Below are positions 1 through 64,000 of a DNA stretch of 64,000 nt, piece by piece. Under the pieces are notes generated by a model that saw nothing but the letters and a program-made list of their open reading frames with translations, was not told the origin of the DNA and ran no database searches. Position 1 is the stretch's first letter; every line of letters begins with the position of its first letter. Source of the DNA: Nitrospirota bacterium (lineage in GTDB: Bacteria; Nitrospirota; Thermodesulfovibrionia; Thermodesulfovibrionales; Magnetobacteriaceae); the NCBI GenBank assembly GCA_015233895.1, contig JADFXG010000004.1:62001-126000 (forward strand). The letters are read 5' to 3'. The position numbers were made by a program, and so were the translations under genes.

Positions 1-234
1 GTAACTAATATCAAAGGTAGGTATCCACTTATAATGCTCAACAAACTGCATAGAGGAGGCGGCTTTGTCAAATTTTATAAACAGTGGTAAAGAAAGTAGA
101 AAATCCAGCACGGTAACCAAAAGAGCAATGCCCTTTATCGCCGCCTTATTTTCTCGTCCTATGACAAACAGAAAAAGCCCGCCAAACACAGGTAAAAATA
201 TTATCGCACTTAACAGGGAGTGGCTATAGTCCAT
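1..234 (-). CDS. nuoM: NADH-quinone oxidoreductase subunit M, N-terminal part (cut by window edge)
   Basis: This is the first 78 codons of a membrane protein that reads off the left edge; the rest lies outside the window. The ATG at 234 follows the nuoL stop by 6 bases. The visible part begins MDYSHSLLSAIIFLPVFGGL and contains two hydrophobic segments, at about residues 8-25 and 32-50. The function is inferred mainly from position: nuoM directly follows nuoL in nearly all nuo operons, and the hydrophobic N-terminus fits this proton-pumping antiporter-like subunit. The diagnostic part of the protein is not visible. Confidence 0.8.
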   Translation of the reverse strand, partial: MDYSHSLLSAIIFLPVFGGLFLFVIGRENKAAIKGIALLVTVLDFLLSLPLFIKFDKAASSMQFVEHYKWIPTFDISY

Positions 235-240
235 TTAGTG

Positions 241-2181
241 TTAAAACCTCCCTGTATATAGTTTTGACAGTATTAGAATCAGGAGTATAAACATTCCTGC
301 AGCCATGAACATGCTATAGTGAAGGACAATACCAGTTTGGATTTTTCTGAGTCTTCTGCTAAACCATTCAACTATTGTGGGCAAACCGTTAACAACCCCT
401 TCAATTACAATTGCGTCGGTTATTTTATTTATTACGGCACCTGAAAACCAGTAGGCAGGTTTAACAATCAGTACGTCGTATATCTCATCCACATAGTATT
501 TGTTAAACAGTATTTTATATATGGGAGAGAACGTCTTGGCAATTCCCTCCGGTATTTTTGTGTTTTTGATGTAAAAATAATAAGCCGCTAAAATTCCTGT
601 TATTGCTATTACTATTGATGAAATCATCACAAACCACTCCTGTGACAAGCTGCCATGCGCCTCCGCCTCTCCTACAACAGGGGCAAGAAAGTGTGCAAAG
701 CTATCATGCCCGCCAAGAATATGAGGAATGCCAACATAGCCCGCTGCCACTGCTCCCAGAGCCAGTGCTATCAACGGCAGCGTCATACTTTGGGGAGATT
801 CATGAAGGTGATGTTCCTTATCGTGTCCGCCTCTGAAGCTGCCGTGAAAGGTGACATAGATAAGCCTGAATGAATAAAATGCCGTAAGAAGCGCTGTTAT
901 CGCTCCAAGCAGATACACAAATTTACCAACGCCATCTCCGTGAGCATACGCCATCCACAAGATTTCATCTTTGCTAAAAAATCCGGAAAGCCCAGGAACT
1001 CCTGAAATACTCAGCGAGGCCAAAAGCATGGTCAGATATGTGACAGGCATATGTTTTTTAAGCCCTCCCATCATATTTATATCTTGCTCTCCCTCCATCG
1101 CATGAATGACAGAACCTGCGCCAAGAAACAAGAGCGCCTTAAAAAACGCATGCGTATATAGATGAAAGATACCGGCAGAAAAAGCCCCAACTCCGCACGC
1201 TACAAACATGTAACCCAACTGGCTTACCGTAGAGTAAGCGATTATGCGCTTAATGTCTTTTTGAACAAGCGCTATTGTGGCTGCAAAAATTGCTGTTACA
1301 CCTCCGGTTACGGCAACAACTGCCATAGCAGTTGGTGAAAGAACAAATATAGAGTTGGTTCTTGCTACCATAAAGACCCCTGCCGTTACCATTGTTGCGG
1401 CATGAATGAGGGCGCTAACCGGTGTCGGACCCTCCATAGCATCAGGCAGCCACACATGGAGCGGAAGCTGTGCCGATTTGCCCACTGCTCCGCAAAAAAG
1501 CAATATCGCTATCACAGTTATCAAATTAAAACTATGTCCGCATATCATTATTGTTTGGCCTGCAAAAGCTGCCGGATTTTTAAACACGTCAGCGTAGTGA
1601 AGTGAGCCAAAAGTCAGAAATATTAAAATCACGCCAAGGCCAAATCCAAAATCACCAAACCTGTTGACAATAAAAGCTTTTTTAGCGGCATCGGCAGCTG
1701 ATTTCTTATAATACCAAAACCCTATCAGAAAATAAGAACACAGTCCCACAGCCTCCCACCCAAAGTACATCTGTAGGAAATTGTTACCCATTACAAGCAT
1801 CAACATGGAAAAAGTAAAGAGACTGAGAAATGCAAAAAACCGGTAGTAGCCCTTATCCCCGTGCATGTATCCAATCGAGTATATGTGCACAAGCAAGCTT
1901 ACCGTATTTACCACTATCAGCATTACAGCCGTTAACGGATCAATAAGAAAACCCACCGAAACCTTAAAGCTGCCAGAGGTTATCCATGTAAACAGGTCTT
2001 CATTAACGATTTGGCCGCTTAACACACCCGAAAGAGCCGAAAGCGAACACAGAAACGACCCTGCAACCCCAATGAGCGCAATCCAATGAGCCTTCGTCCT
2101 CAGAATTGCTTTCCCAAAAAGTATATTGATTATAAAAGCCGCAAGGGGAAGAGCCGGTATCAACACATGCTTTAGTGTCAT
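241..2181 (-). CDS. nuoL: NADH-quinone oxidoreductase subunit L
   Basis: This is the largest proton-pumping subunit of respiratory complex I in the cytoplasmic membrane. The 646 residues are mostly transmembrane helices, and the length is normal for NuoL. The antiporter-family core is clear at about residues 130-350: the Glu in MYFGWEAVGLCSYFLIGFWY, the Lys in GKSAQLPLHVWLPDAMEGPT, the stretch SALIHAATMVTAGVFM, and a Lys in VQKDIKRIIAYSTVSQLGYM. A long C-terminal helix region follows. It lies 2 bases after nuoK and 6 bases before nuoM, so it is co-transcribed with them. The identification is secure. Confidence 0.97.
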   Translation of the reverse strand: MTLKHVLIPALPLAAFIINILFGKAILRTKAHWIALIGVAGSFLCSLSALSGVLSGQIVNEDLFTWITSGSFKVSVGFLIDPLTAVMLIVVNTVSLLVHIYSIGYMHGDKGYYRFFAFLSLFTFSMLMLVMGNNFLQMYFGWEAVGLCSYFLIGFWYYKKSAADAAKKAFIVNRFGDFGFGLGVILIFLTFGSLHYADVFKNPAAFAGQTIMICGHSFNLITVIAILLFCGAVGKSAQLPLHVWLPDAMEGPTPVSALIHAATMVTAGVFMVARTNSIFVLSPTAMAVVAVTGGVTAIFAATIALVQKDIKRIIAYSTVSQLGYMFVACGVGAFSAGIFHLYTHAFFKALLFLGAGSVIHAMEGEQDINMMGGLKKHMPVTYLTMLLASLSISGVPGLSGFFSKDEILWMAYAHGDGVGKFVYLLGAITALLTAFYSFRLIYVTFHGSFRGGHDKEHHLHESPQSMTLPLIALALGAVAAGYVGIPHILGGHDSFAHFLAPVVGEAEAHGSLSQEWFVMISSIVIAITGILAAYYFYIKNTKIPEGIAKTFSPIYKILFNKYYVDEIYDVLIVKPAYWFSGAVINKITDAIVIEGVVNGLPTIVEWFSRRLRKIQTGIVLHYSMFMAAGMFILLILILSKLYTGRF

Positions 2182-2183
2182 CC

Positions 2184-2486
2184 CTATCCTCTCATCTCAT
2201 TAAATTCATCAACCGTTATGGTCTCTTTGTTTCTAAAGAGCGCAATTACCAGAGCAAGCCCTATTGCCGCCTCAGCCGCCGCTACGGCTATTATCATAAA
2301 GACAAGTATCTGACCGGTTAAGTCCTCCATGTAGTGGCTAAACGCTACAAGGCTTATGTTAACGGCATTAAACATTATCTCAACCGAAAGGAGCATTATT
2401 ATCAGATTCCTCCTTGTGATAAACCCAAACATCCCCACACAAAAGAGCACTCCGCTTAGCCATATATACCAATTTAAAGGTACCAT
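2184..2486 (-). CDS. nuoK: NADH-quinone oxidoreductase subunit K
   Basis: This is a small membrane subunit of complex I with 100 residues and three predicted transmembrane helices, the normal size. The conserved glutamates of the proton path are present in LLSVEIMFNAVNISL (helix 2) and AAAEAAIGLALVIAL (helix 3). The gene sits between nuoJ and nuoL in the standard order, 27 bases after the nuoJ stop and 2 bases before the nuoL start. Confidence 0.97.
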   Translation of the reverse strand: MVPLNWYIWLSGVLFCVGMFGFITRRNLIIMLLSVEIMFNAVNISLVAFSHYMEDLTGQILVFMIIAVAAAEAAIGLALVIALFRNKETITVDEFNEMRG

Positions 2487-2513
2487 TTTGCTGTCTCTAA
2501 ATTCCCCCTGCTT

Positions 2514-3023
2514 TCATTTTAACCTCTTTTTGGCAAGCACAATTGCCCCCACTATTGCAACAAGAAGTACCAGCGAGGCCAGCTCAAACGGGTACAGGTA
2601 ATGAGTGTACAGTTCCTGCCCTATGGCCCCTATGTGAGTAGCGCTCTGTATCTCCATAATTGTCCACCGCCCTGTCCTTCCAACCTCTACCGATCTTGCC
2701 GCCTTAATCGCTATTACCATCACCCCTGAGGATATGATAAAGCCAATAATCCACGGCCTGATAAACCTGCTCTTTTGCACATCCTCCCGCAAATTAAGAA
2801 GCATAACGACAAAGAGAAATAATACCATAATAGCTCCGGCATAGATAATTATTTGTACTGCGGCTAAAAACTCCGCATTTAAAAACAAATACAGTCCGGC
2901 CAGATGAAAAAACATAAGAAGCATATAAAGCACACCGTGCATAGCGTTTCGCCGCGTTATAGCCAAAGAGGATGTTAGCACTATAACGGAGGCAAAGTAT
3001 AAGAAAAAAACCTTATTCAGCAT
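2514..3023 (-). CDS. nuoJ: NADH-quinone oxidoreductase subunit J
   Basis: This is a membrane subunit of complex I with 169 residues and five predicted helices. The family signature is in helix 3, in the stretch AAVQIIIYAGAIMVLFLFVV. The reading frame stays open upstream to 3140. I chose the ATG at 3023 because it has a good ribosome binding site (AAGGTGG about 8 bases upstream) and gives the family's usual N-terminus (MLNKVFFLYF). The longer version would add 39 unrelated residues inside nuoI. The start overlaps the end of nuoI by 11 bases, which suggests translational coupling. Confidence 0.93.
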   Translation of the reverse strand: MLNKVFFLYFASVIVLTSSLAITRRNAMHGVLYMLLMFFHLAGLYLFLNAEFLAAVQIIIYAGAIMVLFLFVVMLLNLREDVQKSRFIRPWIIGFIISSGVMVIAIKAARSVEVGRTGRWTIMEIQSATHIGAIGQELYTHYLYPFELASLVLLVAIVGAIVLAKKRLK

Positions 3024-3639
3024 TATGTAAATCCACCTTACTCTGAGTCCGCCCTTTAAACACCGCCTGATTTTCAGGCGTTTTAAAGTCATCGGCACGC
3101 GGGCCCCAAAATCGCTTAAAATACTCGGTTCCTTTGTCACCTGTCATGTACTTGTCCCAATTTCCAAGGAGTTTGTCTTTGGTCATTTTAAAATCCGCCT
3201 TGTTGTATCCGGCATACTCGTAGTGCTCGGTAAGAACAACCGCCCCAAACGGACATGCCTCCACACAAAGTGCGCAATACATACATCTGAGGACTTCTAT
3301 TTCATATCTGTCAACGACCTTTTCATGTTTTTCCCCCTCGGATGTGTATATGGTTATGCAGCGAGAGGGGCATACGGCGGCACATAGCCCACAGCCCACG
3401 CACTTAGCCTCTTTCGTTTCCGGATTGCGTACAAGCGCATGAAGCCCTCTAAAGCCGGGCATCACGGGTCTTTTCTCCTTTGGGTACTGCCTTGTGACAG
3501 GCTTTGTGAACAAGGTTTTAAGGGTAAGTTTCATCCCCTGAAGGATTTCCACAAAAAACACCGTCTTAAGAAACCGTGCTATTGCGGTATCTTTTTTTCG
3601 CTCCATCACCACAACGTCTTTTATCTTCATATCGTTCAT
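3013..3639 (-). CDS. nuoI: NADH-quinone oxidoreductase subunit I (two 4Fe-4S clusters)
   Basis: This peripheral-arm subunit carries clusters N6a and N6b, which pass electrons towards cluster N2 in NuoB. Two classical ferredoxin motifs are visible: Cys80, 83, 86 and 90, and Cys119, 122, 125 and 129. The 208 residues are slightly longer than many NuoI because of N- and C-terminal extensions. The ATG overlaps the nuoH stop as ATGA. Methionines at residues 4 and 12 are possible alternative starts. Confidence 0.96.
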   Translation of the reverse strand: MNDMKIKDVVVMERKKDTAIARFLKTVFFVEILQGMKLTLKTLFTKPVTRQYPKEKRPVMPGFRGLHALVRNPETKEAKCVGCGLCAAVCPSRCITIYTSEGEKHEKVVDRYEIEVLRCMYCALCVEACPFGAVVLTEHYEYAGYNKADFKMTKDKLLGNWDKYMTGDKGTEYFKRFWGPRADDFKTPENQAVFKGRTQSKVDLHNAE

Positions 3640-4673
3640 TTGTGTAAAAATATTTTAATAATTCCTGTTATCATAACATTTAAAAGGGCAAGTGGTATCA
3701 GCACCTTCCAACCTAACGACATTAATTTATCATATCTATAGCGCGGCAGTGTTGCCCGTATCCAGTAGTAAAAGAATATACAGGCGTAAAGCTTAAGCAT
3801 AAACCAAATGAGACCCGGCACATGGTTCAAAAAGGGAAACATGTTTAGTATAAACTGGGGCAGAGTCCATCCGCCTAAAAAGCACAGGACGGCTATCGAG
3901 GACATTATAATCATACCAATGTACTCGGCCATAAAAAACAGAGCAAAGCGCATACCGCTGTATTCGGAGAAAAATCCGGCTATAAGTTCAGTCTCAGCCT
4001 CTGGAAGATCAAACGGGGTGCGGTTGGTCTCGGCAATTGCAGAAATAACAAACACATAAAAACCCAGAAACTGCGGAATTATGTACATCCCGCCCGGATA
4101 ATTGTGCTGAGCGTGTACGATGTCGGTAAGGTTAACTGAGCCTGCCATAAGCATCACACCAACAAGGGAGAGGCCAAGGGACACCTCATAACTAATCACC
4201 TGAGCCGAGGCACGCAGCGCCCCCAGAAACGAATACTTTGAATTAGACGACCAACCGGCAATTATTACGCCGTAGGCAGCCAATGAGGACATTGCAAAAA
4301 GAAACAACAGTCCAATGTTAGCGTTACTGATTACAAAACCATCAAAAAATGGTATCACCGCAAGGGCTGAAATTGCAGCCATAAGCCCGATTATTGGCGC
4401 CGAGAAAAACAGCGGTTTATCGGCATTTGTTGGAATTATATCCTCTTTGAAAAAGGATTTAATGCCGTCTGCTATCGGCTGAAATATGCCGTGAGGGCCT
4501 ACCACCATAGGGCCCATTCTGACCTGCATATGGCCTATAACTTTCCGTTCAAAATACGTGGCATATGCTACATGCAACATCGTTGCCCCAAGTACAACAG
4601 CTATCTTTAAGAGTATCACTCCGAGGTTCCATATATACTCTGGTACCGCTGCATGAAGAGCGTCTAATGTCAT
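3636..4673 (-). CDS. nuoH: NADH-quinone oxidoreductase subunit H
   Basis: NuoH joins the peripheral and membrane arms of complex I and forms much of the quinone-binding chamber. The 345 residues have about eight transmembrane helices. Conserved cytoplasmic loops are visible: ERKVIGHMQVRMGPMVVGPH near residue 43, DGIKSFFKEDIIP near residue 69, and NRTPFDLPEAETELIAGF near residue 218. The gene overlaps nuoG and nuoI by 4 bases each, so it is tightly coupled in the operon. Confidence 0.97.
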   Translation of the reverse strand: MTLDALHAAVPEYIWNLGVILLKIAVVLGATMLHVAYATYFERKVIGHMQVRMGPMVVGPHGIFQPIADGIKSFFKEDIIPTNADKPLFFSAPIIGLMAAISALAVIPFFDGFVISNANIGLLFLFAMSSLAAYGVIIAGWSSNSKYSFLGALRASAQVISYEVSLGLSLVGVMLMAGSVNLTDIVHAQHNYPGGMYIIPQFLGFYVFVISAIAETNRTPFDLPEAETELIAGFFSEYSGMRFALFFMAEYIGMIIMSSIAVLCFLGGWTLPQFILNMFPFLNHVPGLIWFMLKLYACIFFYYWIRATLPRYRYDKLMSLGWKVLIPLALLNVMITGIIKIFLHK

Positions 4674-7276
4674 AGTTCTTTAGCCCTCTCTATTGTTACA
4701 ACTCTGTCTGTTATGTTAAGGCTTTTCAGAGTCGGGTCTATTGTGTATCCTACAATTGACCTAAATCCGTTGTCTTTAAATGTGTTTGAAAGCGCAGCCA
4801 CTCCCTCCGGCATTCCTCTGTCGGCACGTAAAACAGCAACTGCCATCCCTTTGTCACTCGTTATAACCACCCGCTCATTATCGCTAAGTCCCAAAGACTC
4901 CGCTGTCACAGGGTTTATCATAAGAAGCGGCTCCGAGGCTACGCCCATAAGAGCAGCTGAATATCTGGAAAGGGAGGAGGAGTGGATAAGCGATTTATCC
5001 TCTTTTAAGATAACCCTGCCACTTTGCTCACTGCCAGGTAATTCCGGCATGTCCTCAAGCCCCTCTACTTCGAAATCCCCCTCTATTCCTCTTAAAGGTT
5101 CACCCCCATATGGCCATATACCGCCGCGTCCCGTAAGGGATTCATACCTGACGCCGGCATGGACTGAGGATATCCTGCTGATTTCCTCCCACACGCTCTT
5201 AACATCCGTGTATGATTCCTTCATTCCCAGCGCTTTACAGATATCGGCAAGGATTTTCCAGTCTGCCCGTCCACGGCTGCTTAAAGCTCCCTTTCTTAAC
5301 CTCTGAAGCCTTCTTTCAAGATTTGTATAAGTGCCGTCTTTTTCACTCCATGCTGAGGCTGGAAACACAACATCAGCAAGGCTTGCCGTCTCTGTGAGAA
5401 ATATATCCGACACTGCCAGAAATTCTAGTTTCTGAAGAGCAGACTCCACTTTCTTTTTATCCGGAATATTAAAGACAGGATTTTCTCCCATCACAAACAT
5501 TGCTTTGATACTCCCACTGTTAGCGCCGTTAATCATCTCAAAAAGATTAAGTCCTGTTCCCTCTGGTGTTTTCATTCCTGCCGTGTTTTCCATCTTATGG
5601 CCAAACGTCTCAAGCTCTACCGGCCTGCCACCAACAAGCACACCAGGCGAACAACCCATATCAAGACATCCCTGCGTGTTTGGCTCATCCATAAGTACAA
5701 ACAACCTGCCGTTTAACACATAGTTAAGCGCACCAAGTAAAAACAGATTCTTTGAACCATTACCATAAAGCACCATCTCAGGACCTATTATAACAACAGG
5801 ATTTTTTAGCCTTACAAGCTCATCCGCAGTATATTGCAAAGCCTCAGGGCTGACTCCGGCTCTGACAAGCATGTCCATATCAGGAATTTTCAGAGCCGAC
5901 AATTTCTTATCTATAATTGAGTTTTCAGAGATAAAATTCTTCTTTTCGTAGACCTTAGCTAATATCCACGTTAGAATAAGTGCTCCTGCGCCCTCTGTGT
6001 GATTTAGCTCATGTTTTACATTACTTCTTAGTCCGCCGGATTTGCCTAACACAAACACCTTTCCGCCTTTTTTCCACACCGAGCGAACTGCAATGCCAAG
6101 AACCGGATTTATTGTAGTTGGGTCGCCACCGGCAACAAACACTCCGTCTGAGTTAGCAATACCTGGAATAAGGTTTGCCGTTATCCCCTGCCCAAACATC
6201 CTCTCAAGATAACTGACAGCAGGACGATAAAAGAGTCTTGCCGCAGAGTCTATATTATTTGAACCCAGCACGTAGCGAATTAATTTCTGAAGCATGTAGT
6301 TGTCTTCATTAGTGCATCTGCCAGAGGCAATACCTGCCACAGAGCCACCGCCGTGTTTTTTAACAATCTCTTTAAGCCGCCACGCTGTAAACTCTACAGC
6401 CTCCTCCCACGATACCGGAACAAGCTCTCCGTCTTTTCGTATAAGCGGACTTCTCAGTCTTTCCTCATGTTCGGTGTAATCGTAACCGAACCGTCCCATA
6501 ACGCACAACATGCCGGAATTCAGACCTTTTTCAAAATCCGGGATGACTCTGATAATTGTGTTTTCCCTCATTTGAAGGGTTAGAGTGCAGCCAACGCCGC
6601 AGTGCCCGCAAATGGTCTCCACCTGGCGCTCTATGTACCATGGCCTGTACGTGTGGCGATGAAGTTTTGACGTGATCGCTCCCACAGGACAGGCTGAGAG
6701 ACAGTTACCGCAGTACTCACAGTCGAATCTGCCACCGGAAAATGGCTCTATAAGAGAGTGGCTACCCCTGTTAATTACACTGATGGCAAAAGCACCCTGC
6801 AAATCGTCACAAGTTCTTACACATCGGGTACAGAGGATACACCTTTGCATGTCTCTGACTATAACAGGATCTTCAAAACTTACCGGATTGGTGCGTTTAC
6901 CCTCTTTAAACCGGCCTGCTGCAGCACCATACTTTGCAGATAAGTCCTGAAGAATACACTCGCCGGCTTTATCACAAACCGGACAGTCCAGCGGGTGATT
7001 TATAAGCAAAAACTCCAACACCGCTTTCCTTGCACGCATAATAGCCTCGGAGTTGGTTCTGACAACCATTCCGTCTGTGATTTTAACCGTACAGGCTGTC
7101 TGAGGCCTGGACAGACGCTCGATTTCCACAAGACACATACGACAACTACCAGAAGGGGACAGGTTTTTAAATGTGCAAAGTGTTGGAATCTCAATTCCAA
7201 CCTGCTTTGCTGCTTCAAGAATAGTTATTTCCCGGTCCGTCTGAACCTCTATGCCGTCTATGGTTAACTTAATCAT
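4670..7276 (-). CDS. nuoG: NADH-quinone oxidoreductase subunit G
   Basis: This is the large iron-sulfur subunit of the NADH-oxidising arm (868 residues). The N-terminus carries a 2Fe-2S ferredoxin domain (Cys34, 45, 48, 62), then a His/Cys ligand set (His94, Cys98, 101, 107). Next come two 4Fe-4S motifs (Cys146, 149, 152, 156 and Cys186, 189, 192, 196). A further motif, Cys223, 226, 230 and 258, matches the off-path N7 cluster that only some bacteria retain. The rest is the molybdopterin-oxidoreductase-like fold, as in formate dehydrogenase, without an obvious active-site Cys or Sec. It overlaps nuoH by 4 bases. Confidence 0.96.
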   Translation of the reverse strand: MIKLTIDGIEVQTDREITILEAAKQVGIEIPTLCTFKNLSPSGSCRMCLVEIERLSRPQTACTVKITDGMVVRTNSEAIMRARKAVLEFLLINHPLDCPVCDKAGECILQDLSAKYGAAAGRFKEGKRTNPVSFEDPVIVRDMQRCILCTRCVRTCDDLQGAFAISVINRGSHSLIEPFSGGRFDCEYCGNCLSACPVGAITSKLHRHTYRPWYIERQVETICGHCGVGCTLTLQMRENTIIRVIPDFEKGLNSGMLCVMGRFGYDYTEHEERLRSPLIRKDGELVPVSWEEAVEFTAWRLKEIVKKHGGGSVAGIASGRCTNEDNYMLQKLIRYVLGSNNIDSAARLFYRPAVSYLERMFGQGITANLIPGIANSDGVFVAGGDPTTINPVLGIAVRSVWKKGGKVFVLGKSGGLRSNVKHELNHTEGAGALILTWILAKVYEKKNFISENSIIDKKLSALKIPDMDMLVRAGVSPEALQYTADELVRLKNPVVIIGPEMVLYGNGSKNLFLLGALNYVLNGRLFVLMDEPNTQGCLDMGCSPGVLVGGRPVELETFGHKMENTAGMKTPEGTGLNLFEMINGANSGSIKAMFVMGENPVFNIPDKKKVESALQKLEFLAVSDIFLTETASLADVVFPASAWSEKDGTYTNLERRLQRLRKGALSSRGRADWKILADICKALGMKESYTDVKSVWEEISRISSVHAGVRYESLTGRGGIWPYGGEPLRGIEGDFEVEGLEDMPELPGSEQSGRVILKEDKSLIHSSSLSRYSAALMGVASEPLLMINPVTAESLGLSDNERVVITSDKGMAVAVLRADRGMPEGVAALSNTFKDNGFRSIVGYTIDPTLKSLNITDRVVTIERAKEL

Positions 7277-7345
7277 AAGTTTTCACGTTCTTTTGAAATC
7301 CTCTTTTAAAATCCTCTTTTGAAATCACCGTTACATTATACTTTA

Positions 7346-8623
7346 TCATTGCACTTTACATCTCTTATTTTTTATATGGTACTCAAACTCTTCCCTGTAT
7401 GTTTTCATAGCAGCCAGAAGCACTCCGGCTGCCCCGTCACCTAATGGGCAAAAAGTCTTTCCGGTCACGTTTTCAGCCACATCTTGAAGAGTTTCAAGAT
7501 CACGCTCTGAGGCATCCCCCCGCTCGATACGCCCAAGGATTGCTCTCATCCACGCCGTACCCTCACGGCATGGCGTACACTTTCCGCAGGATTCGTGTTC
7601 AAAAAACTTCATAGCACGCTCATAGACCCTCACAATGCACACTGTATCGTCAAAGACCATAACAGCGCCTGAACCAAGCATAGAACCGTACTTAGGCAAG
7701 TGGACAAAATCCATGGGGCAGTCTATATTCTCAGGGGCAATTATCGGGGTTGAGATGCCGCCGGGAATTACTCCCTTAAGCGCACCGCCGCCTTTAATGC
7801 CGCCACAGTGGGTATAAATTATCTCTCTCAGGGATATTCCCATAGGAAGCTCATAGACACCGGGTTTATTGACTCTGCCGCTTACGGAAAAAAGTTTAGG
7901 TCCGGGACAGTCTTTAACCCCTATTGAGGCATACGCCTTTGCACCTTGTGAGACAATGTATGGAATATTGGCAAATGTTTCAACATTATTAACAATCGTA
8001 GGCTTTCCCCACAGTCCTGAATTTACAGGAAATGGTGGTTTTAGCCTTGGCAGCCCTCGCCTGCCCTCAAGGGAATCAAGAAGAGCCGTCTCCTCGCCAC
8101 AGATATAAGCTCCGGCACCTGAGTGTACCGTAAGATTAAACCTAAAATGTTTTGACAGTATATCGTTACCGAGATAACCACTGGCCAAAGCCTCCTCGAT
8201 GGCTCTTTCAAGTATTCTTTTTGCATGAGGGTATTCACCTCTGAGGTATATATAGCCTCTGGTAGATTGCAGTGCGTAAGCGGATATAATCATCCCTTCG
8301 ATTAAAAGATGAGGGTTGTGTTCAAGAATTGGTCTGTCTTTAAATGTGCCAGGCTCTCCCTCATCTGCGTTACAAACCAGATATTTGGGGAATTTCGGAT
8401 CAAGGGATGCAAATTGCCATTTCATACCGGTTGGAAATCCGGCTCCACCGCGTCCCCTCAGACCGGAGCTCTTTATCTCATCTATTATATCCCGCGGGGT
8501 CATCTCGCCCACAGCCTGCTCCAAAGCTTTGTAGCCGCCATAAGCCATATAGCCCGCAATTGAGGCGTTATGAGGATCTTCGGTGTTCCTTAATATTATC
8601 CTCTCATCCACGGTTGCCCCCAA
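7346..8623 (-). CDS. nuoF: NADH-quinone oxidoreductase subunit F (NADH and FMN site)
   Basis: NuoF oxidises NADH and holds FMN and cluster N3. The 425 residues show the nucleotide-binding GLRGRGGAGFPTGMKW near residue 54, the flavin loop NADEGEPGTFKDR near residue 85, and the segment GAGAYICGEETALLDSLEG. The 4Fe-4S ligands are Cys346, 349, 352 and 392 (SCGKCTPCREG and TFCPLGDGA). The start is a TTG at 8623; a GTG four codons downstream, preceded by a GGGG run, is an equally possible start. It follows nuoE by 22 bases. About 70 bases with small direct repeats separate it from nuoG. Confidence 0.96.
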   Translation of the reverse strand: MGATVDERIILRNTEDPHNASIAGYMAYGGYKALEQAVGEMTPRDIIDEIKSSGLRGRGGAGFPTGMKWQFASLDPKFPKYLVCNADEGEPGTFKDRPILEHNPHLLIEGMIISAYALQSTRGYIYLRGEYPHAKRILERAIEEALASGYLGNDILSKHFRFNLTVHSGAGAYICGEETALLDSLEGRRGLPRLKPPFPVNSGLWGKPTIVNNVETFANIPYIVSQGAKAYASIGVKDCPGPKLFSVSGRVNKPGVYELPMGISLREIIYTHCGGIKGGGALKGVIPGGISTPIIAPENIDCPMDFVHLPKYGSMLGSGAVMVFDDTVCIVRVYERAMKFFEHESCGKCTPCREGTAWMRAILGRIERGDASERDLETLQDVAENVTGKTFCPLGDGAAGVLLAAMKTYREEFEYHIKNKRCKVQ

Positions 8624-8645
8624 TGTTTCAGAAATTCATATGTCA

Positions 8646-9128
8646 TCACTTATAACTCTCAAGCAAAGTGTCCAGCCTGTCCTTTGTCAGATTTTCATAA
8701 GAATCAGTATCCAATATCATCGCAGGGGCTGTGCCGCAGGCGCCAATACACTCCATTATAACCAGGGAAAATCTGCCATCAGGTGTTGTGCCACCAGGAG
8801 TCAACCCGTATTTCTCTTTTAAGTATTCAACCAGGCTATAGGCCCCTTCAATCATACAGGACACATTTGTACAGAGTTGAATAATGTGCCGCCCCATGGG
8901 TTTAGTTTTATACATGGCATAGAAGCTGGCAACTCCCCTGATTTCCGCAGCAGGCACACCGGTTACATTTGAAATCTCTCCGATTGCCTCAGGGCTGATA
9001 AATCCAAAAATTTCCTCTGCTGCAAAGAAAGACGGCAAAAGCGCTGCCTGATAGGAGGGATAGAGCTCCATCAGTTCGTAGATCTTCCCTCTTAATATCT
9101 TCAGCCGCTCTGCTGTTACCTGTGTCAT
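8646..9128 (-). CDS. nuoE: NADH-quinone oxidoreductase subunit E (2Fe-2S)
   Basis: NuoE is the thioredoxin-fold 2Fe-2S subunit that pairs with NuoF at the NADH end of complex I. The 160 residues are the normal length. The cluster N1a ligands are visible as Cys86, Cys91, Cys127 and Cys131 (CTNVSC and CIGACG). An N-terminal helical region with YPSYQAALLPSFFAAEEIFG is typical of the family. Unusually, a cyclic-nucleotide-binding protein gene lies between nuoD and this gene. Confidence 0.96.
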   Translation of the reverse strand: MTQVTAERLKILRGKIYELMELYPSYQAALLPSFFAAEEIFGFISPEAIGEISNVTGVPAAEIRGVASFYAMYKTKPMGRHIIQLCTNVSCMIEGAYSLVEYLKEKYGLTPGGTTPDGRFSLVIMECIGACGTAPAMILDTDSYENLTKDRLDTLLESYK

Positions 9129-9140
9129 CGCGTGCTCTTG

Positions 9141-9608
9141 CTATCCTTTCCTGAACATGTATGTAGTAAGGTCCATGTACTGGTTATTCATCGACCTGAT
9201 TATCTCAGACAGATGTATGGCTATAACTTTATAGACCTTAGCAGCCATTTTGGGGTCATGCTCCATAAGCTCTTCAACATCACGCTTATCTACTTTTACA
9301 ACTTCACAGTCCTTATCCGCCAGTGCAATAGCCGAGTGCTTAGAGCCGTCCACAAAAGACATAAGGCCAAATGTTTCACCGGCCTTCACCACAGCATACG
9401 GCAGAATATCTCCCTCTGTTGACATCTTACAAATTCTGACTTTACCGTTTGTAAGGAAATACAGAGTGCCGCCATCCTCACCCTCTTTGTATATCTCTTC
9501 ATCCTGTTTAAAAGACGTTCTTTTAAACAGTCCGGTTATAAGCTTTTTCTCCGTCTCATCAAGACCATTAAAAATATCAAACTTTTCAAAAATATCTTTA
9601 AATTCCAT
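9141..9608 (-). CDS. cyclic nucleotide-binding domain protein inside the nuo operon
   Basis: The protein has about 155 residues and consists almost entirely of one cNMP-binding beta-barrel. Visible features are FKQDEEIYKEGEDGGTLYFL, then GKVRICK, and the phosphate-binding-cassette region AGETFGLMSFVDGSKHSAIA. It ends in a helix with no helix-turn-helix, so it is not a Crp-type DNA-binding regulator. The ATG at 9608 was chosen because AAGGAGG lies 6 bases upstream; the frame is open further up to 9665 inside nuoD. It sits between nuoD and nuoE on the same strand with short gaps, so it should be co-transcribed with complex I. Its ligand and partner are unknown; a role as a sensor tied to respiration is inference. 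Confidence 0.88.
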   Translation of the reverse strand: MEFKDIFEKFDIFNGLDETEKKLITGLFKRTSFKQDEEIYKEGEDGGTLYFLTNGKVRICKMSTEGDILPYAVVKAGETFGLMSFVDGSKHSAIALADKDCEVVKVDKRDVEELMEHDPKMAAKVYKVIAIHLSEIIRSMNNQYMDLTTYMFRKG

Positions 9609-9624
9609 ACTCATCCTCCTTGAC

Positions 9625-10818
9625 TTACCTGTCACACTCGCCAAGCACAACGTCAATCGAACCAATGTTAGCTATAGCATCCGCTATGAGGCCGCCCTCA
9701 CAAAGAGCCGGCAACACAGAAACGTGTATAAAAGACGGTGAACGAACCCGCATCCTGTAGGGCCTGCCGGTGCCGTCACTTACTATAAAGAAGCCCAACT
9801 CACCTTTTGGCGCCTCCGTGGCAACATATATCTCGCCCTTGGGGGCTGTCATAGGGCCCTTTGTGATTAAAGTAAATTGATGAATGAGAGATTCCATCTC
9901 ATTTAACACTCTGTCTTTCGGAGGCAGCGTAAACTTAGGCGCATCGGGAGCCAGTATCGGTCCTGTAGGGAGCTTTTCCACACACTGCTTAAGTATCAAA
10001 ACTGATTGCCTCATCTCCTCAACCCGGCAGAGGTACCTGTCGTAAACATCGCCATTTTTACCTATCGGCACGGCAAACTCTACGAGATCATAAGCATCAT
10101 AGGGGAAGTGTTTTCGAATGTCGTAATTAACCCCGGAGCCTCTGAGCGTGGCACCGGAAAGTCCCCAGTTTATGGCATCCGCCGCAGATATTACACCAAT
10201 TCCTACAGTACGCTGAAGCCAAATCCTGTTAACATTTATGAGGGTTTCATATTGCTCAATTTTAGAGGGAAAATCCAGTAGAAAATCATACAGCTTATCT
10301 ATAAACTCCTGTGTAAAGTCGTTTTTTACGCCACCAATTCTTGGGTAGGTGACCGTAAGGCGCGCCCCGCAGAGCATCTCAAACAAATCCATAATGACCT
10401 CTCTTTCTCTGAAAGCATAGAGAAAAACAGTCATAGCGCCAATATCAAGCGCGTGTGTGGCAAGCCAGAGCAGATGGCTTGAAAGCCTTGACATTTCAGA
10501 AACAATGGTGCGTATATATTTGGCCCTAAGAGGAGCCTCGATTCCGAAAAGCCGTTCCACAGCCAGGCAGTAGCCCACATTATTAGTCATAGAGGATATA
10601 TAGTCAAGTCTGTCCGTAAGCGGCATACACTGTATATAGGTCATCCCTTCGGCCAGTTTCTCGGTTCCTCTGTGAAGATAACCAACATAGGGGGTGCACT
10701 TTCTTATGGTTTCACCGTCCAGCTCCAGCTTAAGCCTTAGCACTCCATGAGTTGAAGGATGCTGGGGGCCCATGTTCAGTACCAACTCTCTGGTCTTTAA
10801 ATCTTTCAGCGGTTCCAT
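9625..10818 (-). CDS. nuoD: NADH-quinone oxidoreductase subunit D
   Basis: NuoD is the 49-kDa-type subunit that forms the quinone-reduction site together with NuoB. The 397 residues are the standard length. Family blocks include [20 protein letters not shown] near residue 15, [14 protein letters not shown] near residue 44, and RIGGVKNDF near residue 160. It is related to the NiFe-hydrogenase large subunit but lacks its metal-binding cysteines. It overlaps nuoC by 13 bases and is not fused to it, unlike the NuoCD fusion of enterobacteria. Confidence 0.97.
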
Positions 10819-11339
10819 TCGTACTTTTTATATTCCTCGTGTTTTTGCAAAACCTCTTTAAACCCGCGCCACTCCTCCTCAGGTCCCTCAACTGGGTAGT
10901 CCTTTCTGAGCGGGTAACCCTCCCAGTCCTCAGGCATAAGCACACGCCGGAGGTCCGGGTGGTTTTCAAAAACAATTCCGTACATGTCGTAACACTCACG
11001 TTCATGCCAATTGGCTGTGTTCCAGATACAGGCACAGCTTTCCAGTGACGGGGATTTCTCTGGCACCTGTACCGCAATGCGAATCATATGTTTGTGTTGT
11101 ATTGAATAAAGCTGATAGATAACCTCAAAGCGGGGAGTTCTCTTGCTTAAGTAGTCAACTCCGCAGAGGTCTTTCAAGAAATCAAAATTAAACTCCGGAT
11201 CGTCATGCAGCCGCATCAGGATTTCCAGGATATCGTCCTTTTTAACAACCAAAGCGCACTGTCCCCTGAAGTCCCTCACATCAACAACATCAGCTGGATA
11301 GAGTTCTTTAATTTTAGAGGCTATTTCAGCGGGCTCCAT
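10806..11339 (-). CDS. nuoC: NADH-quinone oxidoreductase subunit C
   Basis: NuoC is the 30-kDa-type structural subunit of the complex I connecting arm. The 177 residues contain the signature [20 protein letters not shown] at about residue 107 and [19 protein letters not shown] just after it. It overlaps nuoB by 19 bases and nuoD by 13 bases, showing tight packing in the operon. Confidence 0.96.
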
Positions 11340-11839
11340 CTCATTCTCTCAGTTCTCATCTTATCCTGCAGCCTGATAATTCCGTCAATCAGAGCCTCCG
11401 GCCTGGGCGGACAGCCTGGTATATAGACATCAACCGGCAAAAACGTATCACAGCCCTGAACCACCGAGTATGACCTGTAAACATTCCCCGTACAGGCACA
11501 ACTGCCCATGGCGATAACATATCTTGGTTCGGGAATCTGGTCATAGACTTTTCTGACAACCGGGGCCATTTTCTTTGTAACAGTGCCGGCTATTATTATG
11601 CAATCAGCTTGCCGCGGCGAGCCGCGGAATATAATTCCAAGCCTGTCCAGGTCGTAGTGGCTTGAGCCTGTGGTCATCATTTCAATGGCGCAACATGCCA
11701 GTCCGAAGGTCACTGGCCACAGGGAGGACAGCCTCCCCCAGTTTATCAACTTATCCAGTGAAGTAATTATTGTGTTAGCGCCGGGAATTATCCTGATTCC
11801 CTCCTCTACGTCAATTAAGCCAAGCGAGGTATCTATCAT
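11321..11839 (-). CDS. nuoB: NADH-quinone oxidoreductase subunit B (cluster N2)
   Basis: NuoB holds the terminal 4Fe-4S cluster N2, which reduces quinone. The unusual tandem cysteine pair Cys49-Cys50 ([11 protein letters not shown]) is present with the other ligands Cys114 (GSCACTGN) and Cys143 ([10 protein letters not shown]). The 172 residues are normal. The gap to nuoA (11840-11938) is about 100 bases, the longest within the first half of the operon; I see no gene in it. Confidence 0.97.
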
Positions 11840-11938
11840 CTTCCTATTCCTTCTAAACTCCCTTTGTGCGTACTCTTTTTACTAAAGCCTTCTATCCGGA
11901 AGGCGTTGTATTATACACTAAATATTAAAATTAATAAA

Positions 11939-12310
11939 CTAATCCCAGACAAAGGCATCCTTTCTCCATGCGTATATGTAACCTACGGCAAGAATCAGAA
12001 TAAAGAGCATCATCTCAACAAATGCGTAAAGCCCTATTTTATTAAACGCTACAGCCCATGGGTACATAAAAACGGCCTCAACGTCAAACACAACAAACAG
12101 AATGGCTATGATGTAGTATCTGACAGTGAATTTCTGTCTGGGCTCACCCTCAGGCAGCATACCGGATTCGTAGGGGGAGAGTTTTTCAGCATATGGCCTC
12201 CTTGGACGCAACAAGAAGCCAAAAAGCAACGCTCCTAAACCAAACCCCAGCGCTATAATCAAAAAAACCAGCACTGGCAGGTAATCTGTTGGCACATAAG
12301 TACCTGGCAT
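11939..12310 (-). CDS. nuoA: NADH-quinone oxidoreductase subunit A
   Basis: NuoA is a small three-helix membrane subunit at the junction of the two complex I arms. The 123 residues contain the conserved loop PYESGMLPEGEPRQKFTVRY and the helix FVVFDVEAVFMYPWA with its conserved acidic residues. It is the first gene of the operon. The ATG at 12310 was used; a GTG five codons later is a possible alternative. The next gene upstream is divergent, so 12311-12438 must hold promoters for both. Confidence 0.96.
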   Translation of the reverse strand: MPGTYVPTDYLPVLVFLIIALGFGLGALLFGFLLRPRRPYAEKLSPYESGMLPEGEPRQKFTVRYYIIAILFVVFDVEAVFMYPWAVAFNKIGLYAFVEMMLFILILAVGYIYAWRKDAFVWD

Positions 12311-12316
12311 AGATAT

Positions 12317-12346
12317 GTTTTACATTATCTGTGCGGTACTTGTCAA
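12317..12346 (-). promoter_or_regulatory. candidate promoter of the nuo operon
   Basis: On the minus strand a perfect TTGACA (-35, at 12341-12346) is followed after 18 bases by TAAAAC (-10, at 12317-12322). The -10 matches the consensus only weakly. Transcription from it would begin at or very near the nuoA ATG, implying a leaderless or very short leader, so the site is tentative. Confidence 0.3.
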
Positions 12347-12438
12347 TATGTTTTTTTCGGGAAATTCTACTTAATGATGTTTAATGTGTTATGATAGTCT
12401 TATAAATATCTAAATCTAAGACAAACACTGACAATCCG

Positions 12439-13299
12439 ATGAAGCATCTCTATATAAAAGATATAATAAAATCCGTACAAAACGAAAAGATAAAAGATGC
12501 TGTTGTCAGACGGCAAAGAAAAAACCCTGACTATAAAGACTCTGTGTTTGTTGAAGGCAAACGGGTAATTGAGACGGCACTTATGTCAACTGCTATACCA
12601 CAGAGAGTGTTTATCACGCCAGAGTTTCTAAATAACATGGCAAATCAATCCCTCATCGAAAAAATATCGCAAAAATGCGCAGATATTTATGAGGTATCTG
12701 AGCCCGTTATGAATAAACTTTCTGATACCGAATCACCACAGGGAATTGCCGCTTTGTTTAAAATAACGGAATGCAACCTCTTAAACCTTAATCCATGTTC
12801 TGAATCTGTGTATATCATCCTTGACGGAATAAGTGAGCCCGGTAACGTGGGGACAATTGTGAGAACCGCTGAGGCGTTTGGAATAAGCGGAGCCATTATG
12901 TTGCCCGGAACGGCTGATCCTTTCAGCACCAAGGGTGTCAGGGCATCGGCAGGATGCGTATTTAATATTAGCACTACAAAGACCACTGCGGATGAATTCC
13001 TAAAATGGATTAATCACACTAAACTAACACTAATTTCCACGGTGGTTAGCGGCGGAGTTCCCCTCTATGAAACACCACTAAAACCTCCCTTTGCACTTAT
13101 CTTTGGACAGGAGTCAGAGGGGATCAGCAGAGTGTTAATAAACAATTCAACTGTTAAGGTGATGATTCCAATGCATGGTAAAGCCGAAAGCATTAACGTC
13201 TCCGTATCAGCGGCCATTTGCCTTTACGAGATGCTCAGACAAAGGCAGCTTAATGCCTCGTTAGACTGTCTCAATCCTGTGCCTTTAAAAAAGTCCTGA
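12439..13299 (+). CDS. TrmH/SpoU-family RNA 2'-O-methyltransferase
   Basis: This is a 286-residue RNA ribose methyltransferase of the SPOUT (knotted) class, most likely acting on 23S rRNA with S-adenosylmethionine. The three family motifs are visible: EPGNVGTIVRTAEAFG near residue 137, LIFGQESEGIS near residue 218, and IPMHGKAESINVSVSAAICL near residue 241. The N-terminal domain (about residues 20-100) resembles the substrate-binding domain of RlmB/TsnR-type enzymes. It is divergent from nuoA. A TG-T-TATGAT extended -10 at 12387-12395 is a plausible promoter. Its 3' end overlaps the convergent next gene by 29 bases. The exact target nucleotide cannot be told. Confidence 0.92.
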   Translation: MKHLYIKDIIKSVQNEKIKDAVVRRQRKNPDYKDSVFVEGKRVIETALMSTAIPQRVFITPEFLNNMANQSLIEKISQKCADIYEVSEPVMNKLSDTESPQGIAALFKITECNLLNLNPCSESVYIILDGISEPGNVGTIVRTAEAFGISGAIMLPGTADPFSTKGVRASAGCVFNISTTKTTADEFLKWINHTKLTLISTVVSGGVPLYETPLKPPFALIFGQESEGISRVLINNSTVKVMIPMHGKAESINVSVSAAICLYEMLRQRQLNASLDCLNPVPLKKS

Positions 13300-13825
13300 T
13301 AAAAAACATCAGAACGAGGGAATATACTAAATTAATGGCGGTAAAAGTCACAACTGAGTTCATTCGTTTGACTCTGGTCTCAAACAGATGTTGAATGGAA
13401 AAGACAACCTCGTTAGCCACATTCCAGCAGTCTTCGCTTTTTTTAACGACATCTTGCTCTGTAGCGTTTGGCATATTGTTTTTGTGGTTAACAAGCAGGG
13501 TTTTAAGCTCATCCCATGATTTACTCATTCTTGAAATACTCCTGTCGTACTCAACTTTATTTTTATCGCTTAAGTGAATGCTGTCTTTGTCTGAAAGGGC
13601 AGTAATAATCCAATCAACGTCAGTAAGATGTTTTTGATAATCTTCACTATTCATCTCAAGTTTAATTATTCGCTGGATGGTTCCTCTTGCTATACCGGCG
13701 TAATTTATAATCCTGTTTTCGTTTTCAATTTCACCTGTTTTCATATATACAAACATAACATTAGAGATCAACATAAGAAATAAGATAACAGCAAAGAGCC
13801 CTGTTCTTTTAGATGTGTTAGTCAT
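13271..13825 (-). CDS. two-helix membrane protein with a periplasmic helical sensor-like domain
   Basis: The protein has 184 residues, with transmembrane segments at about 9-27 and 160-178. Between them is a mostly helical periplasmic region containing NYAGIARGTIQRIIKLEM and repeated charged helices. This layout resembles the sensor part of chemoreceptors or histidine kinases of the PilJ/type-IV-pilus-sensor type, but no cytoplasmic signalling domain follows the second helix. It may be a stand-alone sensor or a truncated receptor. The 3' end overlaps the trmH-like gene on the other strand by 29 bases. It follows moaA in transcription order only if transcription runs through from there; the stop of this gene is distal. 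Confidence 0.7.
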   Translation of the reverse strand: MTNTSKRTGLFAVILFLMLISNVMFVYMKTGEIENENRIINYAGIARGTIQRIIKLEMNSEDYQKHLTDVDWIITALSDKDSIHLSDKNKVEYDRSISRMSKSWDELKTLLVNHKNNMPNATEQDVVKKSEDCWNVANEVVFSIQHLFETRVKRMNSVVTFTAINLVYSLVLMFFIRTFLKAQD

Positions 13826-14812
13826 TCAGCCTCCAATTTTGGACAGAGTTGTGAGATTAAACTTAGTGTCATGCTTTTCCGGCTTCAACTGTGCAGCGTT
13901 AAGTAAAAGCAATTTTAGAGTCTCTTTTGAGGCGCCGTTTCTGATAAGAGTTTTAAAATCCACCTCTATATTGGAAAATAGACAGGGCCGGAGTTTGCCG
14001 TCTGAGGTAAACCGAAGCCTGTTGCACTCGCTGCAGAACTGGCAGGTAACGCCGCTTATTATGCCAATTACTCCAGGGGAGTTTTCAAACGTATAGTATC
14101 TTGCCGGGCCGTGTCTTCTTAACTTCAGGGCAACAAGTGTTCCCATGGCGTTAAGACGGTTCATTATTTCCTCCATTGGTACAAGCCGTCCTTTGCCATC
14201 CCCCTCTCCGGTTATGCAAACAGGCATAAGTTCTATGAACCTGACCTGATAATCGGTTGTCATGGCAATCCGTGCAAAATCCTCGATTTCATCATCATTT
14301 ATTCCCCTAAGCGGCACCATGTTGAGTTTAATTGGTAAAAGGCCGGACTCCTCAGCTTTTTTAATCCCATTGAGCACGCTATCAAGAGAACCGCCGCGGG
14401 TAATGTCTGAGTATCGTTTAGCATTTAATGTATCAAGGCTCACGTTTACACGGTTTAGACCGCTTTCAGCGAGCTTTTGTGCATATTTTCCCAGCAACTG
14501 CCCGTTTGTGGTCAGACTGATATCGTTTATCGTGCCAAGGGCTTTTATTGATTTTATAAAATCTGGCAAATCACGTCTAAGCAAAGGCTCTCCGCCGGTT
14601 ATTCGTATTTTTTTTATTCCAACCTCCGAGGCAGCTTCTATGAATTTGAGGATTTCCTCAAACGAGAGAATATCTGATTTTTGCAGCAATCCGGCACCAC
14701 TATCCGGCATACAGTAGATACATCTCAGATTACATCTGTCTGTTATAGATATTCTTATGTAATCTATGACCCTGCCAAAGGTATCTCTAAGGAGCATACT
14801 GTTTTCCATCAT
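13826..14812 (-). CDS. moaA: GTP 3',8-cyclase MoaA
   Basis: MoaA is a radical SAM enzyme that starts molybdenum cofactor synthesis by converting GTP to 3',8-cyclo-GTP. The N-terminal cluster motif is in SITDRCNLRCIYCMP and the GGEPLLRRDL motif follows. The C-terminal second 4Fe-4S site is in CQFCSECNRLRFT...LRPCLF. The frame is open to 14860, but the ATG at 14812 overlaps the upstream stop as ATGATGG and gives a family-like N-terminus; ATGs at 14809 and 14797 are alternatives. The gene follows the MoeA-like gene directly, so both belong to one Moco operon. The C-terminus does not end in the usual GG, although it ends in IGG, which fits. Confidence 0.95.
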   Translation of the reverse strand: MMENSMLLRDTFGRVIDYIRISITDRCNLRCIYCMPDSGAGLLQKSDILSFEEILKFIEAASEVGIKKIRITGGEPLLRRDLPDFIKSIKALGTINDISLTTNGQLLGKYAQKLAESGLNRVNVSLDTLNAKRYSDITRGGSLDSVLNGIKKAEESGLLPIKLNMVPLRGINDDEIEDFARIAMTTDYQVRFIELMPVCITGEGDGKGRLVPMEEIMNRLNAMGTLVALKLRRHGPARYYTFENSPGVIGIISGVTCQFCSECNRLRFTSDGKLRPCLFSNIEVDFKTLIRNGASKETLKLLLLNAAQLKPEKHDTKFNLTTLSKIGG

Positions 14813-15921
14813 TTTCCAAAAGGACACACAGGATATGTACACTGTGGGCAGGACAGGCAAAAGCCGCCGTGAGCCATCTCGGCAAGCTTACGTCTGTCTA
14901 TCAACTCTCCTGCAAGCACACGGGGCAGCAGGAGATCGAAAACCGTTATCTTATTATACATTCCGCAGCCGGGCATACACATCACAGGAATGTCTTTACC
15001 ACCCAACATCCGATATTTAGCGCCGTCAATGTATGCCACTAAAAACATGGCCCCGGGCAGCACCGATGTCCCGTAGTTATAGAGATTGACTGGTAGTTTT
15101 TTAACGGCAATAGGAGTGACGTCATCGGGATCAACCGACATTCCACCTGTTGTAATCAGGAGATCCGCCCCTCTGCCAAGCAGATACATAAGCTTTTCGT
15201 AAATATAGTCAACATCGTCAGGAGCATAAAAATGCTCAAATATTTTGCCCCCGAAAGCGGCAAGTTTACGCTCTACGACAGGCAGAAAGGCGTCTTTTAT
15301 GCGGCCATAAAACACCTCGTTTCCGGTTATGACAACACCGGCACGCGGCCTTCTTATTTCTTTTACCCTAAGTACAGCGCCATTTTGAGCGGTTTTGGCT
15401 TCAGCAACTGCCCTCTCAACATTGGTTCGTTTTATGACAAGCGGGATAGCCCTGACTCCGCCCAGTTTCACACCCGTTTTGACCACAGTATTTGAATGAA
15501 TTGTGGCACACATCACATCTTCTGTCATATTAAACCTTGTGAGGGCATCCTTATCAATGACAAGCAGGCCGTCTCTGTCGGCTATGAAATCAATTTTGCC
15601 CTCTTTTGGTTCACCTGAGGGGATGACTCCGGTTTCCGCTGGATTTCCCATTATGGCACTTGCCAGTGCGTGTGCAGCATCATCTTCGTGGAGTTCATCG
15701 TCTGCAATTTTAAGGAGATATATATTGTCTTTGCCAAGCCTCTGCAGATGCTCTATATCGGACTTTGTGATAACATGCCCCTTTTTAAACGCCCGACCTT
15801 TAAACTCTCCGGGCCTTATTTCAGTTATATCATGGGCTAATACGCAACCCTCAGACATCTGAACTGGCAGTATTGTAAAGCCTTTTCGGGCTACCGTTAT
15901 GCAATCATTATCAACGCTCAT
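14809..15921 (-). CDS. MoeA-like molybdopterin-binding protein with C-terminal cysteine motif
   Basis: The protein has 370 residues with a MoCF_biosynth fold at about residues 195-330. It shows the family loops GVVITGNEVFYGRIKDAF and LLITTGGMSVDPDDVTP, and MPGCGMYN. It is shorter than MoeA and has a distinctive tail, about residues 351-370, with Cys spacing C-x2-C-x2-C-x4-C followed by PFGK. The protein most likely acts in molybdate insertion or molybdopterin handling. The tail could bind a metal, which is inference. It is coupled to moaA by a 4-base overlap. Confidence 0.85.
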   Translation of the reverse strand: MSVDNDCITVARKGFTILPVQMSEGCVLAHDITEIRPGEFKGRAFKKGHVITKSDIEHLQRLGKDNIYLLKIADDELHEDDAAHALASAIMGNPAETGVIPSGEPKEGKIDFIADRDGLLVIDKDALTRFNMTEDVMCATIHSNTVVKTGVKLGGVRAIPLVIKRTNVERAVAEAKTAQNGAVLRVKEIRRPRAGVVITGNEVFYGRIKDAFLPVVERKLAAFGGKIFEHFYAPDDVDYIYEKLMYLLGRGADLLITTGGMSVDPDDVTPIAVKKLPVNLYNYGTSVLPGAMFLVAYIDGAKYRMLGGKDIPVMCMPGCGMYNKITVFDLLLPRVLAGELIDRRKLAEMAHGGFCLSCPQCTYPVCPFGK

Positions 15922-16405
15922 ATCATTAATTATATCATTTACTTATCGTAATATATTATTAAAATACTTTTGTCACATAAACCAAACAATTTTTTAAACT
16001 ATTACTCGCTATAAGACTTTGATTCTTGTCTGTCCTAATACCCAAATATCACCTTTTAATCCCTTGACAGACTTGCAGATACACTTTGCACTGCTCTGAA
16101 TGACATCTATCATGACACTGACAGGCTCACTTCTATGACCAATTTCCCTTATCTTAAATTACCTATAGGGTCCCTACCTGGTATAAACCAGCTTTCTTGA
16201 TAAGATTTTTGAAATCTTATAATTTATCTAACGTATTTATAGCTCTAAGAATATTCCAATGAACTTAACGTTATACGAAGAATTATATCAAAAAGCGACA
16301 ATTTTTAAAACATCTATTTTATACTCATGGACAACTCTCTAGGCTGGGCATTTGAGGACAGACAAATTGCCGCATTGTTAAAAAGCTTTCTTACAGACAT
16401 TTGTC
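15922..16405. other. gene-poor AT-rich stretch containing an Rpn-family remnant
   Basis: About 480 bases without an intact gene. The only recognisable content is the decayed Rpn C-terminal fragment at 16181-16255 on the minus strand (listed separately) and a 28-codon open frame at 16327-16413 on the plus strand that runs into the next gene's start. The latter has no ribosome binding site and no family I recognise. I see no RNA gene here. Confidence 0.6.
16181..16255 (-). pseudogene. remnant of an Rpn-family gene (C-terminal end)
   Basis: Read on the minus strand, these 25 codons give NILRAINTLDKL, a TAA stop, then DFKNLIKKAGLY. The intact paralogues in this window read NIVRAVNTLDKLEEFKNLIK (gene at 60398) and MNIVRVLNTIEKLEEF (gene at 32996), so the match is clear and the stop replaces a Glu codon. 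No matching sequence is seen on either side, so this is a short fossil of a fourth copy. Confidence 0.75.
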
Positions 16406-16786
16406 ATGCGTAAGCCTGTAAGAGAACTTATCTTGCATGTTGACAAAAATTTAGATTTATGTTACGTTAGGAGTGTGGATAAGTTAACAGACGAAGCAAG
16501 AGACGCAATTTTAGTCTCAATGAATGAGGGTATTAAAGCACTCAACAAGAAAGTTGACGTGATTGAGACAAGACTTGACAAACTTGAAACAAGCTTTGAC
16601 GGGCTTGAGACACGCTTTGACGGGCTGGAGACACGCTTTGACGGGCTTGACGTAGAAGTCAAAAGCATTAAAAAAGAACTTGCCAAAAAACCGGACGAGG
16701 ATAAGGTTCGCCAGATAGTCAGGGAGGAGTTAGGTAACGCCTCTTTTTCAGTAGAACAGCCGATTAAGCTAAAAAGAATCTCTTAA
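16406..16786 (+). CDS. coiled-coil protein with exact heptad repeats
   Basis: The protein has 126 residues and I do not recognise its family. Residues about 40-95 form a long amphipathic coiled coil, with the heptad F-D-G-L-E-T-R repeated almost exactly. At DNA level this is a 21-base tandem repeat at 16595-16652 (two full units and part of a third). The C-terminal part is charged and helical. There is no good ribosome binding site before the ATG at 16406, so the start is uncertain. It converges on nadB, whose end is 42 bases away. Similar small coiled-coil proteins are common near mobile or nuclease genes, but that link is only suggestive. Confidence 0.55.
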   Translation: MRKPVRELILHVDKNLDLCYVRSVDKLTDEARDAILVSMNEGIKALNKKVDVIETRLDKLETSFDGLETRFDGLETRFDGLDVEVKSIKKELAKKPDEDKVRQIVREELGNASFSVEQPIKLKRIS

Positions 16787-16827
16787 TCACCTCTGTTATA
16801 AGTTTGTTAAAAATGAGTAAAAACAAA

Positions 16828-18399
16828 TCAGATTATTTCTATACCGTTATTTTGGGTTTCATTCTTTTTTAGTGTTATATGGTAAAGGCTGGTATCAGTT
16901 TTTTTAGGAAAATCCGATCTGAAATGTGCTCCGATACTGTTTTTTCTGCAAAGTGCTGCTGTCACTATCAGAAACGATGTCTGAAACATGTTCTTTATTT
17001 CGTTTTCATATCTTGTCATATAATTTGAATTTAAAATATGTCCCCATTTTTCTAAAACACCAAAAGCCTCAGTCAACGATATGTTACAGCGGATAATACC
17101 GGCCTTTTCCCACATTAGTTTCCTTAAAAGGCTTCTCAGCTCATCTGGTTCCTCGATAGTGTCGATTTTAGAGGATAACACAATATCTGAAGGCTTAAAC
17201 AAGGAGTAGTCAACGTTTTCATTAAGGGCGCTCATCCCAGCCCTTTGGCCAAACACAAGCCCTTCAAGCAGACTGTTGCTGGCAAGCCTGTTAGCGCCAT
17301 GAACTCCGGTATCGGCCACTTCTCCGGCAGCAAAAAGCCCCTTTATGTTTGTCCTGCCGTAATTGTCCGTTTTTACTCCCCCCATCATGTAGTGTGCGGC
17401 AGGGGAAATAGGTACAAGCTCCGATGTTATATCTATGTCGTATTTCAGGCAGGTTGTATATATCATGGGAAAACGCCTCTTTACGTAGTCCTTATCAAGA
17501 TGTGTGGCGTCAAGGTATACAAATTGGCTGTTTGTTCGCACCAACTCAGACACTATAGCCCTGGAAACAACATCTCGTGGAGCGAGCTCAGCTGAGGGAT
17601 GATAAAGCCTCAGAAATCGCTCTTTGTGTATGTTTTTTATGAATGCTCCTTCACCGCGCAAAGCCTCAGTTAACAGAAACTGAGGCGCTGAGGGCGCATA
17701 CAGTGTCGTTGGATGAAATTGAACAAACTCTATATCCTCTATTGCTGCCCCTGCTCTGAAAGCAACGGCTACACCATCCCCTGTAGCTACAGCCGGGTTT
17801 GTTGTACGTGAAAATACCTGACCGGTTCCACCAGTTGATAAAATTGTGGCTTTCGCAAGGAGTGCTACCACATTGTTGTCTCTTATCACATAAGCGCCGT
17901 AACAGACCCCGTCTTTTACAATTAAATCAAGAACATATGAAAACGAATATTTCTTAACAGTGTCAAAACTACGCGCCTTACTTATTAAAACCCGCTCTAT
18001 CTCCCTGCCGGTTGAATCCCCGTGAGCGTGCAAAACCCGGCGTCTTGAATGTGCTGCCTCAAGTGTAAATTCAAGCTTTGTGCCGCTTTTGTCAAACTCC
18101 ATCCCCCACGACATAAGCTCTACAATTCTCTCCGGCCCCTCCTCTACTAATACCTTTACCGACTCCTCTCTGCAAAGCCCATCCCCAGCCTTTATCGTAT
18201 CTTCAAAGTGAATCCCTATTGTGTCCTCATCACTTAAAGCCACTGCCACACCACCCTGAGCATACTCCGTGCACGATTCACTAACAACGTCCTTTGTTAT
18301 AACGCAAACGCTGCCGTGAGGTGCTAACTCTATGGCAGCCCGCAGCCCTGCCACACCGCTGCCAATTATAAGGTAATCCACCCGCTCTTGTGCTATCAT
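16828..18399 (-). CDS. nadB: L-aspartate oxidase
   Basis: NadB is a flavoprotein that oxidises L-aspartate to iminoaspartate, the first step of de novo NAD synthesis. The N-terminal FAD site is DYLIIGSGVAGLRAAIELA. Active-site regions SCTEYAQGGVAVAL, RRVLHAHGDSTGREIE and PISPAAHYMMGGVKTDNYG are present, as is HGANRLASNSLLEG, which binds FAD. The 523 residues are close to the usual 530-540. It starts 6 bases after the HAD phosphatase gene, so the two are co-transcribed. The paralogous succinate dehydrogenase flavoprotein is excluded by the NadB-type motifs. Confidence 0.95.
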   Translation of the reverse strand: MIAQERVDYLIIGSGVAGLRAAIELAPHGSVCVITKDVVSESCTEYAQGGVAVALSDEDTIGIHFEDTIKAGDGLCREESVKVLVEEGPERIVELMSWGMEFDKSGTKLEFTLEAAHSRRRVLHAHGDSTGREIERVLISKARSFDTVKKYSFSYVLDLIVKDGVCYGAYVIRDNNVVALLAKATILSTGGTGQVFSRTTNPAVATGDGVAVAFRAGAAIEDIEFVQFHPTTLYAPSAPQFLLTEALRGEGAFIKNIHKERFLRLYHPSAELAPRDVVSRAIVSELVRTNSQFVYLDATHLDKDYVKRRFPMIYTTCLKYDIDITSELVPISPAAHYMMGGVKTDNYGRTNIKGLFAAGEVADTGVHGANRLASNSLLEGLVFGQRAGMSALNENVDYSLFKPSDIVLSSKIDTIEEPDELRSLLRKLMWEKAGIIRCNISLTEAFGVLEKWGHILNSNYMTRYENEIKNMFQTSFLIVTAALCRKNSIGAHFRSDFPKKTDTSLYHITLKKNETQNNGIEII

Positions 18400-18405
18400 T
18401 TTGTG

Positions 18406-19101
18406 TTACCCCGGCAACAGTTCGTCAAAACTGTCAATGGAGCGTAGTTCGCTGTTGTTTGACGTTATCTCCCGTGAGCTTGCCATGTTTTTTATCAGCA
18501 CATATTCAATGCCGTAGTGTGCCGCACTACGTGCTACCTCAAGTGTATCGTCAATAAAGAGGACGTCTTTTTTATTAAATCCAAGCGTTTGTTGAGCACT
18601 TATCCAAAATCCCTCATACTCCTTCGGCACACCCATATCTAGTGAGGTGATAACTTTATCAAAATACTTGCCCAAAGCAGTTTTTTTCATTTTAAACGCT
18701 ATTGTCTTATAGTGCGCATTTGTTGTCAGCACCACATGTTTCTTATGTTTTCTGAGTTCTTTGAGGAAATCCTCAACGTGCGGGTGCACGTCAACAAGGT
18801 GATGAATCTGCTCCTTAAGCGCAGGAATGTCAATCCCCAACTGCTCAGTCCAGAAATCAATATCAGTCCAGTTGAGGGTTCCCTCGTGGTGTTTGTAAAG
18901 AGCTAAGATTTGCCCTGTGGCGCTGCCAAAACTAATATTATGCCTTTCGGCATATGTCTGAGGTACTAAATGTTTCCAAAAATAATCGTCAAAGTACTTA
19001 TCTATAAGAGTGCCGTCCATATCAAGAAGCACATGAGTTATGTGCCCATGTGTGTGTTTATTGTCTCCCCACAGTGCTGCCCTTACATCTGAGATACTCA
19101 T
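18406..19101 (-). CDS. HAD-superfamily phosphatase, YrfG-like (GMP/IMP nucleotidase type)
   Basis: The protein has 231 residues with the HAD motifs in order: DMDGTLID with nucleophile Asp27 and Asp29, then LTTNAHYKT, a Lys in PKEYEGFW, and LFIDDTLEV. The overall pattern resembles the GMP/IMP nucleotidase YrfG, a hydrolase of purine nucleoside monophosphates. Substrate assignment is by similarity only. It overlaps the cysteine-cluster gene upstream by 4 bases and precedes nadB, so the three genes form an operon. Confidence 0.85.
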   Translation of the reverse strand: MSISDVRAALWGDNKHTHGHITHVLLDMDGTLIDKYFDDYFWKHLVPQTYAERHNISFGSATGQILALYKHHEGTLNWTDIDFWTEQLGIDIPALKEQIHHLVDVHPHVEDFLKELRKHKKHVVLTTNAHYKTIAFKMKKTALGKYFDKVITSLDMGVPKEYEGFWISAQQTLGFNKKDVLFIDDTLEVARSAAHYGIEYVLIKNMASSREITSNNSELRSIDSFDELLPG

Positions 19102-19769
19102 AAACTATTTTCTCCCTGTGCAGTCATAGTAGTTTTGGAACAGCCATAAGTGGAGATATCAACCATTTCCTCATTAAAGTAGTCAAGCACCATTTCGGCT
19201 ACAGTTTTCTTTATCTTCTGAAAAAACGTAAACTCAATCCTGAGTTGTTTCTCAAGAGCGGCAAGCATCGAGTAGTGTGAGGTTCTGTCAAAGTAGAAGT
19301 CGGGCTCAAAATTGCCGTCTTTATTTTTGGCATAATTTTCCTTAAATCTGTTACAGCCAGGCCATTGTTGTTTTGGAGCTGTGTTTACTTTTAACACAGA
19401 GGGGACGCCGTGTGAGCGGCAGATAAGCGGCCTGTTTTCATACACAATGCACTTGTCGTTAAAGTTAAGAGGACACATTATTCTTAACGACTCCATGTTA
19501 AATGGGTTCTTTGCCACCTCTTTAAAGTACATCTCGGCTCGCATAAATATCACTTTTAAAAGCGTTTGATCGGTTATTTTTGATAGTCCCTCGCTGAGAT
19601 AGAAATATTCAAGCAATGTGTAGTGGTTAAACACGGTGGTGCAGCAGTTATCGGTGCAGCCGCTACAGGTAAAGCCGCCGTAGTGCTCCTGCGCCGCTTT
19701 ATAGTCGGCATCTATCGCTGAAAAAATTTCTGATAAACGTTGCATGTAGATTGAAATATCTGATTCCAT
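19098..19769 (-). CDS. YkgJ-type cysteine-cluster protein
   Basis: The protein has 223 residues with the metal-binding Cys pattern of the YkgJ/CxxCxxCC family: Cys35, 38, 42 and 43 near the N-terminus, then CPLNFNDKCIVYENRPLICR with its conserved RPLICR block. The cluster probably binds zinc or an Fe-S centre; the function of the family is not established. A good ribosome binding site (GGAGG) precedes the ATG at 19769. It overlaps the HAD phosphatase gene by 4 bases. Confidence 0.85.
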   Translation of the reverse strand: MESDISIYMQRLSEIFSAIDADYKAAQEHYGGFTCSGCTDNCCTTVFNHYTLLEYFYLSEGLSKITDQTLLKVIFMRAEMYFKEVAKNPFNMESLRIMCPLNFNDKCIVYENRPLICRSHGVPSVLKVNTAPKQQWPGCNRFKENYAKNKDGNFEPDFYFDRTSHYSMLAALEKQLRIEFTFFQKIKKTVAEMVLDYFNEEMVDISTYGCSKTTMTAQGENSL

Positions 19770-19790
19770 AGTTTTAAGACCTCCGGATTT

Positions 19791-19946
19791 TTAAGGGGCC
19801 GACTCCAAAAACAATTCGATGGCTTCTTTAATATTTGTCAGAGCCTCCTCCTGCGTCTTGCCTTGTGACCAGCAACTTTTCAATGACGGGCAATGGGTTA
19901 CAAAATATCCATCCTCACCCTTTTCTAATATTACTTTTACATTCAC
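19791..19946 (-). CDS. HicB-family antitoxin-like protein (solitary)
   Basis: A small 51-residue protein starts at GTG 19946 with AGGGAG about 8 bases upstream. It reads MNVKVILEKGEDGYFVTHCP, then a Cys-Trp-Ser-Gln-Gly turn, then TQEEALTNIKEAIELFLESA. That is the full partial-RNase-H-like fold of the HicB/UPF0150 family, which neutralises HicA mRNA-cleaving toxins. No HicA gene is seen next to it: the sequence upstream (19950-20100) has only short open frames with stops. It ends 21 bases before the cysteine-cluster gene and may be co-transcribed with it. Confidence 0.8.
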   Translation of the reverse strand: MNVKVILEKGEDGYFVTHCPSLKSCWSQGKTQEEALTNIKEAIELFLESAP

Positions 19947-20108
19947 CTTTATGGCTCCCTGTGATTCAAAATTACTCTTTAAAAGATATTTTTACCATAA
20001 ACTGTTCCCACAATCAATTCTATAACAATACAACACATTTGTAAAGGGTATAATGACCGGCAGAGCGGGGCAGTGTTAAAGCCTGCAATTTATTCTTTCA
20101 TGGAAGTG

Positions 20109-20963
20109 TTAGCAGTTTGCGTCAACTTTCGCTTTGATATAGTTTATGAATGCTGAACAGACAACTAAAAAGAACTTGGCATCTTCAAAGCGTACGTTTG
20201 GTAATTCCATAAGGGCGTGTCTGATACCGCCTTCATCAGACGTATATCCATAAAGACTGCTAAATGCTGACTTGAGTGCTGGGTGCAACTCTATTTTGTC
20301 TTCAAGTTTTTTGATCAACTGACCAAGTGTTCCTTTCTCAACGCCAACGGTAATGGCGGCCAAACTCTCAACTGCAGATATCGCTTCCTTTATCGAATTG
20401 CGGTAGTCGGGATTTTCACGGTTAGATAACAATTCTAGTGATCTATGGAGATGTGTTTTAACTGAATCCTGAGTATTATTTAGTGCAAGTTCAATCGCCT
20501 CAATTTCTTGCGGTTCAGTGATCCGAGATATTATACCATCAATAAATCTATAGGCTGATACCTCCTCCTCTAATAGATGGTTGCAGAGTGCAATAAACGA
20601 CTCTTTATTACCTTTATAGTTGCTTGCTACAAATTCAATAAAGTCATAAACCTCGAACCATTTACACTCAAAGAAATATTCCTTGATATAATTGCGAACT
20701 TTTTCCCAGTCGTCATCTAATTTATCAATGTCTTTCTTGAAGTAGTTAGACCATAGGGAAAAACACAAGTGATAGATTTTTTCATTCGAGGGATTTGAAA
20801 GGCTGTATTGATCACCGAAATAGGTGATGTATTGTCCTTTTACCTTACTCCAAAAACAGACATGCAACAAGTACCACAGCCCATTTCTTAATGGCTCATC
20901 CATCGACTCTATTTGAACTATGTCGCGAACTTTAGTATAATTATATCGTTCAGAAAATTTCAT
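20109..20963 (-). CDS. AbiJ/HEPN-like abortive-infection-type protein
   Basis: The protein has 284 residues. The N-terminus KFSERYNYTKVRDIVQIESM followed by LRNGLWYLLHVCFW matches the AbiJ N-terminal domain family 4. The C-terminal half resembles a HEPN-type RNase module: an Arg-Asn helix in DYRNSIKEAISAVESLAAI and a late EGGIRHALME segment. AbiJ-like proteins are thought to stop phage spread by degrading RNA in infected cells. Activity here is inferred. It stands alone on the minus strand between the HicB-like gene and the TacA/TacT-like pair, in a patch of defence-type genes. The start is the ATG at 20963; no strong ribosome binding site is seen. Confidence 0.75.
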   Translation of the reverse strand: MKFSERYNYTKVRDIVQIESMDEPLRNGLWYLLHVCFWSKVKGQYITYFGDQYSLSNPSNEKIYHLCFSLWSNYFKKDIDKLDDDWEKVRNYIKEYFFECKWFEVYDFIEFVASNYKGNKESFIALCNHLLEEEVSAYRFIDGIISRITEPQEIEAIELALNNTQDSVKTHLHRSLELLSNRENPDYRNSIKEAISAVESLAAITVGVEKGTLGQLIKKLEDKIELHPALKSAFSSLYGYTSDEGGIRHALMELPNVRFEDAKFFLVVCSAFINYIKAKVDANC

Positions 20964-21100
20964 CTATTGCAAAATACGACGATTTGCCAACGCTCCTCGC
21001 ACATTAATCGTTGTCTAATATCAATGTCATTTTTATCCATTTACAATTATACAATTTATCCTCCTTTTTGTTAAAGCAGGTTTCAGTTACGCATGTCAAA

Positions 21101-21628
21101 CTATTCATGTGTAAAATAATTCTGAATGACTGTCATAGGAAGGAATAGGCGGTGGGAGTAATTAATTAATGGGATAAACTGGAAATGCTCATAAAACGAT
21201 TTGGCCTTATCGTCTTTGGCATCAACAATAACTGCCACTGAGCCTATCTGCTCCGTCAATTTAAGAGAACGCCGGAGAGCATCCACAAGTAAGAGTTCGC
21301 CATAGCCTCTGCCCTGATAATGGTGGTCAACCGCAAGTCTGCCAATCAGTGTTGCTGGCATTATGGGATAGTGTGGCAGCTTTCTAACAACTGGTTCCGG
21401 CAACTCCACCACATCAACGTTGGTAGAGGAAAGCGTGTAGTATCCGGCAATTGTTGATGGCGTATCACCCAAAAGGACAAACGAGGCGGCAATCTTTTTT
21501 TTGACATCTTGTCCAGCCAGTTGACGGATATAGAGCGTAAGACCATCTACGCCGCAATCAAAAGCCGCACGGTTGTGATGTTTGCTTAGCAGCTCTATGA
21601 CCGGATTAGAATTGGATGACACCGGCAT
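21101..21628 (-). CDS. GNAT-family acetyltransferase toxin (TacT/AtaT type)
   Basis: The protein has 175 residues with a GNAT fold. It contains the acetyl-CoA-binding Q-G-R-G-Y-G loop in VDHHYQGRGYGELLLVDALR and the family end block AKSFYEHFQFIPL. The N-terminal FDCGVDGLTLYIRQLAGQD is typical of toxins that acetylate charged tRNAs and halt translation. It begins 2 bases after the DUF1778 antitoxin gene, the standard arrangement. Which tRNA is targeted cannot be told. Confidence 0.9.
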   Translation of the reverse strand: MPVSSNSNPVIELLSKHHNRAAFDCGVDGLTLYIRQLAGQDVKKKIAASFVLLGDTPSTIAGYYTLSSTNVDVVELPEPVVRKLPHYPIMPATLIGRLAVDHHYQGRGYGELLLVDALRRSLKLTEQIGSVAVIVDAKDDKAKSFYEHFQFIPLINYSHRLFLPMTVIQNYFTHE

Positions 21629-21630
21629 GG

Positions 21631-21927
21631 TCAGTCCATAGTTTTTTTATAGCGTGTTACGGCTTTTTTTAACCGTCCTGTTGGAATTGAAGGGTTTAAG
21701 AGCGCGGAAACGAAGATTTCCCGGTCCTCTTTAGTAAGCTCCATTACCTCATGATTATGAATGACTTTTGTTGCCTCAGTTTGAAGCGTGGATACTACAA
21801 AATCGGTAAGTGTGATACCTTGTAGTTGTGCTGCCCGTTTGAACAAGCGTTTTTGCTCGCTGCTAATTCTGGCCTCTAAACGTCCGCCTTTTAAGCCGGT
21901 TTTGCACATTTCTTCTGTTGACGGCAT
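21631..21927 (-). CDS. DUF1778 (TacA/AtaR-type) antitoxin
   Basis: The protein has 98 residues. The N-terminal ribbon-helix-helix region is GGRLEARISSEQKRLFKRAA followed by ITLTDFVVSTL. The C-terminal tail, rich in basic residues (PTGRLKKAVTRYKK), would wrap the toxin. AGGAGG lies 8 bases before the ATG at 21927. It is the first gene of the toxin-antitoxin pair, and its promoter carries a palindrome suited to ribbon-helix-helix autorepression. Confidence 0.9.
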   Translation of the reverse strand: MPSTEEMCKTGLKGGRLEARISSEQKRLFKRAAQLQGITLTDFVVSTLQTEATKVIHNHEVMELTKEDREIFVSALLNPSIPTGRLKKAVTRYKKTMD

Positions 21928-21948
21928 AGTATCGACCTCCTACCGTTT

Positions 21949-21977
21949 ATTGTACGACAAAGAGCCGTACAAGTCAA
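21949..21977 (-). promoter_or_regulatory. promoter with palindromic operator of the TacA/TacT-like pair
   Basis: On the minus strand TTGACT (-35, 21972-21977) and TACAAT (-10, 21949-21954) are separated by exactly 17 bases. A perfect inverted repeat, TTGTACG at 21950-21956 and CGTACAA at 21966-21972 with a 9-base centre, overlaps both boxes. Toxin-antitoxin complexes with ribbon-helix-helix antitoxins usually bind such sites and shut off their own promoter. Confidence 0.75.
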
Positions 21978-22002
21978 GCATAAGAATTACCTCATTTAAA
22001 CC

Positions 22003-22587
22003 TTACAAACTCCCCTTAGTTGAAGGAACCCCTTTAACGCGTGGGTCTGTGCTTACGGCCTCACTGAGAGCCCTGCCAAAGGCTTTAAATATCGCTTCAA
22101 TCATGTGGTGCGTATCCCTGCCGTAGTGAAGCCGCACATGGAGATTAAATAATCCATTATTACTTACTCCTCTGAAAAAGTCTTCAAATAGCGATACCTG
22201 TAAATCCCTGAGTGTGTAGTCCCCTCCGGGCACATTATAAACCATATACGGTCTGCCGCTTAAGTCAATAATAACCTCTGAGAGGCTTTCATCCATAGGG
22301 ACTAAGGCACTGCCAAATCTGGTTATGCCCTCTTTGGTTCCCAGAGCCTTTGCGATGGCAGCTCCCAGAGTGAGCCCCACATCCTCCATCAGGTGGTGGT
22401 AGTCAACTTCAATATCACCGGTTGCCTCCACGGTTAAATCAAACAGCCCGTGCTTACCCATAAGGTCAAGCATGTGGTTTAAAAACGGTATCTGTGTGTT
22501 TATCTTCGTTACGCCGCTGCCGTTAAGGACGATTTCCACTGTTACGTCGGTCTCTTTTGTCTTTCTCGTTACTTTTCCTTTTCTCAT
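22003..22587 (-). CDS. hisB: imidazoleglycerol-phosphate dehydratase
   Basis: HisB removes water from imidazoleglycerol phosphate in histidine synthesis. The 194 residues form the monofunctional enzyme, without the phosphatase domain of enteric HisB. The metal-binding motifs are present: DYHHLMEDVGLTLG near residue 68 and HYGRDTHHMIEAIFKAFGRA near residue 152. It overlaps hisC by 4 bases and is the last of the three his genes on this strand. Confidence 0.96.
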   Translation of the reverse strand: MRKGKVTRKTKETDVTVEIVLNGSGVTKINTQIPFLNHMLDLMGKHGLFDLTVEATGDIEVDYHHLMEDVGLTLGAAIAKALGTKEGITRFGSALVPMDESLSEVIIDLSGRPYMVYNVPGGDYTLRDLQVSLFEDFFRGVSNNGLFNLHVRLHYGRDTHHMIEAIFKAFGRALSEAVSTDPRVKGVPSTKGSL

Positions 22588-23645
22588 GTTGTCCTTTCAG
22601 TGTTTAAAATATTTTCTATACAATTTAAAAAGAAGGTGTTTTCCTCCTGTGTTCCAACTGTCACCCTGAGGCAGTCATTAAGGGTTTGTACTACTGCTCC
22701 AAAACTCTTAACGGCAACACCCATTTCTAACAGTTTGCCATATAGATCAACACCCTTCATATGCAGAGGTTTTATTAAAAAGAAATTAGAGTCTGAGGGA
22801 TAAACCCTGAATGCGTTAAATTCGTTAAGTCTTTCCATTAAGCGAATTCTTTCAGAAATGATTGTCTGTATGTTTTTAGATAGCTCGTTCTGTTTCTTAG
22901 TCAGCAGGTCAATTGCAATTGTCTGAGAAAGAGAGTTTACGTTGTAAGGTAGCCTGAGCTTATTGATTTCACTTATGATGTCCTCTCTGCCAATTACAAA
23001 GCCAAGCCTCAGAGCGGCAAATCCGATTTTACTCAGTGTCTTCATAACAACAAGATTGTCGTAATCACCGATAAATGGCACAAAAGACGGTTTTTCAGAA
23101 AACGGCTGATACGCCTCATCAACCACTACGAGCCCTTTGGACTCCTTTATAATCCGATGGATGTTTTCAACTGCAAACGCATTACCTGTCGGATTATTTG
23201 GAGAACTTATGAAAAGAATTCGAGGGTTTTTCTCATGTATAGCTCTAATAATTGCGTCTGTATCCAGCTCAAAATCCTCGTTAAGTGCAATGGGAAGTGT
23301 AGCTTCAGAGAGAGACTCTGCGATTATTCCATACATCACAAATGTTGGCGTTGGATAAAGTACCGGGCCACCCGTAGCCATGATACAATAGTATATGAGT
23401 TCATCGGAGCCATTACCGTGCAAAATATTTTCAGGCGAAACACACCACATTTTTGAAAGAATTGCTCTCAGCTCCCTTGCCTCAGGGTCTGGGTATTTAT
23501 TGGTTTTAACTAAGTTAAGCGCTTCTGGGCTTATATCAAAGCCAAACGGGCTTTCATTGGCATCAAGTTTAGCTTTGCACTGAAAATCATTAACCTTGTA
23601 TGCACTAAGGTTAAGAACGTTTTGTTTTATCAGGCTCTCCGGCAT
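22584..23645 (-). CDS. hisC: histidinol-phosphate aminotransferase
   Basis: HisC is a PLP enzyme of fold type I that converts imidazole acetol phosphate to histidinol phosphate. The 353 residues show ILHGNGSDELIYY (cofactor phosphate region), SSPNNPTGNAF, VVDEAYQPF, and the PLP lysine in KTLSKIGFAALRLGFVIG. The gene lies 27 bases after hisG and overlaps hisB by 4 bases. Confidence 0.95.
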   Translation of the reverse strand: MPESLIKQNVLNLSAYKVNDFQCKAKLDANESPFGFDISPEALNLVKTNKYPDPEARELRAILSKMWCVSPENILHGNGSDELIYYCIMATGGPVLYPTPTFVMYGIIAESLSEATLPIALNEDFELDTDAIIRAIHEKNPRILFISSPNNPTGNAFAVENIHRIIKESKGLVVVDEAYQPFSEKPSFVPFIGDYDNLVVMKTLSKIGFAALRLGFVIGREDIISEINKLRLPYNVNSLSQTIAIDLLTKKQNELSKNIQTIISERIRLMERLNEFNAFRVYPSDSNFFLIKPLHMKGVDLYGKLLEMGVAVKSFGAVVQTLNDCLRVTVGTQEENTFFLNCIENILNTERTT

Positions 23646-23672
23646 AACAGGTTTTAAAACTCCACACCCAGT

Positions 23673-24560
23673 TTAAGGAATCACCTTATTAAGCGGATAT
23701 TCCACAATACCTGTGGCTCCGCAGTTTTTAAGCTTAGGGATTAACTCCCTGACTATGCTTTCCTCTACAATAACCTCAAGGGCAAGCCATCCAGGGTCGG
23801 TAAGCTGTGAAACCGTAGGAGAGTGCATTGCCAAAAGCAAACCCGTGATTTCCTTGAGACTTTGCTCCTGGATATTCATCTTAAGTCCAACCTTTTCTTC
23901 AGCGGCAAGAGCGCCCGTAAGGAGCAACACCATGTTTTCAATTTTTTGGCGTTTCCATGGATCTTGCCAGGCTTTTTTGTTAGCAATAAAGCGGGTGGTA
24001 GAGGTGAGCACTGTTTCAACGATTCTCAGATTATTTGCTCTTAAAGAGGAACCGGTCTCAGTCAGTTCCACAATGGCATCGGCCAGCTGTGGGGGTTTAA
24101 CCTCTGTTGCTCCCCATGAAAAATCAACCTCAGCCTCAATTCCGTGTTCTTTAAGGTATCTTTTAGTAAATCCAACAAGCTCTGTAGCTATGCGTTTTCC
24201 GTTTAAATCTGATATTGAATGAATTGTTGAGTCATTAGGCACGGCAACAACCCAGCGAACCGGCCTTAAGCCCTCTTTGGCATAGTTTAATTCGGCTACT
24301 TCATAAATATCCGCCCCCTGCTCAAGTATCCAGTCATACCCAGTCAGTCCGCAATCCAGAATTCCCTTTTCCACATAACGTGCCATCTCCTGTGCTCTTA
24401 TCAACATGGCCTCTATCCCTGGGTCGTTTATGGATGGATAGTATGACCGTGAAGAGACGTTAACATGATACCCTGCTTTTCTGAATAATTTAAAAGTTGA
24501 CTCCTGCAGGCTGCCCTTAGGCATTCCCAGTTTTAACACACTTTTTTCTAATTCTGTCAT
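23673..24560 (-). CDS. hisG: ATP phosphoribosyltransferase, long form
   Basis: HisG catalyses the first step of histidine synthesis, joining PRPP and ATP. The 295 residues are the long form: a catalytic periplasmic-binding-protein-like domain to about residue 215, then an ACT-like C-terminal domain that gives feedback inhibition by histidine. Motifs include [12 protein letters not shown] at the start and [18 protein letters not shown] for PRPP. As the long form it should not need HisZ. It is the first gene of hisG-hisC-hisB; I see no histidine leader peptide in 24561-24693. Confidence 0.95.
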
Positions 24561-24693
24561 AAATGATTTTCCCTTCTTAAAGATTAATTTGTGCTATTCA
24601 ATTATACACCTGTGTGATAGGTTTTGTTAAATTCTTTTTTGTTGGAAAATGAATTTTATTAAACTTCACACCCTGCACAATTCTACTGAGGAG

Positions 24694-25173
24694 TCATTTT
24701 TTGTGCGTTGAAATAACACATGTCGCCATTGCGGCGATACCCTCACCTCTTCCGATAAAACCCATTTTCTCGTTGGTTTTTGCTTTTATATTAATACTCC
24801 TAGCAGGTATTCCGGATTTTGATATAGCAGCTTTCATGTTCTCTACATGAGGCGATATTTTGGGTATTTCAGTTATCACAACACTGTCTATCCACTCAAC
24901 CACAAATCCAATGGTTGTAACCATATTTATGACTGTCTTTAGCATGGCAACACTGTCGGCATCTTTCCACTTTGGGTCAGTGTCGGGAAACAGCTTACCT
25001 ATATCGCCAAGCCCTGCTGCACCAATTATGGCATCAGTTATGCTGTGGGTTAAGACATCTGCATCAGAGTGCCCCATTAGCCCGTATTCAAATGGGATTT
25101 CCACGCCACCTATTATTAGTTTCCTGCCCCTTTCAAATCTGTGGCTGTCATAACCAATGCCTACCCGAATCAC
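24694..25173 (-). CDS. ispF: 2-C-methyl-D-erythritol 2,4-cyclodiphosphate synthase
   Basis: IspF forms the cyclic diphosphate in the MEP pathway of isoprenoid synthesis. The 159 residues are standard. The metal ligands lie in GIGYDSHRFERG (Asp, His) and in the later His of GLMGHSDADVLTHSI. The GDIGKLFPDTDPKWKDADS loop and the C-terminal TNEKMGFIGRGEGIAAMA are typical. It overlaps ispD by 4 bases. Confidence 0.97.
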   Translation of the reverse strand: MIRVGIGYDSHRFERGRKLIIGGVEIPFEYGLMGHSDADVLTHSITDAIIGAAGLGDIGKLFPDTDPKWKDADSVAMLKTVINMVTTIGFVVEWIDSVVITEIPKISPHVENMKAAISKSGIPARSINIKAKTNEKMGFIGRGEGIAAMATCVISTHKK

Positions 25174-25865
25174 CGTGTAAAACCACCCCTTGACACTACA
25201 AACTCCGCGTAGTCCATATCCTCCTTTGTGGTAATCTTTATGTTTCCATAGAAGGATGGCACAATTTTTATTTTGCCTCCGTAGTGTTCCACCGCCGATG
25301 TGTCATCGGTAAACTCAATGTTATCAGCAAGAGCCCTCTCATAGGCATTGTAGATTGTCTCATAACGAAATACCTGCGGCGTCTGAACTGCCATAAGCTC
25401 CTGACGTTTTAATGTTTTCTCTACAAATAGATTGTCTTTAACTTTCTTTACAGTATCTTTAATATTTACGGCTGCCACCGTTCCATCACACTCACTAAGG
25501 GAATCAATACATTCTAACACAAGCTTTGGGGTTATAAACGGTCTTGCCCCATCATGGATGGCTACAATTGCACTTTTGTCATCAATTAACTTAATCGCAT
25601 TAAGCACCGACTGCTGGCGAATTTGCCCGCCCGGAGCTATCCTCTTAACTTTGTTTATACCATACGTCTTAATTATCAACTCCCCGTCTTTTAGATCACA
25701 GTCTCTAAGCACCGGAATGATTTCATCAATAACGTCAAGGTTTTGAAACACCTCAAACACATAGGCAACCACTGGCTTTCCACAAATAGTATGGAATATT
25801 TTGTTTTTTTCGGAGTTAAATCTGCTCCCCTGACCTGCTCCTGGAATCACTGCAACTGTTGACAT
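25170..25865 (-). CDS. ispD: 2-C-methyl-D-erythritol 4-phosphate cytidylyltransferase
   Basis: IspD attaches CMP to methylerythritol phosphate in the MEP pathway. The CTP-binding N-terminus is IPGAGQGSRFNSEKNKIFH, a variant of the usual AAGxGxRM pattern. The conserved VAIHDGARPFI and FTDDTSAVEHYG segments are clear. I use the ATG at 25865; a TTG at 25880 would add five residues but lies in the foot of a palindrome. About 230 residues is normal. It is coupled to ispF by a 4-base overlap. Two palindromes just upstream separate it from the PIN/TRAM gene. Confidence 0.94.
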   Translation of the reverse strand: MSTVAVIPGAGQGSRFNSEKNKIFHTICGKPVVAYVFEVFQNLDVIDEIIPVLRDCDLKDGELIIKTYGINKVKRIAPGGQIRQQSVLNAIKLIDDKSAIVAIHDGARPFITPKLVLECIDSLSECDGTVAAVNIKDTVKKVKDNLFVEKTLKRQELMAVQTPQVFRYETIYNAYERALADNIEFTDDTSAVEHYGGKIKIVPSFYGNIKITTKEDMDYAEFVVSRGGFTR

Positions 25866-25877
25866 AAAACCTGGGGT

Positions 25878-25940
25878 CAAGGGGACAAGTCCCCTTGCAG
25901 GAAAGGGTTTAAGGGGAAGGACAGCGTCCTTCCCCTTAAA
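25878..25940. repeat. pair of perfect palindromes between the PIN/TRAM gene and ispD
   Basis: The first palindrome has 15-base arms (25908-25922 and 25926-25940) around a 3-base loop AGC, with core AAGGGGAAGGAC. The second has 9-base arms CAAGGGGAC (25878-25886) and GTCCCCTTG (25889-25897) with a 2-base centre. Both share an AAGGGGA element. They may act as a terminator for the PIN/TRAM gene, but the T-run after the stem is weak in the minus direction; they look like REP-type repeats. Confidence 0.7.
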
Positions 25941-25946
25941 ATCACT

Positions 25947-26921
25947 TTAATATTCATTAGCCGGTTTAGAAAAGATCATCCTGCCTGCCGTTGTCTGAAG
26001 AACACTGGTTACGGCTACTTCTATGTTTTTACCTATCATCTTTCTTGCATTTTCAACCACAACCATTGTACCATCTTCTGTGTAAGCCACACCCTGGTTA
26101 GATTCCTTACCCTCTTTGATGATAAACACTTTCATCGTCTCACCGGGTAGCACAACAGGTTTAAGGGCATTTGCCAGCTCGTTGATGTTTAAAACCGCAA
26201 CATCGTGTAACTGAGCTACCTTGTTTAAATTAAAATCTGTGGTAATAATCTTAGCATTCATCATCTTTGCCAGCGCAACAAGTTTAGAATCAACCTCTTT
26301 GATTTTAGGGAAATCCTCCTCGATGAGCCGCACGGTTATTGTAGAGAGTTTCTGTATCCTGTGAAGGACGTCAAGACCACGTCTACCGCGGCTTCTTTTC
26401 ATTGAGTCTGAGGAATCTGCAATGTGCTGCAGCTCCTGAAGGATGAACTGGGGGACAATGAAAATCCCATCAAGAAACCCTGTGTCACAAACATCGGCAA
26501 TACGTCCGTCAATAATCGAGCTGGTATCGAGAATTTTAAGATTTTCGTCCAACCCCTGCCCCCTGAAAAGTCTCATAATACTGGCCGCTGAAAGATTCTC
26601 ACCACGCATAAGTCCGATTAACAGACCAGTATAACCCGTAAATGCTTCTATCATGTACGAGATTATAGGATAGACACCTACGAGATTTCTGATAGGAAAA
26701 ATAATAAGTCTGCCAAGCGTTATTCCAAGAACAAGACCTGTTATCCCGCCTATAATTTTTCCAACCTTGAGCTTCTTCAGAAAATACTCGCTCCCCAGTA
26801 CCATAATACCCAGTATCAGGCCAACAAACACACCCTCATAGGTAAACCCGTAGGGTTTCATAAGGTTGTAACCGCCAACTACAAAAATTACGAAAATAAA
26901 AAGCCTGAAAAAAACTGCCAC
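25947..26921 (-). CDS. PIN/TRAM-domain membrane protein (YacL-like)
   Basis: The protein has 324 residues. About four transmembrane helices occupy residues 3-105. A PIN-type nuclease domain follows with its acidic residues in KILDTSSIIDGRIADV, LQELQHIADS, DSKLVALAK and IITTDFNLNKVA. A C-terminal TRAM RNA-binding domain spans about residues 260-324. The family is widespread next to ispD/ispF or carD and probably cleaves or binds RNA at the membrane, but its role is not well established. It is divergent from the aminotransferase gene. Confidence 0.92.
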   Translation of the reverse strand: MAVFFRLFIFVIFVVGGYNLMKPYGFTYEGVFVGLILGIMVLGSEYFLKKLKVGKIIGGITGLVLGITLGRLIIFPIRNLVGVYPIISYMIEAFTGYTGLLIGLMRGENLSAASIMRLFRGQGLDENLKILDTSSIIDGRIADVCDTGFLDGIFIVPQFILQELQHIADSSDSMKRSRGRRGLDVLHRIQKLSTITVRLIEEDFPKIKEVDSKLVALAKMMNAKIITTDFNLNKVAQLHDVAVLNINELANALKPVVLPGETMKVFIIKEGKESNQGVAYTEDGTMVVVENARKMIGKNIEVAVTSVLQTTAGRMIFSKPANEY

Positions 26922-27162
26922 TTCTTTATACCCCCTTAATTTAATTCCTCATTACACTTAGTGTAATAAGATAATAAGTATTTTTGTGAAAACCTATTTT
27001 TTTTTCACGCTTTTTATTATAATAGTCAGGTTGCCTTGTTGTAAATACGTATTGAAAATAAAATTTACACAATCAGGTTGTTTTTCCCTGATGAGCTGAT
27101 ACGTGGGATAATTTTTGAGTGTTTAAAAGTGAAAATAGAAAAATGTTTAGGAGGATAATTAA
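26922..27162. promoter_or_regulatory. divergent intergenic region with inverted repeats
   Basis: This 240-base AT-rich gap separates the PIN/TRAM gene from the plus-strand aminotransferase-serA operon. It holds a perfect inverted repeat ATTACAC-TTA-GTGTAAT at 26951-26967 and a TATAAT box at 27018-27023 without a clear -35. The eight bases TCAGGTTG occur twice, at about 27026 and 27071. Around the second copy a small stem, ATCAGG with CCTGAT, can form. The site could be regulated, but I see no known riboswitch. Confidence 0.35.
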
Positions 27163-28296
27163 ATGTTAAAAAGGTACTTGTTAGCACCTGGGCCCACACC
27201 TGTACCGCCGGAGGCGCTTCTTGCTATGGCTATGCCCATGATTCATCACAGAGCGCCAGATTTCATCCCCATCCTTGACTCAGCGCGCAAGGGTTTAAAG
27301 TGGCTATATCAGACTAACAATGATGTTTTAATCCTAAGCTGCAGCGGAACCGGAGGAATGGTTGCCTCAGTCACTAATTTCTTCAACAAAGATGACAAAG
27401 TGCTGGTAATAAACGGCGGAAAATTTGGTGAGAGATGGTTGAAAATCGCAAAGGCTTATGGACTTAACCCTGTAGAATTAAAAGTTAACTGGGGATACTC
27501 CGTTAAACCTGATGAAGTGGCTGAGATACTCAAAAAGGATGGCAGCATAAAGGGCGTTTTTGTGCAGGCAACCGAGACCTCAACCGCCGTTAACCACGAT
27601 ATTGAGGCAATTGGCAAAATAGTAAAAAACCATGACGCCATATTTATCGTTGATGCAATAAGTTCGCTGGTGGCACATGATTTAAAAACTGATGACTGGT
27701 CGGTAGATATAATGGTTGGAGGCTCTCAAAAGGGGCTTATGCTGCCCCCCGGGCTTGCCTTTGTAAGCGTGTCGGATAAGGCGTGGGCAATGGCTGAAAC
27801 ATCAAAGCTCCCCCACTACTACTTCAACCTGAAGGTGGAAAGACAAAAACAAAGCGAAAACCAGACCAATTTTACATCCCCGGTGACCCTGATCATTGGG
27901 CTAAACGAGTGTGTTAAAATTCTTGAAAAAGAGGGTCTTCAAAATGTCTTTGATCGCCACACCCGGCTTGCTAACGCAACACGAGCCGCAGCGCGCGCCT
28001 TAGGGCTAGGGCTCTATGCCAAAGAAAACCCCAGTAACTCGGTGACTGCCATAGAAGCTCCCGATGGAGTTGACGGGCAGAAAATATATAAGGTTCTCAG
28101 AGAAACCTACGGAGTTACTTGTGCCGGAGGACAGGATGCCGCTAAGGGGAAAATCTTCAGAATAGCCCACCTTGGGTATGCCGACAGGTTTGATATTATT
28201 ACGGCTGTCTCTGCTATAGAGATGACTCTGAGGAAACTTGGCGCCCCAGTTGAACTTGGCAAAGGTGTGGCAGCTTGTGAGGAGCTTCTCTTTTAA
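27163..28296 (+). CDS. alanine-glyoxylate/serine aminotransferase family protein
   Basis: The protein is a PLP-dependent fold-type I aminotransferase with 377 residues. It begins LLAPGPTPVPPEALLAMAMP, the family's substrate-entry loop. The motif SCSGTGGMVASVTNFF holds the cofactor phosphate, and the PLP lysine is in VGGSQKGLMLPPGLAF. AGGAGG precedes the ATG. The gene is followed 46 bases later by serA. In organisms lacking a standard SerC, relatives of this enzyme are thought to serve serine or glycine metabolism, so a role as partner of SerA is likely but not proven; a glyoxylate aminotransferase is the alternative. Confidence 0.9.
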   Translation: MLKRYLLAPGPTPVPPEALLAMAMPMIHHRAPDFIPILDSARKGLKWLYQTNNDVLILSCSGTGGMVASVTNFFNKDDKVLVINGGKFGERWLKIAKAYGLNPVELKVNWGYSVKPDEVAEILKKDGSIKGVFVQATETSTAVNHDIEAIGKIVKNHDAIFIVDAISSLVAHDLKTDDWSVDIMVGGSQKGLMLPPGLAFVSVSDKAWAMAETSKLPHYYFNLKVERQKQSENQTNFTSPVTLIIGLNECVKILEKEGLQNVFDRHTRLANATRAAARALGLGLYAKENPSNSVTAIEAPDGVDGQKIYKVLRETYGVTCAGGQDAAKGKIFRIAHLGYADRFDIITAVSAIEMTLRKLGAPVELGKGVAACEELLF

Positions 28297-28342
28297 TTTT
28301 TTTTTTAATATTTAGTGAAATAGCGACAGGAGGATTTAACGG

Positions 28343-29926
28343 ATGAGGGTTTTGGTAAGTGACAACATATCGGAAAGAGGCTTAGAGATACTAAAGAGCG
28401 CTGGACTTGATGTAGATGTAAAGCCCGGGATGAGCGCTGATGAACTAAAGGGCTGTATAGCCGATTACGACGGAATCGTGATAAGGAGTGCTACCAAACT
28501 GACTGCTGACGTTATAGGATTAGCAGAAAAACTCAAAGTAATCGGGCGTGCCGGCTCAGGGCTTGACAATGTGGATAAAGCCGCTGCCACTAAAAAGGGC
28601 ATCGTTGTAATGAACACACCTGGAGGCAACACGATAACAACGGCTGAACACACTATAGCGCTGCTTTTTTCTATTGCCAGAAAAATCCCCCATGCCACAA
28701 AATCAATGAAAGACGGTAAGTGGGAAAAGAAAAAGTTCATGGGAGTTGAGCTCTTTAATAAAACCCTTGGGATACTTGGTATCGGCAACATTGGTGCTCA
28801 GGTAGCAAAAAGAGCGATTGGCCTTGAGATGAACGTGGTGGGCTATGATCCGTTCCTTAGTGAAGAGACGGCCATGAAGCTGGGCATTAAAAAGGTGTCT
28901 CTTGATGAGCTTTTTAAGGAATCCGATTTTATAACAGTGCACACCCCTATGACGCCGGAAACCAAGTACGTTATAAATGCGCAGAGTATAGCAAAGATGA
29001 AGACTGGAGTAAGGCTGATAAACTGTGCCCGAGGCGGCATAGTAGATGAAAAAGCCCTCTATGACGCCATAAAGAACGGCAAGGTGGCTGCCGCTGCTCT
29101 TGATGTGTTTGAAAAAGAACCGCCCACTGATCTTTCCCTTATAGCGCTTGATGAGGTAGTGTGCACGCCGCACCTTGGTGCATCCACTATGGAGGCTCAG
29201 GAAAACGTTGCTTTAGCTGTAGCGGAACAGGTGGCTGATTATCTTGTAAATGGCACAATTAGAAATGCCGTGAATTTTCCGTCAATTCCTCAGGACAAGG
29301 TGGGCATTCTAACACCATACATAGACCTTGCCGGCAGGATGGGTGCTTTTGCCTCTCAGTTTATAGAGCATGATGTGAAAGAGATAAACATCGAGTTTGC
29401 CGGCGAGGCATCTGAGATACCGGAGGCTCCGGTTGTAATATCAGCACTTAAGGGTTATCTTAGCCCTATACTTGAGGAAACGGTAAACTTTGTAAATGCT
29501 CCGCTGATAGCCAAGGAGCGCGGAATAGAAGTAAAGGTGACAAAGAGCGCCGATGCAGGAGCCTATAACACCATGCTGACATTGAAAATAAAATGTGACG
29601 TTACAGACCATGTGTTTTCTGGAACTTTGTTCAGCAAGATGGATCCCCGGATAATAAGAATCAACAAATACTCTCTTGAGTTAATCCCCGAAGGGTATAT
29701 GTTGTTTATAAATAACGTGGATAAACCCGGTGTGATAGGTAGCATTGGGACGCTGCTTGGCGAAAGCGGGATAAACATAGCCCGCATGTCCTTTGGCAGA
29801 GAGTCAAAAGGCGGTAAGGCAGTGTCTGTGGTAAGTGTGGACGAGGACATAAGCAGCACAATTATGGGCAAGATACGAAATCTTGTCAACATACTAAGTG
29901 TTAAAAAAATAACTATAGATATGTAA
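28343..29926 (+). CDS. serA: D-3-phosphoglycerate dehydrogenase, long form
   Basis: SerA oxidises 3-phosphoglycerate, the first step of serine synthesis. The 527 residues are the long type with an NAD domain, an intervening ASB domain (about residues 315-440) and a C-terminal ACT domain starting near LFINNVDKPGVIGSIGTLLG. The NAD motif is LGILGIGNIGAQVAKRA. Catalytic regions are INCARGGIVDEKAL and CTPHLGASTMEAQENVA. AGGAGG stands before the ATG. It is likely co-transcribed with the aminotransferase upstream and purA downstream. Confidence 0.96.
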   Translation: MRVLVSDNISERGLEILKSAGLDVDVKPGMSADELKGCIADYDGIVIRSATKLTADVIGLAEKLKVIGRAGSGLDNVDKAAATKKGIVVMNTPGGNTITTAEHTIALLFSIARKIPHATKSMKDGKWEKKKFMGVELFNKTLGILGIGNIGAQVAKRAIGLEMNVVGYDPFLSEETAMKLGIKKVSLDELFKESDFITVHTPMTPETKYVINAQSIAKMKTGVRLINCARGGIVDEKALYDAIKNGKVAAAALDVFEKEPPTDLSLIALDEVVCTPHLGASTMEAQENVALAVAEQVADYLVNGTIRNAVNFPSIPQDKVGILTPYIDLAGRMGAFASQFIEHDVKEINIEFAGEASEIPEAPVVISALKGYLSPILEETVNFVNAPLIAKERGIEVKVTKSADAGAYNTMLTLKIKCDVTDHVFSGTLFSKMDPRIIRINKYSLELIPEGYMLFINNVDKPGVIGSIGTLLGESGINIARMSFGRESKGGKAVSVVSVDEDISSTIMGKIRNLVNILSVKKITIDM

Positions 29927-29948
29927 CTTATAGCATGATGGAGGCACA

Positions 29949-31232
29949 ATGGCAAATATAATAGTGGTGGGGGCACAGTGGGGCGACGAGGGTAAGGGTA
30001 AGGTGGTTGACTGCCTTACGGAAAAAGCCAATGTAGTTGCCCGTTATCAGGGGGGACACAATGCAGGGCATACTGTTGTAATTGGCAATGAGCAGTTTAT
30101 ACTTCACCTAATACCCTCAGGAATTCTTCACAAGGAAAAGCTCTGCATTATGGGAAACGGACTTGTCATCTTTCCTGAAGCGTTAATTGAGGAGATAGAG
30201 GAGCTCAAAAAGCGAAAGGTACTGGTGGGTGACAATCTGAAAGTAAGCAAAAGCGCACACATGATAATGCCCTACCACGCCATAATGGATGGGATAAAGG
30301 AGTCCAAAAAGGGCGACAAAAAAATAGGCACTACAGGGCGCGGCATAGGGCCTGCCTATGCTGATAAGATTGCCCGCTCCGGCATCCGGATTTCAGACAT
30401 GTACTGGCCGGAGCTGTTTAAGGAGAAAATTACTAACAATCTTGTTGAAATAAATTTTTTATTGAAAAACCTCTATAATGAAGAGCCTTTGGATGCCGTG
30501 GCAATTTACGATAAGTACATGAACTACGCTCAGGCGCTTGCTCCACACGTGGATGATACCGACATAATAATTGAAAACGCTATTAAAGCAGGCAAACAAA
30601 TACTGTTTGAAGGCGCTCAGGGCACTATGCTTGACATTGATCACGGAACCTACCCTTTTGTAACATCATCCAGCGCCTGTGCCGGAGGGGCAATGACAGG
30701 AATTGGGGTTGGGCCAAAGAGCATTGATGAGGTGCTTGGCGTTGTTAAAGCTTATACTACCCGTGTAGGAGGCGGCCCGTTTCCAACCGAATTGGAAAAT
30801 AACGTGGGAGAGCTGTTAAGGGAAAAAGGCTGCGAATACGGAGCAACAACCGGGCGGCCACGCCGTTGCGGCTGGCTTGATTTGGTTGTTCTCAGACACG
30901 CTGTAAGGGTAAATGGCCTGAGCGGTCTTATCATCACAAAACTTGACATCCTGGACGGTTTTGACAAGATAGAAGTCTGTGACAGCTACAAATATAACGG
31001 AAAGGTATTACACGATTTTCCTAAAGAGCTGCCGGTACTGGAGGCATGTGAGCCTGTGTATGAGCAGTTTGACGGTTGGACAGAAAGTTCAAGCGGGGTA
31101 AGGTCTTTCGATAAGCTTCCGAAAAACGCAAGAGCCTATCTAAAAATGATCGAGGAAAGACTTGGTGTACCTATAGTTATCGTCTCAACAGGAAAAACGA
31201 GAGACAATATTATTTATCTGAAGGAATTTTAG
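29949..31232 (+). CDS. purA: adenylosuccinate synthetase
   Basis: PurA joins IMP and aspartate with GTP in AMP synthesis. The 427 residues are standard. The N-terminal P-loop is VVGAQWGDEGKGKVVDCL, followed by ARYQGGHNAGHTVV. Conserved blocks GTTGRGIGPAYADK and FEGAQGTMLDIDHGTYPFVT follow. The C-terminal GTP-binding STGKTRDN lies near the end. The gap after serA is 22 bases, so one transcript is likely. Confidence 0.97.
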   Translation: MANIIVVGAQWGDEGKGKVVDCLTEKANVVARYQGGHNAGHTVVIGNEQFILHLIPSGILHKEKLCIMGNGLVIFPEALIEEIEELKKRKVLVGDNLKVSKSAHMIMPYHAIMDGIKESKKGDKKIGTTGRGIGPAYADKIARSGIRISDMYWPELFKEKITNNLVEINFLLKNLYNEEPLDAVAIYDKYMNYAQALAPHVDDTDIIIENAIKAGKQILFEGAQGTMLDIDHGTYPFVTSSSACAGGAMTGIGVGPKSIDEVLGVVKAYTTRVGGGPFPTELENNVGELLREKGCEYGATTGRPRRCGWLDLVVLRHAVRVNGLSGLIITKLDILDGFDKIEVCDSYKYNGKVLHDFPKELPVLEACEPVYEQFDGWTESSSGVRSFDKLPKNARAYLKMIEERLGVPIVIVSTGKTRDNIIYLKEF

Positions 31233-31248
31233 ACTACAAGATAGTCTC

Positions 31249-31992
31249 ATGGGGCTGGGTTTAAAAATAGCTAATGCTGCAGCGAGGCTTTTTTATCCCA
31301 GTCGGTGTCCTGTATGTTCTGAAACGGGTAAGGACGACATATCCGTTACTCCTATTTGCAGAGATTGCTGGAGCGCAATAGAGAGGCTTAAAGGGGGCGT
31401 ATGCCGGGTCTGTTCAAAGCCGGGTCTTCACCCGGACGTTACAATATGTGGCGATTGTTACGCTGACAGACCGCGAGTATCGTCTCTTTTGGCATACAGT
31501 GTTTATGACGGGGCACTGAAAGAGGCAATACATCTTTTTAAGTTTTCTAAAATTTTCAGGTTCTCCACACCTCTTGGCAAACTGCTATGTGAGTTGCCAA
31601 TTCCAGAGGCCGATGTCATAGTGCCTGTTCCTTTAACAAGAAAGAGACTTAATCACAGGGGATTTAATCAAAGTCTCCTGCTTGCCGATAAAATCTCTAA
31701 ACACAGCGGAATTAAACTATCAATTGACTTATTGCTAAAAAATAGAGAGACAGAAAGCCAAACGCTCCTTAACAGAGACAATCGTAAAAAGGCCTTAAGA
31801 GGCGTATTCCATATAAACGGAAACGTAAAAAACAAACGCATTATCCTTGTTGACGATGTCGTAACCACAGGCACAACCATCAACGAATGCGCAAAAACTC
31901 TGCTTAAAGCCGGAGCCTCCGATGTCAATGCAGTGGTGCTGGCAAGAACTGTTGACAAGTCATACAATTCCAATTCGCATTCAATCGTGTAA
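31249..31992 (+). CDS. comF: ComF-family phosphoribosyltransferase-like protein
   Basis: The protein has 247 residues. The N-terminus carries two zinc-finger-like Cys groups, CPVCSETGKD with CRDC and CRVCSKPG with CGDC. The C-terminal half is a phosphoribosyltransferase fold with PVPLTRKRLNHRGFNQSLLL and the PRPP loop ILVDDVVTTGTTINEC. ComF proteins are linked to DNA uptake or amidophosphoribosyl chemistry, but their reaction is unclear. The start is uncertain: the ATG at 31249 lacks a ribosome binding site and sits just after a small stem (AGACTA-CAAGA-TAGTCT at 31231-31247). The gene converges on cheV 10 bases away. Confidence 0.9.
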   Translation: MGLGLKIANAAARLFYPSRCPVCSETGKDDISVTPICRDCWSAIERLKGGVCRVCSKPGLHPDVTICGDCYADRPRVSSLLAYSVYDGALKEAIHLFKFSKIFRFSTPLGKLLCELPIPEADVIVPVPLTRKRLNHRGFNQSLLLADKISKHSGIKLSIDLLLKNRETESQTLLNRDNRKKALRGVFHINGNVKNKRIILVDDVVTTGTTINECAKTLLKAGASDVNAVVLARTVDKSYNSNSHSIV

Positions 31993-32002
31993 CATTGAAG
32001 GA

Positions 32003-32953
32003 TTATTTCTTATTTCGTAAAGATGTGACCCTCTCAAGAATTTTAGAGGCAATTCTATCCGGATCAAACTTTCCAAGAAAATCATTAGCTCCGGCCTGCA
32101 TGGCTTTTGATATGTTTGACTCTCCTGTCATTGAGCTATGCAAAAACACAAACAGGTCGGATAGTTTTGGATTTGCCCGTATCTTCCTGACAAATGTAAA
32201 ACCATCCATGCCAGGCATTTCAATGTCGGATATTACCAGATTGAATCTGTCGGTTATAGGAGTCTTTTCTTTAGAAAAGTCCTCCAACATCTGATAAGCT
32301 GTCACTGCGTTATCTAAAAGAGTATAGGTCAGGCCAAACTGCTCTAACACAGACTGAATCTGAACCCTTGCTGATTTTGAGTCGTCAACAACAAGCACAT
32401 GGTAATCCTTAAATTCTATCTTGCCCTCTTTGAGTTCCGTTTGAAGGTTAGTTGAAATAATATCATCAATTCCTATTATCTCTGATAGGATTTTCTCGAT
32501 GTCAAGAATCTGAACCGCCTTTTCATCCTCTAAATAAGTAAGTGCTGTCAGGTATGCTGACTTGCTTACAACCGAGGATGGACTCTTAATATCTGTCCAA
32601 CTTTTATTAATAAGGGCGTTAGGCTCTTTAATCAAAAAACCGTGTATGCTTTGATTGTACTCACATATAATTATGTAACTTATAGTGTTTTTATAGTCCA
32701 CGGCATCTAACCCAAGAACGTCCGAGAGTTCTATAATAGTTATAGCTTTCCCCCTGAAATTAATTGTTCCACACACAGAGGGGTGAGAATTAGGCATCTT
32801 TATGATTTTTGCCGGGCACTCAATCACTTCTATTATTTTAAATACATTTATTCCGTAGAGCTGGTTATCAGTTAAAAAAAACGTGAGCATCTCCATTTGG
32901 TTTGAAGAAGCAAGGTTTGCTCGTTGATATACCTCTTCCATTAACTCAGCCAT
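32003..32953 (-). CDS. cheV: CheV-type chemotaxis coupling protein
   Basis: The protein has 316 residues in two domains. A CheW-like coupling domain at about 20-165 shows VCGTINFRGKAITIIELSDV, and a receiver domain at about 185-316 shows VLVVDDSKSAR and phosphoacceptor Asp in LVISDIEMPGMDGFTF, with Lys near the end. CheV links receptors to CheA and is tuned by phosphorylation. AAGGAG precedes the ATG. The next genes upstream are an Rpn paralogue and a chemoreceptor on the same strand. Confidence 0.92.
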   Translation of the reverse strand: MAELMEEVYQRANLASSNQMEMLTFFLTDNQLYGINVFKIIEVIECPAKIIKMPNSHPSVCGTINFRGKAITIIELSDVLGLDAVDYKNTISYIIICEYNQSIHGFLIKEPNALINKSWTDIKSPSSVVSKSAYLTALTYLEDEKAVQILDIEKILSEIIGIDDIISTNLQTELKEGKIEFKDYHVLVVDDSKSARVQIQSVLEQFGLTYTLLDNAVTAYQMLEDFSKEKTPITDRFNLVISDIEMPGMDGFTFVRKIRANPKLSDLFVFLHSSMTGESNISKAMQAGANDFLGKFDPDRIASKILERVTSLRNKK

Positions 32954-32995
32954 GCTAAATCTCCTTTTTTGTTTTTAACAGCCTCAAACGCATTT

Positions 32996-33844
32996 TTATA
33001 TACTTTTTCCCAAAAAATCCTTCAATTCATCCACTGAACCGGCTTTTTTAATAATATTTTTAAACTCCTCAAGTTTCTCTATAGTATTCAAAACTCTAAC
33101 AATATTCATCAGCTCAAGTCCTGTTAAACCAAAGTTAAGTTCAAGTCCTAACTCTATGCCCTCAAGCAAGCCCTTTCTCTCACCCTCAAGCAAACCCTTT
33201 CTCTCACCCTCCTCCACTCCTTCCAAATAAAGTTCATCTTTAGTGATATCAATTGTTACTGGCATTTTCTTTACCTCTCTTTTTACGGATGTTGTCTGAC
33301 GCCTAAGTCTTGACAATGTTAGCAGTTTTAAAATATAGCTCTCTCTGCTGTCGGTTGGTAATTCGTATAATTTTTCAAATATTCTCTTTATTGTTCTATC
33401 GGCGTCTTCTGTTTTGCATAGTATTGATAAAATATTATCGGCAGGGTCGTCACTTTCAAGTAATTCTTTGCAGTCAATATCTCTGATGTCTATGATATGA
33501 TACTTGAAATGCAAACCCTCCATTTTAATTTCGCTTTTCATGTTTAGTTTTCCATCACCTACGTATAAAACCACTTGATGAACAGGTTTTCTAAGTTTAC
33601 AGTATATCACACATAAATAATCCAGCTCCCTGCAATCCATATCACTATCATTTTGGGCTTGCATTTCCATATGAAACAGTGATTCGTTGGGAAGTTCCAC
33701 AAGCAAATCGGGCTGTCTGTATTTAATTTCCGGAAATTGAACGTCCAGAAACTTTGCCGTCTCATATCCAGTCAACATCTTCATAAACCTTCGAGGCCCT
33801 TCTTCCATAATACTCTTTAGAGTAATGTCATAATACTGCGGCAT
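32996..33844 (-). CDS. Rpn-family PD-(D/E)XK nuclease-like protein, copy 1
   Basis: The protein has 282 residues of the Rpn (recombination-promoting nuclease, formerly YhgA-like transposase) type. The nuclease core is visible as QPDLLVEL, then HMEMQAQND, giving the Asp and Glu-x-Gln of the PD-(D/E)XK fold. A Gly-Glu-Arg-Lys-Gly-Leu-Leu-Glu repeat precedes the tail; at DNA level it is two 24-base units at 33161-33208. It is highly similar to the copy at 44244. Rpn proteins nick DNA and raise RecA-independent recombination in E. coli; here activity is inferred. It sits between cheV and a chemoreceptor. Confidence 0.88.
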   Translation of the reverse strand: MPQYYDITLKSIMEEGPRRFMKMLTGYETAKFLDVQFPEIKYRQPDLLVELPNESLFHMEMQAQNDSDMDCRELDYLCVIYCKLRKPVHQVVLYVGDGKLNMKSEIKMEGLHFKYHIIDIRDIDCKELLESDDPADNILSILCKTEDADRTIKRIFEKLYELPTDSRESYILKLLTLSRLRRQTTSVKREVKKMPVTIDITKDELYLEGVEEGERKGLLEGERKGLLEGIELGLELNFGLTGLELMNIVRVLNTIEKLEEFKNIIKKAGSVDELKDFLGKSI

Positions 33845-33899
33845 CTACAATCCATCTCCTTAGCTTCCTTATAATAACATAACGTGAATGTTTTATCTG

Positions 33900-35705
33900 T
33901 CAGCGTCCTATTTGTCTTTGGTTGTCCTCCGAAAAACCGATACCTGCAGTTTTAGTTTTAAATCCGGCTGTTGAGGTTTTTAGCTCAGTGGCTATATTTG
34001 AAAGGTTGTTTACTTCTTTTTTAACCTCATCCGACATATGCTCTATATCCCTTGCAATTGTCAAAGTCTTTTCGATATTTCCCGTTACCTCTTCAGACAC
34101 TGCCGATTGTTCATCAACTGCCGTGGCTATCTGTGTTATCTGATCTCTGACAAGCACAACTGAATCTACAATGGACGTTAAGGATTCACCTACATTTTTT
34201 ATAAACTCTGTGGCTTTAGATACCTCTGTGCTGGCCTCCTCCATTGATCTGGCCGTGTGACCTGACTCAGTCTGAACGGCATTTATTTTACTTGAAATCT
34301 CTGTGGTCGCTTTTATTGTTCTTTCGGCAAGCTTTCTGACCTCATCGGCAACAACAGCAAATCCCCTCCCATGCTCCCCGGCACGTGCGGCCTCAATTGC
34401 TGCATTAAGCGCCAGAAGATTCGTTTGATCAGCTATCTCATAAATCACAGTAACTATCTCGCCTATTTCCGATACTCTGTTATTAAGGCGTTCTACCATA
34501 GTTGCCAATTCTGTTGTAGATAAATAAACCTGATTAACTGTTTCTACGGCGCCATCAGCCACCTGCTTTCCTGTGTGTGCCGTCTGCATTGCCTGAGCAG
34601 AGGTCTCTGAGGCAACCGCAGCATTTCTGGCAATATCGGTAATAGTTTGGCTCATCTCCTCGGCCGCTGTGGCTATTTGTGCTGCCTGATCGGACTGATT
34701 TTGAGCTCCATGCGATGTCTTTTCAGCGCTTGTTCTTAGTATTTCCACAGAGGCCACAACATTTCCTGATGAGGATAGTATTTTCCCTATCATAGCGTTA
34801 AAGGCACTGACCATTTTATTTAAACTCACCGCTAATATTCCAATATCATCCTGCCCATGGGGTTTTGCAGATACGGTCAAATCCCCCTCCGCCACCAACG
34901 CCAAAAGCCTGCTTATGTCCCTTACCGGTGTTATTGCAAGTTTTTTAATCAAAATAAAAATTAGAAATATTACGATTGTAGTTAACACCGTACCTATAAC
35001 AAGTGTACGTACTATGGCATTTGATACTTCTTGCTGTATAGGCTTTAAATCGGCGATAATTTCAAATGCGCCTCTTTGATCGCCAACTTTCCAACCCTCC
35101 ATCTTAATTCCTAAAGGGTCATTGCCACCCCCTGCAGGGTAATCACTTATTGTTCCATGGCAAAGCATACAGTCTTGCTTCATCACAATTGCCCTTATGT
35201 ATCTGAGCGCATTTGAATCCTTATCAATTATCCAATAGTCATCTGCTTTAGCGCTTTCCATCTTCTGAAGCATATCCCGTTCTAGGGGTGTTGCCTCGTT
35301 TTTCTTATTTCTTGCCTGAATTCTTATCACTCTGACCGTGTAGTTTGCATCGGCCGCTTTTGCCTCAGCAACAGTCCAGGCAGCCACAACAGGGATTGTA
35401 TAGTAATATGCCGTAGTTCTGGCCTTCTCAAGTATTTCATCCTGAGACTTGGCTCCTCCCATTTTTTCTTTCAAATCTGCAAGCATTTTAGTGTCGTCAA
35501 AAGCCCCTTTTGCACGCAACTCTGCTACAAAATTTCTGGCACTTTCCGCCTCGACCGTGATTGCCTTTGCTTTGGAAATCAAAGCCTCCATAGCATTCTT
35601 CTCTATAATATTCTTTGTAAATAGAAAGTTAACGGTGTAACTTATTATGAAACTCAATACAACCACTATGATTATCTTTGTGCCAAAATTCATTCTGTCA
35701 AACAT
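33900..35705 (-). CDS. chemoreceptor with periplasmic heme c-type sensor domain
   Basis: This is a methyl-accepting chemotaxis protein of 601 residues. A transmembrane helix lies at about 10-29 and a second at 231-254, enclosing a periplasmic domain of about 200 residues. That domain contains a c-type heme motif, Cys179-Met-Leu-Cys182-His183, and resembles the DUF3365/Tll0287-like heme sensor family. A HAMP linker and a long signalling coiled coil follow, with the conserved tip [20 protein letters not shown]. The receptor could sense redox state, oxygen or NO through heme; that is inference. It is followed by the Rpn copy and cheV. Confidence 0.92.
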
Positions 35706-36074
35706 GCACCCTCCACGTATTTTTTATATCAGTCCGGAACTATCTCTTAAGTATAACCATCCAGCCTTTATCATAATTTAAAACTATATCTCTGTCCATA
35801 ATACTATTCTCTATATCGGTTTATTTATAAATTTCTTATGTTTGCAGTATGGAATTGCCATAAATCATTTCCACCACGCTAACAAGTTTGGGAATATCCA
35901 GTATTAATGCAACTGTGCCACACATCGTTCAGAAAGTCCTGGCCTCACTGATTACGAGTGTGGTTTACTAAATACTCCCATTTCTATGTCCATCTGTTAC
36001 TTCATAATACTTGATAACCGAATCATAACCTAAAATCTACTTATTATACAAGCTTGAAAAAAGGACACCTTATT
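35706..36074. other. intergenic stretch with a CheA-like remnant
   Basis: About 370 bases between the CHAT-protease gene and the heme chemoreceptor. The one recognisable piece is a 29-codon fragment of a CheA-like C-terminus at 35836-35925 (listed separately). The remaining AT-rich sequence presumably holds the receptor promoter, but no convincing -35/-10 pair was found. Confidence 0.5.
35836..35925 (-). pseudogene. remnant of a CheA-like C-terminus
   Basis: On the minus strand this short frame reads MCGTVALILDIPKLVSVVEM and ends a few residues later at TAA. Gly-Thr-Val-Ala-Leu-Ile-Leu-Asp-Ile is the typical last strand of the CheW-like regulatory domain of CheA kinases. An in-frame TGA sits two codons before the ATG, so it is not part of a longer gene. 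With cheV and a receptor alongside, it is probably the fossil end of a lost cheA. Confidence 0.5.
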
Positions 36075-39000
36075 TCAAAAAGTCCCAATAAAAGAAAATG
36101 TTCCCCAAATTGATATTTTCTCATAATGCTGATTTTTAAGTGTTCTTATTGATTCAGTAAAAACTTCAATCATGGGAGATTTTTTCTCTGTAAAAAGATT
36201 TTTGTAAAATACTTCTGAAAACCTGATGCAAGCTTCATTGTGTGCAAGCCAAAGCGTTGAAATCACGTTATTTGCACCGGATTGGACAAAGGCTGCTGTG
36301 AGGTTTATGTTTTCATCGGCAATTGAGGTATGTAGCATTCCGGATTCGCAGGCAGATAAGAAAACCAGTTTGCATGCCGGAAGGGAAAACCTGGTAAACA
36401 CCTCTCCGGCATAAAGCTTACCCTTGAAGGTATATCTGTCTAATTCATGTTTAATATCTTCTGATACACGCAATTTCTTTGCTAAATTGCACTCTATGTC
36501 AATGTAAATGTTTGAGTTTTCATTGTTTGACAAGGCGCGTAAATCCTCGGCTATGTCAGGATTAAGCGTAAGAATTTCATTAAACTTAGTTTCAGGCATT
36601 ATGGTTTCTTTACTTAAAACCAAATAAGATGCCACTGGTGTTTCAACATCAAATAAGCCGTGGCATGTGAAATGTAAGTACGTTGAATTGGAAACATGGG
36701 CTACGATATTTTCTACTATCCTTTCATCTTTCTTAAGTAAAGCAATTTTGTGCACATTATCCGGAATAACTTGAAGTATCGATTCAACCTCTTGATTTTT
36801 TTCGTCCATCAAAGAATCAATGCCAACAAAGGTTTCATGTTCTGCATAATCTCGTTGCTTTTCTCTAATGGCTGTTGAAACATAAAGGGAAAGGCTCGGG
36901 AAATAGGCTATGTTATATTTGTCTATAAGATATTCACTCTTTTCAACATCGTTAGTCCTCAAGCAGTGAAGAGGGAAAATATTTAGTAAGTTATGCGGTA
37001 TAAATACTATGTTTTCAATATTTTCGACAAGAGCATCCAAAACGGTATTGAATTCAAGCTCTTCCTTGAGCATGGCCAGCAATTCTTCTATGTGTTTGTT
37101 AAGATTATTGTCTAATTCTTCTATGTCCTTCTCACGGTTAGGCTGAGATCCCAATTTCTCTTGTTCCTCTTTAAATTCTTTGAAGTTTTCATTCCAACTG
37201 TCAAATATTTTCTTTATTCTTAAATAAGAATATTTGGGGTCATTTTCTATATTTGTGACGCCCTTAAGCCTTTTGGTATATAGGTTTAGATTGCCCATTT
37301 TTACCTCTTCAGCTTCAAGGTTCAGTCTTGCTTTGCTGATTATAAAAATATAGCAATGTGCAAATTCTGTAATCATAAACTCTATTATCACTGTGTTTTC
37401 ATCGAATGTATAATGTAATTTGTCCAGTAAATTTTTTACATAATCTTTTGGTTCTGCAATTTCAATGTTTTTATTGTACTTCTCGCTCAAATTTATAAAC
37501 CTCTGGTAGAGCTTTATAAACTCAATGTCTTCATACTCTTCTGTGTTGTCAAGATTTCTATAATCACCACTTAATTTAATTAATTCGTTATTAGCATAAA
37601 AATCCTCTGAGAGTCCGTCTAATTTTAAAAGGGTTCTTGTTTTTGCTTGCTCCAGGCAATTTAAAGCACTCCAGAGCTGTCCCTGCTCAACCAATATTTC
37701 AATGTATAAATGAAACACATAAGCATAACCCTCAAACAGAGTGGAACTGTCCAAACACCAGTCAAAAACCTCTGTGGCCTCTCTCATGCTTTTAAAAATA
37801 GTCTCAATTGCTTCTGAAACGTTTTCTCCGGCTTTTTCAAGATAGTTTCTTTTTTTAATAGAGTCAATTCCTTCAGACATGTATATTAGATACAGATAAT
37901 AATTGGCAATATCACTATAATTCCTAATCAATCTGGATTTAACATTCCCCTCTTTGGCGACCTTTATTGATTCCATATAATATTTTAGGGATAAACTGTA
38001 ATTTCTAAGCCCTGGTGCTGCAGCCAGATATATTGCTCCTAACTTGTTAAGGTAATATGCCTCACCATAATAACTTTTATTCTTTTTATGTATTTCCTTC
38101 TGATATTCTAAATTATTAACAACTTCATTGAAGATTTCAACTTTAGAAATTTTTTTGTCTTGCATGAAATTTTTTCCACTAATTTTTTCTAGTTTTTTGC
38201 CTAAAAGCAGGTTATCGTTTTCGTCAAGTTTTTCGCCCAATAATGAGCAATAAGATCCAATTTTGGAAAATGTAACTTGCATGTTACGCCCCTTTTTCTT
38301 TAAATACTTTCTAATTTTAGATAATTTTAGCAACATAGCTATTTCATCGAAGCATTTAAAAGCCTCTTCTTTATTTCCAAAATGACAATAAACTGTAAAT
38401 AGATCCACAAGAATCTCGAAATAGATGCCATTTCCCAAATTTTTGTTGCTTTTTTGGATTGTGATCATTTTTTCGCAATAATACTTATAAATTCTATGCT
38501 GCCCAAGATTGGTTAATAAAACTCCGTAGTTTATAAAAACATAGACCAACAATGGATTCATATTTTTAAACATATAATTTTCGTCTTCAAATTTAAGGAG
38601 TTTATCGTAAAAAACCATTGCCAAACCATATCTTTCAATGTCGGTAAACCCCTTTGAAAGAATAAAAAATAAATTATTTAACTCGCTTTCATCTAAAAAA
38701 TTTTCAATAAGCAACAGCTGCTGTATATCTTTTATTACAGGTATTACCGATTTAACAGGCTTGTTAAAAATCAAAGAATCAACCACAACTATGTAACATA
38801 GAGCAGCAACTCTGACAAGTTGTTTTTCAGAATGAGTTAATTCGTTTTTTTCAATTACTCTGATGGTATTGTTTACTTCATAGTCAATATTCATTAAGGG
38901 TTTCTGAAAATATAGTCTCGCCAATTGCGAAAGACCGCTTATAATAATTCTCAATTTGGTTTTGTTAAAAGTGTCTGTCCTGATTTTTGCGTATTCGTTA

Positions 39001-39383
39001 TAAATTATATTTGCCATACTTTTTATGTCTTCTATATGGCTATAATCTGTAATAGCAGATCTGTTTATCCTGTCCTTAATAAAAGATTTCAGCACAAAAC
39101 TGATAATAAACAAAAGGCCAATAAAAATGAACAAGATATTTTCCCTGAATATTTCAGGTACATAGAAACTATAGCTGTTTTTAGAATAATTATAAATTAA
39201 CAGGATATAATACTTAACAGGATATTTATAATAATCATAAAATCCCACAAATATAATAAGATTTATAACAATACCAGGAAATAACATATCATAAATCTTA
39301 TATTTTATCACCTTATAAGATGTTCTGATAAAAGTAATAACATTAATTAAAAAAATTAAAAAAATTATAAGATCCATTTTCAA
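36075..39383 (-). CDS. membrane-anchored TPR-CHAT protease
   Basis: This is a large protein of 1102 residues. The N-terminus has three hydrophobic helices, at about 4-20, 33-50 and 84-102. A long helical region at about 110-640 fits degenerate tetratricopeptide repeats. A caspase-like CHAT domain fills about 660-1102. The catalytic pair is intact: His908 in LHFTCHGLFD and Cys1012 in FLSACESGM, with TLWLAHNEA after it. CHAT proteases cut partner proteins; TPR-CHAT proteins are known as effectors, for example Craspase with type III-E CRISPR, but no CRISPR array is here. The start is TTG 39383 (GGGGTG 8 bases upstream) or ATG 39377. It is the last gene of a five-gene, AT-rich operon. Confidence 0.88.
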   Translation of the reverse strand: MKMDLIIFLIFLINVITFIRTSYKVIKYKIYDMLFPGIVINLIIFVGFYDYYKYPVKYYILLIYNYSKNSYSFYVPEIFRENILFIFIGLLFIISFVLKSFIKDRINRSAITDYSHIEDIKSMANIIYNEYAKIRTDTFNKTKLRIIISGLSQLARLYFQKPLMNIDYEVNNTIRVIEKNELTHSEKQLVRVAALCYIVVVDSLIFNKPVKSVIPVIKDIQQLLLIENFLDESELNNLFFILSKGFTDIERYGLAMVFYDKLLKFEDENYMFKNMNPLLVYVFINYGVLLTNLGQHRIYKYYCEKMITIQKSNKNLGNGIYFEILVDLFTVYCHFGNKEEAFKCFDEIAMLLKLSKIRKYLKKKGRNMQVTFSKIGSYCSLLGEKLDENDNLLLGKKLEKISGKNFMQDKKISKVEIFNEVVNNLEYQKEIHKKNKSYYGEAYYLNKLGAIYLAAAPGLRNYSLSLKYYMESIKVAKEGNVKSRLIRNYSDIANYYLYLIYMSEGIDSIKKRNYLEKAGENVSEAIETIFKSMREATEVFDWCLDSSTLFEGYAYVFHLYIEILVEQGQLWSALNCLEQAKTRTLLKLDGLSEDFYANNELIKLSGDYRNLDNTEEYEDIEFIKLYQRFINLSEKYNKNIEIAEPKDYVKNLLDKLHYTFDENTVIIEFMITEFAHCYIFIISKARLNLEAEEVKMGNLNLYTKRLKGVTNIENDPKYSYLRIKKIFDSWNENFKEFKEEQEKLGSQPNREKDIEELDNNLNKHIEELLAMLKEELEFNTVLDALVENIENIVFIPHNLLNIFPLHCLRTNDVEKSEYLIDKYNIAYFPSLSLYVSTAIREKQRDYAEHETFVGIDSLMDEKNQEVESILQVIPDNVHKIALLKKDERIVENIVAHVSNSTYLHFTCHGLFDVETPVASYLVLSKETIMPETKFNEILTLNPDIAEDLRALSNNENSNIYIDIECNLAKKLRVSEDIKHELDRYTFKGKLYAGEVFTRFSLPACKLVFLSACESGMLHTSIADENINLTAAFVQSGANNVISTLWLAHNEACIRFSEVFYKNLFTEKKSPMIEVFTESIRTLKNQHYEKISIWGTFSFIGTF

Positions 39384-39417
39384 CTTTGTTTCACCCCATT
39401 ATGTGTAGTAACAGTAA

Positions 39418-39837
39418 TTAATGCTTTAGAATGGTTCTGATAACAGAATTAAGTATTAATTCCCCAAAGACACCATATTGTACAAATAAACCAAACCTGA
39501 CAATGAAGGGGGTATTGGCCTTGATACTCAATTTCTCATAAATAATGGGAATAGTTACTAAAGCTATTACCGAATACACCAAAAAAGCTTGAATTCCAAT
39601 GTCTAAACTCAAAATACCGCTGTTAGAATATACATTTAGTGATTTGCTGAAAATTATGCCTATGACAACTCCCACATACATAAAAACCTGTTCCCACCAT
39701 GTTAAGTCTGTTTTTACATTCTTCTTTGATTTTTTTACATCATCCGGACCGAAACCACGATGCTTAACATCCTCGCTTAAACGAACATACGCCTTTGTAG
39801 TTCTAACATTTAAATCAAAATATTTTAATAAACTCAT
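39418..39837 (-). CDS. small membrane protein of the CHAT operon
   Basis: The protein has 139 residues with no family that I recognise. About 45 mostly charged cytoplasmic-type residues (MSLLKYFDLNVRTTKAYVRL onward) are followed by three hydrophobic helices at about 49-68, 75-98 and 108-132. GGAGGAGG lies 6 bases before the ATG. It is 40 bases after the ankyrin gene and 34 bases before the CHAT gene, so it is part of the operon. Confidence 0.75.
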   Translation of the reverse strand: MSLLKYFDLNVRTTKAYVRLSEDVKHRGFGPDDVKKSKKNVKTDLTWWEQVFMYVGVVIGIIFSKSLNVYSNSGILSLDIGIQAFLVYSVIALVTIPIIYEKLSIKANTPFIVRFGLFVQYGVFGELILNSVIRTILKH

Positions 39838-39877
39838 ATATTTCCTCCTCCGTAATGATTATTTAAAAACTATATTT

Positions 39878-40636
39878 TCACCAGTCTTTCTTAAACGCCG
39901 TTTGTCCTTTTAAGTTTGTTTTATGAGGGTCAGAGCCTGCTTTAATTAAAAAATCAACCATATCGTCATCTCTTGTTGCCACAGCATAGTGCAAAGCGGT
40001 ATTACCATCTTTGTCTGCCAGGTCCGGAATAGCCCCTGAGGCGACAAGCCTCTGCATTATTGGGAAACGTCTGTAAATGGCAGAAAACATCAGGGCGCTT
40101 TGTCCGTATTTATTGCAAATATCAATGGAGGCGCCATTATTTATCAACATCTCTACAATTGCTGTGTAGCCGTATGATACAGCAATCATCAGGCAAGTGT
40201 TGTCGTCTTTGTCATGACCATAATCTACTTCATAGCCATTACTTATTAAATACCTGACAATTTCGACTTTATTTCCGACAATAGCAAAAACCATTGGTGT
40301 TTGCCCCGCAATAGTGGCAGCATGTAATTCAGCATGTGCTTCTGCAAGTTCACGTAGTATTTCTAAATTGCCATTTTTAGCTGCATAGTGCAAAGCACTC
40401 ATTCCTACAAAATTTGTCTTGTTTACATCATTTCCGTTTTGTATGAGCCTTTTTATTTTGGCCAAATTATTCTTTCTGGCATAATAAATGATTTTGGGGT
40501 CCCTGCTCCTTATAGTGCTTAAATATCCAAGAATATTTAAAGTTAGCAAAATAATGCCAAATTTTGTATTCCCTGTATAGATTAGGACAATACAGATGCC
40601 GGAAAAGAGAATAATTGCGATTTCTTCAGAGCGCAT
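39878..40636 (-). CDS. membrane-anchored ankyrin-repeat protein
   Basis: The protein has 252 residues. Two hydrophobic helices at about 6-24 and 26-43 anchor it. The rest is about six ankyrin repeats, for example GMSALHYAAKNGNLEILREL, GQTPMVFAIVGNKVEIVRYL, and GNTALHYAVATRDDDMVDFL. Ankyrin repeats bind other proteins, so this may be the recognition or partner subunit of the CHAT operon. Its start overlaps the end of the upstream membrane gene by 11 bases, which points to coupling. Confidence 0.85.
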   Translation of the reverse strand: MRSEEIAIILFSGICIVLIYTGNTKFGIILLTLNILGYLSTIRSRDPKIIYYARKNNLAKIKRLIQNGNDVNKTNFVGMSALHYAAKNGNLEILRELAEAHAELHAATIAGQTPMVFAIVGNKVEIVRYLISNGYEVDYGHDKDDNTCLMIAVSYGYTAIVEMLINNGASIDICNKYGQSALMFSAIYRRFPIMQRLVASGAIPDLADKDGNTALHYAVATRDDDMVDFLIKAGSDPHKTNLKGQTAFKKDW

Positions 40637-41387
40637 TTTGTTTTTTAAGCTCCTTAAATTTTTTGTCTAATACAAACCAAACTAAATCAGTGTCCACGTG
40701 ATACTTAAAAGCTGTTTTTATCTTAAGTTCTGCATCTTGTAGTTTTTTGTAAACAAAAAAGTTGACCACACCATCCAGACACATAGCAGTTCCCTTTAAT
40801 TTTAGATTCATGGAATTGTTAAAATCATTGGAATTTATTATTTCCAACAGAGGCAATAAATTTATTAGAGCATCGTCACTTTCATTTAAGGATAGTTCAG
40901 AAAGCCTTGCTGTGAGGGTCATGATATATTCTGAGTCTTCTTCAGTAAATGTATTTTCTTCTATTCTTTGAAATCTTCCCCTCAGTACGGTTATAACCTC
41001 ATCGAAAGTGTATTTGTCAGCTTCAGCCTTGAAATTTTTCATGCGTGTGTCTTTATTATAAAAGTTCGTGCCGATAGCTATATTTATTTTAAAAAAGACA
41101 AAAAGCAGTGTGATAATTAAGATAATGTGCAGATTATTGTTAAAATTTATTAATGGGTATGTTTTAATTGTATAATATGCAGTTGTAACAATTAGAGATG
41201 CAGAAAGGGAGTCCAGAACAAGGTTGCTCATAAAAACATTACTAGTTCTTGTTAACACACCAGCAAACTCGTAATAAACGGCGCATACCAGTATAAGTTG
41301 TAAAATAGGCATCCAGTATAATTCCTTTGGAAATAAGGAGGCAACTATATAAATTAAACCTATGAATGTAAAGATTCTACTTGCCAT
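40626..41387 (-). CDS. membrane protein with cytoplasmic helical domain (CHAT operon)
   Basis: The protein has 253 residues and is not recognised. Four hydrophobic helices lie at about 5-20, 25-43, 53-73 and 86-105. The remaining C-terminal half is an acidic, helix-rich cytoplasmic-type domain with FDEVITVLRGRFQRIEENTF and LSELSLNESDDALINLLPLL. It starts 9 bases after the first gene of the operon and overlaps the ankyrin gene. Confidence 0.75.
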   Translation of the reverse strand: MASRIFTFIGLIYIVASLFPKELYWMPILQLILVCAVYYEFAGVLTRTSNVFMSNLVLDSLSASLIVTTAYYTIKTYPLINFNNNLHIILIITLLFVFFKINIAIGTNFYNKDTRMKNFKAEADKYTFDEVITVLRGRFQRIEENTFTEEDSEYIMTLTARLSELSLNESDDALINLLPLLEIINSNDFNNSMNLKLKGTAMCLDGVVNFFVYKKLQDAELKIKTAFKYHVDTDLVWFVLDKKFKELKKQNAL

Positions 41388-41396
41388 AGATTACCA

Positions 41397-41762
41397 TCAA
41401 TTGAAAAAGCTACTAATTGCAACACCAATAATCCACGTATATGCGCAACATGTTATAACCTTTTTCCTCACTGCATCAGCCTCGGCAGTTAATCCTTTCG
41501 GATCATACCAATCTCCTTGTACTCGCCTTATTGTTAGATTCTCCCAAACCGAACCGATACAACCGACAACCGAAACGCTTAAATAAATGTACATCCAGTT
41601 TATAGGTGCAGGAAACTTAAGAAAAACTAACAACACAATCAACACAATCAGCTTAATAGGGTCTAATAGCCCCGTAAGGCCGATTAGTGGTAGAAAAAGG
41701 GCGCCAAAAACCGCTCCGCCAAGAACACTCTCTTTGTAACCTATCTGCGCATATTTACCCAT
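41397..41762 (-). CDS. small membrane protein, first gene of the CHAT operon
   Basis: The protein has 121 residues, no family recognised. Hydrophobic helices lie at about 13-30, 36-50, 54-72 and 100-118. The loop at 75-98 includes IRRVQGDWYDPKGLTAEADA. GGGAG lies 8 bases before the ATG at 41762. A near-consensus promoter lies 73 bases upstream of the start, so it opens the operon that ends with the CHAT protease. Confidence 0.75.
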   Translation of the reverse strand: MGKYAQIGYKESVLGGAVFGALFLPLIGLTGLLDPIKLIVLIVLLVFLKFPAPINWMYIYLSVSVVGCIGSVWENLTIRRVQGDWYDPKGLTAEADAVRKKVITCCAYTWIIGVAISSFFN

Positions 41763-41834
41763 AGATTTTCTCCCAAGTATGGTTTAATAAAAACAGCTTT
41801 ATAGCCTTAAATATGCAAACTAACCCTCTATATT

Positions 41835-41863
41835 AGTATACATATACGCAATAATAGTGTCAA
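41835..41863 (-). promoter_or_regulatory. promoter of the CHAT operon
   Basis: On the minus strand a perfect TTGACA (41858-41863) and TATACT (41835-41840) are separated by exactly 17 bases. Transcription would start near 41828, leaving a leader of about 65 bases before the first gene. This is one of the strongest sigma-70-like sites in the window. Confidence 0.75.
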
Positions 41864-41888
41864 GTAAATTAATTGCATGGGGTACTTT

Positions 41889-41916
41889 GTAAGGGCGAAT
41901 AATTATTCGCCCTTAC
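41889..41916. repeat. perfect 28-bp palindrome between cheW and the CHAT operon
   Basis: The sequence is a perfect palindrome whose arm is GTAAGGGCGAATAA. It lies between the cheW stop and the CHAT-operon promoter and could act as terminator for the cheW operon. A similar GGGCGAAT palindrome is a common dispersed element in many bacterial genomes, so it may instead be a small mobile repeat. Confidence 0.8.
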
Positions 41917-41965
41917 TTTCGACAATACCAACGTGCGTTAGGCGATTGAATGCACCTTGTTAATA

Positions 41966-42484
41966 TTAAGAGTTCACTACCTCAAGTTCAGCCTCTGATG
42001 GCATTTGTCCTTGCTTTTCAGTAACCATTGACAGATCCATTGTGGAAAACACTTTGTCAATATCTAAAATTATAATGAATTCCTCATCCTGTTTACCCAT
42101 TCCCTCGATGTACTCGTTGCTAAGCTGCGTGCCTATTTTAGGAGGCGGCTCTATTGCCGAGTTTTCCAGTTCCATGACCTCCTTAACGCTGTCAACCATA
42201 GCGCCCAGAACTATTTTCTCTCCCTCCATCTCAACCTCTGTTATTACAACACAAGTGTCCACCGCTTTTTTAGTATATGACATCCCAAATTTCTGTTTTA
42301 AATCTATAACTGGGACAACGCTGCCACGCAAGTTAATCACTCCGCGCATAAACTCCGGCGTTCTGGGCATCTTAGTAACAGTGGTAAATTCCAGCACTTC
42401 ACGTATTTTCTCAATGTGAAGGGCAAAAACCTCATCATCCAGTTTAAATGTAAGAAATTGCATAATTGAATTATCTTCTGCCAT
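41966..42484 (-). CDS. cheW: CheW-type coupling protein
   Basis: CheW links chemoreceptors to CheA. The 172 residues form one CheW domain with FMRGVINLRGSVVPVIDLKQ and LGAMVDSVKEVMEL, both typical. The C-terminal tail is a short acidic extension. It follows the chemoreceptor at 42500 by 15 bases, so the two are made together. Confidence 0.94.
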   Translation of the reverse strand: MAEDNSIMQFLTFKLDDEVFALHIEKIREVLEFTTVTKMPRTPEFMRGVINLRGSVVPVIDLKQKFGMSYTKKAVDTCVVITEVEMEGEKIVLGAMVDSVKEVMELENSAIEPPPKIGTQLSNEYIEGMGKQDEEFIIILDIDKVFSTMDLSMVTEKQGQMPSEAELEVVNS

Positions 42485-42499
42485 TTAACACCTCCGCGC

Positions 42500-44155
42500 T
42501 TAATATGACTCAAATTCGCTGTCAGCTTTGTTGTCAGCAGTTAAATCAACCTTTTTTGTTTTTGCAGCCAAAGGTTTTGCCTTCTCGTGTGTTATATGAG
42601 CTATCTTAGGCGGCTGTTTTTTGGGTGCTGCTGAAGAAACCCTTCTTTGTTCACCGGTTCTAAAAAACGAAATTGCAGCCGAAAGCTGCTCTGCCTGTGA
42701 TGTCAACTCCTCAGAAGTTGATGCCATCTCCTCAGAGGCTGAGGCATTTTGTTGAATCACCTGGTCAAGTTGTGTTATAGCTTTGTTTATCTGATCGGCT
42801 CCGACATTTTGCTCATTACTTGCCGCACTGATTTCCTGAACCAGCTCTGCCGTTCTTTGAATATCCGGTACTAACTGTTTAAGCATAACTCCTGCTTTTT
42901 CCGAAACAGTTACTGTTGTAGATGACAGGGTGCTGATTTCACCGGCTGCTTTTTGACTGCGTTCAGCAAGTTTTCTTACCTCTGAGGCCACAACCGCAAA
43001 ACCCTTACCGTGCTCTCCGGCACGGGCTGCCTCAATGGCCGCATTAAGTGCGAGAAGGTTAGTCTGTCTTGCAATTTCCTCGATAATGGAGATCTTGCTT
43101 GCAATTTCTTTCATAGCAGTTACCGCTTCATCAACTGCCCTGCCGCTCTCCTGGGCATCCTTGGATGCCTTTGCTGCCATATGCTCCGTCTGCTGGGAAT
43201 TATCGGCATTCTGTTTGATATTGGACGCCATCTCCTCCATTGACGAGGATACCTCCTCAACCGAGGCCGCCTGCTCTGTGGCTCCCTGCGAAATCACCTG
43301 AGCCGTGCCACTAAGCTCCATACTGCCGGTTGACACATTATCGGCGGATACATTTACCTCAGCAATGACACTTTTAAGTTTCTCCACCATATCATTTAAC
43401 GCATTAGCCAGTTGCCCAACCTCATCCTTTCTGTCCATGTGTATCTGTTGGGTCAAATCTCCGCCTGCTATGCCCTCTGCAAATACCACCCCATGTGTAA
43501 GCGGTTTGCTTATCGAGCTGGAAATAATCAGTCCTAATCCTAAGGCCAGAATCGCACCGATTATCGTTATAGCGATTATTAGAGTTGTCGCCTTATTGGC
43601 AAGCGCTGTGTTTGAGTCAGCTGTTTCTTTGGCTCTCTTTATCTTATTATCCATAAGAGCCTTAATTGCTTCCCCCTCCGTCTGAGCCGCCTTTAGTCCC
43701 TCACCTGTGAAATGTGCAACTGCTTCATCATGTTTCCCTGCCAAGCTTAGCTCTACAACCTTGTCTATTATCGCACCATAACCCTTCCTTGTCTCAATGA
43801 AATGTTTGAAAGCCTCCCTTGCCTTTTCCGTAAGTATTGTTTTTTCATATTCTGATGATATCTTTTCTATTTCCGCCCTTAACTGTTTAATTACGTCCAT
43901 TGGCTTCTGCATTTCCTCTTTTGTCCTGGCAGAGGCCACCTCTCTTAAATTTATCCTGACCCTCTGAAATAGTGTTGAAATTTCAGCCAACTGGCCTGTG
44001 GGAACCGTCATCCTTTCATACATAAGTGTATCGGCACGCTCTATCTCTCTTAGGTTGATTATCCCAAAAATCCCTATAATTGCCGCTATTACGGCAACTA
44101 TCAAAAAGCTACCGATTAACTTGGTACCGATTTTCATGTTGTCCAGAAATGTCAT
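42500..44155 (-). CDS. chemoreceptor with four-helix-bundle sensor domain
   Basis: This is a methyl-accepting chemotaxis protein of 551 residues. Transmembrane helices lie at about 11-34 and 187-210. The periplasmic part between them is a four-helix bundle of the 4HB_MCP type. A HAMP domain follows, then the signalling helix with tip [20 protein letters not shown]. The C-terminus has no NWETF-type CheR-docking peptide. It is in an operon with cheW and is close to an Rpn paralogue upstream. The ligand is unknown. Confidence 0.93.
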
Positions 44156-44243
44156 TTATACCCTCCCTTTATTTTATTTAGAGCTGCATAAGCAATTTAG
44201 TTGTAAACTCCCATTTGGACAGCGTTTTATTAATTATACGCTT

Positions 44244-45143
44244 TTACCTTAAGAACTCCTTCAATTCATCCACTGAAGAAGCTTTTTTGATAAGATTTTT
44301 GAACTCCTCCAATTTATCAACGGTATTTACAGCTTTTACCATATTCATTAACTCAAGTCCCGCGATACCAAATTTAAGCTCAAGACCTAACTCAATACCC
44401 TCAAATAAGCCCTCTCGCTTACCCTCAAACAAGCCCTCTCGCTTACCCTCAAACAAGCCCTCTCGCTTACCCTCAAACAAGCCCTCTCGCTTACCTTTAA
44501 GTAACCCCTCCTCCAATCCATCCAAATAAAGTACATCTTTTGTTATGTCTATAGTTACCGGCATTTTCTTAACCTCCCTTTTTACAGCTTCTGTCAAACT
44601 TCTAAGCCTTGACAGGGTTAGTAATTTTAAAACATAGTCTATCCTGTCCTTAAGTGGTAATTCGTATAATTTTGCGAGGATTCCCCTTATTGTTCCATCG
44701 GCATCTTTTGTCTTACACAGTATTGCCAAAATATTATCACCAGGGTCATCACTTTCAAGTAACTCCTTGCAGTCAATATCTCTGATATCTATTATCTGAT
44801 ACTTGAAATGTAAACCTGACACTTTAATTTCGTTACACATATTTAATTTCCCGTCACCTACGTATAAAACCAATTGGTGAATAGGTTTTCTAAGCTTGCA
44901 GTATATTACACAAAAATAATCCAGCTCCCTGCAATCCATATCATTATCATTTTGGGCCTGCATTTCCATGTGAAATAATGAGTCGTCAGGAAGTTCTATC
45001 AGCAAATCTGGCTGCCTGTATTTAATTTCAGGGAATTGAACGTCCAGAAACTTTGCTGTCTCAAACCCCGTCAAAATCTTCATGAATCTTCGAGGTCCCT
45101 CTTTCAAAATACTCTTTAAAGTGATGTCATAATATTGCGGCAT
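44244..45143 (-). CDS. Rpn-family PD-(D/E)XK nuclease-like protein, copy 2
   Basis: The protein has 299 residues and is nearly the same as the copy at 32996 over its first 180 residues, starting MPQYYDITLKSILKEGPRRF. The nuclease residues are in QPDLLIEL and HMEMQAQND. The difference lies in the linker: Gly-Lys-Arg-Glu-Gly-Leu-Phe-Glu is repeated four times, encoded by four almost perfect 24-base units at 44400-44495. It lies just upstream of the receptor-cheW pair. Confidence 0.88.
   Translation of the reverse strand: MPQYYDITLKSILKEGPRRFMKILTGFETAKFLDVQFPEIKYRQPDLLIELPDDSLFHMEMQAQNDNDMDCRELDYFCVIYCKLRKPIHQLVLYVGDGKLNMCNEIKVSGLHFKYQIIDIRDIDCKELLESDDPGDNILAILCKTKDADGTIRGILAKLYELPLKDRIDYVLKLLTLSRLRSLTEAVKREVKKMPVTIDITKDVLYLDGLEEGLLKGKREGLFEGKREGLFEGKREGLFEGKREGLFEGIELGLELKFGIAGLELMNMVKAVNTVDKLEEFKNLIKKASSVDELKEFLR
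44400..44495. repeat. 24-bp tandem repeat, four units, inside Rpn copy 2
   Basis: Four units with period 24 (CTCAAACAAGCCCTCTCGCT plus TACC on the plus strand) are nearly identical; only the first has a T in place of a C. They keep the reading frame and add eight residues each. The homologous region of copy 1 has two units (33161-33208) and that of copy 3 has five degenerate units (61007-61126). Confidence 0.9.
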
Positions 45144-45203
45144 ACAAAACCCCTTTATTCAGTTTATCTATAATAACATATAATGAATAGTATCGGGATA
45201 TGC

Positions 45204-46151
45204 CTAATTCAGCACTAATGCCATCAATGCTTCTATGAATGCTTTACCATCATTTAACGCCTTAGGTCTCAGCATCGTTATACCATGTTTTTCGGCTAAA
45301 TCTTTATACAGTATGTCTATCTCATATAGTGTCTCTATATGATCTGAGACAAAACTTATAGGCACAATTAGCAGGTTTTTAACTCCATCTTCGGCTAACT
45401 GACGGATTTTATCCTCTGTAGCCGGCTCTATCCATTTTACCGGGCCGCTTCTGCTTTGATACGAAATGTGACAGCGATATCCGGTTATCTGCTCTTTTAT
45501 TTTCCCAATGGTTTTTGTAAGTTCACTGACATAAGGATCGCCATTATCTATAAAATATTGTGGAAGTCCGTGTGCGCTAAATAAAATATCGCGGCAGCCG
45601 CCCTGAAATTCTGATAGTTTTTCTTTCATGCTGTCAGCCAGCGCTTTAACATAGAGCTCGTTATCTGCATAGGAGTTGATATATCTGCAACTAACGCCTG
45701 AGCGCTCAACCTCCGCCCTTAGGACCGCATACGCAGAGCCTGTTGTGGCAAGGCTGTTGTGCGGATAAAGAGTTAACGCTATAAAACGTTTGATGCCTGA
45801 GCTAACAGCCCTTTGCAGGGTATCTTCTATAAAGGGCGCAGTGTAACGCATAGCAACAAAGACTTTGTAAGAGTACTGGCCATCACCTGATGTGGCAAGT
45901 GCCGCTTCAAGTTTTTCCGCCTGCAGGGTTGTGATTTTACTAATTGGGGAGCCACCACCGATTTTAGCATACATCGCTTTTGCCTTGCCATTTCTTAAGG
46001 TTGCTATCAGTGCCGCTATCGGTTTTTGTAAAAATTGTGGCCCAAGCTTAATTATCAACCTGTCAGAAAACAGGTTATACAAAAAAGGTCTCACAGCCCC
46101 TAAATTTTCAGGGCCTCCCATATTAATAAGAATTACGCCTGTTGTTTCCAT
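45204..46151 (-). CDS. hemH: ferrochelatase
   Basis: HemH inserts iron into a porphyrin. The 315 residues contain the active-site His in LFSAHGLPQYFIDNGDPY and the Glu in SFVSDHIETLYEIDILY; the N-terminus is [20 protein letters not shown]. The substrate can be protoporphyrin or coproporphyrin, which cannot be decided from motifs. It overlaps hemE by 19 bases and follows a radical SAM heme-type gene in the same operon. Confidence 0.95.
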   Translation of the reverse strand: METTGVILINMGGPENLGAVRPFLYNLFSDRLIIKLGPQFLQKPIAALIATLRNGKAKAMYAKIGGGSPISKITTLQAEKLEAALATSGDGQYSYKVFVAMRYTAPFIEDTLQRAVSSGIKRFIALTLYPHNSLATTGSAYAVLRAEVERSGVSCRYINSYADNELYVKALADSMKEKLSEFQGGCRDILFSAHGLPQYFIDNGDPYVSELTKTIGKIKEQITGYRCHISYQSRSGPVKWIEPATEDKIRQLAEDGVKNLLIVPISFVSDHIETLYEIDILYKDLAEKHGITMLRPKALNDGKAFIEALMALVLN

Positions 46152-47167
46152 GTACTTTTTTGATGTACTGTATCAACCAGAAATTTAACGTTATCTACAG
46201 GAGTGTCCGGCAAAATCCCATGTCCCAGATTAAAAATATGTCCTCTTGCAGCGGCTCCTTTTTTAAGAATTTTTGCCGCCTCTTTCTCTATTGTACTCTT
46301 TGGGGAATACAGCAGGCATGGGTCCATGTTTCCCTGCACTGATGCCCTACCCTTTAGTGTACTTACCGCTTTTTTCAGGTCAATTCGCCAGCATATCCCT
46401 AAAACATCAGAGTCGGCAGCACTTGCTAAATCTACAATTCCGGCACAGTCGTTCACAAAATAAATCACCGGCACGCCAGTTTGTTTTAATGCCTTAACTA
46501 CACGTGCTGCATATGGGAAAGCGTAGGTTTTATAATCAGATGGAGAAAGTGATCCTGCCCATGAGTCAAACAGTTGAACAGCCTGAGCTCCAGCAATTAC
46601 CTGTGCCGACAAGTAGGCTATCGTTGTCTCAGTGACTTTTTCCATAAGAGACGTATATATTTCAGGCTCAGCATACATTAATTTTTTTGTGGTAAGAAAG
46701 TTTTTAGAGCTCCCGCCTTCTATCATATATGTGGCAAGTGTGTATGGGGCTCCGGCAAAACCTATAAGCGGCACTTTTAATTCTTTGCGCAAGATTTTTA
46801 TTGTTTCCAGCACATATGGAACATCCTCATCCGGTGTGATAACCCGCAGCTTTTTTACGTCATTAAGGGTTCTTACCGGGTTGCCAAACTTAGGCCCCTT
46901 GTTTTCAAGAAATCTGAGTTTAAGTCCCATCTTTTCTGCAGGAATCAAAATATCGGAAAACAGTATGGCTGCATCTACGCCAAGTATGTCCACTGGCTGG
47001 ATGCTAACCTCTGCAGCTTTCTCAGGAGTCTTGCAAAGAGTCAGAAAGTCCATATCAGCACGTATCTTCCTGTACTGTGGCAGATACCGCCCGGCCTGTC
47101 TCATAATCCATACCGGTGTGTAATCGGTTTTTTCCCCTTTGCAAGCACGTAAAAATGTATCATTCAT
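46133..47167 (-). CDS. hemE: uroporphyrinogen decarboxylase
   Basis: HemE removes four carboxyl groups from uroporphyrinogen III to give coproporphyrinogen III. The 344 residues are standard. The substrate loop is [19 protein letters not shown]. The catalytic Asp is in [15 protein letters not shown], and [20 protein letters not shown] is conserved. The C-terminal [16 protein letters not shown] is also a signature. It overlaps the radical SAM gene by 4 bases and hemH by 19 bases. Confidence 0.96.
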
Positions 47168-48246
47168 TTCATATTTCCTCCATCAGTTTTAACCGGTTTA
47201 ACCGGTGCATGGCTACAAAACGGCTCCTCCTCCATATAATTGCCGCACATTGAGTATGCCCTTGCGCGGCAGCCGCCGCATACGTTCAGATATTCACAGT
47301 TGCCGCACCTTCCCTTATAACTTTTAAAATCCCTCATATCTTTAAATAGTGCGGAGTTCTCCCATATATCTTTAAACGACTGCTGCCGAATGTTTCCTGC
47401 CGGCAGGTGGAAATAACTGCACGGAAGGACGTTTCCATCCACATCAATCAGACAAATCAACTGCCCTGCGATACAGCCCTTAGAGCCTCCGGTAGAAAAC
47501 TTTAATGAGCGCCGTTTCATCTTTTCACCGTCTTGTTTAGCCCTCTGAAGCACAATTCTATAGTAGTGAGGAGCGCATGTTGGGCGGACAAGGAACGTAT
47601 CCTCGGTTTTTTCCATATCATAGTGCCAATTGAGGATTTTTTCGTAGTCCTCTTTTGTGATTAGCTCATCCATTATATCCTGCCCACGGCCTGTCGGCAC
47701 AATCATAAACATATACCAGGCTGTGGCGCCCAGAGATTTTGCAAGCTCATAGACGCGCGGGATTTCCTCCTGATTACGCCGCGTAAAAGATGAGTTTATG
47801 ATAAACTCAATGCCGTTATCTCTAAAATATGCGGCAGCCCGCATGACTCCCTCAAATGCTCCGCTTTGATGACGGAAATTATCATGTACCTCGGCAGTTG
47901 AACCATCCAGACTGAGTGACACTATCTTAATCCCGGAGTCTTTCATTTGCTTACATATTTTTTCATTAACCAGCATTCCATTAGTAGCCATGCACATTCT
48001 AAGGCCAACCTCAGTGCCGTATGAAGCCAGTTGAAAAACGTCCTTTCTTAAGAGCGGTTCTCCGCCAGAAAGCACAACAACCGGCGTTGCATAACTTCTA
48101 ATATCATCAATTATACGCTTACCCTCTTCAAAGGAAAAATCCGGGTGTCCCTTTGAGGTTGCCTCAGAGGACGACCTGCAGTGGACACATCTTAGGTTAC
48201 ATCGCCGTGTTACCTCCCACGCTATCCATTTAGGTTGAAAATCCAT
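47164..48246 (-). CDS. radical SAM protein, AhbD/NirJ-like heme synthase type
   Basis: The protein has 360 residues. The radical SAM cluster is Cys16, Cys20 and Cys23 in [16 protein letters not shown], followed by [14 protein letters not shown]-terminal SPASM-like region holds more cysteines ([20 protein letters not shown] and [18 protein letters not shown]). AhbD decarboxylates iron-coproporphyrin III to heme b; this assignment follows from the sequence pattern and from hemE and hemH being in the same operon. A PQQ- or peptide-modifying radical SAM enzyme is a less likely alternative. The first 11 codons are duplicated at 48608-48643. Confidence 0.85.
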
Positions 48247-48274
48247 GTATCAAACCTCACAGTACATATGTTTT
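48214..48274. repeat. 61-bp direct repeat, copy A
   Basis: This 61-base stretch recurs at 48611-48671 with one difference (T at 48242, A at 48639). It contains the first codons of the radical SAM gene and, reading on the minus strand, the last codons of hflX (KHMYCEV, stop). It marks the left end of a 336-base insert. Confidence 0.95.
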
Positions 48275-48303
48275 GTCTAAGTCCCGATTCCCATATATCA
48301 CGA

Positions 48304-48396
48304 CTATTTTAAATCAAGAAACTCTTTCAAAGAGTTTTCCATTGATATAATATCATTTTTAGAGAGTTTTCCTAATCTCATTAGTATAAGTGAACT
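48304..48396 (-). pseudogene. C-terminal remnant of a MazF/PemK-like toxin
   Basis: On the minus strand the last 30 codons read SSLILMRLGKLSKNDIISME followed by NSLKEFLDLK. The pattern Arg-Leu-Gly-Lys-Leu-Ser followed by a final amphipathic helix is typical of the end of PemK/MazF toxins. The start of the toxin is missing; the fragment begins right after the antitoxin stop, as if an internal deletion joined the two. The longer open frame to 48492 lies over the antitoxin and is not meaningful. Confidence 0.4.
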
Positions 48397-48397
48397 A

Positions 48398-48604
48398 TTA
48401 ATAGTTGAGATGGTTATCATAAACAGCATCCTCATCGTTATTCCAAATCGTTGCAAATACAGGAGCAGATAACTCTTGATAAGTCTCAGCAAGAAGAGTT
48501 TTTTCCTTTTTCATCTCTATGATTTTGATATAGTCTAAAACCTCTGCAAGAAGATCTTCAGGCAATTTATCTATTTCATTTTTAATCATATCTTTAACAG
48601 ACAT
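48398..48604 (-). CDS. small antitoxin-like protein (DUF2281/VapB-type)
   Basis: The protein has 68 residues starting MSVKDMIKNEIDKLPEDLLA and ending in the acidic EDAVYDNHLNY. Helical N-terminus plus an acidic tail with the W-N-N-D-E-D-A-V-Y-D-N pattern is typical of antitoxins paired with MazF/PemK toxins. It starts 4 bases before the right copy of the 61-bp repeat and is complete, whereas its toxin is broken. It may still be made, or may be a fossil. Confidence 0.6.
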   Translation of the reverse strand: MSVKDMIKNEIDKLPEDLLAEVLDYIKIIEMKKEKTLLAETYQELSAPVFATIWNNDEDAVYDNHLNY

Positions 48605-48607
48605 AGT

Positions 48608-48643
48608 TTACTCCCACGCTATCCATTTAGGTTGAAAAACCAT
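48608..48643 (-). pseudogene. duplicated 5' end of the radical SAM gene
   Basis: This is an 11-codon copy of the radical SAM start reading [11 protein letters not shown] and then TAA. The real gene begins [11 protein letters not shown]. It lies within copy B of the 61-base repeat, 3 bases after the hflX stop, which shows where the real gene stood before the insert. Confidence 0.85.
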
Positions 48644-48671
48644 GTATCAAACCTCACAGTACATATGTTTT
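48611..48671. repeat. 61-bp direct repeat, copy B
   Basis: The second copy matches 48214-48274 at 60 of 61 positions. It spans the end of hflX and the abortive radical SAM start. With copy A it flanks the toxin-antitoxin remnant, so the segment was duplicated when the insert arrived or by unequal recombination. Confidence 0.95.
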
Positions 48672-50197
48672 TTAGCAGTTTTTAAAAAAACCATTTCCTC
48701 TATGGCTGTCAAAAGAGGCCCAAATGTGGTGTTATCAATGGCAGAGACTGCAACGGCCTCGTATCTGCGTACAAGATTTTCAACCTCCACCTCCGGCACT
48801 CTGTCTGATTTATTAAAGACAAGTAGCGTCTCCTTCCCTGATAAATTAAGCTCATGGAGGGTGTTTTCAACTGAGGCCATTTGTTTTTCAAATCTCGGAT
48901 TGGAAATATCCACTAGGTGAAGCAGGAGGTCGGCATCCTCAAGCTCTTCAAGAGTGGATTTAAAGGCTGCGACAAGGTCTTGCGGCAGGTCTCTGATAAA
49001 CCCCACGGTGTCTGTCATAATCACATCCCGCTCATGGGGAAAGCGCAGCCGTCTGCTTGCAGTGTCAAGGGTCGCAAACATTTTCTCTTCAGTAAACGTG
49101 CTGCTTTCGGTAAGGTTATTAAGCAGTGTGGATTTACCTGCGTTAGTGTAGCCTACGATTGAAATTATAGGTAACTTGCTTTGAGCTCTGCGGTGTTTTC
49201 TCTGAGTGCGGGCAAGTGAGAGCTTTTCAAGCTCTTTAGTGAGAAGCGTAATCCGGTCACGGACACGCCGCCTGTCTATTTCAAGTTTCATTTCACCTGG
49301 TCCACGCCCTCCAATTCCTCCGGTAAGACGCGACATTGCTGTCCCCTTACCGATAAGCCGCGGTAGCCGGTACTTTAATTGTGCCAGCTCCACCTGCACC
49401 TTACCGTCTCTGCTATGCGCCCTGCGGGCAAATATATCCAAGATAAGCTGACTGCGGTCTATTACCTTCAATTCAGTTAAATCCGCTATGGCCTTACCCT
49501 GTGACGGACTTAAATCCTGATCAAAAACCAACATTGTGGCGCCCTTATTAAGTGCCTCTATGATTAAATCCTTAAGTTTACCCATTCCAAGCAGATACCG
49601 CGAGTTTATGTCTTTTGCTCTTTGAATAACAGTCTCTACAACCTCTATATTGCAGCTGTGGCAAAGCTCACAGAGCTCATCCATAGAGTCCTCAAGCTCG
49701 TGCCGGAGCTGAGGGGATACGCTTACCAGTATTGCGCGCTCGGTAAGTTTGGTGTCAGTCCACGAGCGCCCCTTTTGCATCTCCTCTTCAAGTGAATCTA
49801 TGAAGGCAGCAAAATCCCTGTCAACATTGTAAAAGCTAACAGGCTCTTCAACTTCATATAATACGCCGACATTAGGAGGCATAAGGTGCGCCCCAAAGAG
49901 CTTATCCGGAAGACCATCCTTAATGCCAAGTGCTGCCATATAATCAAAGCGCAAAAGGGCAAGATCGGTAAGGTCGTCTTTGGTAAGGGGTTCGTTTTTA
50001 AGATGAGTATGAATAAATCTGAGCCCTCTGAGCACTTTCTTACCAAGCGGATAATCCGTCATCTCAGGTATAAACACCGATGAGGCATCGCCAACGATAA
50101 CATGGCTGATTTTACCGCCCCGCTCTATTGTAATCCCAATTTGTCTGTTTAACTCAGAGGAAATCTCAGCCAGAAAACGTGCAAGATCAGCCGTCAA
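48647..50197 (-). CDS. hflX: GTPase HflX
   Basis: HflX is a ribosome-associated GTPase that splits stalled ribosomes. The G-domain motifs are visible: IVGYTNAGKSTLLN (G1), a switch Thr in MFATLDTASRR, DTVGFIRDLP (G3) and NKSD (G4). The N-terminal HflX domain contains GGIGGRGPGEMKLEIDRRRV. The first usable start is TTG at 50197, but the family-conserved extension ATVYGNVSGL...LERIYRR continues in frame upstream to an in-frame TAG at 50312. No ATG, GTG or TTG occurs in that part. AGGAGG lies just before ATA codons at 50299 and 50293, so the true start may be AUA. Confidence 0.92.
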   Translation of the reverse strand: MTADLARFLAEISSELNRQIGITIERGGKISHVIVGDASSVFIPEMTDYPLGKKVLRGLRFIHTHLKNEPLTKDDLTDLALLRFDYMAALGIKDGLPDKLFGAHLMPPNVGVLYEVEEPVSFYNVDRDFAAFIDSLEEEMQKGRSWTDTKLTERAILVSVSPQLRHELEDSMDELCELCHSCNIEVVETVIQRAKDINSRYLLGMGKLKDLIIEALNKGATMLVFDQDLSPSQGKAIADLTELKVIDRSQLILDIFARRAHSRDGKVQVELAQLKYRLPRLIGKGTAMSRLTGGIGGRGPGEMKLEIDRRRVRDRITLLTKELEKLSLARTQRKHRRAQSKLPIISIVGYTNAGKSTLLNNLTESSTFTEEKMFATLDTASRRLRFPHERDVIMTDTVGFIRDLPQDLVAAFKSTLEELEDADLLLHLVDISNPRFEKQMASVENTLHELNLSGKETLLVFNKSDRVPEVEVENLVRRYEAVAVSAIDNTTFGPLLTAIEEMVFLKTAKKHMYCEV

Positions 50198-50343
50198 GAG
50201 CTCATTTTGGGGCGTTTTCCTTCTATAAATCCTCTCCAGATCATATAATGCCTTTTTCCTTAGTCCTGAAACATTTCCATAAACTGTCGCTATCTCTATT
50301 CCTCCTGACGGCTAAGCATTCTTAACTGTGCAGACTTATACTG

Positions 50344-51375
50344 TTAAATGAGCTTTTTACTTGTTAACTCACTTTTTAAATAGGCATAGTATATCGGAGC
50401 CGCAATCAGGCCGGCCATCCCGAAAGCCGCCTCCATAACAAGAATCGCAAGCAGGATTTCCCATGATTTGGAGTGTATCTTTGAGCCAACAAGCTTAGCG
50501 TTTAAAAAATACTCAAGTTTATGTATTAATATCAGGAAAACCAGCGACGCTATAGCTGCATTGAACGACTGGCTCAAACTTACAACAATTATAGCACTAT
50601 TGGAAAACAGATTACCAATAACCGGTAACATTCCGGTTATAAATGTGACCGCAATCAGTGTCTTAGCAAGATGCAGATGAATACCAAAAAATGGCAAAAT
50701 AACGACAAGGTAAAGCGCAGAAAAGACTGTATTTATGGCTGAAATACTCACCTGTGCAAACACAACGCCCCGAAATGATGAAACCAGCCTTGAAACACTG
50801 TCTGTCAATGCTCTTGCTAAAGGGCCACAGCTGTCCTCATCATGGTGTGCTTCATTAAGAGCTACAAGAACTCCTATCACCATACCTATTAGAATATGTG
50901 CAGCAGCCATAGCAGCCTCACGGCCAGCCGTTTGCAGTTGGCTTGCATGTTGGCGCAGCCATTCAGCCGCAGCAGTCTTTAACCCTTCAGCATCTGAGGG
51001 CAAATACTCGGTAATCCAGTGAGGAAGCGAATTCAGGGAGTTATCCACGATGTCTGCCATTTTTTTAAGTAAAACAGGCAAACTATCTGCGCTGTTACGA
51101 AAAAAATATACTATTGCAATAACCAATAACGAAAGTGACACAAGCAATAAAAACACAAGCAGAGAAACCGTTATCAGCTTTGAACCATGTCCACTCATGC
51201 CTTTAAACCTGATATGATGGGAAAGTATAGAGATAAACTCATACACAACCAGACCGGCTAATAGTGCCGGAAGCAGATGCATCTTAAGTACTAAAATCAG
51301 TGCCGTTGTTACGATAAACCATGAAATATAGTCATAAACCGGCACTGAGGTTTCATTTGAACCATTAATATTCAT
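50344..51375 (-). CDS. AI-2E family transporter (PerM-like)
   Basis: The protein has 343 residues with seven or eight transmembrane helices. Family features are the central helical segment (about 110-150) in a loop and the C-terminal FFGIHLHLAKTLIAVTFITG and IHSKSWEILLAILVMEAAFG region. Members were named for autoinducer-2 export, but many act as Na+/H+ antiporters or have unknown substrates. It lies upstream of hflX on the same strand with a gap of about 50 bases. It has its own promoter candidate at 51416-51445. Confidence 0.88.
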   Translation of the reverse strand: MNINGSNETSVPVYDYISWFIVTTALILVLKMHLLPALLAGLVVYEFISILSHHIRFKGMSGHGSKLITVSLLVFLLLVSLSLLVIAIVYFFRNSADSLPVLLKKMADIVDNSLNSLPHWITEYLPSDAEGLKTAAAEWLRQHASQLQTAGREAAMAAAHILIGMVIGVLVALNEAHHDEDSCGPLARALTDSVSRLVSSFRGVVFAQVSISAINTVFSALYLVVILPFFGIHLHLAKTLIAVTFITGMLPVIGNLFSNSAIIVVSLSQSFNAAIASLVFLILIHKLEYFLNAKLVGSKIHSKSWEILLAILVMEAAFGMAGLIAAPIYYAYLKSELTSKKLI

Positions 51376-51688
51376 AGATTGCAGGCATCCGTTCAGATAA
51401 AAGTGTCATAATGTCATGATACTCTATAAATGCCGTTAAAGTCAAAAATTTATTTAAAGTCCAATGTATAAACTTAGGTTTCATCAGCTCTTCATAAAAG
51501 CTATACTGACAGGAAATTTGTTTGTGATGCTCTAAAACAATTTATCAATTTCCATTTCTTTCATTCGGTAATGTCATTTTACACTACCGCATAGATATAT
51601 ATAACCTGTTGTGAATTTGTGTTCAAGGACACGTATGTTATGGCAGTTGTCGCTCTCAATCATATTATCTCCCTGACATAAAAGCAAA
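51376..51688. other. gene-free stretch upstream of the AI-2E transporter
   Basis: About 310 bases between the transporter start and the end of the Crp/Fnr gene. It contains the transporter promoter (51416-51445). Otherwise I see only AT-rich sequence with no open frame of note, no tRNA and no clear terminator stem. Confidence 0.5.
51416..51445 (-). promoter_or_regulatory. candidate promoter of the AI-2E transporter gene
   Basis: On the minus strand TTGACT (51440-51445) and TATCAT (51416-51421) are separated by 18 bases. The predicted start of transcription lies about 35 bases before the ATG at 51375. Confidence 0.55.
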
Positions 51689-52459
51689 TTATATTGCACT
51701 GAGATAGCAGCTTATTTTAGCTTTGTTAACAACAATATTATTAGAATCATTTCCACTTATTAACTCTTTATCTCTGAATTTTGCGAGGATTCTTGTAGCA
51801 ACCACTCTAACCGTACCAACAAATGCTGCGATGTCGCTGTGAGTTAGTTTTACTAAAAATTTGCCGTCCACATCCTCTGAATAATCGTGTAAAAGTCTGA
51901 GAATCCGTGTGTCCAGGGTTTCATAGACAATTTCTTCTGTTTTCAAGTATAAATTTTGCATTTTATTTCCCAACTCTTCTAAAAACATTGGACCGTATTT
52001 ATCAAATTTTGACATCAGCACCCTTTTATAAACACTTACTGGCAGGATAAAAACCTCAGAGGCTTCACTTGCTACAGCGTTTAATTGAAGTTTGAGGTCG
52101 TTCAGCAAAAAGAAATTCATTCCTTTGCTGATATATTCAAAAACAAAAATCCTTTTGCTTTTTTTAATCTCCATTTTAACAGAGCCTGATTTTACAAAAA
52201 ACATGAATTTCTGTATGTCCATACTGTTTAATAATAACTTGTGTTTATTTGTTTTTTTTGTCGTTATAGATTTCTTTAAAAACAGAATATCCTCATCGTC
52301 CATAAAAGAAAGCATCGGAAATACTCTTAAATCATTGATAATCTTTTCGTCATAGTGGGATTTTGACAACATCTGGCCGTAAATTGCCGTTATCGCCTCA
52401 CTGTACAACGATAACTTACTTCTTTGCAGCGTTGGCGTGTATGACACGTTAGTCTCCAT
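51689..52459 (-). CDS. Crp/Fnr-family transcription regulator
   Basis: The protein has 256 residues. An unusual N-terminal stretch of about 45 residues precedes a cyclic-nucleotide-binding-like barrel (about 45-160). A C-terminal Crp-type helix-turn-helix holds LTHSDIAAFVGTVRVVATRI. The Fnr cysteines are not seen, so it is not an oxygen-sensing Fe-S Fnr. The ligand is unknown. It stands alone on the minus strand. Confidence 0.88.
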   Translation of the reverse strand: METNVSYTPTLQRSKLSLYSEAITAIYGQMLSKSHYDEKIINDLRVFPMLSFMDDEDILFLKKSITTKKTNKHKLLLNSMDIQKFMFFVKSGSVKMEIKKSKRIFVFEYISKGMNFFLLNDLKLQLNAVASEASEVFILPVSVYKRVLMSKFDKYGPMFLEELGNKMQNLYLKTEEIVYETLDTRILRLLHDYSEDVDGKFLVKLTHSDIAAFVGTVRVVATRILAKFRDKELISGNDSNNIVVNKAKISCYLSAI

Positions 52460-52869
52460 TTATTACTACCCTCCATTTGTTGAAATGCTAAAAAGCGTAG
52501 TATCAGAGTAACATGGCAACACTTACAGATGACTTACAGATTTGGAATTTTTTTGGGGGACCGTTATTATGTTATACCGAGTTGCTGCCAAAAAGGTAAT
52601 ATAATGTAATGGTGGAGAAAAAGGACTGGATCCCGCAACAAGTGCGGGATGACAAAGGGTGGTGCGGGATGACAAAGGGTGGTGCGGGATGACAAAGGAT
52701 GGTGCGGGATGACAAAGGATGGTGGGGTTACTCTCCTATCATTCTGTCCCTTTCCTGTCATTCCTGCGAAGGCAGGAATCCATGTCTTTTATTTATATCT
52801 TTGAGCGTAACTTGGTATTAACTATTGGTAGATGGTTTTCTGAGAAATAAAAACTTATGGGAAAAAACA
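52460..52869. other. gene-free stretch with short tandem and inverted repeats
   Basis: About 400 bases with no convincing gene. It contains the 20-base tandem repeat at 52642-52721 and two hairpins, ATCCCGCA...TGCGGGAT at 52630-52650 and ATTCCTGC...GCAGGAAT at 52760-52779. The open frame across it on the minus strand is made of repeat units and is not a gene. Confidence 0.7.
52630..52779. repeat. inverted-repeat element with 20-bp tandem units
   Basis: At the left is a hairpin with 8-base arms ATCCCGCA and TGCGGGAT (52630-52637 and 52643-52650). Four units of 20 bases, GTGCGGGATGACAAAGGGTG and close variants, follow at 52642-52721. At the right is a second hairpin with arms ATTCCTGC and GCAGGAAT (52760-52767 and 52772-52779). 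The flanks TGGAT...ATGACA and TGTCAT...ATCCA are inverted copies. This looks like a composite of dispersed intergenic repeats. Confidence 0.75.
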
Positions 52870-53001
52870 TTAACTGCAAAGGTAATCTCCATAATATATT
52901 TCGTCATCTTCAACTACAGATTTAACAAATTCCTCATCATCCATTCTGAATACACCAAAGTAGTTGTCGGTTTCATCAAGAAAATAAATCTTAAAATCCA
53001 T
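52870..53001 (-). CDS. 43-residue acidic protein coupled to the STAND-BTAD regulator
   Basis: A small gene starts at ATG 53001 with GGAGG about 9 bases upstream and overlaps the end of the large regulator by 11 bases. It encodes MDFKIYFLDETDNYFGVFRM and continues for another 23 residues, mostly acidic and aromatic, ending in EIYYGDYLCS. No family is recognised. The overlap and ribosome binding site support translation together with the regulator; it might modulate it. Confidence 0.55.
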   Translation of the reverse strand: MDFKIYFLDETDNYFGVFRMDDEEFVKSVVEDDEIYYGDYLCS

Positions 53002-56000
53002 CACTTTTTTCCTCCAAAAACGCAATTTTAACCTTATACGTTTCCCCGTTATCAGTATCAGTTTCAATTAACTTGCGGTAGCACATGAGAGCAGCCTCCC
53101 ATTTTTTATGTTTTATAAAGAACTGCCCTGAGGTTTTACAATAATTAATGAATTTTTGTTTTATCTTTTCTCTGTTAGCTAAAGCCCAGGGTTTATCCTC
53201 ATCAGCCGGCAGAAAATCTCCCCTATAGAGGTCTAAAGCCTGTTCAAACAAAGCGAAAACAGTATCACAATTGTTTTCTTTTGTATCGTTTTTCAAAAGC
53301 TGTTCCGATTTCTTTAACAAATGCTCAAGTGCAAACACATCACTCCATACGACTTTACGATTAAGCTTAATATAACCGTTTGAGTAATTGATGACATCCT
53401 TATTTTGAAAAAAGCTGCGCAGACGGTGAAGTGTTGTGTTAAATGATATTTGAGCAAGGTCTCCGTCAGAATCCGGCCACAGAGTGTCTGCAATGCACTG
53501 TCCGGGCTGCTCCATGCTGCCAAAAGAAGTCAAAGCCTTTAACAATGAAAACGGCATCTTTTGAACTTTGCCTGACAAAGACACCGGCCTGCCGTCAACT
53601 TGTATCTGAAATCGTCCTAAGGCATATATTTTAACCTGCCACGGCCAGTCCTTTATTTCCATACACGAGTCATCGGCAGTCATGCCAATGCTTTTTATGA
53701 CAGACTTTACATAGTCAACTTCAATGCCAAGAGCCAGTGCCTTTTTATATATTAGAAAGTTTGCCGGATAAAAATAACTGAAGATGAAAGCTCCATTTTG
53801 TTTTGAAAACTCAATAGCTTCCTTAAAATAATCGCTAAACGATGTGTCATCTCCGGTATGTGCACTTATCAGAGATTTCATTATAAGACATAGATATTCT
53901 GCAAACGGGCTTTTTGTGCGCTTTCCAATTTCCATAATTTTAAGAAAATACCTATCGGTTTTCTCATATTGGCCTGCTTCAATCAAGACATTAACCAACG
54001 CATAGGTATGAATCATTGCAAGAAATGGGGAGCCGGATTCCACTGCCGCTTTTAGCGAGTTCTCGGCATAGTATATAGCCTCAGAGAATTTACCACAGCG
54101 TGCGGCTATCAGTGATGATTGATGGTTGTAGTATATAAGTTCAAAACTTTGGAAGGTCTTTCTTGACTCCAACATTCTATTTAGGTATTCCTGAGCTTTA
54201 TTAACATCGTCTTTTTGCAGTAGTGCATGGATCATCTGTCCGTACAACGCAAGCTCAAGAAATTCTATTCCGGTATCACTGGAAATAGTTAATCCCTCTT
54301 CTACAGCCTTAATCATCTCATCGGGCTGGCATGCAATTAGATAATACAAGGCCTTTGTTCTTAAATACATTAATTTTTGCAAATCCGAATATTTCTTATA
54401 CTCTGGATACAGGGTATCCAAAACTCCTTTGGCAGCATTAGCTCTGCCATTCCATATATAGTAAAAAATTAAATTGGAGCCTAAAAATAGTTTATTGGTG
54501 CTGCTACTGTCATTATTTATTATCTTAAGTGCATGTGACTCAAACCTGGTCATCATATAGTGGCCTGGATCTCTAAAAAGCAGTGCAGAAAAAACGCTTG
54601 CAATAACACGCTCCTCTACATCTTTTGAGGGAAATTGCGCCTCCATGTCATAAATGTTTTCAAATTCCTCTATCCAGTAATCCAGTGGAGCAAAATTTCT
54701 TAATTCATAAGTGTATGTGTTTACGATATTGGACCAACTTAAAAAAATGCCGCAATAATAATTTAATTCTTTGAATTTCTTATATGATGTTTCAAAGTAA
54801 AGCCTTGCTTCAAGCGGATTTTCCGAAAGCAGACACGTCCCTTTCCAATAGATAACCCACGGGTTTGCGTTTATAACAGACTCCGGCACACCCTCGATAC
54901 ATTCAATAACGAGTTTTGTGCGTCCCTGATCTAACAGCGTCTTAACATTGAGGTAAATAATATTTATAAGCCTGTCCCATGCTTTTACAGCACTGTATAG
55001 TTTGGCGGCCTCATAAAAAAAGCCGTGTTTTTCAAGAGCCTGAGCCGTCTTAAATTGCAACTCAGCGTATTTTTCACCCAGTGTTTCCCTCGCATGGACT
55101 TTGAGAAACTCGCTGAACAGATCGTGATATTTATACGACCTGCCGCCGACTTTGCGAACCTCCGTAAAAAAAGGATGATTTGTAAGATACTGCAGGATTC
55201 GTTTAGCTGATGTGCCGCCAGTTAGCTCATTGGCCAATTCCACAGTAATTTCAGGACACAGGCTGGTCTTTATGAGAAAATCCTTTATAAGGGGATCTTT
55301 TTGCTCAAAAATCTCTTCTGATAAATAACTGAAAATCTCCTCATTTGACATATCCCGGCTCAAAGGCTCAATGTCATCAGCTTCAGTTAACCTCTTAGAT
55401 AATAAGACTATCCCAGATGCCCATCCTCTGGTAACATTGTGTAACACTCTAAAATTATCTTCCGTTACGACACCCCTAACACCAAGATTTACAAGCTCCT
55501 TTGTCTCCTCAAGCGTAAAAAATACGTTTTCCCAATAAAGACTGTTAAGCATACCGGAGACTTTTAGTGATGAGTACGCAGAGGGAGCATGCGTTCTGCT
55601 TATTACTATTATTTTAAGCCATTGTGGGATAACCGAAAAGGATCGCAGCAGACTGTCATGAAACAAATCATCAGTAACGGTATGAAAATCGTCAAAGACA
55701 ATTATAGTTGTTTTTTTTAATAAACTGTAAAGCTCCTCGAAATAATTTAATACAAATGTGTGCAGCCCATATTCATTTGTAAGCGTAGGAAGCTCTGTTT
55801 TAAGTCGAAAATTGGTTTTTACCGCTAATCCAATGTGATAAAAAAATGACGACAGCTCATTGTCCCTTTCATCAATCCTGTACCACAGACAGGGGGATTT
55901 CTTATGCTCGATATAAGAGGAGACGAGAGTAGTTTTACCGGAACCGGCAGGGGCCGAAATCCACAGTATAGGCGCAGAGGAAAACAACGATTCTACCTCA

Positions 56001-56119
56001 TTAAAAAGTCTTTTCCTTTTTAATATCTTTTTGTAAACAGGCCTCGTCAGCTTTGACGAGTATTTTTGTAACATGACGCTGCCGTCTTGCGCTAAGGCGC
56101 CCTTTGCTAAATTGTGCAA
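52991..56119 (-). CDS. MalT-like STAND ATPase with C-terminal BTAD/SARP-type DNA-binding region
   Basis: This is a 1042-residue signal-transduction regulator. The N-terminal NTPase domain has the Walker A motif in ISAPAGSGKTTLVSSY (residues 59-64) and a Walker B motif in TTIIVFDDFHTVTD. A long TPR-like superhelix follows at about 350-800. The C-terminus, about 824-1042, has an OmpR-like winged helix (KIYALGRFQIQVDGRPVSLS) and a bacterial transcriptional activation domain (LFEQALDLYRGDFLPADEDK). STAND regulators act as inducer-triggered switches. It starts 40 bases after the alpha/beta-hydrolase stop and shares its operon. Confidence 0.9.
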   Translation of the reverse strand: MHNLAKGALAQDGSVMLQKYSSKLTRPVYKKILKRKRLFNEVESLFSSAPILWISAPAGSGKTTLVSSYIEHKKSPCLWYRIDERDNELSSFFYHIGLAVKTNFRLKTELPTLTNEYGLHTFVLNYFEELYSLLKKTTIIVFDDFHTVTDDLFHDSLLRSFSVIPQWLKIIVISRTHAPSAYSSLKVSGMLNSLYWENVFFTLEETKELVNLGVRGVVTEDNFRVLHNVTRGWASGIVLLSKRLTEADDIEPLSRDMSNEEIFSYLSEEIFEQKDPLIKDFLIKTSLCPEITVELANELTGGTSAKRILQYLTNHPFFTEVRKVGGRSYKYHDLFSEFLKVHARETLGEKYAELQFKTAQALEKHGFFYEAAKLYSAVKAWDRLINIIYLNVKTLLDQGRTKLVIECIEGVPESVINANPWVIYWKGTCLLSENPLEARLYFETSYKKFKELNYYCGIFLSWSNIVNTYTYELRNFAPLDYWIEEFENIYDMEAQFPSKDVEERVIASVFSALLFRDPGHYMMTRFESHALKIINNDSSSTNKLFLGSNLIFYYIWNGRANAAKGVLDTLYPEYKKYSDLQKLMYLRTKALYYLIACQPDEMIKAVEEGLTISSDTGIEFLELALYGQMIHALLQKDDVNKAQEYLNRMLESRKTFQSFELIYYNHQSSLIAARCGKFSEAIYYAENSLKAAVESGSPFLAMIHTYALVNVLIEAGQYEKTDRYFLKIMEIGKRTKSPFAEYLCLIMKSLISAHTGDDTSFSDYFKEAIEFSKQNGAFIFSYFYPANFLIYKKALALGIEVDYVKSVIKSIGMTADDSCMEIKDWPWQVKIYALGRFQIQVDGRPVSLSGKVQKMPFSLLKALTSFGSMEQPGQCIADTLWPDSDGDLAQISFNTTLHRLRSFFQNKDVINYSNGYIKLNRKVVWSDVFALEHLLKKSEQLLKNDTKENNCDTVFALFEQALDLYRGDFLPADEDKPWALANREKIKQKFINYCKTSGQFFIKHKKWEAALMCYRKLIETDTDNGETYKVKIAFLEEKSDGF

Positions 56120-56158
56120 ACCTGCTGCCCTCCCCTATTTGGTACAAGTTTCCGTATT

Positions 56159-57028
56159 TTAGTGTGTATTTAAAAAGTCATTGAGTATCCTGAAAAATTC
56201 CTCCTTTTGTTCGATGTGATAACAGTGTGATGCACCCTCAATTACGTAAAACTGTGAATCTCTTGTGTTTCTGTGATAATTCTTAACCGTATCAGGGTGA
56301 ATCTCGTCGTGTTGGCCACAGATATAAATCACAGGCAGGATTATATCTTTTAGTCTGTCTGTTAAATCAAAATCAGCGATTACACCATCCTGATGAAACG
56401 CACTTTGACCTACAAAGCGGCTGAATATCAGGTGATTTATACAGGCTGCACTTCTAAGTAAGCAGTCTGGCCAGGGCTGAGTCACACAGAAATGATGGCT
56501 ATAGAAAACCATCATAGCCTCGTTATATTTATCTGATGTGAAATCCACCTGAGTGCGGCAATTATTAAGAGTGTCCCGCACATCTTTAGGCAGCGACTCC
56601 ACCCGCCGTAACATATCCGATGTGAGAGTTTTAGCATTTAACACAGGGCTTGCCATAATCAGACTTGCTATATAGCCAGGGGTTCTGTCTAATACAAAAG
56701 AAAGGGAAATCATAGCGGAAACACAATGAGCTAATATGTGGTATTTGGGATAATTCAACTCTTTACAGAGCGCATCTATCTCATCAAAAAAAACGTCAAA
56801 TGTCCACTCTGAGATATTTACATTTCCACCAGAGTTTCCGCACCCTCTTTGATCGTAAAAAATCACCGGTCTGTCTGAGGAAAGCTCAGAAATTGGCTCC
56901 ATGTAGTCATGCGAAAGAGCAATTCCATTTACTACCAGCAGCGGCACACCCGGTTTATCGGCCCCATAGACCGAGTACCAGAGGTTATAGTCCGGCATAT
57001 TTACATACCCAGTTTTTAAATCAACCAC
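56159..57028 (-). CDS. alpha/beta-hydrolase, proline iminopeptidase-like, with Cys at the nucleophile position
   Basis: The protein has about 289 residues with an alpha/beta-hydrolase fold. Conserved parts are VIFYDQRGCGNSGG, the acid in ICGQHDEIHPDT and the His in GASHCYHIEQKEEF. At the nucleophile elbow the sequence is HILAHCVSAMIS; alignment with the family's GQSWGGM places a Cys (about residue 102) where the Ser should be. The start chosen is GTG 57028, with GAGG and AGGAG just upstream; TTG 57064 is the alternative. It is the first gene of an operon with the STAND regulator. Its substrate may be the regulator's signal; that is inference. Confidence 0.82.
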   Translation of the reverse strand: MVDLKTGYVNMPDYNLWYSVYGADKPGVPLLVVNGIALSHDYMEPISELSSDRPVIFYDQRGCGNSGGNVNISEWTFDVFFDEIDALCKELNYPKYHILAHCVSAMISLSFVLDRTPGYIASLIMASPVLNAKTLTSDMLRRVESLPKDVRDTLNNCRTQVDFTSDKYNEAMMVFYSHHFCVTQPWPDCLLRSAACINHLIFSRFVGQSAFHQDGVIADFDLTDRLKDIILPVIYICGQHDEIHPDTVKNYHRNTRDSQFYVIEGASHCYHIEQKEEFFRILNDFLNTH

Positions 57029-57058
57029 GCTCCTACCCTCAAGCTTTACAACATAAAC

Positions 57059-57156
57059 ACACAAAAATCACCAAAATGTTTAGTTGCAATAACAGCTATG
57101 CAAATAAAGCGCCAGAACCACCCTTCAGAAATAGTACACAAAAGTCACCAAAATGT
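57059..57156. repeat. two 21-bp direct repeats at the hydrolase promoter
   Basis: The 21-base element ACACAAAA-A/G-TCACCAAAATGT occurs at 57059-57079 and at 57136-57156, with one mismatch. The copies are 77 bases apart. The right copy falls on the spacer between the -35 and -10 boxes of the hydrolase operon promoter. They look like a pair of operator sites, possibly for the STAND-BTAD regulator. Confidence 0.75.
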
Positions 57157-57159
57157 CAA
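57131..57159 (-). promoter_or_regulatory. promoter of the hydrolase-STAND regulator operon
   Basis: On the minus strand TTGACA (57154-57159, perfect) and TACTAT (57131-57136) are separated by 17 bases. The spacer is one copy of the 21-base direct repeat. Transcription would start about 100 bases before the hydrolase gene. Confidence 0.7.
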
Positions 57160-57182
57160 GATAAAATTTAAAATCTTTGTCT

Positions 57183-57212
57183 TTTACATTTTTAAATAGC
57201 ATTTGGTATAAT
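57183..57212 (+). promoter_or_regulatory. promoter of the coiled-coil membrane protein gene
   Basis: TTTACA (57183-57188) and a perfect TATAAT with an upstream TGG (57207-57212) are separated by 18 bases. Transcription would begin near 57219, which is the ATG itself, so the mRNA may be leaderless. Confidence 0.6.
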
Positions 57213-57218
57213 ACTCAT

Positions 57219-57527
57219 ATGGCAACTAAGATTGATATGCTGGAGGTGTTTGAAAGGCTTAAAGCAGCAGAACTAAGCAAGAAAGCGGCTAACGAGATTG
57301 TTGAAAAACCCGCCACAAGATCAGATGTTGATGAAATCTTAATCGAGTTAAAGAAAGTTCTTGCGACAAAAGCAGATTTAAAAGCTGAGGTTGACAGATT
57401 GATTGCTCAGCTTAAAAAGACCAGGCTTGTTATAATGATAAATTTTATACTCATTGCTTTGCTCATTATTGCAAATAACAGTGGGGTTTTAAACCATATA
57501 ACCAGTCTGTTGGGTATTGATAAATAA
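57219..57527 (+). CDS. coiled-coil protein with C-terminal membrane helix
   Basis: The protein has 102 residues: a helical region (MATKIDMLEVFERLKAAELS), then a coiled coil with KADLKAEVDRLIAQLKKTRL, then a hydrophobic helix, VIMINFILIALLIIANN, near the end. It resembles small DUF1640-type coiled-coil membrane proteins, but I do not recognise it with certainty. The ATG at 57219 has no ribosome binding site and sits where transcription should start. A TTG at 57177 would extend it into the promoter and is unlikely. The gene lies just upstream of the SRP RNA. Confidence 0.6.
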   Translation: MATKIDMLEVFERLKAAELSKKAANEIVEKPATRSDVDEILIELKKVLATKADLKAEVDRLIAQLKKTRLVIMINFILIALLIIANNSGVLNHITSLLGIDK

Positions 57528-57541
57528 CTCTGGGATGTCAA

Positions 57542-57674
57542 CTTTCTTCAATGCAGTCGGGCAATGGCCCTGTGCAACGGCGCGGTGTGAACCCCGTCAG
57601 GCCCGGAAGGGAGCAGCGGTAAGCGCTTGCTACGTGTGCCACAGTAAGTCTTTGCCCGGTTGCATTGAGGAAAG
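57542..57674 (+). ncRNA. ffs: signal recognition particle RNA (4.5S, small bacterial type)
   Basis: The conserved SRP tip is clear: GTCAGGCCCGGAAGGGAGCA at about 57596-57615, with the partner side GTAAGCGCTTGCTACG just after. The outer stem is formed by CTTTCTTCAATGCAG with CGGGCAA on the 5' side and TTGCCCGGTTGCATTGAGG plus AAAG on the 3' side. The RNA binds Ffh and targets membrane proteins. The ends are set by this stem and could be shorter. It lies directly upstream of dnaX, a common arrangement. Confidence 0.93.
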
Positions 57675-57713
57675 ATTCTTTGCCTTATAACCTGAGTTAA
57701 CGGAGCGTGTTTT

Positions 57714-59360
57714 TTGGCTTATCTGGTTTTAGCAAGAAAATGGAGACCACAAACCTTTGAGGATTTAACAGGACAGGAGACTGTCACTAAGATTCTGAAA
57801 AATGCACTTGCCGAAAAAAGGGTTGCCCATGCGTATCTGTTTTCAGGCCCTCGGGGGGTAGGGAAAACCACAGCCGCTCGGATTTTTGCTAAAGCGCTGA
57901 ATTGCGCGCAAGGCCCAACTTCAACCCCATGCCTCACCTGCCCACAGTGCAAATCCATTGTGGAGGGCTCTTGTCTTGACGTTATCGAAATAGACGGAGC
58001 ATCCAACAACGGCGTTGATGAGGCAAGGGAAATCAGAGAAAAAGTAAAGTACTCTCCCTCATCCGGCAGATACAAGGTGTATATCATTGATGAGGTGCAT
58101 ATGCTCTCTGTGGCAGCTTTTAATGCGCTTCTTAAAACCCTTGAAGAGCCTCCTCCGCATGCTGTTTTTATCATGGCTACAACATCTCCCCTTAAGGTTA
58201 TACCGACTGTCCTGTCCCGCTGCCAACACTTACAGTTTAAACGAATTCCGGCTGAGAAAATCATAGGGAGAATCACTCATATAACCAACTCCGAGGGTTT
58301 CAGCATAACCTCTGAGGCAGCGGCAACATTAGCAAAGGCTGCTGACGGCAGCATGAGAGACGCTCTGACTCTCCTTGACCAAATCGTGTCCATATCTCCT
58401 GAAATCACCGCATCCAGCGTTAACACTCTCCTTGGACTTGTTGACCAAAAAGTCGTAAAAGACATGTTTCAGTGTATATTTACTGGTAACAGAAAGACAA
58501 TTCTTCAATCCATAGACTACCTTTACGAAAACGGCTACGACTTGAAGACGTTTCTCAAAGATCTGATTGATTACACCAGAGATGTGCTGGTTTCGCTTTA
58601 CACAAAACCGGAGGATAACCCTCACCGCAAACTTTGTTCGGAGGAATCGGCAGTGGTGCTTCTCAGTGAACTCGTTAAAGCCGATGGTTTATTAAAGACT
58701 GCCTTTTCCACGCGCATTGTGCTTGAGATGGTTTTAATAAAGGTTAGTTTTCTTTCCAGCCTCAGACCAATTGCAGGGTTGATAGAAGAGTTTAAATCTA
58801 TAAGCGGTAAAACTACAGTTGCGCCATCTGCCATATCTCCTCAAAGAGAAATGCCCGACAGTGTCCCTGTTGAAATCGCAAAACCTGAAACCAAAGTTGA
58901 AAAGATGCTTGATAGCAGCGTTCAACCCAAAGCTGAAAACGCTAAGACGGCTCCAGAGGCCGATGAACCACCTATAGAAATTTTTAAAAGTCCTCCCCAG
59001 ACATCATTAAGCCCGTGGGAAAAACTGCTTGATATTATAAGTGATGAAAACCCTCCGCTGTGGTCAAAGCTGAAAGAGGCAAAAGTGGAGGTGTCTGAGG
59101 GCACTGTGACGCTCACCTACAGTACCACCGGTTGGAGGCTGTATAAGGAGTCGCTTTTAGAACAGGCCGGATATGTGGAGGGGATCTTAGAGAAATTAAC
59201 CGGCGCTAAACACAAATTGATATTTAAGGAAAACACAAAAGCAGTTAAACCCAAGGCTGACTTAAAGAAGGTTGCGCTCTCAGACCCTAAAGTGAAAGAG
59301 GCAATGGATCTCTTTGATGCAGCCTTTGTAAATGTAGAACCATTAAATAAAGATAAGTAA
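57714..59360 (+). CDS. dnaX: DNA polymerase III subunits gamma and tau
   Basis: DnaX is the clamp-loader ATPase of DNA polymerase III. The 548 residues start with the very conserved MAYLVLARKWRPQTFEDLTG at a TTG codon, preceded by CGGAG; the conserved N-terminus supports the TTG. Motifs: Walker A in GPRGVGKTTAARIFAKALNC, zinc-binding CLTCPQCKSIVEGSC, Walker B in YIIDEVHMLS, and TTSPLKVIPTVLSRCQ. The C-terminal part from about 370 is a tau-like variable region. The order SRP RNA-dnaX-ybaB-recR is conserved in many bacteria. Confidence 0.96.
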   Translation: MAYLVLARKWRPQTFEDLTGQETVTKILKNALAEKRVAHAYLFSGPRGVGKTTAARIFAKALNCAQGPTSTPCLTCPQCKSIVEGSCLDVIEIDGASNNGVDEAREIREKVKYSPSSGRYKVYIIDEVHMLSVAAFNALLKTLEEPPPHAVFIMATTSPLKVIPTVLSRCQHLQFKRIPAEKIIGRITHITNSEGFSITSEAAATLAKAADGSMRDALTLLDQIVSISPEITASSVNTLLGLVDQKVVKDMFQCIFTGNRKTILQSIDYLYENGYDLKTFLKDLIDYTRDVLVSLYTKPEDNPHRKLCSEESAVVLLSELVKADGLLKTAFSTRIVLEMVLIKVSFLSSLRPIAGLIEEFKSISGKTTVAPSAISPQREMPDSVPVEIAKPETKVEKMLDSSVQPKAENAKTAPEADEPPIEIFKSPPQTSLSPWEKLLDIISDENPPLWSKLKEAKVEVSEGTVTLTYSTTGWRLYKESLLEQAGYVEGILEKLTGAKHKLIFKENTKAVKPKADLKKVALSDPKVKEAMDLFDAAFVNVEPLNKDK

Positions 59361-59386
59361 AATAAAAAAAACGTATGGAGGAAATA

Positions 59387-59728
59387 ATGTCCAAAAAAAT
59401 GCTTGGCAATATAATGAGAGAGGCGCAGAAGCTACAGGAAAAGATGGTGAAAATGCAGGAGGAGGCCAGCCAAAAAACTGCAGAGGCCAGTGCCGGAGGC
59501 GGCATGGTCACTGCTGTTGCAAGCGGAGCAGGCGCCATAGTGTCAGTCACAATTGACAAAGAGGTGGTTAACCCTGATGATCTTGAGATGCTTCAGGACT
59601 TAGTCGTAGCAGCATGTAATGAGGCGTTAAAGAGAGCGCACGAACTGGTTCAGGATGATCTGTCAAAGGTAACGGGAGGACTTCAACTGCCCGGAATGGG
59701 GGATATTGCCGGTTTGTTTGGCAAGTAG
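59387..59728 (+). CDS. ybaB: YbaB/EbfC-family nucleoid-associated protein
   Basis: A 113-residue DNA-binding protein that is normally found between dnaX and recR. It begins MSKKMLGNIMREAQKLQEKM and contains the conserved end GGLQLPGMGDIAGLFG. The ATG at 59387 is chosen because GGAGG lies 5 bases upstream; the ATG at 59375 would place that site inside the gene. A Gly-rich segment at about 37-50 (ASAGGGMVTAVASGAGAIVS) is typical. Confidence 0.94.
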   Translation: MSKKMLGNIMREAQKLQEKMVKMQEEASQKTAEASAGGGMVTAVASGAGAIVSVTIDKEVVNPDDLEMLQDLVVAACNEALKRAHELVQDDLSKVTGGLQLPGMGDIAGLFGK

Positions 59729-59738
59729 CATATCAAGC

Positions 59739-60332
59739 ATGTCACACGGAATAATTGAAACGCTGGTTAGCGAGCTTATGCGGCTGCCGACAATAGGCAG
59801 AAAAACGGCACAGCGCCTTGCCTTCTACATACTGTCAATGCCGGAGGATGAGGCAAAATCCATCGCGAGGGCAATTTTGGATGTTAAGGAAAAGGCGCGT
59901 CTTTGCAATGTTTGTTTTAATATCTCAGAGGAGGAGACCTGTCAGCTTTGTAAAGACAACTCACGTGACAGCGGTAAAATATGTGTGGTAGAAGAGCCCG
60001 GTAACGTCTCGGTTATAGAGAAAACCGGCCTTTTTAACGGCCGTTACCACGTGCTCCACGGCAGCCTGTCGCCAATAGACGGCATAACTCCCGAAAAACT
60101 TAAACTTGAGGCTCTCTCAGACAGAGTGAAAACGGGCACAGTGTCAGAGGTCATCCTTGCCACAAACCCTAACACCAAAGGGGAAATGACTGCCCAGTAC
60201 ATCGCCAACCTCCTAAGACCATATAAAATAGTAGTAACAAGAATTGCCTACGGCCTTCCCATGGGTGGAGACATAGAGTTTGCTGATGAGGTAACTATGG
60301 GAAAATCCTTTCAAGGCCGCAATGTGATTTAA
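59739..60332 (+). CDS. recR: recombination mediator protein RecR
   Basis: RecR works with RecO/RecF in loading RecA at gaps. The 197 residues match the family length. The helix-hairpin-helix is in LPTIGRKTAQRLAFYIL, the zinc finger cysteines in LCNVCFNISEEETCQLC, and the Toprim domain in ICVVEEPGNVSVIEKTG and VILATNPNTKGEMTA. The ATG at 59739 gives the standard N-terminus; it lies 10 bases after ybaB and lacks a strong ribosome binding site. Confidence 0.96.
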   Translation: MSHGIIETLVSELMRLPTIGRKTAQRLAFYILSMPEDEAKSIARAILDVKEKARLCNVCFNISEEETCQLCKDNSRDSGKICVVEEPGNVSVIEKTGLFNGRYHVLHGSLSPIDGITPEKLKLEALSDRVKTGTVSEVILATNPNTKGEMTAQYIANLLRPYKIVVTRIAYGLPMGGDIEFADEVTMGKSFQGRNVI

Positions 60333-60397
60333 ACAATGTCTTTTCCTCAAATCCCTGTGTTATCATAATGTAATGGTCGCCGTGAAGGAGAGACAAA

Positions 60398-61282
60398 GTG
60401 CATCAAAAGTATGACTTAACTCTCAAGAAATTACTAAAAGATATACCGGCTAAGTTTCTTAAAATTCTAACCGGATATGAGACCGGGAAGTTTCTTGACA
60501 TTCAATTGCCAAACATTCAGTATTGGCTACCGGATTTAATTATTGAGCTGCCTGACTGCAGCATTTTGCATATAGAGATTCAAAGCGCCTCAGATGGCAC
60601 GATGTTAATGCGGATGTATCTGTATTCGGCTCTTATTTTTAGCCAGTATGGGAGAATGCCGAGACAAATTGTTTTGTACGTAGGTAATAAACCCCACAAA
60701 ATGAAAAATGAGATAGGTACATATTCATACGAGATAAAGGATATCCGTGACATAAACTGTTCTGAACTGCTACAGAGTGATAAACCTGAGGATACGGTGT
60801 TAGCGCTTCTGTGTAACTCAGACAATATGGATGTTACTATAACCAAAATTTTAGAAAAGTTATCCACATTACCGATAAAAACAATGAATGATTACATAGT
60901 AAAATTGTTGAACATTGCAGATTTACGGAAATTGGCTGACAAAGTAAAAAAGGAGGTAAAAAATATGCCTATAACTATTGATGTAAGAGAGAGCACGCTT
61001 TTTCAGGAAGGGTTGATTGCGGGAAAACAAGAAGGGCTGATTACTGGAAAACAAGAAGGGCTGATTGCAGGAAAGCAGGAAGGGTTATTTGAGGGCAAGC
61101 GGCAAGGGTTACTTGAGGGAATTGAGTTAGGACTTGAACTCAAATTTGGCTTGGCCGGACTGGATTTAATGAACATAGTCAGAGCAGTAAATACTCTGGA
61201 TAAATTAGAGGAATTCAAAAATCTTATTAAAACAGCCAGCTCCGTTGAGGCATTGAAGGAGTTTTTGTCTAAAAGTGTATGA
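60398..61282 (+). CDS. Rpn-family PD-(D/E)XK nuclease-like protein, copy 3
   Basis: The protein has 294 residues starting at GTG 60398 with GGAGAG upstream. It is a more diverged paralogue of the two copies at 32996 and 44244. Nuclease residues are in LPDLIIEL and ILHIEIQSAS. The linker has five degenerate 24-base units (61007-61126) coding for Glu-Gly-Leu-Ile-Ala-Gly-Lys-Gln-type repeats. The C-terminal ELGLELKFGLAGLDLMNIVR matches the other copies. Its stop overlaps the upstream part of the frame of the CheY-like gene, which follows directly. Confidence 0.87.
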   Translation: MHQKYDLTLKKLLKDIPAKFLKILTGYETGKFLDIQLPNIQYWLPDLIIELPDCSILHIEIQSASDGTMLMRMYLYSALIFSQYGRMPRQIVLYVGNKPHKMKNEIGTYSYEIKDIRDINCSELLQSDKPEDTVLALLCNSDNMDVTITKILEKLSTLPIKTMNDYIVKLLNIADLRKLADKVKKEVKNMPITIDVRESTLFQEGLIAGKQEGLITGKQEGLIAGKQEGLFEGKRQGLLEGIELGLELKFGLAGLDLMNIVRAVNTLDKLEEFKNLIKTASSVEALKEFLSKSV

Positions 61283-61329
61283 GAAATCTAATAAACATCC
61301 GTACAACACCATACGCAAAGGAGGGTATT

Positions 61330-61731
61330 ATGCGAATACTAATAGCAGAAGACGACTTTGCAAGCCGTACAATGTTACAGCGATTTTTGGAGGACTATGG
61401 TGATGTGGACGTTACTGTAAATGGTGAAGAGGCTGTGGATGTTTTTAATCTTGCCATAGATGATAACGAACCTTATGAGCTTATATGCCTTGATATTGTA
61501 ATGCCGGAGATGGATGGGTTAAAAGCATTAAAGGCTATTCGTGATAAGGAAAAGAGCATGGGAATTACATCTGATACAGAGGTTAAAATTGTCATGACCA
61601 CATCTAAGGATTCTACTAAAGAAGTGATGGATGCATACTACTGGAGCGGCTGCAACGATTATCTCGTAAAACCAATTGATCTGCAAAAACTGGCCGCATT
61701 GCTTGAAAAGTACGGCTTTTCTAAAGAGTGA
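61330..61731 (+). CDS. CheY-like single-domain response regulator
   Basis: The protein has 133 residues and is one receiver domain. It shows IAEDDFASR with the acidic pair, the phosphoacceptor Asp in CLDIVMPEMDGLKAL, Thr in IVMTTSKDS and Lys in LVKPIDLQKL. AAGGAGG lies 6 bases before the ATG at 61330; the frame is open further upstream but without a better start. It follows the Rpn copy and precedes the convergent EcsC-like gene. Its partner kinase may be the one at the right edge. Confidence 0.9.
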   Translation: MRILIAEDDFASRTMLQRFLEDYGDVDVTVNGEEAVDVFNLAIDDNEPYELICLDIVMPEMDGLKALKAIRDKEKSMGITSDTEVKIVMTTSKDSTKEVMDAYYWSGCNDYLVKPIDLQKLAALLEKYGFSKE

Positions 61732-61763
61732 GGAAATATTAATGAATTAATTTTTTTCAATCC

Positions 61764-62390
61764 TTACGAGTTTCTTAAAAAATAATTAATTGCAAACTTG
61801 CCTGATGCTTTGGTAGTAATGGCATCGACAATACCTCCGATAATACCGCCAACTAAAGGGGCTGCTTTAGCGATATTCACAAGACCGCCCCGTCCAAATC
61901 TGGTTAGCAAACGAAAGCCCACAGCCTGATTAATTTTTGTGATTGTCACTCTGGATATTCCCCTTACAGCGCTCGCCATTTGTGTATTAGTTATAAGTAA
62001 GCCTAAATCTTTCATAATGTTAGCTGAGGCGCTGCCGCACAAACAAAGATATACCAGTGATTTAATTTCATCTGTCCTTATGTCATGGCCCCCCATAGCT
62101 GCAACTGCCGCAATCATACGGATTTGCAAGTATAAAATAGAAGCCAAATTTGCCGGTATTGCAACAGGCAGCGTTATGATGCCCCCAATGCCTGTAACAA
62201 AACCTGAAACTCCCGCCTTGGCTACTTGTATATTTACAAGCCGCTTTGCTTTTACCTCTGTTGAGCCGCAGCCACTTAAATAATTCCGAGCAAGTTCTTC
62301 AGCAGTTTCAAGCCCAGGCAGCCCATTAACAGAGCGCTCATAGCAATAATCCAGAGTTTTCATTAATATTCCTTCATTTAGTTCAGTCAT
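61764..62390 (-). CDS. EcsC-family protein
   Basis: The protein has 208 residues with the EcsC pattern: KRLVNIQVAKAGVSGFVTGI, then GGIITLPVAIPANLASILYL, LGLLITNTQMASAVRGISRV, and the Gly-rich PLVGGIIGGIVDAITT near the end. EcsC proteins are of uncertain function; some are near transporter or secretion genes. The ATG at 62390 with AAGGAG upstream is chosen; the frame is open to 62459 inside the kinase gene. It lies after the hybrid kinase on the same strand. Confidence 0.82.
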   Translation of the reverse strand: MTELNEGILMKTLDYCYERSVNGLPGLETAEELARNYLSGCGSTEVKAKRLVNIQVAKAGVSGFVTGIGGIITLPVAIPANLASILYLQIRMIAAVAAMGGHDIRTDEIKSLVYLCLCGSASANIMKDLGLLITNTQMASAVRGISRVTITKINQAVGFRLLTRFGRGGLVNIAKAAPLVGGIIGGIVDAITTKASGKFAINYFLRNS

Positions 62391-62430
62391 GCCTCGTTTC
62401 TCCTTAGCAAAGACGACCGGCTGGCCACCT

Positions 62431-64000
62431 CTACTGAATTGCACCCATGGGTTTTGCAAGATACTTTTCCATATCCACTAAAACCTTCTTCGATTCAAAC
62501 TGTATATTTTCTATAAAAGTATGAATTTTTGCCTCATCTTCAAATTTGCCATTCATTTTTATGAGAGCCGCCTCCATCCTAAATGCTTCACTTTTAAGAG
62601 CTGTAGCGCCAACATTGGCAGACATTCCCTTAATCAAATGAATCTGCTTTTTTAACCCCTCTAAATTTCTCGCTTCAAACTGAGTTTTAAGAAACTCTAT
62701 CTGTTGCGGCGCATCCTCAACGAAAGCCTCCCACATATCTCTGAGAATAACCTCATCATTATTAACTCTTTTTAGCGTTTTCTTTATGTTTAAAGACATG
62801 GCAGAGGTCCTTTGAGCCGGTAATGTATGTTGTGCCGGAGGAAAATCATCAGGGATGATTTCCGGAATTTCAATGCCTGTCTGCACACCTGCTGTGTATT
62901 TGTTAATTAATGCGTATAAATCATTAGCCTCCATTGGTTTTGAAATATAATCAGTCATGCCGGATTCCAAACATCGCTCACGGTCTCCTCTTAACGCATT
63001 GGCTGTCATTGCAATGATTGGCACATCTCTGTTTATCTCACACTCTTTTGAGCTTCTTATAAGCCTTGTCGCCTCTAAACCATCCATCTCCGGCATCTGA
63101 ACATCCATGAGAATTAAATCAAACCGGATTTTAGCTGTTACATCTGCCACCTCACGTCCATTTCCAACAACTACCGGCATAATCCCGTGCTTTTGCAAAA
63201 GTTTGACGGCAAGTGTTTGGTTTACTATGTTATCCTCAGCTACCAAAATATTAAGAGACCTTCTTGAACTTTGCACCATATGGCGAGTCAGAAGCGGCGC
63301 CAGAGGGTTATCCCAATTCTCGGTTAGCAAAGAGAGTATTTCCATTAAGTCAGATTTATAAATTGGTTTAACCATAAACCCAGAAATGCCAAGAGCCCGA
63401 CACTGTGCATCATCTCCTTTTAACCCGGCAGATACAAGCAAAATTATTTTAACCTGCGATATTTTTTTCAAAGCTCTCACAGTTTTAGAAAATGTAAAGC
63501 CGTCCATGTCTGCCAGTTCGAAATCTAACACTACGATGTCATACTCCACAGGTGAAAAGTTAAGCTTACCAATTGCCTCATAACCGTTTGAAGCAGTGTC
63601 AACATAAAGACCCTCGCTGCGTATCATTTCGGCTGTCTTTTTGCTTAAAGCAGTATTGCTGTCAACTACAAGTATGCGCTTTGTGTTGAATTCGATCTTT
63701 TCCACTTTTGGGGTGTCTGACTCAGATTTTGATAACACCGTAAATTTGGAAGTGAAACAGAAAGTACTGCCCTTGCCAGGTTCGCTTTCCACCCATATAT
63801 CGCCGCCAAGCATTGCCACCACTTTTTTCACTATCGCAAGCCCCAGCCCTGTACCTTCATATTTTTTAGTTGAGAAACTCTCCACCCGGGTAAAACTGTC
63901 AAAAATTCCGTCTAAGTTTCCTGCCGGAATTCCTATTCCGGTATCAGATATTGAAAAAAATACCATCTGAGTTTCTTCGTTAGAAGGCATGTCTGTATTT
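62431..64000 (-). CDS. hybrid sensor histidine kinase, C-terminal part (cut by window edge)
   Basis: The reading frame runs off the right edge without a start. The visible part has the end of the ATPase domain (FSISDTGIGIP, then GTGLGLAIVKKVV). Two receiver domains follow: the first with ILVVDSNTAL and Asp in IVVLDFELADMDGF, the second with ILVAEDNIVNQ and Asp in LILMDVQMPEMDGL. A histidine phosphotransfer domain ends the protein with His in IHLIKGMSANVG. The first receiver has Ser in place of the second acidic residue. This is a multi-step phosphorelay kinase; its input domain is outside the window. Confidence 0.93.
   Translation of the reverse strand, partial: NTDMPSNEETQMVFFSISDTGIGIPAGNLDGIFDSFTRVESFSTKKYEGTGLGLAIVKKVVAMLGGDIWVESEPGKGSTFCFTSKFTVLSKSESDTPKVEKIEFNTKRILVVDSNTALSKKTAEMIRSEGLYVDTASNGYEAIGKLNFSPVEYDIVVLDFELADMDGFTFSKTVRALKKISQVKIILLVSAGLKGDDAQCRALGISGFMVKPIYKSDLMEILSLLTENWDNPLAPLLTRHMVQSSRRSLNILVAEDNIVNQTLAVKLLQKHGIMPVVVGNGREVADVTAKIRFDLILMDVQMPEMDGLEATRLIRSSKECEINRDVPIIAMTANALRGDRERCLESGMTDYISKPMEANDLYALINKYTAGVQTGIEIPEIIPDDFPPAQHTLPAQRTSAMSLNIKKTLKRVNNDEVILRDMWEAFVEDAPQQIEFLKTQFEARNLEGLKKQIHLIKGMSANVGATALKSEAFRMEAALIKMNGKFEDEAKIHTFIENIQFESKKVLVDMEKYLAKPMGAIQ

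Follow-up and report, generated by a model that had tools for sequence, protein, structure and literature searches.

The promoter of a hydrolase-STAND operon in a magnetotactic Nitrospirota bacterium carries two nearly identical 21-bp elements, one on the core promoter and the other in the predicted leader, which probably serve, at the level of the DNA, as a pair of protein-binding sites. The operon lies in a 64,000-nucleotide stretch, hereafter the window, of the 3.7-Mb host genome (G000). The explanation tentatively placed first is that the operon's own STAND/SARP regulator binds the elements as a pair of operators, in a negative autoregulatory loop of the hydrolase-STAND module; we infer that a protein binds, which protein it is, that it represses and what the second copy does. 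Autoregulation, as the first-pass annotation proposed it, is reasonable but unproven. Two operators and self-control are an ordinary principle, a common kind of circuit in an unusual bacterium. If the explanation is true, a class of large STAND regulators outside actinomycetes, those whose SARP domain is C-terminal, would gain a concrete site on DNA, at a promoter simple enough for rebuilding in a laboratory strain, and it would also become clear whether SARP domains can repress.

The twin elements and their promoter

Copy 1, ACATTTTGGTGACTTTTGTGT, lies at 57136-57156 on the minus strand, about -32 to -12 relative to the inferred start, and copy 2, ACATTTTGGTGATTTTTGTGT, lies at 57059-57079 of the same strand, within the predicted 5' leader at about +46 to +66. 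The copies are identical at 20/21 positions with a start-to-start distance of 77 bp, and their flanks differ sharply, the match being confined to exactly 21 bp. When the 182-bp intergenic region was shuffled 3000 times with its dinucleotides preserved, no 21-mer pair matched at more than 18/21 positions, and the near-identical pair 77 bases apart that had been pointed out on first reading (57156-57136 and 57079-57059) is thus borne out. The remaining strong repeats at close range in the window are for the most part tandem, with a spacing of 21-48 bp (this holds at least for those within an ORF at 61 kb), and one is a dispersed repeat at 52.6 kb.

The promoter consists of a -35 hexamer TTGACA (57154-57159, minus strand), identical in the sister species, and a -10 hexamer TACTAT (57131-57136, minus strand); with its 17-bp spacer it agrees with the consensus at 10 of 12 positions, and transcription of the operon would start near 57124. 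The interval 57028-57159 has the hydrolase's likely GTG start at one end and the first base of the -35 box at the other. Copy 1 takes in the ACA of the -35 box, all of the 17-bp spacer and the T with which the -10 box begins; the earlier description of an element filling the TTGACA-17-TACTAT spacer is therefore right, the edges of both boxes being included as well. Because copy 1 is upstream of the inferred start and copy 2 downstream of it, a function common to the two must act on DNA, not RNA.

An action of copy 2 in RNA, the match of copy 1 being incidental, is improbable. Here copy 2 would sit in the loop of a leader hairpin, with a longer stem pairing with the ribosome-binding site. A possible, weak hairpin at 57045-57089 (minus strand), with the stem UUGCAACUAAACA / UGUUUAUGUUGUAA and the middle of copy 2 in its loop, has a local folding energy of -11.0 kcal/mol (z -2.4) in the host and a z of -2.0 in the sister species; the same local fold thus occurs in both, and the entire leader is conserved, not the elements alone. 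However, the fold of the whole leader is not significant (z -1.5 and -0.9), compensatory changes are lacking, and copy 1, although not transcribed from this promoter, matches copy 2 at 20/21 positions and has changed in step with it. A leader RNA element was rejected on these weak fold statistics.

The internal symmetry of the element can be read in two ways. An 11-bp direct repeat is matched at 7/10 positions in copy 1 (p 0.009) and at 6/10 in copy 2 (p 0.09), and the element is also an imperfect odd-centred palindrome, ACA-N5-GTNAC-N5-TGT (p 0.014 for copy 1 and 0.065 for copy 2), all of these values being uncorrected for the several models tried. The palindrome fits about as well as the direct repeat, and a lag of 9 scores similarly to a lag of 11. 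The palindrome has its exact centre at the base in which both copies differ between the host and its sister species. Internal symmetry does not settle which protein binds the element.

Inheritance and occurrence of the pair

The sister species, Nitrospirae MAG nDJH6bin1 (G003), belongs to the same genus as the host and has been grouped with Ca. Magnetomonas plexicatena LBB01 in Ca. Magnetobacteriaceae (PMC9376291). The comparison of orthologous operons comprises these two genomes. At the orthologous promoter of the sister species both copies read ACATTTTGGTTACTTTTGTGT and are mutually identical, with a spacing of 76 bp. Relative to the host, the same G to T change is found at position 11 of both copies, and the C/T difference between the two host copies is absent. 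Under a simple uniform model, the chance of a shared identical change is ~0.03 and that of full identity ~0.0005. The matching change could be explained by co-evolution with one binding protein or by gene conversion between the copies.

Between the two species the promoter and leader have accumulated 6 changes in 132 bp, as against 158 in 839 synonymous sites of both genes (p ~1e-5), and the adjacent segment 57160-57218 shows 9 differences in 59 (p 0.018). The elements are no more conserved than the remaining leader (3 changes in 42 positions versus 3 in 90). In the sister species the STAND gene is split in the assembly by a 1-nt deletion or frameshift (position 7362 of L048), both halves looking constrained; since dN/dS over the whole gene is near 0.2, the frameshift is either an assembly error or recent.

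The operon occupies the minus strand on one side of the site, and on the other lie a divergent small ORF and then the SRP RNA (57561-57658) and dnaX. In a third congener (G001), the small ORF, SRP RNA and dnaX are present, and the operon and the elements are missing. Homology with this genome starts at 57160, one base outside the -35 box. Because it breaks there, in a genome without the operon, the twin elements belong to the hydrolase-STAND cassette. A close relative of the hydrolase is encoded in only nine of the 176 genomes of the order, and two of the nine have this operon.

Besides the pair, the host genome contains no site with two or fewer mismatches to the element; at up to three mismatches it yields the pair and one 3-mismatch site, a level that controls also reach. 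Among the 19 genomes of the family comparison set, exact matches are restricted to the host and the sister species, each time as a pair at this promoter, and 2.9 million viral contigs gave four single matches and never a pair. Relaxed patterns, whether palindrome or 11-bp direct repeat, show no real excess over reversed controls in the genome. A dispersed repeat or MITE was ruled out by the two-copy count in the genome and by the family pattern searches, and the first-pass annotation's own caveat, that the repeat might be a dispersed element unrelated to this promoter, falls away with the uniqueness of the pair. The search for further copies that it advised as a way to the regulon revealed no recognisable regulon in the genome, and a wider regulon was rejected with the relaxed patterns at control level.

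These data also bear on the view that the repeat arose by local duplication, or as a dispersed element, and has no regulatory role, for which the probability appears very low. There are just two copies, close together, and gene conversion could maintain their identity. The repeat is, however, absent elsewhere in the genome, its flanks do not match, it is placed exactly on a core promoter, and the pair has been retained at the same place in the second species at a dS of ~0.2.

In relatives, eight further hydrolase-led promoters and 18 regions upstream of STAND genes have no twin repeats of this kind; binding of the regulator to its own promoter by way of such a pair is therefore not a trait that the family shares. 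The lack of a pair at the other STAND operons examined counts in favour of a different binder, wherein the elements are paired operators for an unrelated factor encoded elsewhere, such as an unlinked repressor, and not for the STAND protein. The palindrome reading (p about 0.01) would likewise describe a dimer-type site, with a species-variable base at its centre. Such a factor would nevertheless have a single genomic target, there being no other site within two mismatches, and local self-control is simpler. Taken alone, control by an unrelated factor is possible but doubtful; an unlinked repressor is nearly as possible as the cis-encoded STAND regulator. Crp/FNR sites are even-length dyads, and the product of a Crp-family gene at 51692-52459 is therefore an unlikely source of the factor.

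A candidate autoregulator

The operon encodes, at 52991-56119 on the minus strand, a STAND regulator with a MalT-like core, TPR and, at about residues 815-1042, a C-terminal SARP domain (winged helix and BTAD). The NCBIfam MalT model NF003420 matches residues 21-422 (E 1e-57) with a score below the MalT equivalog cut-off; for this reason the protein is considered MalT-like, not MalT. A NOD ATPase core and a TPR sensor, which define the STAND/MalT-like class, are both present. So are the OmpR-like winged helix and following BTAD of SARP-type DNA-binding proteins: the BTAD domain scores above the Pfam cut-off, and C-terminal profiles built from 18 and 15 sequences match the AfsR SARP with E 5.5e-8 and 3e-6, as expected from the earlier claim that the operon codes for a BTAD/SARP-type regulator. 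Trans_reg_C was detected in 9/18 members, the window's own sequence alone giving no match. AfsR contacts bases through T88 and R92 (PMC10936776); the positions aligned with these are Thr and Arg, and the Arg is invariant in 18 relatives. An AlphaFold model of the C-terminal domain, computed from only two sequences, has a pLDDT of 56, with the winged helix below 50, too weak to add support.

The first gene of the operon (56162-57028, minus strand) encodes an alpha/beta hydrolase of the proline iminopeptidase family (TIGR01250, E 1e-58; PDB 3nwo, E 7e-38), with a likely GTG start at 57028 preceded by GAGG/GGAG. Its nucleophile Ser is replaced by Cys (AHC for AHS/GHS) and the HGGPG oxyanion loop is lost (VVN-GIA), likewise in the sister species, whereas its relatives retain both. 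With these changes it may serve the STAND protein as a sensor or as a pseudo-enzyme partner. In several genomes of the bacterial family, hydrolase genes of the proline iminopeptidase type adjoin or neighbour STAND genes.

Since the only genomic sites sit on its own promoter, the cis-encoded STAND/SARP regulator is the likeliest binder, and the absence of sites with up to two mismatches elsewhere is as expected for a local regulator. If the elements are indeed paired protein sites, the prospect that the STAND protein binds them is slightly better than even, and, given such binding, repression would be the rather likely sign. A protein on copy 1, reaching from within the -35 box across the spacer to the edge of the -10 box, would exclude RNA polymerase. 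Copy 2, in the transcribed leader, would offer a further point of contact and so reinforce repression, whether through cooperative binding, looping over a short distance or a roadblock; and were the bound protein the cis-encoded STAND/SARP regulator, it would shut its own operon down. The distance of 77 or 76 bp amounts to 7.2-7.3 helical turns, not clearly in phase, so helical phase is not decisive on looping. A perfect -35 box with a normal, 17-bp spacer does not obviously call for an activator, and these two features, together with an element lying right up against the -10, fit repression better than SARP activation. Against autorepression, MalT and SARP proteins are chiefly known as activators.

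In SARP sites the direct repeats have a spacing of 11 or 22 bp and stop ~8 bp short of the -10, and the -35 boxes of such promoters are poor (PMC10936776, PMC4393881); the AfsR box spans -40 to -19 (PMC10936776). Copy 1, by comparison, overlaps the first base of TACTAT; the promoter has TTGACA and a 17-bp spacer where a poor -35 and a lengthened spacer would be expected; and the twin copies are 77 bp apart (76 in the sister species). Any likeness to a SARP site would have to lie within each 21-bp element, as a single box made up of two 11-bp half repeats. The interpretation put forward on first reading survives in part: the elements are promoter-specific, conserved in the ortholog, and come and go with the operon, which does encode a SARP/BTAD-type protein, but the likeness to SARP binding is not supported, as the geometry (77/76 bp, copy 1 abutting the -10, a perfect -35) departs from that of SARP sites.

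The same geometry makes SARP-type autoactivation unlikely. In this scheme the STAND protein would bind direct-repeat boxes and recruit RNA polymerase. In a variant, there is perhaps a second promoter, with the -10 sequence TATGTT (57055-57050) just past copy 2, a start near 57043 and a leader of ~15 nt, copy 1 shutting the upstream promoter. The 11-bp direct repeat in each element (7/10 in copy 1, 6/10 in copy 2), the AfsR-like DNA-binding domain and the poor -35 of the putative second promoter (CATTTT), as at SARP promoters, all favour activation. However, SARP boxes end ~8 bp before the -10 (PMC4393881), whereas copy 1 shares one base with its -10 and only 3 bp separate copy 2 from TATGTT, and the first promoter has a perfect -35 and a normal spacer.

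Several known systems resemble paired operators under autorepression in part. AfsR of Streptomyces likewise has a SARP winged helix and BTAD joined to NOD and TPR, and the afs box is a 21-22 bp site touching the -35 region, with room for two 11-bp direct repeats (PMC10936776). The domain order is reversed here, with the MalT-like core N-terminal and the SARP domain C-terminal; the site lies ~7-9 bp closer to the -10, at a perfect -35 with a normal spacer, and has a second copy 77 bp downstream. The AfsR system activates, whereas repression is the likelier sign here. PimR and other SARP-LAL proteins (PMC5930380) are large ATP-binding SARP-domain regulators with a main and a secondary operator on one promoter, but the operators of PimR are heptamers with 3-4 bp spacers on another gene's promoter, and are activating. 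E. coli MalT and its inhibitor Aes (PMC10427625) provide a precedent for a MalT-like STAND regulator alongside a hydrolase or esterase as potential partner, and by this analogy the STAND protein may have the hydrolase as its partner or inhibitor; the hydrolase belongs, however, to the proline iminopeptidase family and is not Aes, and the DNA-binding domain is SARP, not LuxR-type. A complete sensor module of magnetotactic Nitrospirota, in which the catalytically altered hydrolase senses a ligand for, or inhibits, a STAND protein with a MalT core and a SARP domain, and in which this protein represses its own promoter via the twin boxes, is a long shot, the SARP proteins of the cited papers having the opposite sign, activation.

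Searches of the literature for STAND-BTAD regulators and for SARP autorepression yielded nothing that addresses either directly, and no described DNA site for large STAND regulators with a C-terminal SARP outside actinomycetes was found in it. Negative autoregulation by way of two operators, the first on the core promoter and the second further downstream, is a general bacterial pattern. Like it, the hydrolase-STAND promoter has its site in duplicate, once over the -35/-10 spacer and once in the leader; it differs in that the regulator is a sequence-based candidate and that the spacing is not clearly phased for a loop.

Neighbouring and related loci

The small divergent ORF (57219-57527) encodes a membrane-anchored coiled-coil protein and has a promoter of its own, TTTACA-18-TATAAT, at 57183-57212 on the plus strand. 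Copy 1 lies ~73 bp upstream of the start of the ORF. The start is apparently leaderless, with TATAAT ending 7 bases before the ATG at 57219, and TATAAT is kept in the sister species and in the third congener, the latter without the operon. At the other end of the operon, between the STAND and Crp-family genes, the stretch 52560-52800 is a dispersed repeat with 61 matches in the genome, part of which is missing at the orthologous place in the sister species.

A paralogous hydrolase-STAND operon is found in both species (L046, L047), and at its promoter TTGACA is followed at once by a conserved palindrome in the spacer, ACATTT-N3-AAATGT, possibly an operator of different sequence. Pho-box-like 11-bp TGTAA arrays occur just upstream of TATAAT, ahead of STAND/hydrolase genes, at G011:C124:15106-15143 (L063, L065) and G018:C6:150-176 (L062) in relatives. 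Such arrays were rejected as a STAND binding motif and are regarded as Pho boxes because the same array sits ahead of pstS in the host genome; their position suggests phosphate control of the STAND/hydrolase modules in these two relatives. The hydrolase-STAND promoter of the window has no Pho box (TGTAA/CTGTCA repeats with an 11-bp period). A triple TGTAAGTCATC array with an 11-bp period, at G000:C35:13073-13099 (L066) between methyltransferase-like and PAS/histidine kinase genes, is likely a further Pho-type site.

Elsewhere in the window, an ORF at 60398-61282, whose product we take to resemble Rpn/PD-(D/E)XK transposase-like proteins, contains near its C-terminus an in-frame repeat with an 8-residue period (EGLIAGKQ) that matches the Yae1_N repeat model.
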